In this document: in pieces, positions 1-64,000 of the stretch
How positions within the stretch are numbered: the first letter of the stretch is position 1
Layout: every line of letters starts with the position of its first letter
Source: Spirochaetia bacterium
GTDB lineage: Bacteria > Spirochaetota > Leptospiria > Leptospirales > Leptonemataceae
DNA length: 64,000 bases
Direction: 5' to 3'
NCBI GenBank assembly: GCA_009885105.1
Contig: VFLI01000011.1
Location: forward strand, 1-64,000
Position numbers and translations under genes: made by a program
Notes under the pieces: generated by a model
Databases searched by the model: none
Told to the model about the DNA's origin: nothing
The model's input: only the letters and a program-made list of their open reading frames with translations

Positions 1-1042
1 CGGCCGCGCCGACCTCACCGGAGTGCTGCGCGCTGCCCACGACGCAGGGAAATACTCGAACGGATATAAAATTATAGTAACAAAAAGCACCGTCCCTATC
101 GGAACGGCCCGGAGGATTACAGAGACTGTCCAGAAAAATACATCGTATGAATTTGACGTGGTCAGCAATCCTGAATTTCTGAGAGAGGGCCGCGCGATCG
201 ATGATTTTATGATGCCGGAAAGGATTATCATCGGAGCGGACAGCGAGAAAGCCGGTAAAATCATGAAGGAACTGTACGCGCCTTTTGTGCGCGAATCGAA
301 CAATCCGGTTCTTCTGATGAGCGTCGCATCGGCGGAGCTTACCAAGTACGCCTGCAATGCTTTTCTCGCGATGAAAATATCTTTTGCGAATGAAATCGCA
401 AACCTGTGCGATGAACTGGGCGCCAGCTATGCAGATGTGAAACAGGGACTCGGCAGCGATTCGCGGATCGGCAATAAATTTCTGAACGCGGGAATCGGGT
501 ACGGGGGATCGTGTTTTCCCAAGGATGTCAGAGCCCTGGTGCAGATTTCAAGGGACGCCGGTCTTTCAGCGGATCTTCTGGATGAGATTGAAAATACCAA
601 CAACAGACAGAAAATCCGTCTTGTCGAACTGATTAAGAATCATTATAAAAATACCGGAGAAAGATTAGAAGATCTTCGTCTGGCGGTTTGGGGACTTGCT
701 TTCAAACCCGGGACGGATGACATGCGCGATGCTCCGTCGATCGATATCATCAAATCGCTCATGGCCCAGGGAGCCTCGCTTCAGGCGCACGATCCTGTGG
801 CGGTGGATGCGTCCAGGCCAATTTTTGGCGAAGGTCTGGCATACGGCGCTATGTATGATATTTTGAAAAACGCGGACGCCCTGCTGATACTCACCGAGTG
901 GACTGATTTCCTGGAACCGGATTTTTCCAGAATTCGCTCTCTTCTGAAGAAGCCTGTAATTTTTGACGGACGCAATATATACAAACCTCAGAGCATGAAG
1001 GAAGCCGGTTTTGTTTACTACGGCATCGGAGGCAGAAGTTGA
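1..1042 (+). CDS. ugd: UDP-glucose 6-dehydrogenase, 5' end outside window
   Basis: Oxidises UDP-glucose to UDP-glucuronate in two NAD-dependent steps, supplying precursors for surface polysaccharide. The frame is open from base 2 to the stop at 1040-1042, so the true start and the Rossmann NAD-binding N-terminus lie upstream. About 346 codons are visible; the family is usually about 430-450 residues. The retained part includes the substrate-binding middle domain, with the catalytic cysteine in GGSCFPKD (Cys codon 512-514) and the ECLREG-type segment near base 170 (here NPEFLREG). The C-terminal UDP-binding domain has AFKPGTDDMRDAPS. The family assignment is clear. UDP-mannose/GDP-mannose dehydrogenases share these motifs, but the spacing and FKPGTDD segment fit Ugd best. 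The next gene starts on a TTG overlapping this stop (4 bases), so the two are probably co-transcribed. Confidence 0.93.
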   Translation, partial: GRADLTGVLRAAHDAGKYSNGYKIIVTKSTVPIGTARRITETVQKNTSYEFDVVSNPEFLREGRAIDDFMMPERIIIGADSEKAGKIMKELYAPFVRESNNPVLLMSVASAELTKYACNAFLAMKISFANEIANLCDELGASYADVKQGLGSDSRIGNKFLNAGIGYGGSCFPKDVRALVQISRDAGLSADLLDEIENTNNRQKIRLVELIKNHYKNTGERLEDLRLAVWGLAFKPGTDDMRDAPSIDIIKSLMAQGASLQAHDPVAVDASRPIFGEGLAYGAMYDILKNADALLILTEWTDFLEPDFSRIRSLLKKPVIFDGRNIYKPQSMKEAGFVYYGIGGRS

Positions 1043-1740
1043 TCGATCCGGATCATGTTTTCGGAAATTCTGTGCTCGGGTCGGAGATTTATGCGGAGAA
1101 AATCGGAACGGGTAAGCTGGCTGTGCTTTTGATCGGAGGCGTCCATGGAGATGAAAGCGAAGGCTACCTTATGGCGGAACGCTTTTTGATCGAAATTCAC
1201 AACGGTTCGATCACTCTGCCCGAGGATATCAGTCTGTATATCTGTCCGCGATTGAATCCGGACGGATGCGCAAACAACAGAAGAACCAATCAGCACAATG
1301 TCGATCTGAACCGGAATCTTCCCACACGGGACTGGGATAGAAATTTTTCAAATATAAAGTATTATCCAGGGAAATCGCCGGGAAGCGAACCGGAAACAGC
1401 GGCAACAGTAAGAATGATTGAACAGATTGATCCGGCCCTTATTGTTTCTCTCCATTCCTATGAAAAACCAATGATCAATTTCAACGGCGACTGTGAGGAT
1501 CTGGCAATCTCAATGAGCGAAAAAAACGGCCTGCCTCCAAAAGGAGACATCGGCTACCCGACTCCGGGCAGTCTGGGCACTTATGGCGGCTGGGAAAGAA
1601 ATCTTCCGGTCATCACTCTGGAAATACTGAGAGGTCAAAATCCCGACCAGGTCTGGAAAATCCACAGAGACGCGCTGCTCACAGCGTTTTCGTTTTATAT
1701 TTCCCGTAAGATTCCGGAAAGAAGGACCGCTCATGTTTGA
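1039..1740 (+). CDS. M14-family zinc carboxypeptidase, murein peptide amidase MpaA-like
   Basis: A 233-residue metallopeptidase of the M14 MpaA / succinylglutamate-desuccinylase-like group. MpaA-type enzymes cleave the gamma-D-glutamyl-diaminopimelate bond of recycled murein tripeptide in the cytoplasm; that substrate is inferred here. Zinc ligands are visible: His36 and Glu39 in GGVHGDES and His139 in SLHSY. The substrate-binding segment NPDG...NVDLNRNLP lies at residues 73-94 and the catalytic glutamate at about residue 195 in TLEI. PTPGSLGTYGGWER is a hallmark of the MpaA-like subgroup. There is no signal peptide, consistent with a cytoplasmic enzyme. The start is a TTG inside the ugd stop region, and the 3' end overlaps dapD by 8 bases. 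That coupling links release of diaminopimelate to its biosynthesis. Confidence 0.8.
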   Translation: MIDPDHVFGNSVLGSEIYAEKIGTGKLAVLLIGGVHGDESEGYLMAERFLIEIHNGSITLPEDISLYICPRLNPDGCANNRRTNQHNVDLNRNLPTRDWDRNFSNIKYYPGKSPGSEPETAATVRMIEQIDPALIVSLHSYEKPMINFNGDCEDLAISMSEKNGLPPKGDIGYPTPGSLGTYGGWERNLPVITLEILRGQNPDQVWKIHRDALLTAFSFYISRKIPERRTAHV

Positions 1741-2551
1741 AGAATTACAGAAAAAAATAGAGAAGATTTACGACGACCGGTCGCTGATCAAAGCGACTGC
1801 GTCAAAAGATGCCATTCACGAGGCAATGGAACTTCTGAACGGAGGACAGGTCCGCGTCGCAGAGAAAAAGAACGGGGAATGGGAAGTCAATATCTGGGTC
1901 AAACAGACGATCATGCTTTTTTTCCAGATTTCAGAAATGCGGGAAATAACTTCCGGTGATCTTGAATTTTACGATAAAATTCCAGTCAGAACAGACCACA
2001 ATGTGCGCGGAGTTCGTGTTGTGCCTCCCGCCGTATGCCGGTACGGAGCCTTTGTGGAAAAAGGAGCGATCCTCATGCCTTCCTATGTGAATATAGGCGC
2101 ATACGTCGCTTCGGGAACCATGGTCGACACCTGGGCCACGGTGGGCAGCTGCGCGCAGATCGGACACAACGTTCATCTGAGCGGCGGAGTTGGAATCGGC
2201 GGAGTCCTGGAACCGCCGCAGGGCCGGCCGGTCATTGTGGAAGACGGAGCGTTTCTCGGATCACGAGCCATCGTGGTGGAAGGCGTGATCATTGAAGAAG
2301 GAGCTGTTCTGGGAGCCAACGTCACGATCACCGCATCCACTCCGATCATCGATGTCAGTTCGGAAAAAGAAATTGTCTACAAAGGCCGCGTTCCCGCGCG
2401 CAGCGTCGTTATTCCTGGCATGCGCGAAAAAAAATTTCCCGCCGGAACGTACGGAACGCCCTGCGCCCTGATCATCGGACAGAGAAAAGCAAGCACGGAT
2501 GAGAAAACATCCCTGAACGACGCTCTGCGTGATTTTGAGGTCAGCGTCTGA
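1733..2551 (+). CDS. dapD: tetrahydrodipicolinate N-succinyltransferase
   Basis: Transfers succinyl from succinyl-CoA to tetrahydrodipicolinate, committing the succinylase branch of diaminopimelate/lysine synthesis. The 272 residues match the usual DapD length. There is an N-terminal helical domain (about 1-100) and then the left-handed beta-helix of hexapeptide repeats (about 100-240). Diagnostic segments are VDTWATVGSCAQIG, the loop GGVLEPPQGRPV and ANVTITASTPIIDV. ATG at 1733 overlaps the amidase gene by 8 bases. dapA and dapB are elsewhere in the window (40505-42201). The presence of dapD argues for the succinylase route rather than only the DapL aminotransferase route known from Leptospira (the latter is established knowledge, the inference mine). 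Confidence 0.95.
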   Translation: MFEELQKKIEKIYDDRSLIKATASKDAIHEAMELLNGGQVRVAEKKNGEWEVNIWVKQTIMLFFQISEMREITSGDLEFYDKIPVRTDHNVRGVRVVPPAVCRYGAFVEKGAILMPSYVNIGAYVASGTMVDTWATVGSCAQIGHNVHLSGGVGIGGVLEPPQGRPVIVEDGAFLGSRAIVVEGVIIEEGAVLGANVTITASTPIIDVSSEKEIVYKGRVPARSVVIPGMREKKFPAGTYGTPCALIIGQRKASTDEKTSLNDALRDFEVSV

Positions 2552-2564
2552 ACAAATCAAAAGC

Positions 2565-4832
2565 ATGAAAAATGTTCTGCTTTATACGGCCATTCTGGTT
2601 GTCTTTGGCGCCGGCATCTGGAAATTTCTTTCCAGTGTCGAGCGTCCGAATATCTCGCTTCTGAGCCATCCGTCAAAAAATCTTTCGACAGAAAATTCCC
2701 CGGCCCCGGCAAAACCAACAGAACCGGCAGCAAACAGAAATTTAGAAAATCCTGAAGTCTCTGCGGTTAATCGCCCAGCCGCGAATCCCGAATCGTCAAA
2801 TATTTTTACTTTTTTTATTTATAATATATACGTAAATCTTCACAAACCGCTCAGCCTGCTTTTTATGCAGCTGCTGACAATCCTTTTTCTTTCGCGGCTC
2901 TGTTCGATTCTGTTCAAGAAGATGGGTCAGCCTGCTGTAATCGGCGAGATTTTTTCCGGTATTCTTCTGGGGCCCTCTGCGCTGGGACTGATACTGCCGG
3001 AAGTACGAGGCTTTCTTTTTCCGGAGAATTCCATTGAGAATCTGCAGCTCTTCAGCCAGGTCGGGCTGGTTCTGTTCATGTTCATCATAGGGATGGAGCT
3101 GGATCTGAAAGTTTTCATCGAAAAAGCGAATGCTGCAATTCTCATCAGCCACTCGGGAATCATTCTGCCGTTTTTTCTGGGCATCCTGTTGTCCTATTTC
3201 CTGTATCTTGATTTCGCGCCGTCCGGTCTGGCGTTTCAGTCATTTGCACTTTTCATGGGCGTTTCAATGAGCATGACTGCGTTTCCCGTGCTTGCTCGGA
3301 TTATTCAGGAAAGAGGCATGTCGCGTAGTGTTCTGGGAAATCTGGCTCTGAGCTGCGCGGCCATCGGAGATATCACCGCCTGGTTCATTCTGGCTCTGAT
3401 TGTTTCAATCGTCAAGTCCACCGAGCTTTCGCATGTGGCTTTTGTGGTGACCGGAACTGTCATTTTTACTCTGATTATGGCGCTGTTGATACGTCCCATA
3501 TTTCAGAGAATGAGCCGTATCTATGTCAGCGGCGAAATTCTTGGAAAAGGGATCATGGCCGTCATTCTGTTCCTGCTCATCTCTTCTGCTCTGTTTACTG
3601 AAATTCTGGGAGTCCACGCTCTGTTCGGCGCTTTTCTTGCCGGTGTAATCATGCCTTCGGGAGCGCGATTTCGCGGACTGCTCACTGAAAAACTGGAAAC
3701 GGTCGGCGAGATTATTTTACTTCCACTTTTTTTCGCGATCACCGGACTTCGCACAAAGATCGGTCTTCTCATAGATCCTTCTCTGCTTCTGGTAACAGGT
3801 CTGATATTGATCACTGCCATCACGGGCAAACTTGGAGGCGGCATGCTCGCAGCCCGGTTTGCCGGTTCGAGCTGGCGGGATTCTCTTGCCCTGGGCGCTC
3901 TGTTAAACACGCGCGGTTTGATGGAATTGATTGTTCTCAACATCGGATACGAACTTGGTATTTTCTCCGATTCGCTATTTGCGATGCTTGTCGTAATGGC
4001 TCTGGTCACGACAGCCATGACCGGACCGCTGCTGAATCTGGCAAAGCCTCGGACCGACTCAGGGCTGGCGCTGAAAGAAAAGAAAAAGCAGCGTCTGCAT
4101 CTGCTTCTTGCCTTCGGTCCTTCCGCCTCCGGGATGTCACTTCTGCGGCTTGCAGAGGGACTGGTGGATAAAAAAAAGAACAATCCGGCTATCACGGCCC
4201 TGCATCTTACCCCTTCATCGGAATACACCCATAAAGAAGAAACGCTTTACAGAGACAGAAGCTTTGGACCTGTCATCGAACTGGCATCCCGGCTCAATCT
4301 TAAAATCGAAACAGAATTTAAAATTTCTTCCGATGTTTCCAGCGATATTATTAAAATCGCAAAACACAGGGAAGCCACACATATTTTCATGGGCGCGGCA
4401 AAGACGATTTTCGGCGACAATATCATGGCCGGGAAAGTCGGCGAGGTCATTCGCAGCACAAAATGCGGAGTGGGCATTTTTCTGGACCGACTGACTGTCA
4501 AACCGGAAAACATACTGCTGATCCATACCGGGAAAAAGGACGACGATCTGATGGAATTCGCGGAAAGATACTCCGTTCTATCAGGCCTGACCATCACCGT
4601 GCTGTCAAAACCGAACAATCCTGAGTTTGACGCCTGGCGAAGACATTTTCAGCGTCGCCTGTTTGAGAAAAGCCGCCTGAAACTTGTTGAGACTGTCGAT
4701 CTCAAATCTGAAATCCAAAAGGATTATCATCTTATAGCAATGGGATACGATTACTGGATGACGCACGGTCTATCCGACTGTCGTGGAATAAATTCATCGC
4801 TGTTTATACTGCGCGGAAGAATACAGGATTGA
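2565..4832 (+). CDS. CPA2-family cation/proton antiporter with C-terminal UspA-like region
   Basis: A 755-residue inner-membrane monovalent cation/proton antiporter of the KefB/NapA-like CPA2 group. The frame is open from 2529, but ATG 2565 starts a good membrane anchor (residues 1-20) and is preferred. Between this anchor and the transporter lies a hydrophilic, Pro/Ala/Asn-rich stretch (about 25-85) predicted outside the membrane. The exchanger core (about 100-490) has roughly 12 membrane segments with GEIFSGILLGPSALG, MSMTAFPVLARI, the ion-site segment GDITAW, and LNTRGLMELI. The C-terminal 250 residues are soluble and resemble tandem universal-stress-protein folds, as in other CPA2 antiporters. 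The anchor plus linker is not typical. The ion (Na+ or K+) cannot be told from sequence alone. Confidence 0.85.
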   Translation: MKNVLLYTAILVVFGAGIWKFLSSVERPNISLLSHPSKNLSTENSPAPAKPTEPAANRNLENPEVSAVNRPAANPESSNIFTFFIYNIYVNLHKPLSLLFMQLLTILFLSRLCSILFKKMGQPAVIGEIFSGILLGPSALGLILPEVRGFLFPENSIENLQLFSQVGLVLFMFIIGMELDLKVFIEKANAAILISHSGIILPFFLGILLSYFLYLDFAPSGLAFQSFALFMGVSMSMTAFPVLARIIQERGMSRSVLGNLALSCAAIGDITAWFILALIVSIVKSTELSHVAFVVTGTVIFTLIMALLIRPIFQRMSRIYVSGEILGKGIMAVILFLLISSALFTEILGVHALFGAFLAGVIMPSGARFRGLLTEKLETVGEIILLPLFFAITGLRTKIGLLIDPSLLLVTGLILITAITGKLGGGMLAARFAGSSWRDSLALGALLNTRGLMELIVLNIGYELGIFSDSLFAMLVVMALVTTAMTGPLLNLAKPRTDSGLALKEKKKQRLHLLLAFGPSASGMSLLRLAEGLVDKKKNNPAITALHLTPSSEYTHKEETLYRDRSFGPVIELASRLNLKIETEFKISSDVSSDIIKIAKHREATHIFMGAAKTIFGDNIMAGKVGEVIRSTKCGVGIFLDRLTVKPENILLIHTGKKDDDLMEFAERYSVLSGLTITVLSKPNNPEFDAWRRHFQRRLFEKSRLKLVETVDLKSEIQKDYHLIAMGYDYWMTHGLSDCRGINSSLFILRGRIQD

Positions 4833-4838
4833 TGCCGG

Positions 4839-4857
4839 CTCAACGCTTCTGCGTGAG
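4839..4857. terminator. putative bidirectional terminator
   Basis: Stem CTCAACGC / GCGTGAG (one bulged A) around a ttct loop lies between the converging antiporter gene and cmoB. A T-rich run follows at 4868-4876 on the plus strand, somewhat far from the stem, so the call is moderate. Confidence 0.4.
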
Positions 4858-4875
4858 TATTCTCTGAATTTTTTA

Positions 4876-5691
4876 TTACTTTCTGGCGCTGATATAAATC
4901 CGAACTGGAGCCGGATACCCTTCGCTTGTTTTATCGTCTTTTACAAACTCTGAAAAACATTCAATATCCGCCCATTCTGTGCGAAGCTGCTCATCAAATC
5001 CGGCGTGAATCAATTCAGTCTTTATCGCACTGTATCCGGCTCTGTGCAGCCAGCTTTCCAACGCTTTTTTATTCGGCACAAAATGAATACCTTTCGCGCC
5101 GCCGTATCGGCCCCTCGGAGAAAGGCTGACAGGATCGGCGCTGTAATCATCCGGCAACGCCATTGATTCCAGAACCAGCTGCCCCCCGGCCTTTAGAGAC
5201 TGGCGTAATATCGCCAGTATTTCAGCTGGATTGGGATGGTGATAGACAACGCCCATACAGAGAAGGATATCAAATTCATTTTTTCGCTTTTCCAGATACC
5301 GGTACCCCTCCACCAGAAATTCCGTATTCGGCAGTGCATAAATACTGTTCAGGAAGCGATAGGTGTCATGGCAGTTCTGCGCCGGATCGAGGCCGAGCAG
5401 AAACTCCGGCTTTTCCTGCGCGGCTCTGTACAGAAAATATCCGTTGTTGCATCCCACATCGCAGATTCGGCGGCCGGCAATCGGATCGATGAACTTTTTT
5501 ACACGATCCCACTTGAGATCGCTTTTCCAGCTGGCGTCGACATCATGTCCGAATATCTGAAATGGCCCCTTCTTCCAGGGACGGAGTTCCTTTAGACGCG
5601 CGGCAAGTTCCTGATGATCCGGATCGCTGAGTTCTTCCGCCCGTCCGAGAATGACGCGGCCGTTTTTTACATCAAAATAATCCGTCCTCAT
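4876..5691 (-). CDS. cmoB: tRNA (cmo5U34) carboxymethyltransferase CmoB-like
   Basis: CmoB uses carboxy-S-adenosyl-methionine to carboxymethylate 5-hydroxyuridine at tRNA wobble position 34. This 271-residue protein matches CmoB along its length: LRPWKKGPF and WKSDLKWDRV near the N-terminus, the SAM motif I CDVGCNNGYF, MGVVYHHPNP, and the C-terminal TEW...EGYPAPVR segment. It lacks about 50 N-terminal residues relative to the roughly 323-residue E. coli protein. The carboxy-SAM synthase CmoA is not in the window, so a plain methyltransferase variant cannot be excluded. The start codon overlaps the clpB stop by one base (TGATG), so it is translationally coupled to clpB. Confidence 0.82.
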   Translation of the reverse strand: MRTDYFDVKNGRVILGRAEELSDPDHQELAARLKELRPWKKGPFQIFGHDVDASWKSDLKWDRVKKFIDPIAGRRICDVGCNNGYFLYRAAQEKPEFLLGLDPAQNCHDTYRFLNSIYALPNTEFLVEGYRYLEKRKNEFDILLCMGVVYHHPNPAEILAILRQSLKAGGQLVLESMALPDDYSADPVSLSPRGRYGGAKGIHFVPNKKALESWLHRAGYSAIKTELIHAGFDEQLRTEWADIECFSEFVKDDKTSEGYPAPVRIYISARK

Positions 5692-8261
5692 CAGGCTTTC
5701 AACTGAATCGAATCTCCAGAAACTGCCAGTCTGTATGTCTTATCCGGGCTGTATTCGCCTTTGAGAACAAACCGACTGAGAAGATTTCCAACCTCTTTCT
5801 GTATCAAACGCTTCAAGGGACGCGCTCCGTACTGCGCGTCAAAACCGCGCCTCGCCAGCCATTCCAGAGTATCGTTTCCAGCCTCGATCTTCAGATTCTG
5901 CTCGGCTGCGCGTTTCAGTATCAGGTCCACCTGGATCTTCACGATTTTCAGCAGCGATTCCATGGAGATCGGCTGGAAAAAAATGATGTCGTCCAGACGA
6001 TTCAGAAATTCAGGCTTGAAAACACGGTGCAGCTCTCCCTGAATCGCCTTCTCCTTTTCCGCCATGGGCAATTCGCTTTCCATCAAAAACTGGCTGCCAA
6101 TGTTGGATGTCATAACGATGATGGTATTTTTGAAATCCACGGTGCGACCCTTCGCATCTGTCAGCCGGCCGTCTTCAAAAATCTGTAGAAAAATATTCAA
6201 TACTTCCGGATGCGCCTTTTCAATTTCATCGAACAGGATGACCTGATAGGGACGCCTTCGCACGGCTTCCGTCAGCTGGCCTCCCTCGTCATGACCCACA
6301 TATCCGGGAGGCGCGCCGATCAATCTGGCGACGGAATGTTTTTCCATATATTCCGTCATATCGATGCGCACCATCGCGTTTTCATCATCGAAAAGAAAGC
6401 GCGAGAGAGCCCGCGCGGTTTCTGTTTTCCCCACGCCCGTGGGACCCAGAAATAAAAAAACTCCCACGGGCCGGTTGGGATCGGAAAGACCGGAGCGGCT
6501 GCGAAGTATCGCTTCCGTCACGGCGCTCAGTGCCGGATCCTGTCCGACGACACGCTTTTGAAGATCGACGAGCATTCCCAGAAGGCGCTCCTTTTCTCCC
6601 TGCATCATTTTCGAAACAGGAATGCCGGTCCAGCGCGATACGATTGTCGCAATGTCTTCGTAGGTGACCTCTTCTTTTAAATACTGCTTTGCCGTTGATG
6701 CGATTTTATTTTCCAGAGTCTTCAGCTCATTTTCCAGACCGACCAGACGGCCGTATCGGATTTCGGCGACTTTGTTCAGATCGCCCCTTCTCTCCAGTTC
6801 TTTTTCTTTGATGCGCCATTTGTCGATTTCTTCGCGTACTTTTTTGGCGCGGTCCACATCAATCTTTTCGTTTTCCCAGATGCCTTTTTTCCGGCGAAAC
6901 TCCTCTTCGAAATTGGCCAGCTCTTTTTCCAGCGTTTCCAGACGGCCTCTGGAAGCCGGATCCTTCTCCATTTTCAGAGCCTCTCGCTCAATTTTGAATG
7001 ATTGTATTTTTTTAGAAATTCTATCAAGTTCTTCCGGCAGCGAATCCAGCTCGATTCGCATCTTGCTGCAGGCCTCATCGATGAGATCGACGGCTTTGTC
7101 CGGGAGAAATCTGTCGCTGATGTAACGGTCAGAGAGCCGGGCTGCGGCGAGAATCGCTCCGTCCGCGATATGAATGCCGTGGTGCAGCTCGTAGCGGTCT
7201 TTGAGCCCGCGCAGAATCAGAATCGTATCGTCGACTGTCGGTTCAGAAACAAAAACCGGCTGGAATCGCCGTTCCAGAGCCTGATCCTTCTCAATGTATT
7301 TCTGGTACTCTCTGAGAGTCGTCGCACCGATGCAGCGGAGTTCGCCCCGGGCCAGCGCTGGTTTGATCATGTTGGACGCGTCGAGCGAACCCTCGGCGGC
7401 GCCGGCGCCGACAAGCGTGTGCAGCTCGTCTATGAACATTATGACATGGCCCTGGGACTGCTGCACTTCAGTGAGAACGGCCTTGAAGCGGTCTTCGAAT
7501 TCGCCCCTGTATTTTGCCCCTGCGATCATCGATCCGAGATCCAGCGTGTAGATTTCTTTTTCGCGCAGACCGTCCGGAACCTCTCCGGCCACGATCTTTC
7601 CGGCAAGCCCTTCCACGATGGCCGTCTTGCCGACGCCCGGTTCGCCGATTAAAATCGGATTGTTCTTTGTCCGGCGGGACAGCACCTGCATGATTCGTCT
7701 GATTTCTTCATCCCTGCCGATCACCGGATCGAGTTTTCCTTTTTTAGCCGCTTCATTCAGATTGCGGGCGTATTTTGTGAGAGCCTCCAGGGTATCTTCC
7801 GGATTTTCGCTCTGAATGGGCCGGTCTCCACGAAGCTGCTGGAGAGTCTGTTTGATGAGATCGGGAATCAATCCAAGTTGGCGGAGATCTCCGGCAAGTT
7901 TCGATGAGGTGTCATTCAGATAGGCCAGAAGAATATGATCCGTGGACAGATACTGATCCTGCTGTTTTTTTGCCAGACTCTGGCCTTCCTGAAGAACTCT
8001 GATGAAACTTCTTTCCGGCTGAATATCCGATACACCTTCAACGCGGGGCAGACGGCTCAGATAGTTCTCGAAAACAGCATCCACTTCATCGCTGCTGATC
8101 CCGACCTTGGTCAGAAGCATCGATCCCATGCCGCCTTTCTGCCGGAACACTTCCCGGAGCAAATGCTCGGCAGTCAATTCCGGATGACCGGACTGCCGGG
8201 CCGACCGTTCCGCCTCTTCGAGGACTTCCTGAGCTTTGACTGTCAATCGATCGAGTTTCAT
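5691..8261 (-). CDS. clpB: ATP-dependent disaggregase ClpB
   Basis: Cytoplasmic hexameric AAA+ disaggregase acting with DnaK on aggregated proteins. It has 856 residues, the usual length. In order: the N-terminal double Clp repeat (about 1-145), NBD1 with GEPGVGKT (about 206-213) and IDELHT, the coiled-coil M-domain (about 395-525) that separates ClpB from ClpA/ClpC, NBD2 with GPTGVGKT near 605, and the C-terminal D2-small domain with QYGARPLKR. The frame opens 39 bases further upstream, but ATG 8261 gives the family-typical MKLDRLT start. It has an AAAGGT ribosome-binding site about 7-9 bases away. I see no CIRCE element upstream. Confidence 0.96.
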
Positions 8262-8579
8262 GAATTCTACCTTTATTTGAATCTGCTCTTCACTCTGCAA
8301 GAACAGGACCTTCTGTTTGTATCAAGTAAAAGCCTGTCTGTGAACAGCCAATATCTGACGCTATGGCAATTTGTCAGAGGGACTGTAAATTTGACAATCC
8401 CGAGAACATCCGGCAATTTCAAGACCATCCTGTCTTAAAAAAAGTTCGATCTCATAGTCTGAAAATGATAGATTCTATTGACAGTGGTTCTTCACTTAAA
8501 AGTTTTGTCTGACGGAAAATGCTGCAGGGAATCTATCTGGATCAGCAGCACCGCACAAAATACAGGACGGCTGTAAAGA
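8262..8579. promoter_or_regulatory. divergent clpB / act operon intergenic region (318 bp)
   Basis: Holds the promoters for clpB (leftward) and the respiratory operon (rightward), with no gene. A hexamer inverted repeat TTGTCA (8371-8376) / TGACAA (8392-8397) sits in the middle. On the minus strand CTTGAAA (8423-8417) resembles a heat-shock sigma -35 element, but no convincing -10 follows. On the plus strand TTGACA (8478-8483) could be a -35 element for the act operon, also without a strong -10. No CIRCE repeat is visible. These are candidates only. Confidence 0.4.
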
Positions 8580-9152
8580 ATGGCCCTGATTAAAATACTA
8601 AGAAAGCACAGCATCAAACTCAGTTTTGCGATTCTACTTGTCGGCGGCACAGCGTACATCTTTGGAACGGACCCAAAGTATACAGGCTATTCGCCGGATC
8701 AACCGATTCCTTTCAGCCATAAGATACATGCCGGTGAACTGCAGATGGACTGCCAGTTCTGCCATGTGGCCGTAGAAAGATCGGTCAATGCAACAGTGCC
8801 GGATACGGCAACCTGCATGAAATGCCATGAATTCATTGCATCGGACAGCCTGGCTATTCAGTATCTGAGACAGTCGTATTCTCAGGGCATACCTGTTCGC
8901 TGGATCAAGGTGCACGATCTGCCGGATCATGCAAGATTCAGCCACAAGCCCCATGTTGCAAGAGGCCTGGATTGCACTCAATGCCACGGTGATGTAAAGA
9001 ATATGGACAGAGTGGAAGTTTTTTCCGCGTTCAATATGGGCTGGTGCGTGAACTGTCATCGTGATTACACAGCGCGGCTGGCTTTACAGGAAACCGGTCC
9101 GGGACACAATCATACTATTCATCTGTCAGATTGCGGTACATGTCATTATTGA
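8580..9152 (+). CDS. actA: alternative complex III subunit ActA, pentahaem cytochrome c
   Basis: Periplasmic, membrane-anchored multihaem subunit of alternative complex III, the quinol:cytochrome c/HiPIP oxidoreductase that replaces the bc1 complex. The 190-residue protein has an N-terminal hydrophobic anchor (about 12-30). It has five CxxCH haem sites: CQFCH, CMKCH, CTQCH, CVNCH and CGTCH, the last three residues from the C-terminus. FSHKxH segments and other histidines can serve as distal ligands. This is the first gene of an 11-gene collinear cluster. Similar class III-like cytochromes occur in Nrf/Psr-type complexes, but the following actB-F genes settle the identity. Confidence 0.93.
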   Translation: MALIKILRKHSIKLSFAILLVGGTAYIFGTDPKYTGYSPDQPIPFSHKIHAGELQMDCQFCHVAVERSVNATVPDTATCMKCHEFIASDSLAIQYLRQSYSQGIPVRWIKVHDLPDHARFSHKPHVARGLDCTQCHGDVKNMDRVEVFSAFNMGWCVNCHRDYTARLALQETGPGHNHTIHLSDCGTCHY

Positions 9153-9198
9153 TACAGCGCGTCGTAGATTTAAGAACGTAATTAAAGGCTGAGAGCGA

Positions 9199-12100
9199 AT
9201 GAAAAAAGTCGAAACTTCTGATTTGCAGAAATCCAATTCCAATTCCCGCCGCAAATACTGGCAGTCTCTGGAGGAGCGCACTTCTCCGGAAAAACCTGTA
9301 TGGAATTCTCAGGAATTCCCTATGGACAAACACCAGATGGAAGAAGAATCCCAAAAGCTGTCCCTGAACAGAAAAGATTTCCTGAAATTTATGGGAGCAG
9401 GCGCCGTGATGGTGAACGCTGCCTGCCGGAGACCGACAGAGCAAATCATACCAGCGGTCATTCAGCCCCCGGAAATTGTTCCCGGCGTTCCGGTTTTCTA
9501 TTCAACTACGGCTCCCGATGGAACCGGTCTGATTGTGCGGACAAGAGAAGGCAGACCAATCAAAATCGCCGGCAATCCCGATCATCCTCTTACACGGGGC
9601 GGAGTTTCGGCATGGAATGTTGCCTCACTTATGGATCTTTACGATCCAGACAGGCTGCGAAAAGCGGCAAAAATAAAAGACGGCAGGAAAATCCGCTATC
9701 CAGAAGCTGGAATCATAGCTGAGTCCCAGGCAAAAATAAAAAAAGGAAAATATGCAATTCTGTCCGGTCCTATCGACAGCCCTGCGAGCCGAGCGCTTTT
9801 TACGGCTTTCCTGGAAAAGAATCCAGGCGGGAAGCTTGTTGAAATCAGACAGGATCCAACTCTGCGCCAGATAGCAGAAGGCCAGAAAGCCTCGTACGGA
9901 ACCAGTCTCATTCCATACTACAGATTCGACCGCGCTGATTATATCGTTTCAATTGACGGCGATTTTCTTGGAACAATGATCGCGCCATCAGTTTTCACGG
10001 CTGCCTATTCAGCACAGCGCGAGCTTCGCGCAGGCGGCCTAAAAATGAACCGTCTCGTTATGTTCGAATCGATGTATAGCGTCACCGGATCCAATGCGGA
10101 CAACAGAATTCCAATCAAACCGGGAGACCAGGCGGTTGTGGCATTGTGTCTGGCTTCGCATATCGTGCTGGGCATGGGCGAAAGCGCGATGGCCGGCAAC
10201 GGCGCTGTCAAAAAAATCCTGGAAGCTTATGCGCCCCAGAAAGCAGCATCCATACTGGGAGTCAATCCGGGAGATCTTGAAAAAATAGCCAGAGAGCTCT
10301 GGGAAAACCGCGGAAAAAGCCTGGTTGTGGGAGCCTCTCCTCTCTGCGCCACCGGCAGCAATACTGCAGTGCAGGCTGCTCTAAATCTACTCAATTCTAT
10401 TCTGGAAAATGACGGTAAAACTATTGATTATTCACATCCGTTGCTTCTTTCAGCGGGCGTTTCGGATATGGATCTTAAAGAGGTTTTCGAAGAAATTCGA
10501 TCGGGCGCCATAAAAACAGTAATCCTGGCAGGAGCAAATCCGCTGTATCATCTGCCTTCACAGCTCAATGCAGGTGAAGCGCTGAAGAAAGCGGAGCATA
10601 TTCTATCGCTCAATGACAGAATTGATGAATCGTCGCTGCTTGCGCATGCGATTCTGCCTTCCAGTCATTTTCTGGAAAGCTGGGGCGATTCGGAACTGAT
10701 AAAAGGCATTCTTTCGATTCGGCAGCCCGTAATACGACCTCTGTACGAAACAGCAGGTATTGAAGACCGGCTGATACAGCTTTCCGGCGGCGAAATCAAC
10801 GGGCACAAAACATTCCACGATTTTATGAAAAACCGCTGGTCAGCGTATTCCGGAGGGGAATTCAGAACCTTCTGGCAGTCAGCCCTTCAGGGCGGATACT
10901 TTGCGCCGGGACGCGGAGCGCTGTCCGGCGCAGCGGCAGGAAGAAACTTCAATACGAGCAGTCTGGATGCGCTGCCGGCATCCCCCGCAGCCGTGAGTGT
11001 TGCATCGGATGAAGCTGTCCTCGGTCTCTATTACAACAATCAGGTTCTGGATGGAAGCGGCGCGAACAATGCCTATCGCCAGGAACTTCCGGATCCCGTG
11101 ACCAAATGCGTCTGGCAGAATTACATTTCAATTTCGCCTTCGCGCGCGCGAGAGCTGAAATTCAAACAGGGCACCGTGGTAGAGGTGAAGCATCAGAACA
11201 AAACGATCGCTCTGCCTGTGCATCTGCAGCCAGGACTCCATCCACAGGCGGTGCTCATCGCGCTTGGTTACGGAAGAAAATCCGCGGGGATTGTAGCGGA
11301 CGGCGTGGGCGTAAACGCACTGGACCTGGTGGCCTCCGGATCCGACTCTTTTGTGTTCTCTTCAGCCAAAGTAAAACTTACATCTACGGGCGATCGCGTG
11401 GATCTCCCCAATACTCAGACAATTTATCGCACAGGCTACAATACGGAAGACCGGGCATTTTTTGCAATCGGCAGCATGCCGGATGCCCCTTTGAGCGGCT
11501 CAAGCCAGCTGGAAGGCAGACCCATCATCCGGGAACAGACTCTGGAAGAATTCATCAAAAAGCCCGGCGAGCTCAAACCCGAAGGAATCGAGTATTCCGA
11601 CAAAGTGGCAATAATGCCGACCTGGCAATACAAAGATCTGCGCTGGCACATGGTCATCGACCTGAATCAGTGCACCGGATGCGGCGCCTGCGTGACAAGC
11701 TGCAATACGGAAAATAATATTCCATCCGTCGGTCCGGATGAAGTCAACAGAGGGCGAGAAATGCACTGGCTGCGGATCGACCGATATTTCTCCGGCGGGG
11801 AAGACCGGCCGGAAGTATCACATCAGCCGATGCTCTGCCAGCAGTGCGAGAATGCTCCGTGTGAAAATGTCTGTCCGGTTGCCGCCACAACACACAACAG
11901 CGAGGGTCTCAATGTCATGACCTACAATCGCTGCGTTGGAACCCGCTACTGCGCCAACAACTGTCCTTACAAAGTGCGCCGTTTCAACTGGTTTGAGAAC
12001 TGGTATTATATGGAAGGATTTGACCGCAAGATCCGCGATCCGCAGCATCTGGCGCTGAATCCCGATGTGAATGTCCGGGTGCGGGGAGTCATGGAAAAAT

Positions 12101-12360
12101 GCACGTTCTGCATTCACAGAATCGCATCCGCCCGGCAGGAAATGAAAGCCCGCGGCGATGTCCGCATGCGCGATGGAAGCATTATCACAGCCTGCCAGGA
12201 GGTCTGTCCTTCTCAGGCAATATCATTCGGCGATATCAACGATCCAGAAAGCCGGGTTTCAAAACTGGCAAAATCTGACAAACGGGCTTACAAGGTCCTG
12301 GATTTTCTGGGAGTCAAACCGTCGGTAACGTATCTGGCAAAAATCCGAAATAAGGCATGA
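9199..12360 (+). CDS. actB: alternative complex III subunit ActB, molybdopterin-type/ferredoxin fusion
   Basis: Large periplasmic iron-sulfur subunit that relays electrons from the membrane quinol site to the cytochromes. It has 1053 residues. A Tat-like signal lies at 57-75 (NRKDFLKFMGAGA), with Arg-Lys in place of the usual Arg-Arg and a cysteine at 76 that could be lipidated. A molybdopterin-oxidoreductase-like domain (about 80-790) has no obvious cofactor-site cysteine cluster, as known for ActB. A PsrB/HybA-type ferredoxin domain (about 815-1010) carries four cysteine groups: CTGCGACVTSC, CQQCENAPCENVC, CVGTRYCANNC and CTFCIH...CQEVC. This fits three [4Fe-4S] and one [3Fe-4S] cluster in family members. 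actC follows 3 bases after the stop. Confidence 0.93.
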   Translation: MKKVETSDLQKSNSNSRRKYWQSLEERTSPEKPVWNSQEFPMDKHQMEEESQKLSLNRKDFLKFMGAGAVMVNAACRRPTEQIIPAVIQPPEIVPGVPVFYSTTAPDGTGLIVRTREGRPIKIAGNPDHPLTRGGVSAWNVASLMDLYDPDRLRKAAKIKDGRKIRYPEAGIIAESQAKIKKGKYAILSGPIDSPASRALFTAFLEKNPGGKLVEIRQDPTLRQIAEGQKASYGTSLIPYYRFDRADYIVSIDGDFLGTMIAPSVFTAAYSAQRELRAGGLKMNRLVMFESMYSVTGSNADNRIPIKPGDQAVVALCLASHIVLGMGESAMAGNGAVKKILEAYAPQKAASILGVNPGDLEKIARELWENRGKSLVVGASPLCATGSNTAVQAALNLLNSILENDGKTIDYSHPLLLSAGVSDMDLKEVFEEIRSGAIKTVILAGANPLYHLPSQLNAGEALKKAEHILSLNDRIDESSLLAHAILPSSHFLESWGDSELIKGILSIRQPVIRPLYETAGIEDRLIQLSGGEINGHKTFHDFMKNRWSAYSGGEFRTFWQSALQGGYFAPGRGALSGAAAGRNFNTSSLDALPASPAAVSVASDEAVLGLYYNNQVLDGSGANNAYRQELPDPVTKCVWQNYISISPSRARELKFKQGTVVEVKHQNKTIALPVHLQPGLHPQAVLIALGYGRKSAGIVADGVGVNALDLVASGSDSFVFSSAKVKLTSTGDRVDLPNTQTIYRTGYNTEDRAFFAIGSMPDAPLSGSSQLEGRPIIREQTLEEFIKKPGELKPEGIEYSDKVAIMPTWQYKDLRWHMVIDLNQCTGCGACVTSCNTENNIPSVGPDEVNRGREMHWLRIDRYFSGGEDRPEVSHQPMLCQQCENAPCENVCPVAATTHNSEGLNVMTYNRCVGTRYCANNCPYKVRRFNWFENWYYMEGFDRKIRDPQHLALNPDVNVRVRGVMEKCTFCIHRIASARQEMKARGDVRMRDGSIITACQEVCPSQAISFGDINDPESRVSKLAKSDKRAYKVLDFLGVKPSVTYLAKIRNKA

Positions 12361-12363
12361 AAT

Positions 12364-13761
12364 ATGGCAAATCCTGTATCTGAAAAAGAGTATCTCAGCC
12401 CCACTCTGGTCACGGGGAATAAAAACTACAGCGCCGTAACAAGCGATATAGCGCGGCCGGTTGAATCGTTTCCCACCAAAATCTGGTGGGCTTCGTTCTC
12501 TGTTGCCCTTTCTCTCTGCATCATGTTTTTCGGCGAGATCGGCTATCTGATTGCGAAGGGGATGGGAATTCTCGGCATCAATGTGCCGGTCAGCTGGGGA
12601 TCGTTTATCATTAATTTCGTTTTCTGGATCGGTATCGGTCATGCGGGAACTCTGATATCAGCAATCCTGTACATCTTCCGCCAGCAGTGGAGAACCGGCA
12701 TCAATCGCTCCGCGGAGGCCATGACGATATTTGCCGTCTGCTGCGCCGGCGTATTTCCTGTGATCCATGTCGGAAGAATCTGGCTGGTTCTGATCTGGTT
12801 TCTTCCGCTTCCCAATGAGAGAGGAACACTCTGGCCGAATTTCAGATCGCCCCTGCTCTGGGATCTTTTCGCAATTTCAACATACCTCACAATTTCTCTG
12901 GTCTTCTGGTATATGGGACTCGTTCCCGATTTTGCCTCGATTCGAGACCGCGTAAAAGAATCCACAGCCTGGCAGAAAGTCAGAAAAACTGCCTACTCCG
13001 TTCTTTCTCTGGGCTGGGTGGGAAGCGCGCGGTCCTGGGCGCACTATGAATCCATGGCAATGATACTCGCCGGGCTTTCCGCTCCGCTGGTTCTCTCCGT
13101 GCACACAATCGTTTCTTTCGACTTCGCAACGTCGGTAATTCCCGGCTGGCACACGACGATCTTTCCTCCGTACTTTGTTGCGGGAGCTATTTTCTCCGGC
13201 TTTGGAATGGTTCTGACACTTGTGATTATCATGCGCGAAGTTTTCAATTTCAAGGATTATATCACAACCAAGCATCTGGACAACATGGCGAAGGTTACCA
13301 TGCTGACCGGTTCGATTGTTGGTCTGGCCTACGCAACTGAATTCTTCATCGCCTGGTACAGCGGCAATCCATTCGAAGGCTTCACCTTCATCAACCGGGC
13401 TTTCGGACCTTACTGGTGGGCCTACTGGACGATGGTGTCCTGTAACGTAATTTCGCCTCAGCTTTTCTGGTTCAAAAAAATCCGGACGAATCCTGTCGCT
13501 CTCTGGATCATTTCTATTTTTGTAAATATTGGTATGTGGTTCGAACGGTATGTGATCGTGGTGACTTCCCTGCACCGGGACTACCTGCCCTCAAGCTGGG
13601 GGATTTATATTATGACCCATCATGATTTCTTGATTCTTCTGGGATCGTTCGGATTATTTTTCACGCTCTTTCTATTGTTCTGCCGTTTCTTCCCGGCCAT
13701 CGCCATCGCGGAAACAAAGACGGTCGTAAAATCTCCGGATGCCAGAGGCTACGGACACTGA
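12364..13761 (+). CDS. actC: alternative complex III subunit ActC, NrfD-like quinol-binding membrane protein
   Basis: Polytopic inner-membrane subunit of the NrfD/PsrC family that carries the quinol-oxidising site of alternative complex III. The 465 residues include about ten hydrophobic segments beginning near residue 38. Recognisable segments are [47 protein letters not shown], and the TM-end segment HRDYLPSSW. The conserved His and Asp/Glu positions of ActC appear present in these stretches. The gene lies between actB (3-base gap) and actD (14-base gap). Confidence 0.92.
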
Positions 13762-13775
13762 TACAGGAAAAAAAA

Positions 13776-14459
13776 ATGAGCAATGATAAGAAATTTATAG
13801 ATTCTTTCGCTGAAAAACTCGACTCAATGCTTTCCGGTCCCGGGCAGGCCTGGAACAGATTCGCCGATCGTTTTTTTCAGTACACATACCGGGAAACAAC
13901 AAAGGGAGTATTTGGTCTTTTCGACTCGCCTGAAAAAATTTCCGGCGCCGCTAAAAAAGCCCATGAAAAGGGTTACACGAATTTTGACTGTTTTACGCCC
14001 TTCCCGGTGCACGGCCTGGAACTCGATATGGGATTCAAGAGATCCAAGGTCCCGTACATCACGTTCTTTATGGGCCTGACCGGGCTTGCGATAGCCTTCA
14101 TTCTGCAGTCGATGGTGCACGAGCAGGTAATACCGAGATGGTGGGAATTCTTCGATCCGTATCCAAATCTTCGCTCCTATCCGCTCAATATCGGAGGAAA
14201 ACCAACATTCAGCTGGCCGGCAATGATTCCCATCTGTTTTGAACTGACCGTGCTGATCGGCGGACATTCCACAGTGATTGGATTGATTTTACTGGCCCGG
14301 CTCTATCGTCCTTTCCGCAAAGTGCTGCATCCGGATTTGACAAACGACAAATTCGGCCTGTGGATACCATCGGATTCGGCGCAGTATTCGGAAGAAAGTG
14401 TAAAGCAGTTTCTCACAGAACTGGGCGCGAAGGAAATAACGACTGTTTCGAATACATGA
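13776..14459 (+). CDS. actD: alternative complex III subunit ActD (DUF3341)
   Basis: A 227-residue membrane protein of the DUF3341/ActD family, a structural subunit of alternative complex III. It has a soluble N-terminal region containing GLFDSPEKISGAAKKAHEKG and FTPFPVHGLE, then two membrane helices (about 90-110 and 150-172) connected by PYPNLRSYPLNIGGKP. The C-terminal tail is cytoplasmic. These features match ActD from Rhodothermus-type operons as I know the family. An AGGA ribosome-binding site precedes ATG 13776. Confidence 0.9.
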   Translation: MSNDKKFIDSFAEKLDSMLSGPGQAWNRFADRFFQYTYRETTKGVFGLFDSPEKISGAAKKAHEKGYTNFDCFTPFPVHGLELDMGFKRSKVPYITFFMGLTGLAIAFILQSMVHEQVIPRWWEFFDPYPNLRSYPLNIGGKPTFSWPAMIPICFELTVLIGGHSTVIGLILLARLYRPFRKVLHPDLTNDKFGLWIPSDSAQYSEESVKQFLTELGAKEITTVSNT

Positions 14460-14493
14460 GAAATTATAAACTTTCAATAGATATACATTAATC

Positions 14494-14514
14494 AATATAG
14501 AATATAGAATATAG
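14494..14514 (+). repeat. three tandem AATATAG heptamers
   Basis: Three exact head-to-tail copies of AATATAG at 14494, 14501 and 14508 lie in the AT-rich gap between actD and actE, just before a possible upstream actE start at 14524. Copy number could vary by slippage. There is no sign of function beyond spacing. Confidence 0.7.
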
Positions 14515-14577
14515 AGAATCAGTATGAAATTAATTAATAAAGTCTTCGTCAGTAATCATGCCCTGTTTCCGGAATTG

Positions 14578-14665
14578 GCCACGAAAGGACACGAAAAAAC
14601 ACTAAAAAAGATGTTCCGTTTACAGGTTTTTAAATCTTTCGTGCCCTTTCGTGTAATTTCGTGGC
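14578..14665. repeat. CACGAA-type inverted repeat inside the 5' end of actE
   Basis: Left arm 14578-14606 is built of 10-base units starting CACGAAAGGA, CACGAAAAAA and CACTAAAAAA. Right arm 14637-14665 is its inverted counterpart, with GTGCCCTTTCGTGTAATTTCGTGGC at its end. The arms pair at about 23 of 29 positions around a 30-base loop. The element resembles the CACGAA dispersed intergenic repeats I know from many unrelated environmental genomes (from memory). No second copy is seen in this window. Its right arm is read through in the actE frame, and the left arm lies at or just upstream of the preferred start. Confidence 0.75.
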
Positions 14666-15261
14666 TTAGCACATTTGTAGTATTGGCGATGACATTTTCC
14701 TGCAATTACAGGGGAAATCTATCCGGTATACACTGGTTCCTGGACATGCACGACAATCTTGCCGTGGAAGCTCAGGAAGAAGATCCTCTCACTCTGGATC
14801 TTGCAAAGCCGACCGGATGGTGGAAAAGTTCCGGAACCGTTGTTTCCTGGGGCGGTCCCGGTTCGTCGATACGCATTCCTCCGGAAGGATCCGTGCCTCG
14901 CAATTTTGAACCGTATCCGTACGAAGAAAGTGAATCCGATCTTGCCGGGGAAGAGCTGGCGAATCCCCTTCCCCGAACCAGGAACATTCTGGAACGGGGT
15001 CAGAAAGAATTCAATATTTACTGCTCCGTCTGCCACGGAAGACTTGCGGACGGACACGGAAGCGTGGCCGCGCGTTTTCCAACACGTCCGCCCAATCTGG
15101 TCGCGGGGCCGGCCCGAGATTTCAAAGACGGTAAGATATTCCATCTGATAACAATAGGCCGGGCTTCCATGAAGCCGTTCGCAGCTCAAATCCAGCCGGC
15201 AGACCGATGGGCCATCGTGCATTATCTGCGGGCCCTCCAGGCGAATACTGCAAACCAATAA
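14611..15261 (+). CDS. actE: alternative complex III subunit ActE, monohaem cytochrome c lipoprotein
   Basis: Monohaem cytochrome c subunit of alternative complex III and likely electron exit site. The haem motif is CSVCH near residue 134, in NIYCSVCHGRLADGHG. A later Met (in RASMKPFA) is a plausible axial ligand. The frame is open from ATG 14524, but ATG 14611 is preferred because it begins a lipoprotein-like signal peptide: basic residues, a hydrophobic core VVLAM, then TFSC. That choice gives 216 residues. The start region lies inside a CACGAA inverted repeat, so residues of the signal peptide n-region and early core are encoded by repeat DNA. An insertion that replaced the original 5' end is the simplest explanation. 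Confidence 0.88.
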   Translation: MFRLQVFKSFVPFRVISWLSTFVVLAMTFSCNYRGNLSGIHWFLDMHDNLAVEAQEEDPLTLDLAKPTGWWKSSGTVVSWGGPGSSIRIPPEGSVPRNFEPYPYEESESDLAGEELANPLPRTRNILERGQKEFNIYCSVCHGRLADGHGSVAARFPTRPPNLVAGPARDFKDGKIFHLITIGRASMKPFAAQIQPADRWAIVHYLRALQANTANQ

Positions 15262-15281
15262 AATAGATAACGAGAAAAAAA

Positions 15282-16493
15282 ATGGTTAAAACTGATCCAT
15301 CCGCATTACAATTCAAAATTCCCAGGAAGCTGCTTGTTATCTGTCTGACACTGATCGGTGTTGGAATTGCGCTCATAGCCGCGCAGATTGTTTTTCCCTG
15401 GCATGCGCACGGCGCCGCCGAACACGCCGGGAATCCCAGATTGTTTAAATCGCTGCTCCTGGGACTTCTGATCGCCGTTCCTCTAGGATTGTGCGGATTG
15501 TTTTTTACGGCAGTGAACCACGTTTCCGGAGCCTTCTGGAGCGTAACGCTTCGCCGTCTTGCGGAGAGCTATTTCTGGTTTCTTCCGGTTGTGGCGCTGC
15601 TGATGATTGCGGTGTTTTTCGGGCTGGGCGATAATTATAAATGGGTTCATGAAAGCGACCAGCTTCTCGAATGGAAAAAACCCTGGTTGAATCCCTCGTT
15701 TTTTATCGGCAGGAATCTGGCCTGGCTTGTCATCTGGGGATTTTTTGGATTTATGTTCTGGCGAATTTCGACGCGCCAGGACGAAGATGGAAATGTTTCC
15801 CGAACAAAACTTCTGGCAAAACTGTCGGCCGGTTTTCTCGTTATTTTCGGGCTATCGTATTCAGCCAGCTCCTGGGACCTGAGCATGAGTCTGGAACCGC
15901 ACTGGTTTTCAACAATGTGGGCCGTGTACATTTTCGCCGGAATGGCGCTTACCATGTACGCCTCGTTCATTCTCTGGATCTGGTATCTCAAATCGAAAGG
16001 ATTTTACGGCGAGACGCTGAATGAAAACCACTTTCATGACGTGGGAAAATTCATGTTTGGACATACCATTTTCTGGACCTATATCGGCTTCAGCCAGTAC
16101 ATGCTGATATGGTACGCGCATATACCAGAAGAGACATCATTTTTCAAAACCAGAACAGACGGCGAATGGGCCGTAGTCAGTTTCCTGCTTCCGGTCATAC
16201 GTTTTGCAATACCGTTTTTTATGCTGATCAAAAGAGAAGTGAAGAGAAATATAAATTACATGGCGGTGGTGGCATCGATTGTAATATTCGGGCAGATATT
16301 TGATATGTACTGGGTGACCTACCCGACTCTGAATCACGATGGAAGCTTTGTGCTCTTCTGGTGGCAGGAACTCGGACCGCTTTTCCTGGTTGCGGGAAGT
16401 TATGTGCTGATCGTGGCAAAAGCGCTGAGCATGAAGTCGCTCATACCGGCAAAGGATCCCCGGCTGGAAGAGTGCCTGCACTGGCATCAATGA
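15282..16493 (+). CDS. actF: alternative complex III subunit ActF, membrane protein
   Basis: Second large membrane subunit of alternative complex III, a distant ActC/NrfD relative of about 400 residues (403 here). About ten hydrophobic segments run from residue 17 to near 390. Recognisable stretches are FFTAVNHVSGAFWSVTLRR, SYSASSWDLSMSLEPHWFST, and FGHTIFWTYIGFSQYMLIWYA with its His and aromatic residues. The last segment (RFAIPFFMLI) is also typical of the family. It follows actE after 20 bases and precedes the cytochrome gene by 22 bases. Confidence 0.9.
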   Translation: MVKTDPSALQFKIPRKLLVICLTLIGVGIALIAAQIVFPWHAHGAAEHAGNPRLFKSLLLGLLIAVPLGLCGLFFTAVNHVSGAFWSVTLRRLAESYFWFLPVVALLMIAVFFGLGDNYKWVHESDQLLEWKKPWLNPSFFIGRNLAWLVIWGFFGFMFWRISTRQDEDGNVSRTKLLAKLSAGFLVIFGLSYSASSWDLSMSLEPHWFSTMWAVYIFAGMALTMYASFILWIWYLKSKGFYGETLNENHFHDVGKFMFGHTIFWTYIGFSQYMLIWYAHIPEETSFFKTRTDGEWAVVSFLLPVIRFAIPFFMLIKREVKRNINYMAVVASIVIFGQIFDMYWVTYPTLNHDGSFVLFWWQELGPLFLVAGSYVLIVAKALSMKSLIPAKDPRLEECLHWHQ

Positions 16494-16515
16494 CGCGAGG
16501 AATCGGAACAGCAAT

Positions 16516-17514
16516 ATGAAAGAAATAAAGAATACAAGAAACGAATTGAACTACACAATGCGCATTGCGGCCTTCGTGAACATACTTCTTATCACTGTTT
16601 TATCCGTGATGATGTCCGCTTGCAGCGGCGGCAAGGAGCCTCCGGTTTACACCGTCACCGCGGAAAGAATGTATGAAGGTTCCCTTTACTATGCTTCATC
16701 GGACTGCGCGAAATGCCACGGTGTCAAGTGGGACGGTGACGGCCCCGATGCGACTCGGTTGAAGAAAATCGGATTGACGCCCACCAATTTTACCAGAGCC
16801 AATCCCGACAGGTCCCCCGCCGACTATTTCCAGGCGATAACCGGTCCGGCAGTCTTTTTTCAATCCCATCCAGCCGCGAAATCTGAAGAAGGCGGAAAGG
16901 AACTCTCCCGGATGGCAGTTTCGCATGCGTATCTTGCCTACACAGACCGTGCCCGATGGGCCGTGGCAAATTATCTTTTCTCCCTGAACGGTCCGGTCGC
17001 GGAGAAGGATCAGGAAAAGCATGATACTTCTCTGGAGCGCGGAGCGCGAGATACTGAGCGGGCCTATGCTTCGGGACGGAACTGGGAAGTCGGCTACACG
17101 CGCGATACAACCGCCTCGCCGGATCTGAACACCCTGATTCCCAAAGCCGGTATTGTAGAGGAAGAATCGCTCGGTCAGGTATCTGATGAAAGACGAATTG
17201 TATCTTTGGAGTTCGGCCGGGGAGCGGATCTTTACAGGAATAACTGCGCGCAGTGTCACGGCAATTACGGCCAGGGCGGTGTGTCCTCGATTCGATTCGG
17301 TCTGATTCCGGAGGCCAAATCTTCAGCCATACTGAACAGACAGCGCGCCGTACACCTAACTGCCGTCGATTTTGCCCAATCCCCGGCGCTTGGTTCAGTC
17401 AATGCTTTCAAGGATGGACATACCAACGGAGGCGTTTCGTCCGCGTATCAAAATTTCGCCGATGAAGACTGGCAGGAACTATATGTTTTCGTAAAACGAC
17501 TGGCAGGAAAATAA
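16516..17514 (+). CDS. dihaem cytochrome c lipoprotein in act operon
   Basis: A 332-residue protein with two cytochrome c domains: CAKCH near residue 67 and CAQCH near residue 245. A lipoprotein signal ends at MMSAC (about residue 36). A second in-frame ATG at 16558 would give a tighter signal peptide and is a credible alternative start. Both haem domains have the CHG...DGxG style of class I cytochromes. Its position between actF and the CcoN homologue suggests that it shuttles electrons between complex III and the downstream module. This is inference from order only. I do not recognise it as one of the six canonical Act subunits. Confidence 0.85.
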   Translation: MKEIKNTRNELNYTMRIAAFVNILLITVLSVMMSACSGGKEPPVYTVTAERMYEGSLYYASSDCAKCHGVKWDGDGPDATRLKKIGLTPTNFTRANPDRSPADYFQAITGPAVFFQSHPAAKSEEGGKELSRMAVSHAYLAYTDRARWAVANYLFSLNGPVAEKDQEKHDTSLERGARDTERAYASGRNWEVGYTRDTTASPDLNTLIPKAGIVEEESLGQVSDERRIVSLEFGRGADLYRNNCAQCHGNYGQGGVSSIRFGLIPEAKSSAILNRQRAVHLTAVDFAQSPALGSVNAFKDGHTNGGVSSAYQNFADEDWQELYVFVKRLAGK

Positions 17515-17518
17515 TTTC

Positions 17519-18991
17519 ATGAATCCAAAAGAAAAATTCAATAAAGTTATTAAATACTCCATACTTTTTGGCATTGGATGGACCGTGATTGCGCTTCTTT
17601 TCGGAGTTATCAATCGCGTCCAGCTCATATTGTTTTTTCCATCCTCGGATACAATTCTGGGATACGGAATTCTGAGACCTGTATTCACAACCGCTCTGAT
17701 TTTTGGCGCCGTGCTTTCCCTTTTTACAGGCATTGCCTATCACAGTCTGCAGAGAAAACTTGAATTGAAACTGGAATTAGCCGCGCGAATCGGAATGTAC
17801 GTGCAGCAGCTGGCTGTGCTGCTCTCTATTATAAGCATTGTTGCCGGCTACAACGAGGGACGAGAATACGGTGAGGCAGGCTGGATTCCCGACTGTCTTA
17901 CCGCGCTTTCAATTTTTATTTTCCTGGTTGTTGTTCTCGTTTCACTCAAAGGCGCAGAATCGCCGAGCCGCGGTCAGATATTCATAGTTCTCTCCGCTGC
18001 AGGCGCTCTGCTGGTTTTTGAATTCGGCAATGCCGGTATGCCTTACGATATTTTTTCATCTGTTCCCTATACGGCGGGGCTGCAGGACGCGTCCGTTCAG
18101 GAATTTTACCGGTCCGGTGTGCTGGGATACTTTCTGCTGTTTCCATTATTTGCGATTCTCTACAGCTATGTGCCGGCCTACCATAATATCCAGCTGTACA
18201 GCAGTTCCATGGCCAACTTCCAGGCCTCCGCAATGGCATTGTTGATACCCGTTGCCGGCGCGGCGAATCTGGCCTTCAGTCCTGTTCCGGGCGGTCTTCA
18301 GACATTCGGCATGATATGCGCGCTGGCGCTCGGCGCTGCCCTTCTTGCGGGAGCGATGAATGTAAAATATACATTGAATAACGGTCCCATCGCTGTTGAT
18401 CAGGACGATATTTCAAAGTTTTTTTCCCGCGGCGTTTTCTTCCTGATTCTTTTCACGACTGTTCGCGCCATCGGCTCTTTTCGCTGGGCACAGGAGCGTT
18501 TCGCCTATACCTGGATAAACAGCTCCGATATCAGCCTTGACACGGTCACGTACGGTATGCTGATTCTTTTCGGAAGCGCTTTTATTGCCTCACAGCAGCT
18601 GCAAAACAGAAAGGCATCTGCCGGTCTTGTGAAATCGACCCTGATTTCTCTAACAGCCGGTTCCGCTCTGCTGTTTACTGGAACGGCAATCGCCGGATTT
18701 TTCCAGTCCATCGCGCTGCGCTCAACCGGAGCCGACGGAGCCCTTTCAGTTAAAACCTGGCAGGATACGCTTCTTTCCGGATCTTTCATTTCTTCAAAAG
18801 ATCCGGCCGTTCAGTTCCTTTCGGGCGCAGGAGTTCTCTCGCTGACCGGCATCGCTGTTATTTTTATAGGTATTCTGCTCGGCACACTCACATTGCTTCT
18901 TGTTTTCTTTGCCAATGCTCAGCCCTACGGAGAGCCGGACTTGCACAAAAAAATCCAGGCGCCGATGCATATCAGCCAGGGAGCCCATTGA
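17519..18991 (+). CDS. CcoN-like membrane protein lacking all haem/copper ligands
   Basis: A 490-residue polytopic membrane protein that aligns by eye with CcoN, the catalytic subunit of cbb3 oxidase. Matching stretches include GxLRPxxTxAxIFG, AGYNEGREYGEAGWxxD, AGLQDASVQEFYxxGVLGY and GGLQTFGM. The metal sites are gone: the low-spin haem ligand in RPLHTN is Phe56 (RPVFTT). The CuB histidine of WYGHN is Ser199. The HH pair of GPHHLHY is Ala249-Asn250. The helix X HxH region (about 330-350) contains no His at all. The protein has five histidines in all, in loops or the C-terminal tail. It therefore cannot bind the usual haems or copper or reduce oxygen. The intact 1.47-kb frame, AGGAAA ribosome site and operon position argue against a pseudogene. 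Confidence 0.85.
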   Translation: MNPKEKFNKVIKYSILFGIGWTVIALLFGVINRVQLILFFPSSDTILGYGILRPVFTTALIFGAVLSLFTGIAYHSLQRKLELKLELAARIGMYVQQLAVLLSIISIVAGYNEGREYGEAGWIPDCLTALSIFIFLVVVLVSLKGAESPSRGQIFIVLSAAGALLVFEFGNAGMPYDIFSSVPYTAGLQDASVQEFYRSGVLGYFLLFPLFAILYSYVPAYHNIQLYSSSMANFQASAMALLIPVAGAANLAFSPVPGGLQTFGMICALALGAALLAGAMNVKYTLNNGPIAVDQDDISKFFSRGVFFLILFTTVRAIGSFRWAQERFAYTWINSSDISLDTVTYGMLILFGSAFIASQQLQNRKASAGLVKSTLISLTAGSALLFTGTAIAGFFQSIALRSTGADGALSVKTWQDTLLSGSFISSKDPAVQFLSGAGVLSLTGIAVIFIGILLGTLTLLLVFFANAQPYGEPDLHKKIQAPMHISQGAH

Positions 18992-19674
18992 TGAAATCAC
19001 CAGTTGAATCAGTAACGAATTGGATCGCAGACATACTGGCACGACCTCTGGCCAGCGCGATTGCGGCGGCAGCTGCAGGTCTGGCGGGTTTTTACTTTGC
19101 CGTGTGTTTTCCTTTCACCCCGGATTTTCAGGGAACCGGTCCGCAACTGTCAATAACAGACCCGTCGGTTTTTGCCGGACAGGAAGTATACCATCAGGAA
19201 GGCTGTCAGTACTGTCACAGCCAGAACCTCCGTCCGATTTCCTGGGAAGTGAATCGTTTCGTAAACCTGGAAAAATATGGAAATTTTCCGCTTCCGGAAA
19301 TCGTGGAATATTCACATGAGTCTCCGTCCATGAGAGGTAGTTTTCGAATCGGACCGGATCTATCAAGACTTGCGGGAAAATATACAGAAGAGGAACTTGC
19401 AAGACTGCTGAAGAACGCGGAGAGCGACTCAATGCTCACAGCAAGTCATCAATTCGGATATTTATTTGAACCAGACCAGACTGTATCCGGTCGGGCAATG
19501 TCCTGGAAAATACGGGCGATGATGAATGCAGGCAATGCCTTCTCAGATCCATTCCAGCGAGGTTTCTTTGACCGGCTGGAGAATCGAACCAGAGGGGATT
19601 TACTGGTCCTTTATTTAGCGTCGAGAGGAAAGGTTTCCATGCAGTTTGCCGGAAAATACTACGCTCAGCAATAG
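18991..19674 (+). CDS. CcoO-like monohaem cytochrome c
   Basis: Homologue of the membrane-anchored monohaem subunit of cbb3 oxidase, 227 residues. There is one N-terminal membrane helix (about 20-38). The haem site sits in the CcoO signature GCQYCHSQNLRPI (about 70-82), followed by GPDLSRLAGKY as in CcoO, and a Met-containing segment (GRAMSW) that may supply the axial ligand. ATG 18991 overlaps the stop of the CcoN-like gene by one base (TGATG) with AGGGAG upstream, showing tight coupling. Unlike its partner, this subunit keeps its cofactor site. In normal cbb3 enzymes it passes electrons to CcoN; here the acceptor is unclear. Confidence 0.87.
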   Translation: MKSPVESVTNWIADILARPLASAIAAAAAGLAGFYFAVCFPFTPDFQGTGPQLSITDPSVFAGQEVYHQEGCQYCHSQNLRPISWEVNRFVNLEKYGNFPLPEIVEYSHESPSMRGSFRIGPDLSRLAGKYTEEELARLLKNAESDSMLTASHQFGYLFEPDQTVSGRAMSWKIRAMMNAGNAFSDPFQRGFFDRLENRTRGDLLVLYLASRGKVSMQFAGKYYAQQ

Positions 19675-19732
19675 GATATTGTTCAAAATAGAAAGATTAC
19701 TGTTATACATTAATTGGGAAAAGGAATTGTTT

Positions 19733-20254
19733 ATGTCTTCGAATCATTCGGACAAAGAATCCGCCGGTAAATCGATACCGAACTGGCTGTTATTTTTATT
19801 CTTCGGCGCTGTTGTCTGGGGCGCAGTGTACGGAATCTTCATGCACGGATTTCTTGGATATTCTCAGAGCAGCGCTTATCGAGATTCTACAGGTCAGAGT
19901 TTTGCCGTGGCATTCATCCCGGAAAAACCTGAGCGAAATGCAGCATCCATCGCCAATGGAGAGGCGTCAGCCTCAACCAACTGCGGAGCCTGCCACGGCG
20001 GCCCGGCTCTTACAGGAAGTATCGGTCCAAATCTCACGGATGACACCTGGCTGCATGCCCAGGGTCAGATGACAGAAACAAGATTGGCAGAGCTGATCAT
20101 GAAAGGCATACTGCCGGCCGATGCTAAAACAGAGAAAGGAAAGCAGGGCGGCATGCCTCCCAGGGGAACGCTTGGCAGCGACCGTCAGGTATGGGAAGTG
20201 ATCTATTACCTTTCTTCAAAAAACAGAAGTATCCGCCAGGACGCAACTCCCTGA
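19733..20254 (+). CDS. CcoP-like monohaem cytochrome c
   Basis: A 173-residue protein related to CcoP of cbb3 oxidase. It has a short cytoplasmic N-terminus, one membrane helix (SIPNWLLFLFFGAVVWGAVYG region, about 13-35), and a single C-terminal cytochrome domain. That domain has CGACHG followed by GPNLTDDTWLHAQG and a GGMPPRG Met-ligand segment. Canonical CcoP is about 300 residues with two haems; this one has only one. The longer open frame from 19646 is rejected because ATG 19733 has an AAGGAA ribosome site 7 bases upstream. It completes a CcoN-O-P-like triplet. Confidence 0.85.
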   Translation: MSSNHSDKESAGKSIPNWLLFLFFGAVVWGAVYGIFMHGFLGYSQSSAYRDSTGQSFAVAFIPEKPERNAASIANGEASASTNCGACHGGPALTGSIGPNLTDDTWLHAQGQMTETRLAELIMKGILPADAKTEKGKQGGMPPRGTLGSDRQVWEVIYYLSSKNRSIRQDATP

Positions 20255-20268
20255 CGGCCGGGATTAAA

Positions 20269-20649
20269 TTGAAAGAAAATACAGTTCTTTTCTGGATTCA
20301 AATTCAGCTGCTGGTTGTATTTCTACTGTTGGGATTTATTATTTTTCGAAGTTATTCTGCTCCGGCGCCTGTCGCCGCTGGGTCAGAGAATTTCTTCAGA
20401 GCCGCATCTCCTCGTTCCGACAGTGCACCCGGCCCATCCGCGCCGCAAATCCGCTCCAGGGGGGAATCGTCCTTTTATTCTGAATTTCTTCGCCAGCGGA
20501 CAATGGGCCCTGATTTCTATGATCCCATTCTATCGCGGCCTTCAGGCAGAGGATTCAGGACAAGATACAGCGGCTGCGATTATTACGGCTGCTACACAGG
20601 ATCCTACCGGTATTACAACGATGCCTACCGGTGGCGGGAATCTTTCTGA
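20269..20649 (+). CDS. small membrane-anchored protein of unknown function, Tyr-rich tail
   Basis: The last gene of the respiratory operon, about 126 residues from a proposed TTG start at 20269, 15 bases after the CcoP-like stop. One hydrophobic helix (about 8-27, QLLVVFLLLGFIIF) is followed by a Pro/Ser/Ala-rich linker and a C-terminal region rich in Tyr and Gly with two Cys (YSGCDYYGCYTG). It has no haem motif, and it is not recognisably FixH/CcoH or CcoQ, the accessory proteins usually found here. A second frame is also open across the same region, so the call is moderate. It ends one base before the converging recJ stop. Confidence 0.5.
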   Translation: MKENTVLFWIQIQLLVVFLLLGFIIFRSYSAPAPVAAGSENFFRAASPRSDSAPGPSAPQIRSRGESSFYSEFLRQRTMGPDFYDPILSRPSGRGFRTRYSGCDYYGCYTGSYRYYNDAYRWRESF

Positions 20650-20650
20650 T

Positions 20651-22633
20651 TCAAATCGAATTCTGGAAGTAATCCACTCGCAGAAGAAGACGATTCCGCA
20701 TACCACGAAAATTTGTTTTTTCCAGACAGCCGAACAGATCGATTTTTTTATTTCCCGCAGCTGCCTCTGAAAAATCCCGGCCCCGTTTCCAGACGACGCA
20801 TTCCAGATACGAAGGCGCTTCCGGAAGCGAAAAAAAAGCATGACGTCCGTCCGTGTAGAACTTCAGTTTATGCACTCCCGTATTTTCAATCTTGATCACC
20901 GGCTGGGGATTGCTAGCGCCAAATGGTTCCAGCCATTCCAGTTCTCGATATGTGTCATGATTCAGCTGAAACGGCTTCATAATAAGATGATGCGATATCT
21001 CTGACTGCATCTGTGCATTTTCGCTGAAAAAGCTTCCCGCGTTTTTGCCCATAATGCTTTCCAGCTCGTCAATCTTATCATACTCGATTGAAAATCCGGC
21101 TGCTTCTGGATGACCGCCGAACTGGATCAAAAGATGCGAAGCCGTATCAAGAAGATGAAGAATATTCCGGCCGCCCATCGATCGAGCCGATCCTTTTGCA
21201 TGCTTTCCGTCCCGGTTGATGTAGATTACAGGGCGCCCGTACTTTTCCATAAGCCGTGTCGCCACAATTCCGGAAACTCCCGGTTCGAGCTCAGAATGAT
21301 AGCAAAAAATTACAGGCAGATCAAGTTTTGCGGGATTTTCCTCAAAATGTTTCTCAACGATCAGTTCGTTGCGAACTGTGCGAAGCTTGCGTTCCTCGTT
21401 GAGTTTGCGCAGTGATTTCGCCAGTTTGGCCGCTTTTTCGCGGTCATTTTCCATCAGGAGTTCCAGCGCCAGCGATGTCTGCCCCATCCTTCCTGCCGCA
21501 TTCAGAGCGGGTCCGATCGTCCAGCCCAGGTCACGGCTGAGAATTTTTTCTTCTCCGGGATTGAGCTCCCGGATCAGCGCCGCGTATCCAGTTCTGAATG
21601 TTCGAGTTCCCCTGTTCTGTGAATACGCAGCCTGCCCGATGCCTATTCTTACAAGCGATCGGTTCTCGCCGATAAGCGGAACCATATCCGTAACAAGACC
21701 CACCGCCGCCAGATCGCTCTGCGAAATTACAAACTCACGCAGACGCGGCCTTGCGCGAATAAGCCGGGAAAGAATTTTTTTTCCTTCCCGGTGAGGATTC
21801 CATAGTGAAATATCATCGTACGCAGTAACCGGATCCACCGGCAGGAATTCAAATCCCTCATATTCTGAAAGCGACTTGAGATTCTCTATAGAGTCAAATT
21901 TTCCCAGATAGCTTCCGCATCGAAACGCATGGCCGGCCGCCTTCCCTTCCTCCAATTGTTTCTCCGGGTCAGAATCCAGAACCACATAATGAATTATACG
22001 CCATTCCTTTGTATGAGACAGAGCGAAGCCCAGAAGAAGTTTGAACACAAGTCCGACCGTGGCAATCTTGCCTTCATGCTCCAGTTTCTCCTCCATCCTC
22101 ATGGGATTCACAAATGCGCATCGCAAATCGTCAACCGTGCGGTCGTGTATCTGATGATGATCCAGTATGATCACCTGTTTTCCCGCATCCAGAAGCTGTT
22201 TGATTTCCGGACCGTTGGATGTTCCCATGTCAAGGAGTATGATAAGCCCTGCCGGACCTGTAAGTATTTCTTCAAAAAAATTTCCTGACAGTCCGTAATC
22301 ATCTCCCTGATCCGAGACTTTCATGCTGAGCTTTCCTCCCATTTTCTCATGATTCTCTCGGAGAAAGCTGCTCAGAAGCGCTGTGGAAGCGACGCCGTCC
22401 ACATCTCTATCACCCGCAACAAGCACGGTTTCCTTATTGTCTATTGCCTGACGGAGGAGAGTGACTGCTTTTTCCAGATCAGGCAGAAGGAGCGGACTGT
22501 GGATTCCTTCCACGTCTGTGGCAAAAAAATCCTCGGATAGAATCTCTGAAAAGTCTGGGTGGCGGGACAGTTCATCCAGAAACTCGTTTCTGAGCTTTTC
22601 TGCGGTATTTGTCCTGCTTGCATTCACTGGCAC
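20651..22633 (-). CDS. recJ: single-stranded-DNA exonuclease RecJ
   Basis: DHH-family 5'-3' exonuclease of recombination and mismatch repair, 660 residues. Phosphoesterase motifs are present: DRDVDGVAST (about 79-88; usually DYDADG), MGTSNG, LDHHQ for the DHH motif near 156, and a DHHA1 domain later with GG[HN]xxAAGFS (GGHPEAAGFS). The C-terminal OB-like domain ends the protein. The length is slightly above typical RecJ (about 560-600). The start is a GTG at 22633; the ribosome site is weak, so the exact start is uncertain. A 10-bp perfect inverted repeat lies directly upstream. Confidence 0.9.
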   Translation of the reverse strand: MPVNASRTNTAEKLRNEFLDELSRHPDFSEILSEDFFATDVEGIHSPLLLPDLEKAVTLLRQAIDNKETVLVAGDRDVDGVASTALLSSFLRENHEKMGGKLSMKVSDQGDDYGLSGNFFEEILTGPAGLIILLDMGTSNGPEIKQLLDAGKQVIILDHHQIHDRTVDDLRCAFVNPMRMEEKLEHEGKIATVGLVFKLLLGFALSHTKEWRIIHYVVLDSDPEKQLEEGKAAGHAFRCGSYLGKFDSIENLKSLSEYEGFEFLPVDPVTAYDDISLWNPHREGKKILSRLIRARPRLREFVISQSDLAAVGLVTDMVPLIGENRSLVRIGIGQAAYSQNRGTRTFRTGYAALIRELNPGEEKILSRDLGWTIGPALNAAGRMGQTSLALELLMENDREKAAKLAKSLRKLNEERKLRTVRNELIVEKHFEENPAKLDLPVIFCYHSELEPGVSGIVATRLMEKYGRPVIYINRDGKHAKGSARSMGGRNILHLLDTASHLLIQFGGHPEAAGFSIEYDKIDELESIMGKNAGSFFSENAQMQSEISHHLIMKPFQLNHDTYRELEWLEPFGASNPQPVIKIENTGVHKLKFYTDGRHAFFSLPEAPSYLECVVWKRGRDFSEAAAGNKKIDLFGCLEKTNFRGMRNRLLLRVDYFQNSI

Positions 22634-22639
22634 ATAATT

Positions 22640-22676
22640 ATTGTATTATGTCTCTGTGACAATCAGATAATACAAT
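22640..22676. promoter_or_regulatory. 10-bp perfect inverted repeat upstream of recJ
   Basis: ATTGTATTAT (22640-22649) and ATAATACAAT (22667-22676) are perfect reverse complements with a 17-base spacer, starting 7 bases before the recJ GTG. Position and symmetry suggest an operator or an mRNA 5' hairpin. It does not match the LexA boxes I know. Confidence 0.5.
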
Positions 22677-22724
22677 CTAGTTTTTTTCTCCGCTGGAGAG
22701 ATATTTTAACTGCCATAATGTCAG

Positions 22725-23159
22725 TCAATGAAAGCTTTCTCTGAAGAGCGAGGGTCTGTGATTCTCAAAGAGGGGCAGAGAATCTTCGACAGGATCATAA
22801 TATCTGGCATGCCTGGACAGCCGGGAGGGCGCAACAAAGTACTTGGATGAGAGATCACCTACCTCACGATAAAAGAGCCGGTCAATGAAAAGAAGGAATC
22901 CCAGAAATGAATGTCTTCGGATCGCCTTTTCAGCATAGGCAGCGCAGGAAGGATACATAGGGCAGCGCGGTCCGTCCAGGTGTGTTCCATATTCTCTATG
23001 CTCCCGGATTACAGCCATCAAAGGACGGAAAAGTATGCTGCCTTGCTCTTCTTCCTGATCGTTTTTCTGCGCGGATGAACAGCAAAAGGATAGGCAGCAA
23101 AAAAGCGCTGAAAAAATGATCTGGTGATTTTTCTTCAAACCTTCAGCATTAAAATACAT
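22725..23159 (-). CDS. yidD: YidD-family protein with lipoprotein-type signal
   Basis: YidD is a small membrane-associated factor that aids insertion of membrane proteins. The family core is visible: RCPMYPSCAAYAEKAIRRHSFLGF..DRLFYRE and a YYDPV segment near the C-terminus. ATG 23159 is preferred over the longer frame from 23231. It gives 144 residues starting with a hydrophobic, Cys-rich signal (about 12-27, ending FCCLSFCC) that looks like a lipoprotein leader. Typical YidD is about 70-90 residues, cytoplasmic with an amphipathic anchor, and located beside rpmH-rnpA-yidC. Here it is longer, apparently exported, and far from those genes. It may be a paralogue with a different role. Confidence 0.75.
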   Translation of the reverse strand: MYFNAEGLKKNHQIIFSALFCCLSFCCSSAQKNDQEEEQGSILFRPLMAVIREHREYGTHLDGPRCPMYPSCAAYAEKAIRRHSFLGFLLFIDRLFYREVGDLSSKYFVAPSRLSRHARYYDPVEDSLPLFENHRPSLFRESFH

Positions 23160-23290
23160 TCCGGGGATTTCGTCTACAATGTTATTCCCGTCAGTGTAAG
23201 ATTCAGCACTTTGAGATTCTGCTGACAGCAATTTTTATCTGCTTCAATGGAATTTCTTGACACCGCCCGGCCGCGTTCTAATAGACAGAT

Positions 23291-23875
23291 ATGACACGAC
23301 GCCGCGTTTACATTCTAATCAGTTTGATTCTGGGTGTCTCAATTGGCACGAGCGCTTGCCGGGACTCATCGGGAGAATACAAAGATTTTATACAATCGCA
23401 GCTGCGATTCCAGAGAGAAGCGACTCTCAAACTTCTGGATGAAATTGAGAAAACTGGACGCCCGGCTGAAGCGCTTGCATGGCGAGCCGGTCCCGGCCGC
23501 GCGCCCATCGGCTGGCAGATTATGCATCTGGCCTCAACGGAAGACCGCATGTCTGGTTCGATCGGCGGACAGCCTGCCGTGTCGGAATCCTGGTCTGATG
23601 AGTTCAAGAGCGGAAAAGCGGCGAGCGGCAATATTCCATCTGCGGCGGATATCAGAAAATATCTGTCAGATTCACGGTCATCTCTTGAGAGAGCCGTCCT
23701 TGTATTTGATATGAAAAAGATTGATGAGAAACCAAAACCAGACTCTCACTTCGCGTACAGAAGAATGTTTCAAATACTTCTCTGGCATGAGGGACATCAT
23801 CAGGGACAGGCGCTGGCAACATTCAATCTTTATAAAGCGGCCAACAATGCGGGAGATCAAAAACAGGAGCCGTGA
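23291..23875 (+). CDS. DinB-fold putative lipoprotein
   Basis: A 194-residue protein with an N-terminal lipoprotein signal (residues 1-23, lipobox GTSAC) followed by a four-helix DinB/YfiT-like domain. The metal-binding pattern is visible: His in WQIMHLASTEDR (about 78) and WHEGHHQGQ (about 165-173), matching the usual HxxxHxxQ end of the family. DinB-fold proteins are mostly cytoplasmic metal-dependent thiol transferases or of unknown function. An exported, lipidated member is unusual. It overlaps the next gene by a few bases, so the two are probably coupled. Confidence 0.75.
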   Translation: MTRRRVYILISLILGVSIGTSACRDSSGEYKDFIQSQLRFQREATLKLLDEIEKTGRPAEALAWRAGPGRAPIGWQIMHLASTEDRMSGSIGGQPAVSESWSDEFKSGKAASGNIPSAADIRKYLSDSRSSLERAVLVFDMKKIDEKPKPDSHFAYRRMFQILLWHEGHHQGQALATFNLYKAANNAGDQKQEP

Positions 23876-24774
23876 TGATAAGAATTTCGCCACTCTCCAT
23901 TTCTCTGATAATATTCATTTCGACAGCGGCACAAGGCCTGTTGGCTCAGGACAGCGCAATCAGCGGGGACATTTTTTATGTCAGGGGCGACTACGTGCTG
24001 GCCAGACTTGAGTATGAAAGAGCTCTGCTGTCGCCCATGTCGGAAGAAAAAGAAGACATGCTTATCGCAAAATCAGGGCTGAGCCTTCTGCGCACAGACA
24101 AGTTCCGAGAGAGCGTGCTCTCACTTCGAGGGGACAGAAGCTTCAGTGTCATGTATCTGCGCATGTATGCGTCGTTTCGCGCAGGATATGTGGAAAGAGC
24201 TCTTATCGATCAGGGGAAAATCCTGGATAGTGCCGCAACTCAAAGCAGCCAGAAGGGAAGAGCGAAACTTCTCGGGGGAAGCGTATATCTGGACAGCGGT
24301 GATTTTCCGGAAGCCGAAAGATACTACACGCAACTGCAGAAGGATACGGAAGATGAAATTGTCCAGCGGCTGTGCGGATCCGTTCTGACTTCTATGAGCG
24401 CCTACACTGAGATTTCCCGTAAAAACCAGATTCTGGCTGGCTTTTTCTCGGCTGTCCTTCCGGGAAGCGGCCAGCTTTATGCCGGGCACACAGCGGATGC
24501 TTTGTCTGCTTTTTTTTTCAATTCCATGTTCATTGGCTCCGCATCTGTAATTTATAATCTGGAAAACAGAGCCGGCAGATCTCACACCGCATCCGGTATT
24601 TTCGGATTTGTTGCTCTGATTTTTTATCTGTCAAATATAACGGGAGCGATTGCCGCTGCTTCGCAGACAAATGTTTACAATGAAAGAAAATTCCAATCAG
24701 AAATACGGGAGAAATTTTTCAACCTGGATTATGTTCAGGATACAAGCGGAATAAGTTTTATTACGTCATACTGA
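23875..24774 (+). CDS. exported TPR-like protein with C-terminal membrane segments
   Basis: A protein of about 300 residues; GTG 23872 or ATG 23875 can serve as start, the latter overlapping the upstream stop. It begins with a signal peptide (to about residue 25, GLLAQD). Then come helical repeats resembling TPR units (about 30-180, for example DYVLARLEYERALLS and GDFPEAERYYTQL). The C-terminal membrane region starts with FFSAVLPGSGQLYAGH, a segment seen in small membrane proteins of the DUF5683/TM2-like type. I do not assign a function. Proteins of this kind often sit near yidD in spirochaetes as far as I recall. Confidence 0.65.
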   Translation: MIRISPLSISLIIFISTAAQGLLAQDSAISGDIFYVRGDYVLARLEYERALLSPMSEEKEDMLIAKSGLSLLRTDKFRESVLSLRGDRSFSVMYLRMYASFRAGYVERALIDQGKILDSAATQSSQKGRAKLLGGSVYLDSGDFPEAERYYTQLQKDTEDEIVQRLCGSVLTSMSAYTEISRKNQILAGFFSAVLPGSGQLYAGHTADALSAFFFNSMFIGSASVIYNLENRAGRSHTASGIFGFVALIFYLSNITGAIAAASQTNVYNERKFQSEIREKFFNLDYVQDTSGISFITSY

Positions 24775-24781
24775 AAGCTCC

Positions 24782-26737
24782 ATGGTCACTCAGATTGCAT
24801 ATTTCTCCTGCTTTTTTATTTCCGCTTCGGTACTGCTTTTTATCATCATTTATGCGCTGAATAAAAGCTCAATCCGCGGCTATATGGTTTTTATTTTATT
24901 CTGCTTCTCCAGTCTCATTTTTACCATCGCTGATTTTTTCTCGGTCCTTTCCTCTACGCCGGAAACAGCCCTGTTCTTTTTTAATTTCCGGTTCATCGGA
25001 CTGGCGGGCAATCCAGTAATTTTTTTTCTTCTTGCGGATGTGATGACGTCCAGTACCGGCAGAATTTCAATAACGATTCGGAGTCTTCCCTGGATGATTC
25101 CTGTTTTAACACAGATAATGATATGGACCAACAGTTATCATGGTTTGTGGTTGAGCCATAATCCAGAATTTGGCTATCATGATGGTCTGATGCTGCCCGA
25201 TTTGAGCACCCGCAAACCGGCTGTCTGGTTTCACCTTCATGTGTTTTACAGTTACTTCTGCCTGATTTTTGGAATGGGACGCATTCTGTATTCCGGAATA
25301 CGCAACAACAGGCTTTTTATTTCTCAGATGATTACACTGTTTGCGGGCTGGCTTTTTATGATAGGCAGCGCTCTTGTCCCGACTTTCAATCTAATACCTG
25401 GATTGAGATTCAATGTGATTGTCCTGGGTCTTGCAGTCAGCAGTATGTTTTATGCTCTGGCAATGTTCCGATACGGTTTGATGGATATTGTCCCTGTATC
25501 GCGCTCCCTTCTGATCGACTGCATGGAAGAAGCGATGCTTGTGCTGGATTCGAAGCTTCGCATCCTTGACTTCAATCCAGCATTCAGCCGGATATTTGAA
25601 ACACTGCAGGGGTACGCGCCGAGAACCGGCGCCGTGCTTCCTGAATTATTCCAGGATCTCGCGCCCAATCTAATCTCGAACCAGAACGATTTTTTTTTCC
25701 CGCTGATCAGAAAAGGTAAAACAGATTACTTTGAAGTTTCCTATCATCCGGTAAAACAGAGCAGCGATTCAGCCGACGGCGCGCTTTTAATTTTCCGCAA
25801 TGTGACCGATAAATTGCGAACAGAATATGAAATACAGAAACTCAAAAGCGCGGTCGAACAGAGCACTGCCTGTGTGGTGATCACTGATCTCGAAGGCGCC
25901 ATTGAATATGTAAATCCTGCTTTTACGACTCTGACCGGATACACATTCGAAGAAATCCGCGGCAAGAAATCAAATTTTCTTAAATCTGGAACCACACCGC
26001 CGGAAACCTATCAGGATCTCTGGCAGACGCTGAAGGCAGGCAATCAGTGGCGGGGAGAGTTCCACAACGTTGCCAGAGACGGACGCCTTTTCTGGGAATC
26101 GGCCATTATCTCGCCCGTGCGCGACAGCAGAGGACTCATTCACAACTATGTGGCGGTGAAAGAGGATGTAAGCGAACGAAAACGCAAGGAGTTTCAACTG
26201 AAGGAAGAGGCGTCCACCGATGGACTGACAGGTTTAACGAACCGGAGGCATTTTGACTTAATACTGTCAAAGCTGTTAGAAAGGAGCAAACCTGTTACTG
26301 ATACGATGGTTCTGACGCTGCTCATGGTTGACGTGGACGATTTCAAAAAAATCAACGATACTCACGGTCATGCGGTCGGCGACATTGTTTTAAAAACCGT
26401 GGCACAGCGCTTGATCCAGTCTCTGAGAACCAGCGATACAGCGGCCCGAATCGGCGGAGAGGAATTTGCGGCATTGCTTCCCGGCAGCGGCATTGAGGAA
26501 GCTGTGAGAATTGCAGAACGACTGCGCCTGGCAGTCAAAGGAGAATCAATTCGGGTAAACGATGTAGAGCTTCAGGTGACTGTCAGCATCGGAATAGCGG
26601 GCACGGATTCTGAAAAAATAATGAAGCCGGATGAAATTTTGGCTCATGCCGATGAAGCGATGTATCAGGCAAAACGAAACGGCAAGGATCAGGCGGTAGA
26701 ATATCAGAGCATTGTCGGAAGAATAAAATCCGCGTAA
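24782..26737 (+). CDS. membrane PAS-PAS-GGDEF diguanylate cyclase
   Basis: A 651-residue signalling protein expected to make cyclic di-GMP. The N-terminal region (1-225) has about seven membrane helices like the 7TM input domain of some histidine kinases. A first PAS-like domain (about 240-350) is followed by a second PAS with PAC (about 355-480), containing VVITDLEGAIEYVNPAFTTLTGY. The GGDEF domain (about 485-645) has an intact active site GGEEF near residue 558 and an RxxD inhibitory I-site (RTSD) five residues before it. It should be catalytically active and product-inhibited. Its 3' end overlaps the converging mutY by 34 bases. Confidence 0.9.
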   Translation: MVTQIAYFSCFFISASVLLFIIIYALNKSSIRGYMVFILFCFSSLIFTIADFFSVLSSTPETALFFFNFRFIGLAGNPVIFFLLADVMTSSTGRISITIRSLPWMIPVLTQIMIWTNSYHGLWLSHNPEFGYHDGLMLPDLSTRKPAVWFHLHVFYSYFCLIFGMGRILYSGIRNNRLFISQMITLFAGWLFMIGSALVPTFNLIPGLRFNVIVLGLAVSSMFYALAMFRYGLMDIVPVSRSLLIDCMEEAMLVLDSKLRILDFNPAFSRIFETLQGYAPRTGAVLPELFQDLAPNLISNQNDFFFPLIRKGKTDYFEVSYHPVKQSSDSADGALLIFRNVTDKLRTEYEIQKLKSAVEQSTACVVITDLEGAIEYVNPAFTTLTGYTFEEIRGKKSNFLKSGTTPPETYQDLWQTLKAGNQWRGEFHNVARDGRLFWESAIISPVRDSRGLIHNYVAVKEDVSERKRKEFQLKEEASTDGLTGLTNRRHFDLILSKLLERSKPVTDTMVLTLLMVDVDDFKKINDTHGHAVGDIVLKTVAQRLIQSLRTSDTAARIGGEEFAALLPGSGIEEAVRIAERLRLAVKGESIRVNDVELQVTVSIGIAGTDSEKIMKPDEILAHADEAMYQAKRNGKDQAVEYQSIVGRIKSA

Positions 26738-27777
26738 ATCAGTTCTGCCTTTTTTCTAATAGAGGAAACAATCGAATTTTCAACCAGAGAAAATTCGACA
26801 AACATATATTCTCCCTCCGGAACACGAAACAAATTCTCAGCGCCGGGACTGCTGTCTATTTCATGAATCTCAACTCTTCCAGTAATTCTGTGATTCGTGA
26901 TCGAATGACGAAATTTGTTTTCAAATCGTCGGACGCTTTTCTGTTTCAGCCATGAAGATTTTGGCGACTGCCAGAGAATCTTTTTCCTTTCTGCAATGAT
27001 GCACGGATAAAACCATAAGTTTTTAAAAAAATATGACCGCTCGCCGCGGAAAAGCCAGAGGCCTGGTTTCCTATTGTCAGCGAACACCTGAACAACCAGC
27101 TCAACATCATTTTTTTTCTGCGGGGATCGAACGCCAATTCCCGAAGCGTACTCGTTCTGACCCGTCTGATAACTCAAGCATTGATTTTTTAGCGGGCAAT
27201 TCATGCAATCCGGCCGCCCCGGGACGCAGATGGTTTCTCCAAGCTCCATCAGCGCCTGGTTGTGTTCGCCCGGCGAATTACACTGCTCTATGAGTATATA
27301 CGATTTTTCGCGAAAATATTTTTCAGGAGGCTCTCCGGCCTGATTGAACAGACGGCAGAAGATTCTCTTAATATTCCCGTCCACCACAGGATGCGGTTTG
27401 TCGTAGGCTATGCTGATCACAGCGGCCGCCGTATACCGTCCCACACCGGGAATCTCCAGGGCAGATTCCATAGTATCCGGAAAGATGCCGTTATGTTTTT
27501 CAACAATGTGCCGGGCGCCTGCGTGCAGATTCCGGGCCCGTGAGTAGTATCCCAGTCCCTTCCACGCCTGCAGAACCTGATCCAATCCTCCCTCGGCCAG
27601 CGCTTGCACGGAAGGATATATTTTCATAAATTCTGAATATCGGGGAAGCACGGTACTCATACGAGTCTGCTGCAGCATTATTTCAGAAATCCAGATGCGA
27701 TAGGGATCCCTGTCTGCGCGAAATGGCAGGTCCCTGCCCGACTTTCTGTACCATCTATAGAGAGGCGACAGATCCAT
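26704..27777 (-). CDS. mutY: A/G-specific adenine glycosylase
   Basis: Base-excision enzyme that removes adenine mispaired with 8-oxoguanine. ATG 27777 begins MDLSPLYRWY and directly follows the queG stop; an upstream ATG at 27834 inside queG is less likely. The protein has 357 residues. HhH-GPD features are SEIMLQQT, GLGYYSRARNLH, PGVGRYTAAAV and the catalytic aspartate in VDGNIKR. Its [4Fe-4S] loop has C-x6-C-x2-C-x5-C (CVPGRPDCMNCPLKNQC). The C-terminal NUDIX-like 8-oxoG recognition domain spans about 225-355. Its 3' end overlaps the converging GGDEF gene by 34 bases. Confidence 0.93.
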   Translation of the reverse strand: MDLSPLYRWYRKSGRDLPFRADRDPYRIWISEIMLQQTRMSTVLPRYSEFMKIYPSVQALAEGGLDQVLQAWKGLGYYSRARNLHAGARHIVEKHNGIFPDTMESALEIPGVGRYTAAAVISIAYDKPHPVVDGNIKRIFCRLFNQAGEPPEKYFREKSYILIEQCNSPGEHNQALMELGETICVPGRPDCMNCPLKNQCLSYQTGQNEYASGIGVRSPQKKNDVELVVQVFADNRKPGLWLFRGERSYFFKNLWFYPCIIAERKKILWQSPKSSWLKQKSVRRFENKFRHSITNHRITGRVEIHEIDSSPGAENLFRVPEGEYMFVEFSLVENSIVSSIRKKAELIYADFILPTML

Positions 27778-27778
27778 C

Positions 27779-28753
27779 TCAGATTGTCGGGAAATAATCG
27801 AACGCCGTTTTTTTATTTTCGATAAATTTTTCATAGCTTATCCGTCCCAGCGCGCTGCCGGCGGCGGCTTTCAAAAATTCATCCTCAACGTTGATTTCTT
27901 CATTCATCAGGGGCAGGACCGAATCGCGAAGAAAAAATTCCGGGATAATCTCCGGATCCAGTGCGGACTTTTTGTTGTTGAACGGGCAGACCTCCTGACA
28001 GATATCGCAGCCAAATACCCATCCGCTGAGTTTGTTCTGAAACTTTTCCTCGATCCTGGATTTCAATTCAATCGTGAGATAGGAGATACATTTGCGTGCG
28101 TCTATTCTGTATGGTTCCAGCGCCTGTGTCGGGCATGCGTCCAGACACTTTCGGCAGGTCAGGCATCGATCCTTCTGGGACTCATCGGGCGGCAGCGGAA
28201 GATTCAGGAACAGAACGCTCAGGAAAAAATAAGACCCGATCTCTGGATGGATTATATTGGTATTTTTTCCCTGCCATCCGATTCCCGCCATTCGGGCAAG
28301 AGTTTTCTCGGCGACGGGAGCGGAATCCACCGTGATTCGGCCTGCCGCTTCCGGAAAAATCTTCTGAATCTCTTTCAGCAGATTGACGCCTTTCTTCCTT
28401 AATATTTTATGATAATCGCGGCCGGCGGCGTATCGGGAAATTTTAATTTTGCTCTTTTTAATAATATCCTCAAAGCGGGGTAGTCTGTACAACGAACCCA
28501 GAACCATTACGCATTTCGCCTGGGGAAAAACACCGGCCGGATTCAATCGCAGATCAAGATAACGGCGAAACCATTGCATGCTTCCGTGATGGCTGCGTCT
28601 CACAAATTCAATGTAATTGTGCCTGTCTTCCAGATTCAGTTCAACAGGGGCAAAACCGGCCAGATTATATCCAGAATCCATGGCCAGTTTTCGAATTGCC
28701 TCACGGTCCTTAAAAATATCCGGCTCTGTTTCCAGGTTTGATGCAGCTTTCAT
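27779..28753 (-). CDS. queG: epoxyqueuosine reductase
   Basis: Cobalamin-dependent iron-sulfur enzyme that reduces epoxyqueuosine to queuosine at tRNA position 34. The 324 residues carry the DUF1730-like N-terminal domain and two [4Fe-4S] clusters, CLTCRKCLDACP and CDICQEVCPFN. GRDYHKILRKKG and DSAPVAEKTLARMAGIGWQGKNTN are QueG hallmarks. This is the second wobble-base modification gene in the window along with cmoB. It sits between pdxB (4-base overlap) and mutY (one base apart). Confidence 0.94.
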   Translation of the reverse strand: MKAASNLETEPDIFKDREAIRKLAMDSGYNLAGFAPVELNLEDRHNYIEFVRRSHHGSMQWFRRYLDLRLNPAGVFPQAKCVMVLGSLYRLPRFEDIIKKSKIKISRYAAGRDYHKILRKKGVNLLKEIQKIFPEAAGRITVDSAPVAEKTLARMAGIGWQGKNTNIIHPEIGSYFFLSVLFLNLPLPPDESQKDRCLTCRKCLDACPTQALEPYRIDARKCISYLTIELKSRIEEKFQNKLSGWVFGCDICQEVCPFNNKKSALDPEIIPEFFLRDSVLPLMNEEINVEDEFLKAAAGSALGRISYEKFIENKKTAFDYFPTI

Positions 28754-29856
28754 ACAAGATTCGTCAGAATTTTTTTATGGAAAGAGCTGAAGCGTTCCAT
28801 GGTTCGCCGGGCCTCTTTCCAGCCTCCGCGCAGCGGATACGAATCCCGCCGGCTAGAAAAAGATCCAGGATTCTTTTTCAGCATACTGGATTCTGCATTT
28901 AGAAAATCAATCACATTAATTTTGGATTCTATTATCTCAGGAATCGGGATTGATTCATACCGCAGCCCGGCCCACTCCGCAAACTGTCTTGCAACATGAA
29001 CGCCTCCGCCGGCCCTGGCCGAGGCATTGTATCCGGCCACATGCGGTGTTGCGTAAGTTGGCAGTTCAATCATCTCGACCCCGGGCGGCTCTGAAGGAAA
29101 AACATCCATAATTGAGCGAAAATTTGCGCAAAGTTGCCGGAAACTCCGGCTGGTAAAAATTGAACCGCGAGCGGTGTTTATGATCGAGGCGCCCGGGCGG
29201 ATCTGAGAAATATATTCATCATCAATCATATCGCGGGTCGGATGCGGACCGGTGTCGGTCAGCGGAACATGAAAAGATACGATATCGCAGGCCAGCACTT
29301 CTTTCAGAGGCCGGGAATCAAAATCGTCCCCCAGAAAAGGATCATTGTAAATATATTTAATTGATAATTTAGCTAAATATTCTCCAATTGTTCGTCCTAT
29401 CCGCCCGTATCCGATCAGTCCAACTATCATCTCTCCCGGTTTCAGAAGCCTTTCTTCCGGAACGAGCAGAGGAAATGCGGAAATTACATATTCAGCCACC
29501 GATTTCGCGTTCATCCCGGGCGCATAAAAATACTCGATTCCCGAATTCTTCAGAGAGGGCATGTCGACATGATCTATCCCGGTCGAGACACTGGCAAGAG
29601 CCGCCGTGTTCTCTTTCAGAATTTTCGCTATATCTGCGTTAATTTTGTAGAAAGTCGGGATGATAAGCAGAGCCGGCTTTTCTCTTAGAATATCTTCAAT
29701 TTTTCCTTCTCTCAGCATATCCAGCCGGTACTCGATCAATTTCCAATTCCCTGCTGCGCAGAGCGGCTCAAAAATGTCGCGTCCGAAATGAAGGCCGACC
29801 GGTATGCAGATGGAAGAAAAGTTTTCCGCGTTGAATCCGCTGCGAGAGACAGGCAT
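28750..29856 (-). CDS. pdxB: erythronate-4-phosphate dehydrogenase-like
   Basis: A D-2-hydroxyacid dehydrogenase most like PdxB, which oxidises 4-phosphoerythronate in the DXP-dependent pyridoxal phosphate pathway. The Rossmann motif is GLIGYGRIGRTIG. The catalytic Arg is in NTARGS, and the catalytic His in ATPHVAGY. The TPHxAGYxxxxRAxG pattern separates PdxB from SerA-type enzymes. ATG 29856 (368 residues) is preferred because it lies just after the ABC permease stop. Two in-frame ATGs upstream (29880, 29895) would overlap that gene. pdxA is present at 44037-45077, supporting the pathway. Confidence 0.82.
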   Translation of the reverse strand: MPVSRSGFNAENFSSICIPVGLHFGRDIFEPLCAAGNWKLIEYRLDMLREGKIEDILREKPALLIIPTFYKINADIAKILKENTAALASVSTGIDHVDMPSLKNSGIEYFYAPGMNAKSVAEYVISAFPLLVPEERLLKPGEMIVGLIGYGRIGRTIGEYLAKLSIKYIYNDPFLGDDFDSRPLKEVLACDIVSFHVPLTDTGPHPTRDMIDDEYISQIRPGASIINTARGSIFTSRSFRQLCANFRSIMDVFPSEPPGVEMIELPTYATPHVAGYNASARAGGGVHVARQFAEWAGLRYESIPIPEIIESKINVIDFLNAESSMLKKNPGSFSSRRDSYPLRGGWKEARRTMERFSSFHKKILTNLV

Positions 29857-29860
29857 TTTG

Positions 29861-30682
29861 TCAGGTGCCGGTGCTGCCATAGTGCCTGACTCCAAAACTC
29901 CACATTCTCAGCGAAATGGCCATGCAGAAAATGCCGACGGGGAATGTAAAAAAAACAAAATAGGGATGGAACAACGAATCTGTGCTTTTATTCAGAAAAA
30001 AGTGCGCCGGATAAAAATTGATGAATGCCAGTGGAAACAGAAATGTCAGAAGGAATCGGACCGGTTTTGTATAAATATCCACCGGATACAGCAAAAATTC
30101 CCTTACAGAAAAGACAATCAAATGCTGCAGGCCTTCATTGCTTACGGTGAAAAAAGCCACCGCGGCGACTCCGATTCGAACCGCGGCAAGAATCATCATC
30201 CCGCCCAGCACTATCATGACCAGAAAAAGAGACGAGACCAGCGTCCACTGCGGATGCACAAGACTGTTGGCCGCAGTCAGGCCGGCAACGCCCAGAATTA
30301 AATTGGCCACTCCCCCCGGTTCGAACCGCATCGCGAGTATCTGAAGCATCGGCGAAAGCGGTCGAAGCATCAGCCTGTCAAAAGTGCCTTCCCGGATGAA
30401 CGGCGAAAATTCCAGCATGCCGGAAAAAAAAACAGAAACCAGTCCCTGCGCAAGCACCAGCAGACTGTACAGAAACGCTATTTCCCCGGGTCCCCAGCCT
30501 CCGATCGCCTTGAATCGCTGCAGCATTAATATGATCACTGAAATTTGCGCCGCATAAAAACCGATCAGCGTCATCAGATACATAATAAAACTGCCCCTGT
30601 ATTCCATCCGTGCCTGCACGGCAGCCCGCACAATACTGGCATATGCCCGAAATTCCTTTAAATCCAGTATCAGATTTTTCAT
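29861..30682 (-). CDS. ABC-2 type exporter permease (DUF990-like), second subunit
   Basis: A 273-residue inner-membrane permease with about six membrane helices. It resembles the ABC-2/DUF990 group by its EYRGSFIMYL segment, the FSGMLEFSPFIREGTFDRLMLRPLSP loop, and hydrophobic segments through the C-terminus. It forms a set with the preceding permease (2-base gap) and the ATPase, giving a heterodimeric permease plus one ATPase. The substrate is unknown. The same three-gene arrangement occurs in several phyla. Confidence 0.85.
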   Translation of the reverse strand: MKNLILDLKEFRAYASIVRAAVQARMEYRGSFIMYLMTLIGFYAAQISVIILMLQRFKAIGGWGPGEIAFLYSLLVLAQGLVSVFFSGMLEFSPFIREGTFDRLMLRPLSPMLQILAMRFEPGGVANLILGVAGLTAANSLVHPQWTLVSSLFLVMIVLGGMMILAAVRIGVAAVAFFTVSNEGLQHLIVFSVREFLLYPVDIYTKPVRFLLTFLFPLAFINFYPAHFFLNKSTDSLFHPYFVFFTFPVGIFCMAISLRMWSFGVRHYGSTGT

Positions 30683-30683
30683 G

Positions 30684-31472
30684 TCATCCGCCTGCGATGG
30701 TAAGTTTGTTGATTCCCGTTCTGTATGATGCCCAGGCGGCGCCTCCCGTCAAAAGAATCAAAGCGCCGTAGCGGAGAGCCATGTCCGGCAGGGGCATGAT
30801 CTGGCTGGAGTTTTTAATCAAGATCATTGTCGGAAAATAGAAAAGATACGGGAACGGAGTCCACATGAGAGCCTCCCTGAAAAAGACAGGGAAAAAATCC
30901 AGCGGAATTATCGCGCCGGAAGTCAGCGTTATGAGCGCGTAATAAAAAATCCAGAAAGGAAATATATCCACAAAATAAAATGACATGGTGCTGATAAAGA
31001 AAGAGAGCAGAAAAAAAAGAATGAAAGCCAGAATATACACCGGAACGAACACCGCAAGCACTGACACACTCATGTGAAGCTGCAAATCAAAAAAGACCAG
31101 ACTGAATATCAAAAGAGGGATCGCCCTGGCAAAAAGCTGAAAGAGAGTGGCTCCGATTGTGTCCGATAGAACCATTAGAGGAAAACTGAACGGCTTCATC
31201 AGATCGACGGCAATTTCCCCCGACCGCACCCGCGTGCTCAGCAGACTGTCATTTCGGCCGAAGCTGGCCTTGATCAGGGTTGACAGAACAGCATAGGCGA
31301 TCATATCAGAACGCTTCAGTCCGTCAACCGGCGAATTTTCCGGTATCAGCGCGCGCCAGACGGAAGTAAAAATAAAAATGTACAGAAATGCATTCAGAAT
31401 CGCCGTGAAATATTCCACCCTGTAAGCGATGGCGCGCTGGAATGACATCGATATGAATTTCAAATAGGCCAT
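30684..31472 (-). CDS. ABC-2 type exporter permease (DUF990-like), first subunit
   Basis: A 262-residue membrane permease with about six helices. The loop GRNDSLLSTRVRSGEIAVDLMKPFSFPL corresponds to the REGTFDxLLLRP loop of DUF990 permeases. SGAIIPLDFFP is also characteristic. It is encoded 18 bases after the ATPase gene and 2 bases before the paired permease. The substrate is not predictable. Confidence 0.85.
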   Translation of the reverse strand: MAYLKFISMSFQRAIAYRVEYFTAILNAFLYIFIFTSVWRALIPENSPVDGLKRSDMIAYAVLSTLIKASFGRNDSLLSTRVRSGEIAVDLMKPFSFPLMVLSDTIGATLFQLFARAIPLLIFSLVFFDLQLHMSVSVLAVFVPVYILAFILFFLLSFFISTMSFYFVDIFPFWIFYYALITLTSGAIIPLDFFPVFFREALMWTPFPYLFYFPTMILIKNSSQIMPLPDMALRYGALILLTGGAAWASYRTGINKLTIAGG

Positions 31473-31490
31473 TTTATTACTTTCCTTTTC

Positions 31491-32495
31491 TCACAGCTCC
31501 ACATTTCTGCTGCCGCTGTAAACCTGTTTGAGTGTTTCTCCAAGATCCTGCTTTCTCACTTCAATTTCAGCGATGCGACCTCCGTCCGCTGACAGAGCGT
31601 CGATAAGCGGCGCCAGGCTCTGCTCCTGTTTCAATTTTATTTCAAAATGCTTTCCCGCCTCAGCCTGGATCACTTCATAGCCTGCATTCTGAAACCAGGA
31701 CGTATCGCGCGGCGCTTCAAGATGAAGGGAAAGAATTTTTGTCAGAGCATACTCTCCGATAAAATCCTCTATATTGCCGTCATACTGGATTTTTCCGCGA
31801 TCCAGAAGTATCAACCGAGTGGCCAGCATTTCGATATCAACAATATCATGCGTTGTCAGAAGGATCGTTGTTTTCTGAGTCGTGTTGAGTTTTGAGATAA
31901 AATCACGCACTGTATCACGCGTGAGTATATCCAGGCCGATTGTCGGCTCGTCCAGAAAGAGCACGGGCGGATCGTGAAGAAGGGACGCCGCAAGGTCCGC
32001 GCGCATTCGCTGGCCCAAAGAAAGCTTGCGGGTCTGCTGCTGAATAAAATCGCCGATATGCAGAAGATCGTTGAAAAGTTCCATCCTTCGCTTGAAATCT
32101 GTGTTATCTATTTTATATATAGCCTTCAGTAAATTAAAACTCTCCCCGACCGGAAGATCCCACCAGAGTTGTGTTTTCTGGCCAAAAACTACGCCAATAT
32201 TCTTTGTGACTTTTCTGCGATCCTGGGCAGGATCAATGCCGTTGATCAGAACCCGGCCCGATGTGGGTCGGAGAATTCCGGTGAGCATCTTTATCGTGGT
32301 GGACTTGCCGGCGCCGTTCGGGCCGAGATATCCGATCAGTTCCCCCTCCTTCACAGAAAAATTGATATTGTCGACCGCCGCGATTTCTTCTTTCCTGGCA
32401 GTGAACAGACTTTTGATCGATCCCGCAATACCCGGGCTCCTGACACGGTTTGTAAATTTCTTACAAAGGTTCTCGACAGAAATTATTGTATTCAT
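31491..32495 (-). CDS. ABC exporter ATPase, NatA/DrrA-like
   Basis: A 334-residue ATPase of an ABC-2 exporter. Walker A is GPNGAGKST (about 58-66), the signature is LSLGQRMRADLA, Walker B is LFLDEPTIGLD, and the H-loop is TTHD. The C-terminal extension of about 90 residues is typical of the DUF990-associated ATPases. It is the first gene of the three-gene operon. The MutS-like gene diverges from it over an 86-base gap. Confidence 0.92.
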   Translation of the reverse strand: MNTIISVENLCKKFTNRVRSPGIAGSIKSLFTARKEEIAAVDNINFSVKEGELIGYLGPNGAGKSTTIKMLTGILRPTSGRVLINGIDPAQDRRKVTKNIGVVFGQKTQLWWDLPVGESFNLLKAIYKIDNTDFKRRMELFNDLLHIGDFIQQQTRKLSLGQRMRADLAASLLHDPPVLFLDEPTIGLDILTRDTVRDFISKLNTTQKTTILLTTHDIVDIEMLATRLILLDRGKIQYDGNIEDFIGEYALTKILSLHLEAPRDTSWFQNAGYEVIQAEAGKHFEIKLKQEQSLAPLIDALSADGGRIAEIEVRKQDLGETLKQVYSGSRNVEL

Positions 32496-32581
32496 TGAAT
32501 GTGTTTCACAATCTCAACATCGCTCTCTAACGGCAAGGTTTTTTGATCCGGTCTGTGGACGAACCAGCATGACATAATTAA

Positions 32582-34396
32582 ATGAAAAAAACTAAAAGAA
32601 ACTACGAAACTTCCGTGCGCCGGCTGGAAAAATTGGAGAAAAAGCTTCAAAAAAGAGCTTTGAGAATATCCAGACTGCGCTTCATTTTTTTTGCGGCAGC
32701 TTTCACTCTGCCGGTGGTTCTGATACAGACTTCAGTGATCCCTGCCAGAACTTTGGCGGTCGGCGCGGTCTGTCTGCCCGCTCTGACAGGTTTTATCGTG
32801 CTGGTGCTGCTGTTCGGCCGCATTGAACGATCCCTCAGAAAATTGCGGGCGCAAAAATCGGATCAAATGCGCTGCCTGGATCGCATTTCCCCGGACTGGA
32901 TCGACCGGCTTGCGACTGATAGAAGCATGCCGGCGGACAATCATCCCTACGGAAACGATCTGAATATCACCGGAAGATTTTCATTGATGCAGTATCTGGA
33001 CCGAACCGTGACTTCCGGAGGACACCAGACTCTGCTGAACCTTCTTCTGGAGCAGCCGGATTCAACATCTCTGAATCCAGAGAAGTGGCGTGAGCGATCC
33101 GATGCTGTGTCAGAGCTGGCAGAACTTGGCGTCTTCAGACAGAAATTTCGACGCGAAGGCATTGAGTCCTTAAAAGATGACAACCGCCTCGACTGGATCT
33201 CAGCAGTTGAACATACATCGGTTCCGGTCTTTGCAGGTTTAGAAATCATCACAGGATTGTCCGTTATGCTCAGCGTTTTGACTCCAGTTTCTTATGTATT
33301 CTTCAGCATGGACTTACTGCCGGCGTATTTTCTTTTGACACTTCCGGTTCAGTTCTTTCTTTTCTTATTTTCTCATTTCCACACGAAGAAGACCTCCGCA
33401 TTTTTCGGCGCGCTTGCCGATTTTGTGCCCGCTTATGAGCGGATATTTCAAACCGCATCGGACCGCAGTTTTTCCTCAAACTATCTGCAGGAACGATCCT
33501 ACAGCTCCATGCGCCCCGGGGACAGACTGCGCGCGCTTTCCATAATCACGAGCCTGTTCTCTATCCGGCGAAACCCTTTCGCGCATATCCTGGCGGGAAT
33601 ATTTCTGGGATATGAGTTTCTTCTGGTTTACTTTCTGGACAGATGGCTCAGTATCAATCGTTCCCGGCTGTCCGGGTGGTTCTCTGATATTTTTCTCCTG
33701 GATGCCCTGATCAGCCTGGGTGAGTTCCAGTCTGACAATAGAGATTTCTGCCGTCCCGAGTTCAGCGGAGAGCTTCTCAAAGCCCAGGATCTCGGTCATC
33801 CGCTGATTCATGAAACAAAAAGAATCGGCAACGATATTGATATGGAAGAAAGAAAGCGGATATGGATCGTAACAGGCTCCAACATGTCCGGCAAATCCAC
33901 TTTTCTGCGAACTGTGGGCGTGAATCTAATTCTCGCGATGGCGGGCGCGCCCGTTTGCGCAAAAAAATTTGAGTTTTCTCCTGTCCGTGTTTTCTCATCC
34001 ATGAATATTTCAGACGATCCCGGCCGAGGGATTTCGCTGTTCTATCAGGAAGTAAAGAAAATTAAATATTTTCTTGAAGAAATCCCTCTTTCTGAAACTC
34101 CTTTTTTTCTTCTGGTTGATGAGATGCTCCGAGGCACGAATGCCAGAGAACGCCTGATCGCCAGCCGTCACATTCTTGACAAACTGTCAAAAACCAGCTG
34201 CCGGTTGATGGTCTCGACGCATGATCTCGAGTTGACAAATTTATGTTCGGAAGAGAGCGTATATTATTGCAGCCATTTTGAAGAAATAATCGAAAACAAT
34301 CAGATGACATTCGATTATCGAATAAAGCAGGGCCCTGTGAAAAGCTCGAATGCGATAAAAATCCTGGAACTGGAAGGTATCATTGTCCATGAGTAA
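32582..34396 (+). CDS. membrane-anchored MutS-family ATPase
   Basis: A 604-residue MutS-like protein without the mismatch-recognition domain. The N-terminus has a basic coiled segment (1-28), then two membrane helices (about 29-50 and 58-80). A further hydrophobic pair (about 222-265) interrupts the MutS core domain. The C-terminal ATPase domain is intact: Walker A GSNMSGKST (about 432-440), the DDPGRGISLFYQEVKKI region, Walker B LLVDEMLRGTNARER, and STHD. Similar membrane-associated MutS relatives of unknown role occur in Bacteroidetes and spirochaetes. It overlaps the ppx/gppA gene by 8 bases. It is not MutS proper or MutS2 (no Smr domain). Confidence 0.85.
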   Translation: MKKTKRNYETSVRRLEKLEKKLQKRALRISRLRFIFFAAAFTLPVVLIQTSVIPARTLAVGAVCLPALTGFIVLVLLFGRIERSLRKLRAQKSDQMRCLDRISPDWIDRLATDRSMPADNHPYGNDLNITGRFSLMQYLDRTVTSGGHQTLLNLLLEQPDSTSLNPEKWRERSDAVSELAELGVFRQKFRREGIESLKDDNRLDWISAVEHTSVPVFAGLEIITGLSVMLSVLTPVSYVFFSMDLLPAYFLLTLPVQFFLFLFSHFHTKKTSAFFGALADFVPAYERIFQTASDRSFSSNYLQERSYSSMRPGDRLRALSIITSLFSIRRNPFAHILAGIFLGYEFLLVYFLDRWLSINRSRLSGWFSDIFLLDALISLGEFQSDNRDFCRPEFSGELLKAQDLGHPLIHETKRIGNDIDMEERKRIWIVTGSNMSGKSTFLRTVGVNLILAMAGAPVCAKKFEFSPVRVFSSMNISDDPGRGISLFYQEVKKIKYFLEEIPLSETPFFLLVDEMLRGTNARERLIASRHILDKLSKTSCRLMVSTHDLELTNLCSEESVYYCSHFEEIIENNQMTFDYRIKQGPVKSSNAIKILELEGIIVHE

Positions 34397-35966
34397 TCTT
34401 GCCGCTATTGATATCGGAACGAATTCATTTCATCTTGTTGTAGTAAAAACGGACGAACATGGCAATTTCGAAATTGTCGGGCGTGAAAAGGAATCTGTCC
34501 GCCTCGGAAGCGGAGCCGGCGATCTGGAGACTATACAGCCGGACGCGATGGAAAGAGGAATAACAGTTCTTGCGCGTTTTTCAAAGATTGCGAGAACAAT
34601 GAATGCGACGGTCCGGGCTGTCGCGACATCGGCCGTCCGCGAAGCAAAAAACAAAGACGAATTTCTCGACCGCGTCCGCACCGAATGCGGCATAGAGACC
34701 GAGGTGATCCCGGGTCACGAGGAGGCGCGGCTCATCTACATGGGCATGCTGCAGGCGCTGCCTCTTTACAACAGAAAGATTTTAATGATCGATATCGGCG
34801 GAGGGTCGACGGAATTTCTGATCGGTTTTGAAGGCAGACCGCTCTATGCGATTTCTGTCAAGCTGGGCGCGATCCGTCTGAAAGAAAGATTTTTCAAAAA
34901 AGAACCTCTTACGAAAGGCATGATAGACGACTGCCGGAAATTTATACGAATCCAGCTGACTGGCGTTCGAGATGAAATACGTTCCCGGGGATTTGAACTT
35001 GCCATTGGTTCATCCGGTACGATCGAAACGCTTGCGGGTATGAAGTATCTGGATGAATCCGATCAGGGCGATTCTAAGAGAAGAGACCTATTCATCACTC
35101 GGGCGGAACTTGACGAGGCCGCGGAAAAAATACTCAGCATTGAAACTGCCAGGAAAAGATCTCGACTGCCTGGACTGGATGAGAAGAGAGCGGATATTAT
35201 TGTTGGCGGCGTTATTCTGCTTCAGGAAGCTTTCCAGCTTCTCGGAATCGAGAACATGCAGGTATCGCCCTACGCCCTGCGCGAAGGGGTTATCTATGAC
35301 ACAATGTCACGAGAGCAGCATTCGGCCGCCAGTCTGAATGATATTCGACGGAGTTCGGTGGAACATCTTCTTGAGAGTTTTGACAGAAAGGGCCTTCCCG
35401 GAGCCGGATCGGCGCGTCACTCCGCAATGCTGTCTCTGAAATTTTTTGGTCATATGCGCAAACTCGGACTCATCCCGGAAATGGATGATTCTGACTCCTT
35501 CCTGCTCGAATCGGCCGTAATGCTTCACAATATTGGTCTGATAATTTCGCATTCCGCTCATCACAAGCACAGTTACTACATCATTAAGAACAGCGAACTC
35601 CTGCTTGGATTCTCCGCCCAGGAAATTGAGATAATTGCGCTTCTGGCGCGGTACCACCGTAAAAGCGGTCCCTCGAAAAAGCATCCGGAGTTCACATCGC
35701 TTCCGCCTCTGATACAGAGAAAAATCCTGATCATGGTTTCCATCCTCCGGATTATCGTTGGTCTGGACAGAAGCGGCACGGGAAACATCCGGGACCTGAT
35801 TCTCACGCAGGAAAAAAAGGGACTTATATGCGACGTTATACCGTCACAGGCGGCAGGGGCGGCTGCCGATATTTCTCTGGAAATTTGGGCCGCCGGATTG
35901 AAAACCGATCTGTTCGAAAAAACATTTGGGAGAGAGATAGAATTCAGAAAAATGATCGCCCCTTGA
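34389..35966 (+). CDS. ppx: Ppx/GppA-family phosphatase with HD-like C-terminus
   Basis: Exopolyphosphatase / pppGpp phosphohydrolase family, 525 residues. The ASKHA ATPase-fold N-domain has AAIDIGTNSFHLVVV, ATSAVREAKN, the phosphate loop DIGGGSTEF and SSGTIETLA. The C-terminal HD-like helical domain has MLHNIGLIISHSAHHKHS and ARYHRKSGPSKKHP. ATG 34389, preceded by GGAAGG, is preferred over TTG 34383. The family does not separate Ppx from GppA activity by sequence alone, so the symbol is tentative. Confidence 0.9.
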   Translation: MSNLAAIDIGTNSFHLVVVKTDEHGNFEIVGREKESVRLGSGAGDLETIQPDAMERGITVLARFSKIARTMNATVRAVATSAVREAKNKDEFLDRVRTECGIETEVIPGHEEARLIYMGMLQALPLYNRKILMIDIGGGSTEFLIGFEGRPLYAISVKLGAIRLKERFFKKEPLTKGMIDDCRKFIRIQLTGVRDEIRSRGFELAIGSSGTIETLAGMKYLDESDQGDSKRRDLFITRAELDEAAEKILSIETARKRSRLPGLDEKRADIIVGGVILLQEAFQLLGIENMQVSPYALREGVIYDTMSREQHSAASLNDIRRSSVEHLLESFDRKGLPGAGSARHSAMLSLKFFGHMRKLGLIPEMDDSDSFLLESAVMLHNIGLIISHSAHHKHSYYIIKNSELLLGFSAQEIEIIALLARYHRKSGPSKKHPEFTSLPPLIQRKILIMVSILRIIVGLDRSGTGNIRDLILTQEKKGLICDVIPSQAAGAAADISLEIWAAGLKTDLFEKTFGREIEFRKMIAP

Positions 35967-36033
35967 AATGACCATTCCGGATGGCCCTTATAATTCAAAA
36001 CAGAGGGCAGAATTTATCTTTCATTTTCTGGCT

Positions 36034-36061
36034 GGTATAAAAAGTTCGACTTTTTAATACC
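36034..36061. promoter_or_regulatory. hairpin upstream of glnN
   Basis: GGTATAAAAAGT (36034-36045) pairs with ACTTTTTAATACC (36049-36061) around a TCG loop, with one bulged base. It ends 24 bases before the glnN ATG and just upstream of its AGGGAA ribosome site. It could be an operator for nitrogen control or a leader hairpin. A terminator for the upstream gene is less likely because no T-run follows the stem. Confidence 0.45.
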
Positions 36062-36084
36062 GAACCGATGCCAGGGAAATATCT

Positions 36085-38211
36085 ATGGAAAACAAATATA
36101 ACTACTTTAACAATAAACCCATTCCGGAAATTTATGGAGTGAACTGCTTCAATGATTCTGTGATGAAGGAAAGACTGCCCAAATCCATATACAAAGAAAT
36201 CCAGAATGTGAAACGCGGTGACCTGGAAATGACCCATGAAACCGCTGAAGTAGTGGCGAATGCCATGAAAGACTGGGCCATTGAAAGAGGCGCGACTCAC
36301 TTCACCCACTGGTTCCAGCCGCTGACAGGCCTGACCGCTGAAAAGCATGATTCATTCATCTCGCCCACCGATGACGGCCGAGTGATCATGGAATTTTCAG
36401 GAAAAGAGCTGATAAAGGGAGAGCCGGACGCATCCAGTTTTCCCAGCGGCGGAATCCGGGCAACATTTGAGGCTCGCGGTTATACCGTCTGGGATGTGTC
36501 ATCTCCCGCATTCCTGAAAGAAGATAAAACCGGAGTCACTCTCTACATTCCAACTGCTTTCATTTCCTATACAGGAGAAGCGCTTGATAAAAAGGTCCCG
36601 CTGCTCCGATCAATGGAAGCCATCAACAAGCAGGCTCTTCGCATTCTGAAAGTCATGGGAAGGAATTCCAAACGAGTGACGGCAACAGTCGGGCCGGAGC
36701 AGGAGTATTTTCTAATCGATGAAGAATATTTCAATAAGAGACCGGACCTGATACTTTCCGGCAGAACTCTGTTTGGAGCCATGCCGCCAAAGGGCCAGGA
36801 AATGGAAGACCACTACTTCGGCACAATCAAAGAACGTGTCGCAGATTTTATGCGCGAACTCAACCTGGAACTCTGGAAACTGGGGATATCAGCCAAGACA
36901 CAGCACAATGAAGTGGCTCCGAATCAATTTGAGATCGCTCCGATTTTCAGCATGTGCAGCGTGGCAACGGATACCAATCAGCTCGTGATGGAAACACTTC
37001 GAAAAATCGCAGGACGACACAAACTCGTCTGCCTGCTCCACGAAAAACCCTTTGCCGGCGTGAACGGTTCCGGCAAGCACAACAACTGGTCCATGAGCAC
37101 CGATGACGGAATCAATCTGCTTGAACCGGGCAGCAATCCGCAGGAAAATGCGTCATTTCTTGTTTTCATTTCCGCGGTGATAAAGGCTGTGGATACCTAT
37201 GCTGGACTTCTTCGAATGTCCGCCGCCAATGCGGGAAACGACCACCGGCTCGGCGCAAACGAGGCGCCTCCGGCGATCATCTCGATTTTTCTGGGCGATC
37301 CGCTCCAGGAAATATTCGAAAATATTTCCAGAGGCGAAAAGGGCGGAAACAAAGAAGGCGACTTCATCAAAGTCGGCCAGACTTCTCTGCCCAAACTTCC
37401 GAGGGACCTGACGGACAGAAATCGAACTTCACCGTTTGCCTTCACCGGGAATAAATTCGAATTCAGAATGGTTCCTTCCAGCGATACGATTTCCGGACCC
37501 AATGTTGTGCTCAACACTGTCGTCGCGGAAGCGCTCTGCCAGTTTGCCGAAATTTTAGAAAAATCAAACAATGTGATTGATAGTATAAACAAAATAGTTA
37601 TAGATACTTACAATACACATAAAAGAATAATTTTTAACGGCAATAATTACTCCGAAGAATGGGTAGCAGAAGCTGCAAAAAGAGGCCTGCCAAACATCAA
37701 AACAACGGTTGATGCTCTCCAGGAAATGGTAAAGGAATCGGCCGTTGAACTTTTTGCAAAACATAAGATTCTTTCGAAAGTCGAACTGGAATCCCGGTTT
37801 CACATCTATCTCGAAAAGTACAGCAAGCAAATCAACATTGAAGCTGGAACCATGATTGAAATGGCGAATCTTCTCATCTTTCCCGCCGCGAATCGATTCG
37901 CCCGGGAGCTGGCCGATTCAGTAAATTCAATAAAAGCCGCTGTTAAGGACGCTGATACTTCGGTTCAGGAAGGATTAATCAGAGAAATTCTTTCAAACAT
38001 CAAAGGATTGAAGACCAAATCAGACGAACTGGCCGCCGAGCTAAAGAAGGCAAAATCGCTTGAAGATATTGTTCAGCATGCAAAAGCATTCCGGGAGAAA
38101 GTCTTTGTAAAAATGGCCGAGCTTCGAGTATACGGCGATATACTGGAAAAACTTGTGGATAAGAAAGCCTGGCCGTTCCCGACTTACGAAGAACTGCTTT
38201 TCAAACTCTGA
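36085..38211 (+). CDS. glnN: type III glutamine synthetase
   Basis: Makes glutamine from glutamate, ammonia and ATP. The 708 residues match the long GSIII class (about 700-730), not GSI (about 470). Signature segments are [61 protein letters not shown] and [15 protein letters not shown]. The C-terminal helical extension (about 560-708) is characteristic of GSIII. ATG 36085 has AGGGAA 7 bases upstream. A hairpin lies just upstream. There is no PII gene nearby. Confidence 0.96.
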
Positions 38212-38222
38212 AAAAAAGACCT

Positions 38223-38600
38223 TCAATTCTCCAGTATCACCACGGCGAGACTGGAAGCTTTACTGTGGCTGAGTGAAATGTGGTAGTGAAGAGCTCCCAT
38301 TTCCTCGGCCATACGTTTGGCCTTGCCGTAAAGCTTGAGGCTTTTCTTGCCGAATATTTTTCCCGCCACTTCCACATCTTTCAACCGCATTCCCGATGCG
38401 CCGCGAATATTGAGCGCTTTGACAAACGCTTCCTTCACAGCGAATCGAGCGGCCAGAAAAGGCACCGGATCTTCATGCGAAAGCGCATATTCGACTTCCT
38501 CTTCTGTAAACACTCGTTCGAGAAATTTTCTGCCATGCTGACGAAATAGATTTTCTATCCTTTCATTTTCAACAATATCAGTCCCCAGACCCAGTATCAT
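38223..38600 (-). CDS. acpS: holo-[acyl-carrier-protein] synthase
   Basis: Transfers phosphopantetheine from CoA to acyl carrier protein. The 125-residue length is typical. Magnesium-site motifs are GTDIVENERI (Asp8) and ARFAVKEAFVKAL (Glu about 57). It is the last gene of the dapA-dapB-cdaA-ybbR-acpS run and overlaps ybbR by 4 bases. Confidence 0.95.
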   Translation of the reverse strand: MILGLGTDIVENERIENLFRQHGRKFLERVFTEEEVEYALSHEDPVPFLAARFAVKEAFVKALNIRGASGMRLKDVEVAGKIFGKKSLKLYGKAKRMAEEMGALHYHISLSHSKASSLAVVILEN

Positions 38601-39625
38601 CGTGGAATCCTGTGTTCTTCCAGACCTTCCTGAATTTCATTTGGCCGGACGACTTCCACTCTTTCAAACTGAAGTGTTACCCGGGTTGGTTCAATTTTGA
38701 GGATCTGCACATTGTTTCTGCTGAAACGATCATCAACAAAGATTGGTATGCTTTCAACAAGAAAGGATGGTTTGATTGTTTTCGTATTCTCATCAAAAAA
38801 AACAGGGCAGTAGACCCGGGCTGTGAATTGATCGGGTGCGACAATATTTTTTTCCGCATTCACCAGAGCTTCAACAAAGGTGCTTCCGGGTATTTTTAAG
38901 ACCAAACCCCGAATCTCATTAATGCAGCGGACCGGAATTTTTACCATTGTAAGCGGAGTGCTCGTATCTCCGCCTATGTCAGCGGAAAGAATCCTTGCGC
39001 TCACTTCCACTTCTATCGGCTGATTTGGAGCCAGCTGCGTGAATTCAGGAAGATCGGCGATCAGAACTTTTTTAGAGAAAAAATTTTCCCGTGAACGTAT
39101 AGTGAATTTTTGAGTGCGAATTCGATCCATATCGCTCACAATTCGGGAAGGCCCTCGCACGGATACAGTTCGCGGGATTGTCCAGACATAACCAGCCTGA
39201 AAACCGCTCTCCAGAGCATAATCGATATCGGGATCAACGGCCAGATCTCTGGTCATCACAATATCCAGTGTTACAGTAACATTCGAATTGTATTTTGCTT
39301 TGATCCGATCCGGCAGATCCGGCAGAAGCCTGGCGCGATAGATATTCTCTCCGATCGCGGGCCGTGGATTTGTGAGTAAAATGCGAAAATCAGACACGGG
39401 AAAATCCATCTGCTCCCGGGGACCGGAGAATTGAACATTCACAAAAGACGGCAGATTGTCGCTCAGAACCAGGTTGGCCGGCAGGTCAGGTTTTTCCAGA
39501 CGTATCTGAATAACACGAGTTACATTCTTCGTATAATTTACATATGAGAAAACAAGCACAGCCACGAGAAAGCTGCCAGCCTTGGCTCTCCAGTGATCAA
39601 GAAATTTAAGCAGTGTATTTTTCAC
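38597..39625 (-). CDS. cdaR: YbbR-domain protein, probable regulator of CdaA
   Basis: A 342-residue protein with an N-terminal membrane anchor (about 16-31) followed by YbbR repeats on the outer face. Its repeat pattern (for example VQIRLEKPDLPANLVLSDNLPS and a later VSVRGPSRIVSDMDRI) is typical. YbbR/CdaR binds the membrane-bound diadenylate cyclase CdaA in Firmicutes. Here it overlaps the cdaA stop by 4 bases, which supports the same partnership. Sequence conservation in YbbR is low, so the family call rests on repeat pattern plus context. Confidence 0.85.
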   Translation of the reverse strand: MKNTLLKFLDHWRAKAGSFLVAVLVFSYVNYTKNVTRVIQIRLEKPDLPANLVLSDNLPSFVNVQFSGPREQMDFPVSDFRILLTNPRPAIGENIYRARLLPDLPDRIKAKYNSNVTVTLDIVMTRDLAVDPDIDYALESGFQAGYVWTIPRTVSVRGPSRIVSDMDRIRTQKFTIRSRENFFSKKVLIADLPEFTQLAPNQPIEVEVSARILSADIGGDTSTPLTMVKIPVRCINEIRGLVLKIPGSTFVEALVNAEKNIVAPDQFTARVYCPVFFDENTKTIKPSFLVESIPIFVDDRFSRNNVQILKIEPTRVTLQFERVEVVRPNEIQEGLEEHRIPR

Positions 39626-40488
39626 GCTGTCTTACCTGGGTCTGCGCCTTCTTTCTTGACTGGATCGGCAGACTTTTCTGTCGGCACCTGATCGCGCAGC
39701 CTGCTTCTTTCATCCGGCGGTGTTTTTTCTTCCCGGACAGATTTTTTAACAGTCAAAGTTTCAAACAGCATCGATTTAAGTTCGAGCGGTTTCACGCTTT
39801 TCAGCTCACCGTTCAGCATTACACTGATACGTCCCGTTTCTTCCGATGTAACAATCACTATAGCATCCGATTCCTCAGAGATCCCCATGCCAGCGCGATG
39901 TCGGGCCCCGTGTGTTTTCTTGAGGGTTCGCGAGCTGGAAAGCGGGAGATAGCATGACGCCGCAACGATTCGGTTTCCTTCCACCATGATTGCGCCGTCG
40001 TGGAGAGGTGTGTCCTTATGAAAGATAGTCTGGATTAGTTCTCTCGTAACGTTGGCATCCAGGGCAACCGCATTATCAATTATATTCTGGGGCCTGATTT
40101 CACGAAGTATGCAGATTATCGATCCCGTCCGGTCCGCGGCCATATTTTTTACCGCTTCCACAATGTCGTCCAGCGGGACAGAAATTGACTGCGTAACCCA
40201 CTGAAAAATCGGCATCCGCCCTATCTCGCCGATCAAACGACGGAGTTCCGGCTGCAGAAGAACGATCAGACCGAAAACCAGATAAGAGGAAACATTGGTA
40301 ATCAACCAGGAAACAGTTTCAAGTTGAAGCCACCGGGCCATTATATCCAGAACAAGTATCAAAGAAAAACCAATGATCAGCTGTATCGCTCTGGTGCGGC
40401 TGATCAGGGCATAGACACGATAGAAAATGAATGCAACAATCAGAACATCCAGAGCGGGTTTGATATATGTGTTCAGGTAATGCAGCAT
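39622..40488 (-). CDS. cdaA: diadenylate cyclase CdaA (DacA)
   Basis: Makes c-di-AMP from two ATP. The 288-residue protein has three N-terminal membrane helices (to about residue 80) and a DisA_N/DAC domain with the catalytic DGA (164-166, PLHDGAIMVEG) and RHR (196-198, GARHRAGMG). A hydrophilic C-terminal tail (about 250-288) is rich in Lys and Glu/Asp and looks disordered. It lies between dapB and ybbR. Usual partners in Firmicutes are ybbR and glmM; glmM is not here. Confidence 0.94.
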   Translation of the reverse strand: MLHYLNTYIKPALDVLIVAFIFYRVYALISRTRAIQLIIGFSLILVLDIMARWLQLETVSWLITNVSSYLVFGLIVLLQPELRRLIGEIGRMPIFQWVTQSISVPLDDIVEAVKNMAADRTGSIICILREIRPQNIIDNAVALDANVTRELIQTIFHKDTPLHDGAIMVEGNRIVAASCYLPLSSSRTLKKTHGARHRAGMGISEESDAIVIVTSEETGRISVMLNGELKSVKPLELKSMLFETLTVKKSVREEKTPPDERSRLRDQVPTEKSADPVKKEGADPGKTA

Positions 40489-40504
40489 GAATAATTCTTG
40501 ACAT

Positions 40505-41320
40505 TCAGTCCGCTCTGATATTCAGAACATCAAACATGGAATACTCGCCCGGCGGCCTTCCAGTCAAAAATTCCGCAGCTCGCAGCGCGCCGGCTGCGAA
40601 TGTATCCCGTGAAGAGGCTCTATGCGTGAGCTCAAGCCGTTCTCCCTCCGTCATAAAAAAAACAGTATGATCGCCGACTGTGTCGCCGCCGCGAAGAGCG
40701 TGGACTCCAATTTCCTTCCCGGTCCGCTCTCCGGTGATTCCCTGGCGTCCGTAGCGGATATCTTTCTCACTTCGGGAAAGCACATTAATTAAAATCTCTT
40801 TCAGACGAACAGCGGTTCCGGAGGGAGCGTCCTTCTTATGTCTGTGGTGCGCCTCAACAATTTCAATATCATAATCCTTCAAAGCTGCGGAAGCCAGACT
40901 GACCAGATGAAAAAGGAGATTCACCCCCAGCGACATGTTGGGAGATATCATCACAGGAATTTTATTTTTATTTTTCAAGATTTCAGTTTTCTGATCCGGG
41001 GTGAGTCCGGTCGTTCCTGCAATGAACACGATTTTCTTTTTCGCGCACAGCTCAGCCATTCTAACTGTATTTTCCGGATGCGAAAAATCGATTGCCGCTT
41101 TTGCTCCGGCAAGAGCCGTTTCCGGATCATCGACTATTTGAATTCCATTCGCGGCTGATCCGCTGATTTCACCCGCGTCTCTTCCGAGAAAAGAAGATCC
41201 TTTACTTTCCAGAGCGCCGCTGAGTTTCACTCTTTTATTCGCTTCCAGCTCTGTTTCAGCCAGACGAATGATTGTCTTCCCCATCCGGCCCGCCGCGCCG
41301 ATCATTGCAAACGGAATCAT
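40505..41320 (-). CDS. dapB: 4-hydroxy-tetrahydrodipicolinate reductase
   Basis: Second step of the diaminopimelate pathway. 271 residues with the Rossmann motif GAAGRMGKTI, GTTGLTPDQ, and the substrate motif EAHHRHKKDAPSGTA. It overlaps the dapA stop by 4 bases (ATGA) and sits 16 bases upstream of cdaA. Confidence 0.96.
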   Translation of the reverse strand: MIPFAMIGAAGRMGKTIIRLAETELEANKRVKLSGALESKGSSFLGRDAGEISGSAANGIQIVDDPETALAGAKAAIDFSHPENTVRMAELCAKKKIVFIAGTTGLTPDQKTEILKNKNKIPVMISPNMSLGVNLLFHLVSLASAALKDYDIEIVEAHHRHKKDAPSGTAVRLKEILINVLSRSEKDIRYGRQGITGERTGKEIGVHALRGGDTVGDHTVFFMTEGERLELTHRASSRDTFAAGALRAAEFLTGRPPGEYSMFDVLNIRAD

Positions 41321-42201
41321 TCGTCGCTGCCTGTTTGCCTGAGAATTTCTTTGATCTTATTTTTTCTGTCATCAGACAGTTCGACAAGCGGCATACGAAT
41401 ATCCGCCCCGCATAGACCCAAAATATTACAGGCGGCTTTCACCGGTATTGGATTGGTTTCCCAGAAAAGCGAATTCATGAGAGGAAGCATTGAATAGAAT
41501 ACAGAATTTCCAGCTGCAAAATCTCCCTTCAGGTATGCCGCCATCATTCTCTTCATTTTAACCGGGAACAGATTGGAAGCGACCGAGATGACACCCTGCC
41601 CCCCGATGCCCATGACTGCCGGAATGAGATTGTCATCTCCGCTCAATAGTGAGTAGGCTTTGCCGCATTGAGCAATGATTTGACTCATCTGCGACAGATC
41701 GCCGCTCGCTTCTTTTATTGCGCAGATCTTCGGCGTATCCATCAGGCGGACAAATGTCTCAGGCTCTACATTCACGGCAGTGCGGCCTTTGATATTGTAA
41801 AGGACAACGGGCACAGAACTGGCTCCGGCCACAGTTTTAAAATGTCTGTACAGTCCTTCCTGTGTCGGTTTGTTATAATATGGATTGACGAGCATTACTG
41901 CGTCAACACCCGCTTTGCAGGCATCCTCAGTCAGTCCGACAGCTTCTTTTGTCGAATTTGATCCGGTTCCGGCTATTACACGGATCTTACCGCCGGCAAA
42001 TTCCACAGATTTTCGTATCAGTTCCCTGTGCTCTTCATGAGACAGCGTGGGGGATTCGCCAGTCGTTCCGCATGGTACGATTCCGTCGATTTTGGCGTCA
42101 ATCTGCCGGGTTATAAGTTTCTCATACGCTCTGTAATCTATTTTATCTCCCCCGCTCATGAAGGGAGTAATTATTGCCGTGAATACGCCTTTGAATTCCA
42201 T
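41317..42201 (-). CDS. dapA: 4-hydroxy-tetrahydrodipicolinate synthase
   Basis: Condenses pyruvate with aspartate semialdehyde. 294 residues; Schiff-base lysine in CAIKEASGDLS (about 161), Tyr and Arg in LYNIKGRTAVN, and CGTTGESPTLSHEEH at the N-terminus. The usual YNVPGRT loop is YNIKGRT here, with Pro replaced by Lys; the catalytic Tyr and Arg are kept. It is the first gene of a five-gene unit. A divergent glycosyltransferase gene starts across a 231-base region. Confidence 0.95.
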   Translation of the reverse strand: MEFKGVFTAIITPFMSGGDKIDYRAYEKLITRQIDAKIDGIVPCGTTGESPTLSHEEHRELIRKSVEFAGGKIRVIAGTGSNSTKEAVGLTEDACKAGVDAVMLVNPYYNKPTQEGLYRHFKTVAGASSVPVVLYNIKGRTAVNVEPETFVRLMDTPKICAIKEASGDLSQMSQIIAQCGKAYSLLSGDDNLIPAVMGIGGQGVISVASNLFPVKMKRMMAAYLKGDFAAGNSVFYSMLPLMNSLFWETNPIPVKAACNILGLCGADIRMPLVELSDDRKNKIKEILRQTGSDE

Positions 42202-42432
42202 ATTAAACCTGTCTCAGGGGACGTAATAAAATAGTTTAGACTAATGTATAGCCATTTTGCCAGTAAAGAAAACTGCACATTCTTGCGGCCCCAACACGAC
42301 TCTTACTTGAATCGGCCGAAAAAAGGCGACATATTTTTTCTTGCCGGCCAGGATAATTCTCAGTGTGCTATTTTTCCCGCAAAATTCAAAAACGAGTTTT
42401 CCCTTTTCCCCGGTAATTCCTCTCTGGCTACA

Positions 42433-43563
42433 ATGTCACAATCGTTCCAGGTAATTCTGGTAATCCTATCTTTCCTGACATCATTTGTTCTTTCAGGCAT
42501 CATCACTCTTGTTCCGGATTTTCTTCCCGATGTGCCCAATACTCGTTCTGCTCATAAAAAGATAATCCCGAGAGGGGGCGGAATCGCTTTTGTATTTTGT
42601 TTTTTTACTTCCATGGTATTGATCAGTCTGGTCACGGATGTTACGTACAATAAAAGCATCACCGCTCTCACTGCAGGAGCTTTAATAATTGCCCTGCTCG
42701 GACTGCTGGATGACGCTTTTGCGCTGCCCGCTCTGCCCCGGTTGACGCTTCAGGGCCTTTTTGCTATCATTATTTGTCTGTACGGAGTTCCGGAACGAAT
42801 CCGGATTCTAGGTCTCGTTGAAGTTACCGGAGCAGCTGCTCTCGCCTTTCAGGTGATGTGGATAATAGCCTGCATCAATTTTTTTAATTTCATGGACGGA
42901 CTGGACGGACTTGCCTCAAATCAGGGACTGTTCATGGCGATTGTTATGGGATTTCTGTTTCTATTCGATCCGTTCAGTAATATTGCGGAGCAATCACAGC
43001 CGGGCATGCACGATCCGGTCCTTTTCAAAGCGATGGGACTCGGATATTTCTGTCTGGCCTCAGCGCTTGCCGGCTTCCTTCTCTGGAATACTCCGCCTGC
43101 TCGCCTTTTTATGGGCGATACGGGCAGCTATTTTCTTGGATTTGTATTTGGTTTCTGCGCTCTCATAACTCCATACTCAACGCAGGCAGATATGAGAAAA
43201 CACACCCTGAAGTGGACAGGAGGAGAAATCAGCAGCGGGCCGGCCGACTTCACGATCGTGTTCATTCTGCTTCTTCCTTTTTTACTGGACACTTCATTGA
43301 CATTGATATACCGGCTCAGACAGGGTCAGAATATTTTTCAGGCTCATAAAGATCATCTTTATCAGCTGTTGTACAGATCAGGATGGACAGCGGGAAAAAT
43401 CAATCTTTTGTTTTTCGGTTTCAATCTGCTGCTCCTCTGGCCTGCCTTTGAATTGTTGAACAGCTCTCGGACCGGGATTATTTTGCTTTTCAGCATTATT
43501 ATTCTGTCAACAGCGCTGCATCTATTTTTTTCCTCCAGGATGCGCGGACGGCTGGAAAAATAA
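42433..43563 (+). CDS. WecA/MraY-family phospho-sugar transferase
   Basis: Inner-membrane transferase that moves a phospho-N-acetylhexosamine-type sugar from UDP to polyprenyl phosphate, starting a surface glycan. Motifs are SAHKKIIPRGGGIAF, LLGLLDDAF with the metal Asp pair, NFFNFMDGLDGLA, RLFMGDTGSYFLG, and a C-terminal AHKDHLYQLL that favours the WecA/WbpL side over MraY. There are about ten membrane helices. The frame is open from 42244, but the first 63 codons are hydrophilic and unlike the family. ATG 42433 gives 376 residues starting at the first helix. Confidence 0.85.
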   Translation: MSQSFQVILVILSFLTSFVLSGIITLVPDFLPDVPNTRSAHKKIIPRGGGIAFVFCFFTSMVLISLVTDVTYNKSITALTAGALIIALLGLLDDAFALPALPRLTLQGLFAIIICLYGVPERIRILGLVEVTGAAALAFQVMWIIACINFFNFMDGLDGLASNQGLFMAIVMGFLFLFDPFSNIAEQSQPGMHDPVLFKAMGLGYFCLASALAGFLLWNTPPARLFMGDTGSYFLGFVFGFCALITPYSTQADMRKHTLKWTGGEISSGPADFTIVFILLLPFLLDTSLTLIYRLRQGQNIFQAHKDHLYQLLYRSGWTAGKINLLFFGFNLLLLWPAFELLNSSRTGIILLFSIIILSTALHLFFSSRMRGRLEK

Positions 43564-43571
43564 AAGCGGAG

Positions 43572-44027
43572 TTATCTGACTGGAGGCGCGGGCAGAGACG
43601 GAATCTGAATTTTTTCCGGCAGCCAGGAACGCAGGTATTCTACGGGTATGTGCTGAACATAGGCGTGAAAAAACCAAAATATCCAGTAGAACAAAGTGAT
43701 CAGAACCATCGTGCGCACGAAAGCCCGCCCGACAGTTTTTGAGGCTGAGAAAAATGCAATAAACAGAGCAATTGGCCAGAAAAGAAAAAGCGTGAACGCG
43801 ATAACAGGACCGGCGCCGGAGACAAGGTCAATCAAACTGCTGCCGAATTTTTCGCTGTAATCATGCCAGGAATGCGTCAGCTCTTCGCGAAACCAGAGGC
43901 AGTAAAATCCAAAGATGAGCACGCTGCAGATTTTCCAGATCCAGTCAATGCCTCCGCGAAAAAGAACGAGCAGCATAGCCAGTCCCCATAGAAAAAAGAC
44001 CGGCCCAATTATTATTTTGAATTCCAT
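43572..44027 (-). CDS. membrane protein of unknown function
   Basis: A 151-residue protein with about four hydrophobic helices (about 4-24, 28-46, 72-92 and 103-125) and a short Pro-rich C-terminus. I do not recognise the family. It is 9 bases downstream of pdxA and is probably co-transcribed with it and the bactofilin. There are no catalytic or cofactor motifs. Confidence 0.65.
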   Translation of the reverse strand: MEFKIIIGPVFFLWGLAMLLVLFRGGIDWIWKICSVLIFGFYCLWFREELTHSWHDYSEKFGSSLIDLVSGAGPVIAFTLFLFWPIALFIAFFSASKTVGRAFVRTMVLITLFYWIFWFFHAYVQHIPVEYLRSWLPEKIQIPSLPAPPVR

Positions 44028-44036
44028 GACATCCTG

Positions 44037-45077
44037 TTAAGCATTATCGGCACCTAGAAAATCACCCTTTATTAGTGCTGTAAATGCCTGCTGCATACTC
44101 CCTGCATCGGCTGTGTTTTTGCCGGCAATATTGAACGCCGTGCCGTGGTCCGGGCTGGTTCTGGGAAAAGGAAGCCCGATTGTCGCATTGATTCCGCGGT
44201 TTCCCTCCAGCGATTTGAAAGGTATCAACCCCTGATCATGATAGCAGCTCAAATACAGGCGGTATGTGCCAATTCTCTCTTTGAGAAAAAGAGAATCTGC
44301 CGCGAAAGGTCCCTCCACCGGCAGATCCATACCGGACCATTTCTTCACGTGATCGTTAAGAAAATCGATCTCTTCTTTCCCGATGGTTCCGCCGTCGCCT
44401 GCATGAGGATTCAATGAGCACACGGCCCAGCGGCTGTTTTGATATGCATTTATCAATTTAATTCTTTTTAGAAGGTCATCCAGAACGCCGCTGTCAAGAA
44501 CTTTTCGCAGGCTGTCCGGCACCGACCGAATGGGAATGTGAGCCGTCATGGGAATGACGCTGAATCTCTCTCCGTGCATCAGCATGAGAACTCTGGAATG
44601 GAATCTTTCACTCAGATAGTCCGTGTGTCCGTGGAAATCCTTCTGCCACCGGCTCACATGCTCCTTGGACAGCGGAGCCGTCAGAAGTCCGCGGCAGCCA
44701 AATTTTTCTATCCATTCCAGCGACGCATTGAGAGCTTCCAGCGCCAGCCATCCCGATTTTTCTGACGGTTTCCCCGGCTGCACATCATTGACATCAAACG
44801 ATTCCGATGTTGTCCGAACAATGCTCAGCGAACTCAGACAGGCAGGATCTGATGGACTTTCTTTATAAATCGTGTGCTCAATCTCATTCTGTTTGCAGGC
44901 ATTCAATAACTCTTTCAACTGAGATTCGCCTGAATTGAAGAAATAGACAACAGGAAACGGACTTTGCTTGATGAGAGGCGCAAGATGAACTATCAATTCT
45001 GGAGCAATACCGGCCGGATCACCGCCGGAAATCAATACGGGCGGATTGAAATCAGGATGCTTTTTGTTTGGCGCCAA
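44037..45077 (-). CDS. pdxA: 4-hydroxythreonine-4-phosphate dehydrogenase
   Basis: Oxidises 4-phosphohydroxy-threonine in the pyridoxal phosphate pathway. Zinc and substrate motifs are visible: GGDPAGIAPE, HTDYLSERF, MTAHIPI, LNPHAGDGG, and YHDQGLIPFKSL. Choice of start: the frame opens at TTG 45122, overlapping the upstream bactofilin gene by 71 bases. TTG 45077 has GGAAAG four bases upstream and is closer to the family N-terminus (about 346 residues). Either way the start lies inside the bactofilin coding end, so translation is coupled. Confidence 0.9.
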   Translation of the reverse strand: MAPNKKHPDFNPPVLISGGDPAGIAPELIVHLAPLIKQSPFPVVYFFNSGESQLKELLNACKQNEIEHTIYKESPSDPACLSSLSIVRTTSESFDVNDVQPGKPSEKSGWLALEALNASLEWIEKFGCRGLLTAPLSKEHVSRWQKDFHGHTDYLSERFHSRVLMLMHGERFSVIPMTAHIPIRSVPDSLRKVLDSGVLDDLLKRIKLINAYQNSRWAVCSLNPHAGDGGTIGKEEIDFLNDHVKKWSGMDLPVEGPFAADSLFLKERIGTYRLYLSCYHDQGLIPFKSLEGNRGINATIGLPFPRTSPDHGTAFNIAGKNTADAGSMQQAFTALIKGDFLGADNA

Positions 45078-45489
45078 AGAGTCTTTCCAGAGAAAGGTTG
45101 TCTCTGGTGTATTCACTTTCAATGTAATGCTTGGCCGAATGTTTCAGGTCATTGGAAATCATACAGCGTCCTTCCAGTATCACTCCATTCTGAATTATTA
45201 GTTCCGGTGTGCTGATATCGCCAAGAATGCGAGCGGTTGGCAGGAGCATAACCCTGTTGCGCGCTGTGATGTTGCCAATAATAATTCCTTCCACAATTAC
45301 CGATGAGGCTGTAACGTTTGTTTTGACCCTGCCCGTAACACCGATGTATAGCTGCTCTGCCTGGAGCGACTTCCCTTCAAATTTTCCGTCAATTTTTAGA
45401 GAGCCGTTGATGAAAAATCGTCCGCTGAAATAGGAGTTTTCCCCGATTGTTGAGTTGGTTACTTCGGAAGCTGTTTTAACAAGTGCCAT
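45052..45489 (-). CDS. bactofilin
   Basis: A 145-residue polymer-forming cytoskeletal protein (BacA/BacM/DUF583). A beta-helix core with SLKIDGKFEGK, VTGRVKTNVTASSVIVEG, GNITARNRVMLLPTARILGDI and a short basic C-terminus. Bactofilins shape cells and position cell-wall enzymes, and form filaments on the inner membrane. The window also carries a lytic transglycosylase (47384) and a murein amidase. In Leptospira bactofilins are linked to helical shape. The coding end contains the start of pdxA. Confidence 0.9.
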   Translation of the reverse strand: MALVKTASEVTNSTIGENSYFSGRFFINGSLKIDGKFEGKSLQAEQLYIGVTGRVKTNVTASSVIVEGIIIGNITARNRVMLLPTARILGDISTPELIIQNGVILEGRCMISNDLKHSAKHYIESEYTRDNLSLERLFGAKQKAS

Positions 45490-45543
45490 TGAAAGATCCT
45501 GATGTCATATTTTCAAATCCTTTGCCGTTTGGCAAAACGATTT

Positions 45544-46419
45544 TTAAGGTTTATTGATTTTTAACTCGGGCAGATTGATCCTCTCCACGGCCTGGGTGGC
45601 ATACATATCAAACTCGATCAGAGCATCCCCGACGCGGACACCCTCCAGGGCGGTCGCCTCCTCAAACCTGGAATTGAAGTGGATTGCGTCATTTTTGTTC
45701 AGAATCGGATTTCCTCCATTCTTGATATCCTGAATCAAATCCCTTAAAAAGTCCCGAATTTTTTTCAATATCTGGTTCGTTTCATAAAGGAAGATTCTGG
45801 TCTGCTTGTTTTTCATTTTCAGCAGCTGGTCCCGGAAATCCTGTTTTTCCGCCTGACTGTATTCCTCTATGGTTTCAGCCAGCACTTTGAGATTGCGCAA
45901 TGCGTTATCCAGCTGTGTGCGCAGGAGATCCCGCTCCGCTGTGTGGGAAAAGTCCATTTTACAATGAAGGTCCGATATGGCGGGCCAGTATTCTTTCTGT
46001 ATAGTTGTCAGTATCGTAGATACAAAGTTCACCTCCGCATCGGAACTGTGAGGACTGGCTTTCTGGACCGGAAATTTTGCCAGTATATCAGCTCCAGCCG
46101 GTATGAATGCTCCAGGGCCTTCATTCTCGGACAGAGTGGTAAAACCCAGAGCTGCCCGAATATCGTCCGCTGTTTGATTCCCCTTTATTCCAGGCACAAT
46201 AGAGCTCAGTTTGTCCTTGTGCTTCTGAATTTCCTTTTTGACCCTTTCGACCTGCTCTTTATTGGGCGAGGTCCTTATGATCCCCTCCATCTGTTTGATA
46301 TATTTGAGCAGTTTTTCTATTTCATCAAGTTGCGTTCTGGAGAATCCCGTTTCCACATCGATACACAAACAGACAGAAGACTGTAAGGCAAGCGTTTTTT
46401 CTTCCTGTTTATTGATCAT
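45544..46419 (-). CDS. coiled-coil protein of unknown function
   Basis: A 291-residue, mostly helical, soluble protein with predicted coiled-coil stretches (about 25-70 and 165-215) rich in Glu, Lys and Gln. It has no signal peptide, membrane segment or motif I recognise. It lies 54 bases upstream of the bactofilin gene on the same strand, so the two may be co-transcribed. No function is assigned. Confidence 0.6.
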   Translation of the reverse strand: MINKQEEKTLALQSSVCLCIDVETGFSRTQLDEIEKLLKYIKQMEGIIRTSPNKEQVERVKKEIQKHKDKLSSIVPGIKGNQTADDIRAALGFTTLSENEGPGAFIPAGADILAKFPVQKASPHSSDAEVNFVSTILTTIQKEYWPAISDLHCKMDFSHTAERDLLRTQLDNALRNLKVLAETIEEYSQAEKQDFRDQLLKMKNKQTRIFLYETNQILKKIRDFLRDLIQDIKNGGNPILNKNDAIHFNSRFEEATALEGVRVGDALIEFDMYATQAVERINLPELKINKP

Positions 46420-46553
46420 TCTTGTTCAAAATATTGAGATACTCGCCGGTTGAGAAGGAGGAGAAGCCTAAATCGGCCGCCATGCTGCATCCAATGTATT
46501 TAATTAAATGTTAATATACATATGCTGACCTTCTGGATCAGTATGCCATCCTT

Positions 46554-46721
46554 ATGGAAAAGAAACTTGTCTGGATAGGAATGTTTTCAGGCTCACTCAT
46601 TGGCGGCTGGATACCCAGTATCTGGGGGGACGACTTTTTTTCTATTCCCGGAATTCTGCTGTCTGTCATAGGCGGACTGGCGGGCATATGGCTGGGCTAC
46701 AAACTCAGCCGAATGTTCTAA
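46554..46721 (+). CDS. 55-residue small membrane protein
   Basis: Short gene encoding 55 residues in two hydrophobic segments: LVWIGMFSGSLIGGWIPSIW and PGILLSVIGGLAGIWLGYKL, joined by GDDFFS. The IGGWxPSxWG...IGGxxGIWxGYK pattern recurs in small membrane proteins of several phyla. The ribosome site is weak, but the composition and clean stop support a real gene. Its stop lies about 100 bases before the lipocalin start, so co-transcription is possible. Confidence 0.6.
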   Translation: MEKKLVWIGMFSGSLIGGWIPSIWGDDFFSIPGILLSVIGGLAGIWLGYKLSRMF

Positions 46722-46819
46722 AAAAACTGTCGGCTGTCGGCTGGATTTTTTATTTATTGAGTGAACGGATTAGCAGTCACTTCACCGTTGCGGTCCAATT
46801 GAGTATTCCGGATAATACA

Positions 46820-47335
46820 ATGAGATTTTTTGTTCTATTTTTGCCTTTCATTGCATTGATGCAATGCCTGGGTCTGCCGGACAGTATTCAGCCTGTTAAG
46901 AATTTCAACATAAACAAATATTTGGGACGATGGTTTGAAATCGCTCGTCTTGATCATTCCTTTGAATCAGGTCTGGACAGGGTAACGGCGGAATATTCTC
47001 TGCGCGAAGACGGCGGATTGAGAGTCCTCAATAAAGGTTTTTCTGAAGCGGAAAACAAATGGAAACAGGCCGAGGGTAAAGCCTATTTTGCCCGGGGAAA
47101 CGATGAAGGATATTTGAAGGTATCTTTTTTCGGACCGTTCTATGGCTCATACGCTGTCTTTGATATCGATGAAAAAAACTACTCTTATGCGTTCATTTCC
47201 GGCAACACAACTTCGTTTCTTTGGCTTCTCTCCAGATCGCCTGACGTGAGTAAAGAGCTGATGGATCGATTCATAAAAAAATCAAAAGAAGCCGGTTTCG
47301 ACACAGACAGTCTGATATTTGTCAGGCAGGATTGA
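46820..47335 (+). CDS. blc: bacterial lipocalin (Blc-like) lipoprotein
   Basis: A 171-residue outer-membrane lipocalin lipoprotein. Signal and lipobox are at residues 1-16 (MRFFVLFLPFIALMQC). The GxW lipocalin signature is YLGRWFEIARLDHSFE, followed by alternating beta strands and the C-terminal motif SRSPDVSKELMDRF. Blc-type proteins bind lysophospholipids in the periplasm. The open frame extends to 46688, but the start at ATG 46820 gives the right leader. Confidence 0.9.
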   Translation: MRFFVLFLPFIALMQCLGLPDSIQPVKNFNINKYLGRWFEIARLDHSFESGLDRVTAEYSLREDGGLRVLNKGFSEAENKWKQAEGKAYFARGNDEGYLKVSFFGPFYGSYAVFDIDEKNYSYAFISGNTTSFLWLLSRSPDVSKELMDRFIKKSKEAGFDTDSLIFVRQD

Positions 47336-47383
47336 ATTGACTCAGACTTGCGCCGATCGATTTTTGATTCAATCCGGATTCAG

Positions 47384-49705
47384 TCATTCCGGATACAACA
47401 TGTATGTTGTCCGGTAATGCTGATAATTCTGGTAGGTGACCCGGCAGTAATCCCGCGATTCGGCTTTTGGGAGATTCTCCAGGAACATATAAAGATCGCC
47501 GGTGTAATGCAGCTGCTTCCAGCGCCTGAGATTGCCCGGTCCCCCGTTGTAGGCGATCGATGCCCAGCGAAAATCGGAGCCATTCGCACGCATCAGATCA
47601 GCAAAGAATCTCGCGCCCATGCTGATGGAAATCTCCGGATCTTTCAAATTTGGCGATCCAAGTCGCAGTGCGCGGGCCAGCTCCCGACCGGTTGCCGGCA
47701 TGATCTGCATCAAGCCCAGGGCGCCGGAACGGCTGACCGCTCCCTCACGAAACAGGCTTTCCTGACGCATCAGACTGTAGATCATCTCCGGTTCGATGCC
47801 GTTGCTGGAAGCTGACTGATTCACAACATTCAGATAGGGCCGCGGATACAGGGCTTTCAGCATTGCTGGCGGCAGTGAAAAGGGGTCTTCCGCAATGTTT
47901 TGTTCGCGGATAAGCTGCCTGGTATAGTACACCGACAGGTTCAGGTTGCCCGTTCGTCTTCCCAGCTGCATCATTCTGGCCTGGTATTCCTGATTCGAAA
48001 CTTTCTGGAAATATTCCACCTTGAAAAATTCCTGTCCCAGATTGAATTCTCCCAGTTCATAGAGCTCCAGAAGTTCTATGGGTATTCTGTAGTTAGAATC
48101 GTTGATTCGCCTCCACAGAGCCGCCGCCTGAGGATCCAGAAATGTGGAAACATTCTTTGTCGTAAGAAATCGCAGCGCCTGCGCGCTCCCGCCGTTCGCG
48201 GATATCCATTCAAGATAGCTGCTTCTGTCATGGACGCTCCGCCAGCTCCGCGCGAAATCTTCCGGCTGACGCTCGTCCCAAAACGCCCTGGCGTAAAACG
48301 ACCCGGGAGCCGATGCATAAAACTTTTTTGAGATCTCTTCTGCCGCCTCGTTCTGATTTTTTGCCTGGTAGTACCTTTTCAGCCAGTAAACAAATCGTCC
48401 CTTTGCAGTCAGCGGCGGCAGATTATTTTTTGCATATTCCCAGAATTCAGCATCGGCCCAGCTGATTCTGCCTCCGGTGCCGATCAGTGACTCTATCAGG
48501 CGGTCGTTTATGGAATAATCTGAATGGAATACTTTTAGATATTCAACGATTTCCTGAAAATACGCCTTCTTATCTGGAAACCTTGCCAGCAGGTCAAGGT
48601 GAAGTTTCCAGAAACCAAAATGCTGTCTTTTCACATGCGCGAACCTTGCAAAGAGCTTCCGCGCATCTTCGTACTGCCTTGCACGGAATAAATAATCCGC
48701 CCATGTATATAGAATTGAAGGCTGCTGCGAAAGATATGTGTAGAGAGACGCTGATAGAGTGTCGAGATGCGCAGATTGATCGGTCCGGATCAGAAAAATT
48801 CCATCTGTGTAAACTGACTTTGAGTTTGACGAAGCAACAACTGCCTGAGCCGAGACAGACTGCCTGAGACCGTTCAACTCCGCTGATGTAAGAAACGATG
48901 AAAACAGGGACAACCTGCGGTTGTACGAGGTATTGGCGATTGCAGCAGGTAAAAATACTTCCGGAAAGGAGCGTTTCACTTCAGAATAGATTGATCGGAT
49001 CAGTTGATCATCCAGCGTCTCAGAAGCGGCCAGGAAATACATTCTCAAAGCGGCATCCCGCGGTCCCGTTCGAAGCATCGCTCCGGCGCGGCAGCTCAGA
49101 GAATGTGGTCCCTTCAATGATGGATAACGGTCCGTCAATTCCTGAAGGGCCGCAATATTCGGAATCTCCTGCAGGAGGGCCAATCGATCGCAGAAAATTG
49201 ATTCCGACAGCGGATCCGGATCGGACAGGTCCGCAAGCGACAGAGTTTTCAAACGGAGAGCTCTGTAGGGAGTCTTTCTTAAAAAACCAGCCAGCTTCCA
49301 GATCGATAATTTTTCAAGGAAATCATCAACGGTATCATTCCCTTTCCTGCTCACACAATCATTGATTGACACCTCCATATTTCCTGGGCAGTCCAGATTC
49401 ACAATATGCAGATATTCACGAATGACCTTCAGAGCTTCCCCGGATATCGGCAGGGCTGGCGATATTCGAATGACTGCAGCCTCAGCCATGGCCGAAGCAT
49501 AGGCATACCGGTCTTTCTTTCTGTAAGGGGGATGCTGGTCGAAATATTCGACGATTTCACGCCAGCGGCCGGCTCGAAGCATTGCCTGAGGATCGCTGAT
49601 TTCAGTGCTCCGGGAATGGAGCGGGGATAAAACCAGGGGCAGTAGAAGAACCCAACGAATGATTCTGAAATATCTTGCTTGATGCATGCTTTTTACTGGA
49701 AACAT
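47384..49705 (-). CDS. slt: soluble lytic murein transglycosylase
   Basis: Periplasmic enzyme that cleaves glycan strands of peptidoglycan to 1,6-anhydro products. 773 residues: signal peptide (about 1-30; ATG 49687 is an alternative start), a long superhelical U/L region (about 35-600) typical of Slt70, and a C-terminal SLT domain. The catalytic glutamate is in MRQESLFREGAVSRSGALGLMQIMPATG near residue 650, and the substrate segment AYNGGPGNLRRW is present. It is longer than E. coli Slt70 (about 645). It lies divergent to a TPR gene across a region with a long inverted repeat. Confidence 0.92.
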   Translation of the reverse strand: MFPVKSMHQARYFRIIRWVLLLPLVLSPLHSRSTEISDPQAMLRAGRWREIVEYFDQHPPYRKKDRYAYASAMAEAAVIRISPALPISGEALKVIREYLHIVNLDCPGNMEVSINDCVSRKGNDTVDDFLEKLSIWKLAGFLRKTPYRALRLKTLSLADLSDPDPLSESIFCDRLALLQEIPNIAALQELTDRYPSLKGPHSLSCRAGAMLRTGPRDAALRMYFLAASETLDDQLIRSIYSEVKRSFPEVFLPAAIANTSYNRRLSLFSSFLTSAELNGLRQSVSAQAVVASSNSKSVYTDGIFLIRTDQSAHLDTLSASLYTYLSQQPSILYTWADYLFRARQYEDARKLFARFAHVKRQHFGFWKLHLDLLARFPDKKAYFQEIVEYLKVFHSDYSINDRLIESLIGTGGRISWADAEFWEYAKNNLPPLTAKGRFVYWLKRYYQAKNQNEAAEEISKKFYASAPGSFYARAFWDERQPEDFARSWRSVHDRSSYLEWISANGGSAQALRFLTTKNVSTFLDPQAAALWRRINDSNYRIPIELLELYELGEFNLGQEFFKVEYFQKVSNQEYQARMMQLGRRTGNLNLSVYYTRQLIREQNIAEDPFSLPPAMLKALYPRPYLNVVNQSASSNGIEPEMIYSLMRQESLFREGAVSRSGALGLMQIMPATGRELARALRLGSPNLKDPEISISMGARFFADLMRANGSDFRWASIAYNGGPGNLRRWKQLHYTGDLYMFLENLPKAESRDYCRVTYQNYQHYRTTYMLYPE

Positions 49706-49734
49706 ATGATCGGGAGCATCTTTTTCATCCGAAG

Positions 49735-49780
49735 TTTATTGATTAAGATAACGGTTCATTCCGGTATATCAATCAATAAA
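49735..49780. repeat. 20-bp-arm imperfect inverted repeat between slt and TPR gene
   Basis: Arms 49735-49754 and 49761-49780 pair at 17 of 20 positions around a 6-base loop (ttcatt). The outer ten bases are perfect: TTTATTGATT with AATCAATAAA. The rest of the 201-base intergenic region (49706-49906) is AT-rich with no gene. A short run of A follows on the plus strand, so it is not a usual terminator for either gene. It could be a regulatory site or a small mobile repeat. Confidence 0.6.
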
Positions 49781-49906
49781 AAATCGAGGGTTCAGCCCCA
49801 ACTTTGCCGTATATAATGGTAAGAAACACAATAATTGTCAATTTCAGGCATCCCATCTGTGGTTATCCTGACTGACTTCAACCTAGCTTAATGACAAAAA
49901 ATTAAT

Positions 49907-51805
49907 ATGATACTTACCAGTCTTCTACTTTCCACGCCCATCCTGGAAACCAGATTCCTGCTCTGGGGTGTTCTGGGCATCAGTCTGCTCTGGATGTTCA
50001 CGGTACCCGTTGTGCTGTATGTTTCTCTGCGCAAGAGGGAAATCCGCAAACAGACCAAGGTTCGAACTCGAATTCTATCCTCAGAATCCGAACAAGAGTC
50101 GGAACCAAAATCCGGCGATAAGACGGCCGAATCGAAGACGCCTGAGCCGCCGGTCAGCCAGTCCCGCTCCGTTTCTCAGCCTGGTTCTCCTGTCACAGAA
50201 CCGGAATTGAAAATAACTGAAAGGCCGGGCAAATCAGAATCCATTACCAGGAAATCAGCTGTGGCCGCAAACAGGACGTCGTCATCCGGACAGACAATCG
50301 TATTCTCTTCCGCCCCGGACAACCATGAACTCTTTACGCGTCAGAAAAATATTTTTGATTTGCAGCTGCGCCGGCATGTTCGTCAGCAGCTGCGCCCGGA
50401 TCTTTTTTTCATTCCGGGGATTGACGGAATGCCCGCAATGAATCGAAACCGATCCGTTTTTCTGAAATCAGCAGTTATGAATGACAACGAAATCTGTCTT
50501 CAAGCGGACAGTCTTATGCCCCTGCTCTATCATCATTTCGTCCGCGCTGAGATGTCTTCTCTCGATCCGGTTTCTTATCATCCAATTCTCGTTCCAGTAG
50601 TGAATTACGCAATTTGGAGAGGGAGAAATGAATGGATATACAATCTGGCCTCTCGTCTTTTAAGCTCAAAAATCCACTCCGATGAAGTATTTTATGCGGC
50701 GGCCCTGATCGGAGCGTCGGAATCAAAAACCGCTCTGACAGATTATTACAGCAGAATCATCATAAACAGAAATGAAAGAAGTGAATGCGCGCTGCATTTG
50801 TTGTCGGGCGGAGAAAATCAGGTTGAAAACTTGGAAAATTACCGAGGACTGTATGCGAAATCAGAAGACTTTGATGCGGCTGAGAAATTTGATATCTTTG
50901 CTGCAGCGGGTCATATTTTTCGAGCGATTCGCCAGAACAGGACTGACGACGGCAGATCTGATTTTCTGCTGAGAGCTTATCTCAGACTGGCCTTAATGAA
51001 CGGTAAATTCTATTCCTTTATTAAATTAACATCGCAGCTGGAAACACCTCTGTCGCTTGAGGACTGCCGCAATGCAGTTTACTGTATTTTCCGCAGCGCC
51101 CCGGAGCAGGCCCTGGAACTCGTTCAGGAATTCTGCCGGAAACACAATCAGTTCAGGGATGAAATACTGGCATTCGAGCAAAAAGCCGCAATGATAATGG
51201 AAAGAGGCAGTTCCGGCTCGCCGGAACTGTTGCGCCATGATCATGAATCCAGGCTTTTAAATCTACTGGCTGTCCACGCAGATTCTGACAGATCGATCGG
51301 CAGCTGGTCGAAAATATTTAAATATATCGCAGAAAATAATGATACGGATTTCCTGGAAATGGCAATGCGAGACTATTTTCTTTATTGTTATCAGAACGAA
51401 TCTTACAGCATTGATGACAGTTTTATTCCTTCACTGTCTGCTCTGTCGGGACCTAACCTGTTTTTTCGAGGGTTTATGGGAATGTATGAATCGGAAAAAA
51501 ATCCGGACAGAGCACTGGCGAGCCTTATTCGCTGCGGAACAAAGTACCCGCGTCTTCTTCATACCCTGGCCGAGCTCAGCCGCATCAAGGGCATCAACGA
51601 TATTTCAGAAAAATCCTATGCGCTCATTGTGCGCAAATTCCCGGCCGAATCCGTGTTCTGGTACAATTACGGTGTGATTCTGGAAGGCGGCGGACATCTG
51701 ACAGAAGCGCTCCATGCATTCAAAGAAGCTGTCTATCTTGATCCGGGAATTCTGGATGCCAGAGAAGCGATTTCCCGGCTGATTATGCTTGTGCCCTCAC
51801 TATAA
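49907..51805 (+). CDS. membrane-anchored TPR-type protein
   Basis: A 632-residue protein with an N-terminal membrane helix (about 14-38). Then comes a Ser/Glu/Pro-rich, probably disordered linker (about 45-130), and a long helical-repeat region. The clearest TPR units are near the C-terminus (SVFWYNYGVILEGGGHLTEALHAFKEAVYLDPG). The middle (about 150-560) has weaker repeats. Function unknown; scaffold proteins of this layout are common in spirochaetes. It is divergent from slt. Confidence 0.65.
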   Translation: MILTSLLLSTPILETRFLLWGVLGISLLWMFTVPVVLYVSLRKREIRKQTKVRTRILSSESEQESEPKSGDKTAESKTPEPPVSQSRSVSQPGSPVTEPELKITERPGKSESITRKSAVAANRTSSSGQTIVFSSAPDNHELFTRQKNIFDLQLRRHVRQQLRPDLFFIPGIDGMPAMNRNRSVFLKSAVMNDNEICLQADSLMPLLYHHFVRAEMSSLDPVSYHPILVPVVNYAIWRGRNEWIYNLASRLLSSKIHSDEVFYAAALIGASESKTALTDYYSRIIINRNERSECALHLLSGGENQVENLENYRGLYAKSEDFDAAEKFDIFAAAGHIFRAIRQNRTDDGRSDFLLRAYLRLALMNGKFYSFIKLTSQLETPLSLEDCRNAVYCIFRSAPEQALELVQEFCRKHNQFRDEILAFEQKAAMIMERGSSGSPELLRHDHESRLLNLLAVHADSDRSIGSWSKIFKYIAENNDTDFLEMAMRDYFLYCYQNESYSIDDSFIPSLSALSGPNLFFRGFMGMYESEKNPDRALASLIRCGTKYPRLLHTLAELSRIKGINDISEKSYALIVRKFPAESVFWYNYGVILEGGGHLTEALHAFKEAVYLDPGILDAREAISRLIMLVPSL

Positions 51806-51886
51806 TTTTTCAAAACTACCCGGCTTATCCTGGCAACATGCCTCACGCAGGCTTGACAGCGGCGTGCATCAAAGAAAATTGCTCCC

Positions 51887-53458
51887 ATGAGTCTTCATAT
51901 TTACAATTCTTATTCGGGAGAAAAAGAAGAATTCAAACCGACTGACCCCGGCCGTGTTCGCATATACAACTGCGGCCCAACCGTATATAATTTCAATCAT
52001 ATTGGAAATTTTCGCTCCTACATTTTTGTGGATATTTTTCGCAGGTATCTGGCCTTTCGCGGCTATGGACTTGATCACACAATGAATATCACAGACGTGG
52101 ATGATAAAATCATCGACTCTTCGCTGAAAGAGAAAAAGACCATAGAGGAGTTTACAGCGCCATTTATAAAAGCCTTCCTGGAAGACATAAAAACATTAAA
52201 AATACAGGAAGTGGAACACCGGCCGAAAGCCACAGAATCCATACCCAGAATGATTGACATGGTTCAGGAGATGGAAAGACAGGGACACACATACAATGTG
52301 GAAGGGAATATATATTTCCGTCTGAGGAGTTTCAGTGATTACGGAAAGCTGTCCCGTCTGGATCAGCAGAATCTTCTGACGGCCGCAGACGGTCGATTTG
52401 AAGCGGATGAGTATACGAAGGAAGATGCCAGGGATTTCGCTCTCTGGAAAATTCCCGTGCGCGCCGATGAGCCCAGCTGGGATTCGCCCTGGGGCAAAGG
52501 CAGACCTGGCTGGCATCTGGAATGCTCCGCGATGATTCGTGACATATACGGAAAAGGCGGCATTGACATCCATCTGGGCGGCATCGACCTTCTGTTTCCT
52601 CATCATGAAAATGAAATCGCGCAGAGCCGTTGTGCGTATCCGGAGGAGCCTTTTGTTCGGTACTGGATGCACAACGAGCACCTCCTGGTGAACGGAAAAA
52701 AGATGTCAAAATCTCTCGGCAATTATTACACTCTGCGCGATCTCACTCGGCCCGAGGATGCTAAAAAGCTTATTGATGCGAAGCGAGCGCCGGAGTTTCT
52801 TCTCGATTTGATACAGGAAAATAAGATCACAAGAGCCCTGCGATATCTGCTTTTAAGTTTCCAGTACCGGACCAAGTTGAATTTCACTTTCGAAAATTTG
52901 AAAAGCGCCGACGCATCTTGCGATCGAATCCAGCATTTTACCGTTCGTCTGATGAAAACTGCAGAGGTAAATGAAGATCAATTGCGTAAAATATCCATGG
53001 ATATTGATAAAAAGGACAAAGAAAAACCTGGGCAGCGTTGCTCTAAGTTTGCGAACAAAACGACTTCAAGCGGAAAAGCCATGAACGCTTTTATCGATTC
53101 GATGGATGATGATATAAATTCACCGCGCTCCATGGCCGCTGTATTTGACTATATACATGAGACGAACCTTCTGATTGAGAAAGGGTCGCTGCCGAAAGAG
53201 GACGCCCTGGAAGGACTGCTTTTTCTCTTTCGCATAAATGAAATTCTGGACATCATCAGTTTCACGCCGACTGAGCCTGTGAAGGAAGGTCTCGACACAG
53301 AAACGGAAAAATTCGTGCGCGAATCGATTGAGAAGCGGAACGCTGCAAAAAAAAGCCGCGACTTTGCCCTGGCTGATAAAATTCGTGCAGATCTCATGAC
53401 CCGGAGCATCCGGCTTGTGGATACGCCTGACGGCACTACATGGGAAAAGGTTCGATAG
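51887..53458 (+). CDS. cysS: cysteinyl-tRNA synthetase
   Basis: Class I synthetase, 523 residues. Zinc/active-site start CGPTVYN (Cys29), HIGN motif at 38-41, WHLECSAM with the second zinc Cys, GGIDLLFPHHENEIAQS, and KMSKSLGN near residue 272. The C-terminal anticodon-binding region is longer than in E. coli (461 residues). It has an extra charged segment at about 365-395 (rich in Lys/Asp) before AMDDDINSP-type sequence. It is followed 7 bases later by rlmB, an order conserved in many bacteria. Confidence 0.95.
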   Translation: MSLHIYNSYSGEKEEFKPTDPGRVRIYNCGPTVYNFNHIGNFRSYIFVDIFRRYLAFRGYGLDHTMNITDVDDKIIDSSLKEKKTIEEFTAPFIKAFLEDIKTLKIQEVEHRPKATESIPRMIDMVQEMERQGHTYNVEGNIYFRLRSFSDYGKLSRLDQQNLLTAADGRFEADEYTKEDARDFALWKIPVRADEPSWDSPWGKGRPGWHLECSAMIRDIYGKGGIDIHLGGIDLLFPHHENEIAQSRCAYPEEPFVRYWMHNEHLLVNGKKMSKSLGNYYTLRDLTRPEDAKKLIDAKRAPEFLLDLIQENKITRALRYLLLSFQYRTKLNFTFENLKSADASCDRIQHFTVRLMKTAEVNEDQLRKISMDIDKKDKEKPGQRCSKFANKTTSSGKAMNAFIDSMDDDINSPRSMAAVFDYIHETNLLIEKGSLPKEDALEGLLFLFRINEILDIISFTPTEPVKEGLDTETEKFVRESIEKRNAAKKSRDFALADKIRADLMTRSIRLVDTPDGTTWEKVR

Positions 53459-53465
53459 CGGAGTC

Positions 53466-54230
53466 ATGGTCTCCCTGACATTTCTTTACGGTCGGCGGCC
53501 CGTGCTTGAGTTTATGGAAATGGCGGAGGATCTGTCCGGCGTTGAATCTGTCTATATTTCAGACAGCGCTTCGCCTGAATTCCGCAAAAAATTAGAAGAA
53601 AAAATCCCGCAGAAACTTCTGCGAATTTCCAATAGAAAAGAGCTGGATCGTTTGATTCCGGACGGCAATCATCAGGGCGCTGTCATTCGTTTCCGCCCGG
53701 GTTATAAAACACAGCCTGGAAAGTTATCCGACTGGAAAGAACTCCTCAAACAGAAAAAAGGTCCGGTTGTTGTTCTCGACCGCATCCAGGATCCTCAGAA
53801 TCTGGGCAGCATTCTTAGAAGCGCAGAGGCTCTGGGCGCCGGCGGTCTGATCCTCACGGGCAAAGGCGCTCCTCTGAGCGATGCGGCCGTACGCGCAAGT
53901 TCCGGAGCATTTCTGCATCTGCCAATTTTCGAAGCAGGGAATCTCCAGCAACTGGTCGATGCGGCAAAAAAGGACGGCTGGTGGATTGCTTCCGCAGTTG
54001 CCGCGGCCGATCCCGAAAAACATCAAAGACACCTGTCCGTAGGAGAGTTCCAGGAACTGCCGCCTTCGCAGGAGATACTGCTCATAATCGGCCACGAAGG
54101 CGAAGGCATAAAAAAATCTGCCGTTGCTGAATCCGATTACCTGGTTTCCATACCCCTCAGAGGCAGAACATCCTCACTGAATGCAGGAGTGGCGGCGGCG
54201 ATTCTGATCGATCGCATCATCAACCGCTGA
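53466..54230 (+). CDS. rlmB: 23S rRNA 2'-O-methyltransferase RlmB-like (SpoU family)
   Basis: TrmH/SpoU-family SPOUT methyltransferase, 255 residues. A short N-terminal substrate-binding domain starts with YGRRPVLEFM. The SPOUT domain has VVLDRIQDPQNLGSILRSAEALGA (motif 1), IGHEGEGIKKS (motif 2) and IPLRGRTSSLNAGVAAAI (motif 3). ATG 53466 with GGAG just upstream fits the family start; the frame extends 51 bases further into cysS. RlmB, MrmA and TrmH cannot be separated fully, but linkage to cysS supports RlmB. Confidence 0.88.
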   Translation: MVSLTFLYGRRPVLEFMEMAEDLSGVESVYISDSASPEFRKKLEEKIPQKLLRISNRKELDRLIPDGNHQGAVIRFRPGYKTQPGKLSDWKELLKQKKGPVVVLDRIQDPQNLGSILRSAEALGAGGLILTGKGAPLSDAAVRASSGAFLHLPIFEAGNLQQLVDAAKKDGWWIASAVAAADPEKHQRHLSVGEFQELPPSQEILLIIGHEGEGIKKSAVAESDYLVSIPLRGRTSSLNAGVAAAILIDRIINR

Positions 54231-54241
54231 ATTCTAATCCA

Positions 54242-54715
54242 TCACCGCCGCATATTCCGCAGATCTCGATCCACTGAAATGGCCTCTTCTGAAATCGAAG
54301 GCGCAGACCTTTCCGCTGGTTTTGCCGGGTCTGCAGCAGGCGGTGTAACCGGGGCAAATCCCGCAGGACTGTACTCTCCCGTGATGCGGCAGTATTCAAA
54401 ATTTTCCAGAAAATCCAGATCCACAGTCCGATAGTTTGTCCGCGTATTGCGATAATCGGATTTTTTCAGCTCGGCGCTGAGCATGTTCAATGCTGCCTCG
54501 CGTGATGTCGTCTGTTTCATGGCAGCCATGTTTTTATTGATGGCTTCCGCCGATGCGCGAGAAGTCACTATTATCTGTATCACGCCTCCCGGCTGTGTGA
54601 CCGTTTCCACACCGGTGGGTAGAAATCTTCTTTCCTGACCGCCGCCGCAGCCTGTCAGGAATACAAAAAATACAGCAAGCACGGGGCCTGCGCAATTGGA
54701 CATACTTTTCTTCAT
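54242..54715 (-). CDS. lipoprotein of unknown function after leuD
   Basis: A 157-residue protein with a lipoprotein leader (residues 1-23, lipobox FLTGC) followed by a Gly-rich patch, a small alpha/beta domain (about 35-110) and a Pro/Ala-rich tail. No family is recognised. Its ATG overlaps the leuD stop by 4 bases, so it is translated from the same mRNA as leuC-leuD. No link between the functions is evident. It converges on rlmB with an 11-base gap. Confidence 0.65.
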
Positions 54716-55332
54716 TTTGGGGCTCCATTGAAAGAATATTCGACAGCATATTTCGCTTCAAATTCTGCGATCATTTTTTCATTCTGCAGGGTCAGGCCTA
54801 TATCGTCAAGACCCTTCAGCAGGCATTCTTTTCTGAATTCATCAATTGAAAAAGAATATTTCTTCCCCCCGGGCACGGCGACCCACTGCTGCGGAAGGTC
54901 CACTTCCAGCGTTTTTTCACCGGACATTGCGTATGCAAACAATTCCTGAATTTCTTCCGGTTTCAGTATTACAGGAAGCATGCCGTTCTTGTAGCAGTTG
55001 TTGAAAAAGATATCCGCAAAAGAAGGCGCGATGATTACACGAAATCCGAAATCTTCCAGGGCCCAGGGCGCGTGCTCCCGGCTCGAGCCGCAGCCAAAAT
55101 TCTCCTTTGCCAGAAGTATTGTCGCTTTTCGAAACGACCACCGGTTCAGAATGAAATCGGGATTCTCGATTTTTCCGGCATCGTCCTTGAAGCGCCAGTC
55201 GTGAAAAAGATGGACTCCGAATCCCGTTCTCTCAATTTTTTTTAAAAACTGTTTGGGTATGATCTGATCGGTGTCCACGTTCGCCCGATCCAGCGGCGCC
55301 ACAATTCCCTGATGTTTTACAAAAGCGTTCAT
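54712..55332 (-). CDS. leuD: 3-isopropylmalate dehydratase small subunit
   Basis: Small subunit of isopropylmalate isomerase in leucine synthesis, 206 residues. Signature segments are [32 protein letters not shown] (substrate recognition) and [15 protein letters not shown]. The frame opens at TTG 55350, but ATG 55332 with GAGG 8 bases upstream is preferred. It lies 72 bases after leuC in the same direction. Confidence 0.95.
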
Positions 55333-55404
55333 ATAGTTAACCTCGTTCAATATTCTTATATTACTGGATGCATAATTTTCGCATCAACGGAGCGGCTGAT
55401 TTAC

Positions 55405-56823
55405 TCATTTCAACCAAGCGCGGATATCCGTAAAGCGGCCTTCCACTGCGGCCGCCACAGCCATCTGGGGGCTGACCAGATGCGTCCGCCCTCCCCGTCC
55501 CTGTCTGCCTTCGAAATTTCGATTGGAAGTCGAAGCGCATCTTTCACCGGGCTGGAGAATGTCATCATTCATCGCCAGACACATTGAGCAACCTGCGAAT
55601 CTCCATTCAAAACCGGCCGCAAGAAAGATTTCATGCAGGCCTTCCGCCTCTGCCTGCTTTTTCACGCGGCCCGATCCTGGAACCACAATCGCCTGAACAC
55701 CGGAATGCACCTTTCTGTTCTTTGCCGCCTGCGCCGCCAGTCTGAGATCCTCGATTCTTGAATTTGTGCATGAGCCGATAAATACTTTATCTACTTTAAC
55801 ATCTGTTATTTTCATCCCCGGCTCCAGGCCCATATAGGCAAGGGCGTGCTTTGCGCTTTCCTTTTCTCCGGGCTCTTTCATGGAGACAGGGTCCGGCACG
55901 GCTGCGTCCACGCCTGTCACCTGTCCTGGATTTGTGCCCCACGTTACCTGCGGGGCGATGGAAGATGCGTCGATGTCGATCACCCGGTCAAAATGTGCCC
56001 CGTCATCGGATGGCAGAGTTTTCCAGTATGCGATAGCTTTCTCAAGCATTTCACCCTTTGGCGCAAAATCGCGTCCGCGTATGTAATCGAATGTCTTTTC
56101 ATCAGGAGCGATGAGTCCGGCGCGTGCCCCCGCCTCAATGCTCATATTGCAGACCGTCATCCGTCCTTCCATCGAGAGCGCACGAATCGCTTCGCCGGAA
56201 TATTCAATCACATATCCCTGCCCGCCGTTTGTGCTGATAAGGCCGATGATATAGAGAGTAATATCCTTAGCAGTGACTCCTTCGCCGGTCTTTCCATTCA
56301 CTCGTATCAGCATGTTTTTGGATCTCGACTGCTGAAGTGTCTGTGTGGCCAGGACATGCTCAACTTCGCTCGTGCCGATCCCGAATGCCAGAGCTCCGAA
56401 AGCCCCGTGCGTGCTGGTGTGAGAATCGCCGCATACAATTGTCGTTCCTGGAAGAGTAAATCCCATTTCCGGACCGATTACGTGCACGATGCCCTGATCG
56501 GGATTGTTTAAATCATAGAGCCTGATTGAAAACTCCTCGCAGTTCTTTTTCAAAGTTTCCATCTGAATTCGTGATATCTCTCCGGCTCCGTTCCAGTCCC
56601 GGGTCCTCGTTGAAACATTGTGGTCCATGGTGGCGATGGTGAGATCCGGACGGCGCGCTTTTCTTTTATTCAACCTCAGGCCTTCAAAAGCCTGCGGAGA
56701 AGTAACCTCATGGACCAGATGACGATCGATGTATATCAGCGGCGTTGTCCGCCCGTCGTCGTGCACCAGGTGTGAATCGTATATTTTGTCATACATTGTT
56801 CTGGCTGTTTTGGGCGTTTTCAT
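55405..56823 (-). CDS. leuC: 3-isopropylmalate dehydratase large subunit
   Basis: Large iron-sulfur subunit of isopropylmalate isomerase, 472 residues from ATG 56823 (an upstream ATG at 56847 is possible). Cluster cysteines are in [13 protein letters not shown] and the CSMCLAMN pair. It also has [21 protein letters not shown] and [23 protein letters not shown]. It is transcribed away from the LysR gene across a small region with a LysR box, so it is likely under LysR control. Confidence 0.95.
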
Positions 56824-56879
56824 AGACTCAATTATGCATGGTTTCATTTATAATGCAAATAAATTGTTGTTATTTTTCC

Positions 56880-56896
56880 TATAACTTTTAGTTATA
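56880..56896. promoter_or_regulatory. LysR-type (T-N11-A) operator palindrome
   Basis: TATAACT (56880-56886), TTT, AGTTATA (56890-56896): a perfect 7-bp-arm palindrome containing the ATAAC-N5-GTTAT form of a LysR box. It lies 4 bases before the LysR ATG at 56901 and about 57 bases from the leuC ATG, in the divergent promoter region. Autoregulation plus control of leuCD is the natural reading. Confidence 0.7.
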
Positions 56897-56900
56897 GTTC

Positions 56901-57797
56901 ATGGAATTCCGTCAGATTCGATATTTTCTGGAAATACACAGCAAGGGCTCATTTATCAGAGCGGCGCAGGCCCTGGGACTGACTCAACCCGCTCTATCAC
57001 GTCAGATCTCCCTTCTCGAGCGAGAGACCGGATTTCAGCTGTTCGACCGGACCGGCCGTCAGATCCGGCTCACAAGCTCCGGCGAGATTTTCTACGAACA
57101 GGCCGTCCGGATGGATGAGATCTGGAAGGAAACCAAATTCATTCTTCAGAATCCAGAGGGGCCTCCGGCCGGGGAATTTTCCCTTTCTTCGGGAGGCACG
57201 GTCGCAGCCTGGATTCTTCCGGGACTCATTCGCAAAATACGGCAGAAATACCCGGGCCTCTCCTTTCGTGTCCTGGAAGGCGATGCGCAGACAGCGTCCG
57301 AATGGGTAATTCGCGGCGATGTGGATCTTGGAATTCTGTCCGACCCTCTTCCTCCGACAGAAATGATACACAAATATTTCTTTTCTGACAGCATTGTCCC
57401 TTTTGTATCCAGAGATCATCCGCTCGCCAGAAAGAAAAAGCTCCGGCTTGATGATCTAAGGAACCAGGAATTTGTTTTCTACCATCCTGCTTCAGCAATC
57501 CGCCGCATAGTCGACAGCCGTATGCGGACCATCAAGCCTCGTTTCGCGCCGACAGTGGTGATGGAACTTCGAGGAGTTGAATCTGTCCTCCGGTGCGTGG
57601 AAGCGGGTCTTGGAATCGGTTTTGCCTCGGAGCTCTCATTGAATGAAAAACTGAAGGCGCTGAAGGTCAACGAATTGACGGCCCAGAGAAAATTCTATTT
57701 CTGCCACCGCGACAGAAGAAGACCCGGCCTCAAACTGCTGATCGAAACTATGGAAGAATCATTCCGGGAATTATTTCTGGCCAGTTCAGCGCATTGA
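56901..57797 (+). CDS. LysR-family transcriptional regulator
   Basis: A 298-residue LTTR. The winged-helix HTH spans residues 1-60 (FRQIRYFLEI, AAQALGLTQPALSRQI, GFQLFDRTGR). An effector-binding domain (about 90-290) follows. It is divergent from leuC with a palindrome next to its own start. It may regulate leucine synthesis, but the effector cannot be read from sequence. It converges on rpoD. Confidence 0.93.
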   Translation: MEFRQIRYFLEIHSKGSFIRAAQALGLTQPALSRQISLLERETGFQLFDRTGRQIRLTSSGEIFYEQAVRMDEIWKETKFILQNPEGPPAGEFSLSSGGTVAAWILPGLIRKIRQKYPGLSFRVLEGDAQTASEWVIRGDVDLGILSDPLPPTEMIHKYFFSDSIVPFVSRDHPLARKKKLRLDDLRNQEFVFYHPASAIRRIVDSRMRTIKPRFAPTVVMELRGVESVLRCVEAGLGIGFASELSLNEKLKALKVNELTAQRKFYFCHRDRRRPGLKLLIETMEESFRELFLASSAH

Positions 57798-57834
57798 ACC
57801 CGCCGCCGTATGTCTGCTTCTGCAGGCCCTGGAA

Positions 57835-59577
57835 TCAGTCGATATAATCTTTCAGTTTCTTACTGCGCGAAGGATGTCGCAGACGACGGAGCGCCTTGGC
57901 CTCGATCTGCCGGATTCTTTCCCGGGTTACCTGAAAAACATAACCGACTTCTTCCAGAGTGTGCGAATAACCGTCATCCAGACCGAACCGCATCCGCAGA
58001 ACTTTCTGCTCCCGCGCCGGCAGTGTATTGAGAACCGTCTTGATCTGCTCCGAAAGAAGACGGTGCGCCGTGGCGTTCATCGGCGATTCCACTTCCGTAT
58101 CCGGAATAAAATCACCCAGTTCCGAATCCTCTTCCGACCCGACCGGCACTTCCAGTGAAATCGGCTCCCTGGCGACATTTTTCACAGCCTTAACTCTCTG
58201 CACGGGCCAGCCCAGGCGCTCCGCGATTTCTTCATTGGTCGGTTCACGCCCCGTCTCCTGCAAAAACAGCCTGGTTTCGCGGACGACCTTATTGATCTGT
58301 TCAATCATGTGAACCGGTATGCGGATCGTTCTTGCCTGATCGGAAATGGCCCGAGTGATTGCCTGACGAATCCACCAGGTGGCATACGTGGAAAACTTGT
58401 AGCCCTTTTTGTATTCGAACTTATCGACCGCTTTAATCAAGCCGATATTTCCTTCCTGAATCAGATCGAAGAAATGCATTCCGCGGTTCGCGTAGCGCTT
58501 GGCGATAGAGACAACCAGACGAAGATTTGCCTTAATCAACTCTTTTTTCGCCTGAGCGATTTCTCGTTCTCCCTTGTTCAGGAACTCGCCCCAGCGCAGA
58601 ATATCCTGAATCGACGATCCGGCTTCCTGCTCCATGCGGCGCAGTTTTCTCTCATTGTTCCGAATATCTTTGATTACATCGCGCACCTCATCGATGCCGC
58701 AGCCCATTTCCTGCTCGATTTCCTGAAGGTTCTCATTTTTTTCAATGAATCTGTTGAAGGCCTTTATATCTTTGATATCACGATTGTACTTAGCTTTGAT
58801 GGAAAGAAAATGCCGCTGGATCTCCTTGATCCGGAAAACCATCGATTTGATTTTCTGCGATATCCTGGCGATCTCCTTCTGGGATACGCCTACCTTTCGC
58901 ACAGCGGTATTGATTATGGCGCGGGCCTCGTCCGCCTTCTGACGGTATTCACGCCATTTTTTGGAGCCGTCCACGTATTTCCGGAGACGGTTGGATGCTT
59001 CCGAGAGCCTTTTTTCTTCACCGGAGATGATTTCCATCTGTTCGAAGAAATTCTTGTCGAGCTTCTCCAGCTCTGTCGAACTCAGATAGTATGCTTTATT
59101 GACACGGACTACATCAGAAATTTTAATCTTCTTGGATCTGATTTTGGGCATCAACTTGAAGAAGTTGGCCCGCAGCAGTGACGATTCCAGAATTGTTTCT
59201 TCTATAATATTCTCGCCGTTTTCAATACGCTTGGCGAGAAAAACCTCTTTGTCGCCGGAAATCAGCGACACTTTTCCGATTTCCTTCAGATACAGTCGAA
59301 TCGGATCATCACTGACTGTAGAAGAACCGGAATCTTTCTTTTTTCTGGTGCCGGGAGCTTTAATCTCTTTCCGGACCGGTTCTTCCATAACCTTCTGACT
59401 GTATTCCTCGACAACTTCAATGCCGAGCTGATTCAATAGCGTAAAAACGTCTTCTATGCGCTCTGAGTTGACAATCTTTTCCGGAAGGTATTCATTAATT
59501 TCATCATAGGTGATCTCCCCATTGGCTTTTCCAATAGAAATAATCTTCTGAATCTCCGGTAAATCCTCCATCGCCAT
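57835..59577 (-). CDS. rpoD: primary RNA polymerase sigma factor (sigma-70/RpoD)
   Basis: Housekeeping sigma factor, 580 residues. Region 1.1 (about 1-65), region 1.2 ([11 protein letters not shown]), and a non-conserved helical insert (about 140-340) are followed by region 2 ([26 protein letters not shown]), region 3, and region 4 ([39 protein letters not shown]). ATG 59577 has AGGGG about 9 bases upstream; TTG 59583 and ATG 59571 are alternatives. It is the last gene of the rpsU-yqeY-dnaG-rpoD unit. Confidence 0.97.
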
Positions 59578-59611
59578 ATACAATAACCCCTGTTTATAAT
59601 CGTTCTAAATT

Positions 59612-61507
59612 TTATTGACGCAGACTTCCGCCTGCGCCTCTCTTTTGAGTGGAAAGCGCCTGTTTAGCTTTTAATAGATCTGCCTGCTTCTGATAAAGGT
59701 ATTCCTTCTCTATCGGATCGGCGATACGGATTTCTTCCTTTATACCCTTCAGATCATTTTCTAGAAGCCGCAGTCTATGGTCGATCAGGAATTCTTTTAC
59801 GACTTCTTTTGATTCCTCAAAATTTCTGTGAAAATGAGCTTCCTGTCGCTTCAGAAGCATACCCGTAAAAGCTGAAGTGAGCTCTGCGGGCAAATCCGAT
59901 TGCTGCAGAATTTCAGGAGTCCAGATATTGCCCGTCAAATACCTGTTTTCAAGAAACCGCCAGACAATTTCAGAAAACTCATCCTGGAATTCAAGTGACT
60001 GAAGGTTTTCCATAACATCGCCGAGGACGGCCGGAGTCAGCAGGAATTCCAGTATCATTTCTCTCTCCAGTTGAACCAGGAAATTGTCTCCTGATGCGGA
60101 GCGTTTCTTCTCCGCAACCTCTGATATATTAGTATCGGCAGCGGCGGGGCTGTTCTTGGTTTGGGCTTTGTCGATGCGCAGAGAAGATGCCTGAATGCCC
60201 AAAATTTTTGCGCCTTCTTCCTGATACAGATCACGATTTGTTTGATGTTTTAGAGCGCCGATCAGTTCGAGCAATCTCTGCAGAGCCGCTTTTTTTTCTT
60301 CCATGCTTACCTGAAAAAATCGATCCGATCTCTCCATGGAATAGAATTCTTTTGCCAGACGGGAGTATTCCAGCGGACCGGATGCATTTTTTGCCGGCAG
60401 ATGCTCAAGGAACTTCCCCGGAAAAAGCGATTCAATCAGAAGAAAACGATCGGACGAAATTTTCTGATGCAGCACGTCACGCAGATCGGCCGAAGTCAGA
60501 ACAATCGAAGCATCGAAGGGATCCATTCCTTCCGGCAGAAGTACAACAGCGGCCCGAATGGACGGGAAATCCCCGGCCAGTCGGCTGAACTTCAGAGCGG
60601 CAGCACGGCCGGCTTTGTCACCGTCCAGAAGAAACGTCAGATTCAGTGTGTAACGTTCCAGAAGTTTCAGGTGGTCTTCCGTGAGGGCTGTGCCCAGGGG
60701 AGCCACGACATTGCCCGAACCAGCCTGCGAAAGACCGATCACATCGAGATAGCCTTCCACAACAACGCATTCTCCCGACGATCGGATTTCGCTGGCAGCC
60801 TGGTGCAGACCGTAGAGATTGGAACCTTTGTGAAAAAGAATGCTTTCTTTCGAGTTGATGTATTTGGCAGGACTGTCAATACCCGGCAACACCCTTCCCC
60901 CGAATCCGATGATGCGTCCGCGCACATCATGAATCGGAAAGATCAAACGTCCCCGAAAAAAATCAAAACACCGGTCGTCTTTCTGGCTGGCAAGCCCCAG
61001 TTCCAGAAGTTCTTTCTTTTTATCCATAAACTGATCGGTCAGCCACTGCCACTGAGTGGATGCGGCGCCTATATGAAATTTTTCTATCATTGCTTTTGAG
61101 ACCGATCTGCCGGAAATGTACGATTTTGCCGGCTGCCCCTCGGGACTTTCCAGGAATTCGGTAAACAGTTTCATAGCTCTGCGATTGACATCCAGAAGCG
61201 CTTCCACATGGGGATTTTTTACCGCTTCACGGTCCGTTTTTATTCCCGCAAACCGTCCCAGAATCTCCAGCGCTTCAGGAAACGGAACCTTTTCGCGCTC
61301 CATGACAAAAGTGAAAATATCTCCGCCTTTCTGACAGCCGTAACAGTGAAAATATCCTGTATCGGGATACACATGAAAGGATGGAGTTTTTTCCTGGTGA
61401 AACGGACAGATTCCGGAGAAAGACTTGCCCTGTTTTTTCAGCGCCACATACCGGCCGACATACACGTCGATCGGAATCGCAGCGCGTATTTGATCCCTTT
61501 CGCTCAA
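59612..61507 (-). CDS. dnaG: DNA primase
   Basis: Makes RNA primers for replication. 631 residues: a zinc ribbon with Cys34, His37, Cys55 and Cys58 (CPFH and CYGC), an N-terminal core with GRLIFPI and GFGGR, the TOPRIM motif VVVEGYLDVI and DGDKAGRAA, and a helicase-binding C-terminal domain (about 470-631). It overlaps yqeY by 4 bases at its start. Confidence 0.96.
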   Translation of the reverse strand: MSERDQIRAAIPIDVYVGRYVALKKQGKSFSGICPFHQEKTPSFHVYPDTGYFHCYGCQKGGDIFTFVMEREKVPFPEALEILGRFAGIKTDREAVKNPHVEALLDVNRRAMKLFTEFLESPEGQPAKSYISGRSVSKAMIEKFHIGAASTQWQWLTDQFMDKKKELLELGLASQKDDRCFDFFRGRLIFPIHDVRGRIIGFGGRVLPGIDSPAKYINSKESILFHKGSNLYGLHQAASEIRSSGECVVVEGYLDVIGLSQAGSGNVVAPLGTALTEDHLKLLERYTLNLTFLLDGDKAGRAAALKFSRLAGDFPSIRAAVVLLPEGMDPFDASIVLTSADLRDVLHQKISSDRFLLIESLFPGKFLEHLPAKNASGPLEYSRLAKEFYSMERSDRFFQVSMEEKKAALQRLLELIGALKHQTNRDLYQEEGAKILGIQASSLRIDKAQTKNSPAAADTNISEVAEKKRSASGDNFLVQLEREMILEFLLTPAVLGDVMENLQSLEFQDEFSEIVWRFLENRYLTGNIWTPEILQQSDLPAELTSAFTGMLLKRQEAHFHRNFEESKEVVKEFLIDHRLRLLENDLKGIKEEIRIADPIEKEYLYQKQADLLKAKQALSTQKRGAGGSLRQ

Positions 61508-61956
61508 TTCTGCAGCTTTTGCTGTACCAGCTGTTTCACGACCGATCCGTCGATATTCTGTCCCTTGAATCGGTTCATAACCTTGCCCATTACTTTGCCG
61601 GTATCGCCTGGACCGGGTTTCATTTCTTTGATTGTTTCATCGATCGCTTTGCTGATGTCTTCTTCTGAAACTTCAGCAGAAAGATAATTTTTCAGGACGT
61701 CAATTTCATCGCTTTCCCGCTTTGCCTGTTCCATACGACCGGCTTTGCTGAATTGTTCCTGCGATTCTTTTCTTTTCTTAACCGCTTTTTTAATTATGGC
61801 CGTGATTTCATCATCGGCGAACGACTTGACACCCGTTTTTGTCATTTCATACTGAATATCACTCTTCAGCAGTCTCAGAGTGCTCAGCTTCAGTTCTTGT
61901 TTTGCTTTGAGGGCCGCTCGGAGGTCTTCTTCAATTTTGGAATATAAATCCGGCAT
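61504..61956 (-). CDS. yqeY: GatB/YqeY-domain protein
   Basis: A 150-residue protein of the YqeY family, related to the GatB tail domain that contacts tRNA. Typical segments are KLSTLRLLKSDIQYE, GRMEQAKRESDEIDVLKNYL and GDTGKVMGKVMNRFKG. Its exact role is unknown. It lies between rpsU and dnaG, the known position in Leptospira and other bacteria. Confidence 0.95.
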   Translation of the reverse strand: MPDLYSKIEEDLRAALKAKQELKLSTLRLLKSDIQYEMTKTGVKSFADDEITAIIKKAVKKRKESQEQFSKAGRMEQAKRESDEIDVLKNYLSAEVSEEDISKAIDETIKEMKPGPGDTGKVMGKVMNRFKGQNIDGSVVKQLVQQKLQN

Positions 61957-61965
61957 ATCTGGAGA

Positions 61966-62175
61966 TCAGGACTTATCTTTCCTCAGCATAAGAATTCTTT
62001 TTTTCTCGCGTTTGCGCACTGCGGCTTCCAGTTTTCTCTTTCTTTTCTCAGAGGGCTTTTCATAGAATTCACGCCGTTTAATTTCTGATTGAATACCGGC
62101 ATTCACACATTCTCTTTTAAAACGCTTCAATGCAGACTCTATGGATTCTCCGTCTTTTACAACAATTCCTATCAT
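61966..62175 (-). CDS. rpsU: ribosomal protein S21
   Basis: A 69-residue basic small-subunit protein: N-terminal [23 protein letters not shown] and a Lys/Arg-rich C-terminal helix with [10 protein letters not shown]. First gene of the macromolecular-synthesis operon; the 9-base gap to yqeY supports co-transcription. Confidence 0.97.
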
Positions 62176-62426
62176 ATAATATCAGCACACTCCTGAGATT
62201 AGCCAGAAAAATCCACCTCCAGCAGGTGTCAATGCCGAAAAATCAGCTCTCCGTACGACCTCAGAAGGTGCTTTTAACCAGGGGCAGACGCCTGAGCTGT
62301 GAATCCTCATCCAGGTTTTAGTTTGTACGTACTGAATATTTTTTTCACCTGAGTTTTTTTTTGCTGTACTTTTCTGCAGTTTGTACCGTTGAGTACCTAA
62401 GAGACATAAAACGCAGGGGTGGCACA
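62176..62426. promoter_or_regulatory. divergent promoter region, rpsU and the 71-residue protein
   Basis: A 251-base AT-rich region without a gene. It contains T-runs at about 62339-62345 and 62355-62363 and three TGTAC-containing stretches (about 62322, 62372, 62389), one inside a GTACGTAC palindrome. On the minus strand TTGACA at 62232-62227 could be the -35 of rpsU. No riboswitch or S21 leader motif that I can name is apparent. Confidence 0.4.
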
Positions 62427-62642
62427 TTGAAACTGAGAACTGATGATTTTAAGAAACAACTACAGCAATATATACAATTCCGCGGGATTGATATTATTCT
62501 TTACCTGAAAGACGGAACCACAATCGAACTCGACAAGAATCGGCAGATGGAAGGCGATGTGGTCATTAAAAACGGCCGGGACGGGATTCAGGCCAGCTTT
62601 CATATTGAAGAGATATTAAAAGCAGATTTTTTTGCAGCCTGA
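62427..62642 (+). CDS. 71-residue conserved-looking protein of unknown function
   Basis: Starting at TTG 62427, which has AGGGGTGG just upstream, the product has 71 residues. Its pattern (DFKKQLQQYIQF, IILYLKDGTTIELDKNRQ, GDVVIKNGRDG, IEEILKADFF) suggests a small beta-rich fold reminiscent of Sm-like proteins. It lacks the Hfq signatures (no YKHAI, no Sm1/Sm2 match), so I do not call it Hfq. The frame extends upstream to 62361 but without a ribosome site. Function unknown. Confidence 0.6.
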   Translation: MKLRTDDFKKQLQQYIQFRGIDIILYLKDGTTIELDKNRQMEGDVVIKNGRDGIQASFHIEEILKADFFAA

Positions 62643-62644
62643 AA

Positions 62645-62674
62645 GCGGCGCCCGGCCTGAACCCGGGATGCCGC
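62645..62674. terminator. GC-rich hairpin between convergent genes
   Basis: GCGGC-g-CCCGG pairs with CCGGG-at-GCCGC around a 7-base loop. It lies between the 71-residue gene (+) and the 308-residue gene (-), where a bidirectional terminator is expected. There is no immediate U-run on either side, so it is a weaker intrinsic terminator. Confidence 0.5.
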
Positions 62675-62689
62675 TGACAGAGTGGACGA

Positions 62690-63616
62690 TCAATTTCTTT
62701 TGTAAACATAATTAAGTATTCTGATATCTCCTTCCCGGAGGAGGTTTTTGTGCTTTAGTTCAAGCAGCAGAATTTCATGAAGACTGGGATTTGTCCGATG
62801 CAGTATCTGGAAGACAACCTCAAGAACCGCATTTCTTCGCTCGATTTCAGGTATTTCTGATTTAATTATTTTTTCAATGCGCTCCAGAAGAACTGACTGC
62901 TCCTTTCTCACACGGGCCAGTTCTTTCAGACTGTCGCTGATTTCGTCCGGCAGATTGGAATACACAGCATTGCGTGTATAGAAATCGTAATCATGACGGA
63001 ATCTCCAGTTCAAGACTTCCGACGGAGCATGCATCAAATCCTGCGGTCTGATTCGGGCAATCGAGTCGATAATTTCGCACATGATTTTCTCCGGCGCAAA
63101 AATCATAACGCCGAATGCAACATGCATGTTTCTCTGTATCATCTGTTCTATTATAGCATTGCTGTGCGTTTGCGGCAGATTTTCCAGATAGCTGAAGTGC
63201 TTTTTCAGGCGATTATGATTGGATTTATAGAGCAGCTGCAGAACTTCCCGGGCCGATTCGTGCACAGCATTTTCAGGATGTGGTCGATCGATGAACTCCA
63301 GATATGTGGACAGGGCCACGAGCAGATCCAGATTTGTGGATACCCGGGCGACTTCGCGGATAAGAAGCATGCGAAGCTCTTCCTCAATCACATAGATTAT
63401 GGACGAATCTGTCAGCCGGGTCAGCAAATGCACGGACGATTCCTGATCGAGAATGTTTAGAAGAAAAATCATGATCCCGGAGTACTTCTTGGCAAAGTCT
63501 TCCATGATATCCGTCTCCAGCTCGCAGAGGAACCGGGCCGACTTTCGAATCGTCAGCAGATTGATACTGTTATAAATCGTTGAAGCGTAATCGCCTGTAT
63601 TGTCTTCAGTGCTCAT
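62690..63616 (-). CDS. helical protein of unknown function
   Basis: A 308-residue, almost wholly alpha-helical soluble protein. There is no signal peptide or membrane segment. Repeating helical hairpins rich in Leu, Ile, Glu and Arg recall HEAT-like or flagellar-motor-switch-like helical folds, but I see no diagnostic motif. It lies 47 bases downstream of the partial TPR gene, so the two may form a unit. No function assigned. Confidence 0.6.
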   Translation of the reverse strand: MSTEDNTGDYASTIYNSINLLTIRKSARFLCELETDIMEDFAKKYSGIMIFLLNILDQESSVHLLTRLTDSSIIYVIEEELRMLLIREVARVSTNLDLLVALSTYLEFIDRPHPENAVHESAREVLQLLYKSNHNRLKKHFSYLENLPQTHSNAIIEQMIQRNMHVAFGVMIFAPEKIMCEIIDSIARIRPQDLMHAPSEVLNWRFRHDYDFYTRNAVYSNLPDEISDSLKELARVRKEQSVLLERIEKIIKSEIPEIERRNAVLEVVFQILHRTNPSLHEILLLELKHKNLLREGDIRILNYVYKRN

Positions 63617-63663
63617 AAAAATAAAGAGTGTTGCTGTTTCCTGGTCCTGTGCTCTGGATAATA

Positions 63664-64000
63664 TTAACTGACGGGCAGATTTTCTTTCTCTGCGCCGCCA
63701 AAAAGCGCGGGCTCCTGCATCACCTGGTTGATATCCTCCAGAAACTGCCGCGCCTGATCCGCCCAGGCGGATTCAACATCAAGACGAAGATAGTGATCAA
63801 ACATCGCTGTTGCCTTCTCAAAGTATTTCAAAGACAGATATACTATTCCCAGATTGTAGTACGATTCCGGAAAATCCGGTTCCAGATCAATGCACCGGTG
63901 AAAATATCGGATTGCAGCCGCGTATTTTTTTTGTCTGTAATAAATATTTGCAATATTGTAAAGCGCTTCCACGCAGTCCGATCTCAAAACGAGAACCTTC
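63664..64000 (-). CDS. TPR protein, 5' end outside window
   Basis: The frame is open to base 64000, so the N-terminus lies beyond the window. About 112 codons are visible, with two to three clear TPR units: VEALYNIANIYYRQKKYAAAIRYF..., PESYYNLGIVYLSLKYFEKATAMF..., then a short C-terminal tail. A TTG at 63987 could be an internal start, but reading on upstream is more likely. Confidence 0.75.
   Translation of the reverse strand, partial: KVLVLRSDCVEALYNIANIYYRQKKYAAAIRYFHRCIDLEPDFPESYYNLGIVYLSLKYFEKATAMFDHYLRLDVESAWADQARQFLEDINQVMQEPALFGGAEKENLPVS

Follow-up and report, generated by a model that had tools for sequence, protein, structure and literature searches.

A CcoN homologue without haem or copper ligands in the alternative complex III operon of a spirochaete family

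What is a CcoN homologue kept for when none of the histidines that bind haem and copper remains in it? This question is raised by a gene at positions 17519 to 18991, on the + strand, of the window, by which we mean the whole stretch of 64,000 nucleotides that was analysed (contig G000:C109 of a 3.6 Mb assembly of 115 contigs, 78% complete). The gene starts with ATG and encodes, without internal stops, a product of 490 amino acids, which we call dead CcoN here. The original prediction, made from the sequence alone, described a CcoN homologue without any haem or copper ligand and with the cross-linking tyrosine apparently replaced, considered decay unlikely, and proposed a scaffold or electron-wire partner of alternative complex III (ACIII).

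Homology to CcoN, the ligand places and the operon

The similarity of the product to CcoN is far beyond chance, and it is a true CcoN homologue. It matches the COX1 family of Pfam (PF00115) with an E value of 8e-22 and 78.1 bits (cut-off 34.8), and phmmer aligned residues 9-412 with 3mk7_A at an E value of 8e-20. Five distinct cbb3 sequences in the PDB are matched, with E values from 3e-21 to 2e-15. When the AlphaFold model (pLDDT 85, pTM 0.89) was compared with the PDB by Foldseek, the top seven matches were cbb3 subunit-I chains with TM scores of 0.81-0.87. Based on Pfam, phmmer and Foldseek, the protein meets the CcoN test of a homologous twelve-helix COX1 fold. The match to the TIGR00780 ccoN model, at 95.9 bits, is far under the equivalog cut-off of 583, so the equivalog test is not met.

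The ligand positions, which we take to be those of the P. stutzeri CcoN numbering, were read from alignments that included CcoN with all six histidines. The bis-histidine ligation of low-spin haem b is not met, as His60 is replaced by Phe56 and His349 by Ser339. The same holds for the haem b3 histidine, His347, which is Asp337 (both helix X histidines are lost in this way), and for the CuB histidines, where His207 is Ser199 and the pair His257/His258 is Ala249/Asn250. The cross-linking Tyr251 of helix VII has become Ile243, and a tyrosine is found at this place in 0/19 rows of the family. Every substitution that the original prediction had named was correct, including the loss of the tyrosine, and the structure prediction and profile search that it had proposed as checks both matched CcoN. 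We excluded ligand histidines at shifted positions, because the protein has only five histidines: His476, His484 and His490 are in the C-terminal tail, and His75 and His222 lie near helix ends in the AlphaFold model. None is mid-helix or placed for haem ligation within the bilayer. An assembly or sequencing error as the source of the ligand loss was also rejected, as 20 genomes agree. At the level of sequence and predicted fold it is shown that dead CcoN holds neither haem b nor copper and is incapable of reducing oxygen.

Dead CcoN is gene 8 of a ten-gene operon on the + strand, from 8580 to 20254, with the following genes.

8580..9152, + strand: ActA, pentahaem cytochrome c of ACIII (Cytochrome c7 in Pfam, QrcA-like in NCBIfam; five CXXCH)
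9199..12360, + strand: ActB, fused molybdopterin-like and iron-sulphur subunit of ACIII (Fer4 in Pfam; QrcB/QrcC-like NCBIfam matches below cut-offs)
12364..13761, + strand: ActC, NrfD-like quinol-oxidising membrane subunit (NrfD in Pfam, 76 bits; 72-82% identity to ActC of ten family relatives)
13776..14459, + strand: ActD (PF11821 ActD, 180 bits)
14524..15261, + strand: ActE, monohaem cytochrome c (Cytochrome_CBB3 in Pfam; one CXXCH)
15282..16493, + strand: ActF, second NrfD-like membrane subunit (from operon order and 50-61% identity to its positional counterparts in relatives; no Pfam match)
16516..17514, + strand: dihaem cytochrome c, specific to the operon of family f1 (Cytochrom_C in Pfam; two CXXCH; same place in relatives)
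17519..18991, + strand: cofactor-free CcoN homologue (F56, S199, A249-N250, D337 and S339 at the ligand places; I243 at the tyrosine place)
18988..19674 (probable ATG 18991), + strand: CcoO-like monohaem cytochrome c (PF02433 FixO, 63 bits; one CXXCH)
19646..20254 (probable ATG 19733), + strand: CcoP-like cytochrome c with a FixP_N anchor and one haem site (Cytochrome_CBB3, 41 bits; one CXXCH)

The ActA-ActF gene set together with the ActD family match meets the test for ACIII, and dead CcoN also meets the CcoN test of being encoded with CcoO and CcoP. The CcoP-like product carries one CXXCH and not two, which corrects the original prediction, as do the probable starts of CcoO and CcoP; its FixP_N match, at 22.9 bits, is just under the cut-off. 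Some relatives' copies of the dihaem cytochrome gene have only one CXXCH. The start of dead CcoN lies five bases past the stop of the dihaem gene, and its own stop overlaps the probable CcoO start at 18991 (TGATG). This suggests that translation is coupled. The operon itself is shown, and co-transcription of dead CcoN with CcoO and CcoP is inferred. In KatS3mg129, actE is apparently split into two frames (L087:12014-12686 and L055:5536-5901).

Orthologues, selection and conserved residues

An orthologue of dead CcoN is present in 20 of the 22 genomes of the spirochaete family f1 (Leptospiraceae-like). G009 and G019 gave no match; in both, the contig stops within actF. These orthologues show the same losses: no ligand histidine was found in any of the 20 at any readable place, the His60 place being readable in 19 of them because one copy is cut before it. 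The order ActABCDEF, dihaem cytochrome, dead CcoN, CcoO, CcoP is constant in f1 wherever the contig reaches, and the haem motifs of CcoO and CcoP are kept in every f1 copy examined. Leptospiraceae bacterium KatS3mg129 (L087) carries the same operon. In other families of the class, ACIII is present without the module in 13/13 loci that have sequence behind actF, and two more loci end inside actF. In a sample of 392 genomes of the phylum, all dead-type matches were in f1 and none outside it (two fragments in G244 were not scored for ligands). A search for related loci with the dead CcoN protein alone gave 20 pattern matches and no relative. ActC was used as query for the second scan of named genomes, because the dead CcoN alignment has no sufficiently conserved stretch, and the best 80 of at least 584 relatives were kept. 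In the metagenome-assembled Leptospiraceae genome Go_SlAct_bin_98 (L088, 3726-11325), which has ACIII, blastp gave no match to an operon-type CcoN, CcoO or CcoP behind ActF.

The gene is under purifying selection. For five close pairs, dN/dS of dead CcoN is 0.028-0.059, and the same pairs gave 0.034-0.098 for CcoO and 0.022-0.042 for CcoP (one pair undefined). Three wider pairs gave 0.10, 0.18 and 0.33 for dead CcoN; the last two values are from two pairs in genus g3, in which the rate of dead CcoN exceeds those of CcoO and CcoP. As dS exceeds 1, and is thus saturated, in most pairs, these ratios are rough, but all eight are well below 1. The pseudogene test (a broken frame or relaxed selection) is not met, with 20 open frames and dN/dS of 0.03-0.33 in eight pairs. 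The claim that decay is unlikely therefore held, supported by the intact frame, purifying selection and the fixed place in the ACIII operon.

What is conserved is unevenly spread. An alignment of 13 intact CcoN rows has 164 conserved positions, and the dead f1 family keeps the same residue at 19. Shared residues were counted at 12/32 in helix II, 9/36 in helix VI, 7/31 in helix VIII and 4/13 in loop 3-4, with none in helices IX and X and one in XII, so that helices IX-XII are the least conserved. In loop 3-4, the motif GREYGE of the dead family occupies the place of KEYAE in CcoN, and its last glutamate (Glu125 of P. stutzeri) is kept in 19/19 f1 rows and in 48/54 dead copies of the second family described below. 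The periplasmic loop 3-4 region is near the haem propionates and CcoO; that the conserved patch faces CcoO is a structural inference made without coordinates. The former ligand places of low-spin haem b vary across f1, with F, G, Y, A, S and others at His60 and S, Y, A, F, G and others at His349. The new aspartate (D337) at the haem b3 histidine place is present in 15/19 rows. Thr215, Ser240, Tyr251 and Tyr223 are residues that we take to belong to the K-channel. Equivalents of the first three are found in 0/19 f1 rows and are mostly gone in the dead copies of the second family, and at the Tyr223 place a tyrosine is kept in 17/19 f1 rows. Compared with CcoN of cbb3, dead CcoN has the same twelve-helix fold (TM 0.81-0.87), a COX1 match above the cut-off and ccoO and ccoP downstream, but it has no ligand histidine, no cross-linking tyrosine and few of the K-channel residues. 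At the start of helix X there is an N-x-x-D motif (residues 334-339, window region 18525-18535), with Asn or Asp at 334 in 19/19 rows and Asp337 in 15/19.

A parallel case and the other oxidases

A second family of such genes was found behind ACIII, in genomes that we take to be Verrucomicrobiota, an assignment inferred from three loci only. In one of these (L089, from a metagenome-assembled Akkermansia muciniphila genome) the gene behind ACIII is also a ligand-poor CcoN; in the two others (L133 and L146, Verrucomicrobia) the CcoN behind ACIII is intact. Among the 78 genomes nearest that of L089, a relative is present in 69. We scored 61 copies and found no ligand histidine in 36, one in 17, two in 3 and all six in 5. 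One of the three two-histidine copies (L209) really has three, His207 and the HH pair, which was split by the alignment. Hence 56/61 copies are dead, with at most three ligand histidines, and 5/61 are intact. Some rows among the 61 are partial: L270 is a fragment of 186 residues with two readable places, L264 has 410 residues and L268 lacks helix X in the alignment. Eight further dead copies (L180, L181, L185, L196, L197, L198, L200 and L201) were scored separately, outside the 61; L182 (G464) is absent from the ligand counts, and the gene of L190 was counted as L215. The model of a dead protein of this side has a pLDDT of 91 and TM scores of 0.84-0.90 to CcoN. The order ActABCDEF-CcoN-CcoO-CcoP is seen in nearly every sufficiently long locus of the second family. 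As the dihaem cytochrome gene is absent from these operons, the electron path proposed below would differ there. The existence of this parallel case is shown, and it strengthens the link with ACIII that had been proposed. In one of these operons (L210), extra small cytochrome c genes with CFTCH motifs lie between an ActG-like gene and the dead CcoN.

Are the two families the result of one loss or of two? We built a CcoN tree of 63 rows, from which the ligand and tyrosine columns had been removed and which included 26 of the 56 dead Verrucomicrobiota-side copies. In it, the dead copies of f1 group together in one clade (100/100), and the dead Verrucomicrobiota-side copies form their own (100/99), beside intact relatives, so that at least two changes are needed. 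Constraining all dead copies to a single clade costs 61 log units (p-AU 0.016). The group used in the AU test was named after the tree had been seen, branches are long, and the bootstrap of the careful tree is unsettled. In a CcoO tree with 24 dead Verrucomicrobiota-side copies, the two operon types are apart and the operon CcoO forms its own clade. Within the Verrucomicrobiota side, intact and dead copies are mixed in this tree, with weak support, a pattern at odds with only one loss there. The trees point to separate losses in f1 and in the Verrucomicrobiota-type genomes; this is supported and not proven.

The loss of the ligands goes together with the absence of a maturation gene. A CcoS-like short frame lies upstream of 5/5 intact copies of the second family and of 0/55 dead copies with enough upstream sequence. 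This motif was shaped after the fifth intact copy was known and then used on all rows alike; a narrower one gave 4/5 intact and 0/57 dead rows. When compared with FixS, three of the four CcoS-like proteins tested matched, with E values of about 0.001-0.002, all under the cut-off. This co-loss is shown. FixS is found in 17 of the 22 f1 genomes: in 14 it shares a contig with an intact CcoN and lies no more than about 5 kb from it, and in 3 it is on contigs without one. None was found in the dead CcoN operon of f1, so dead CcoN does not meet the test of a CcoS or FixS gene nearby, and none was found in the window's own genome, which is 78% complete.

We rejected the possibility that dead CcoN is the only oxidase gene of its genome, as other COX1 genes are present. 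In all 20 f1 genomes with a dead copy a further match to PF00115 scores 373 bits or more, although the ligands of these other copies were read only in some genomes (e.g., G000, G002, G004 and G005). On the Verrucomicrobiota side, where 31 genomes were searched, another COX1 match is present in 29/29 genomes with a dead copy (in G409 only as a fragment at a contig end), and G430 has a single COX1 match, which is its intact copy. All checked genomes with a dead copy thus have another oxidase gene, and the active site has been given up where it is dispensable. The canonical CcoN of the window's genome (L002/L228, G000:C87:4494-5783, - strand) keeps the six histidines and has a phenylalanine at the cross-linking tyrosine column. 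The same genome has a second odd COX1 relative (L005, G000:C75:8645-9811, - strand) of 481 residues; by eye it has the low-spin histidine (VVHVNLS), the GGGHVL histidine and PAHYHAA, and the HH pair is absent. Adjoining it is a NOR-like COX1 of 592 residues with ASAHHLL (L003, G000:C75:6224-7543, - strand).

Proposed role, rival explanations and known systems

On balance, we lean towards the reading that the oxidase half of an ACIII-cbb3 module has been hollowed out, with dead CcoN kept as a membrane anchor for CcoO and CcoP, whose haems would lead electrons out of ACIII. Dead CcoN most likely adjoins ACIII, at the place that the oxidase takes in an ACIII-oxidase supercomplex, where it would hold CcoO and CcoP against the ACIII cytochromes. 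Electrons would flow from menaquinol via ActC/ActB to ActA, then to ActE and/or the dihaem cytochrome, and on to CcoO and CcoP. From CcoP they would pass to a soluble carrier or to a true oxidase encoded elsewhere, and the module would be an electron outlet and not an oxygen site. Its putative origin is a cbb3 module in the ACIII operon whose active site would have been lost, at least twice, once another oxidase made it dispensable; the CcoO and CcoP cytochromes, touching ACIII, would have stayed as the outlet while the oxidase half was emptied. The anchor role, the wire, the direction of electron flow and membership of the complex are all inferred. The scaffold or electron-wire role that had been proposed is supported to this extent, and presence in the complex is not shown.

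Other explanations can be considered. Dead CcoN might be an assembly or regulatory partner of a true cbb3 oxidase, sheltering CcoO and CcoP or competing with live CcoN and so tuning the oxidase level. The adjoining CcoO- and CcoP-like genes and the separate intact CcoN that is usual in f1 genomes would fit this. However, the dead gene is fixed in the ACIII operon and not in a cbb3 operon, the live CcoN on G000:C87 has its own CcoO and CcoP while the operon CcoO forms its own clade, and in G010 (91% complete) a dead copy and a COX1 of A-type size were found with no other CcoN match. We consider this explanation unlikely. We are equally doubtful about a redox-free ion channel or transducer, in which conformational changes of ACIII would move protons or Na+, or about a quinone site. 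The twelve-helix fold is kept, D337 is present in 15/19 rows with Asn/Asp334 near it, and the tyrosine at the Tyr223 place is kept in 17/19; but the other K-channel residues (Thr215, Ser240 and Tyr251 equivalents) are gone, the conserved aspartate is not common to the second family, so that no shared ion path is seen, and helices IX-XII are the least conserved.

A cryptic cytochrome b that holds haem through unusual ligands such as Asp, Tyr or Met is still harder to accept. The conserved Asp337 at a former ligand place speaks for it, but neither axial partner of the low-spin haem remains, the residues at these two places being dissimilar within the family, and there is no CcoS-like gene in the operon. 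That the gene is a pseudogene, decaying as a passenger of the operon, can be virtually ruled out: the complete loss of the catalytic residues speaks for it, but the frame is intact in 20 genomes, dN/dS is 0.03-0.33 and the same pattern occurs in a second group.

The anchor-and-outlet reading can be set beside known systems. ACIII clusters frequently precede oxygen reductase genes, and there are supercomplexes in which ACIII cytochromes feed the oxidase directly (PMC5928083). As in the ACIII-caa3 and ACIII-aa3 supercomplexes of Rhodothermus and Flavobacterium, ActABCDEF is followed directly by an oxidase-type module, but here the module is cbb3-like, its active site is lost and a dihaem cytochrome is added. 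In the verrucomicrobial methanotroph Methylacidiphilum, ACIII genes are co-located with cbb3 genes that are taken as functional (PMC6688271). The arrangement is the same, and a working oxidase is presumed there; in the related family studied here, 5/61 copies are intact. In Verruconatronum, an ACIII cluster is immediately followed by three genes that are annotated as a caa3 oxidase (PMC13274419); judged by number and location alone, they could be of the operon type of this study. The oxidase of F. johnsoniae does not require ActE, and split electron paths were discussed in that work with a comparison to a gonococcal CcoP haem (PMC8552683). The third haem of gonococcal CcoP, a branch out of cbb3 to nitrite reductase, resembles our case in that a CcoP-type haem is an electron outlet. 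There, CcoN is active, whereas here the outlet would be all that remains. We found no description of a ligand-free CcoN in the open-licence PubMed Central papers searched. PMC5492636 mentions an "unknown group" among the haem-copper oxidases, which it attributes to Muntyan et al. 2015, and it is possible that such proteins were already noticed there.

A bolder reading, which in our view could as easily prove wrong as right, is that ACIII has, on repeated occasions, taken in a cbb3 oxidase that was hollowed out afterwards, and that a cofactor-free core without its maturation gene is a structural subunit bearing the outgoing c-haem chain. If so, such complexes would be standard in one spirochaete family and frequent in Verrucomicrobiota, where the emptied core would be mistaken for an oxygen reductase. 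PF00115 and cbb3 labels score the dead proteins above cut-off, so some genes labelled as oxidases may not be oxidases and aerobic respiration may be wrongly credited. The purpose of ACIII-oxidase supercomplexes also becomes testable, by asking what stays once the oxygen chemistry is removed. Here the core of a haem-copper oxidase has turned into a cofactor-free subunit that is kept by selection, and intact relatives at the same operon place allow a comparison of before and after. One genome of the Verrucomicrobiota side has both an intact and a dead ACIII-type CcoN (L216 and L231, on G434:C548 and G434:C174, respectively), which offers a natural side-by-side comparison.
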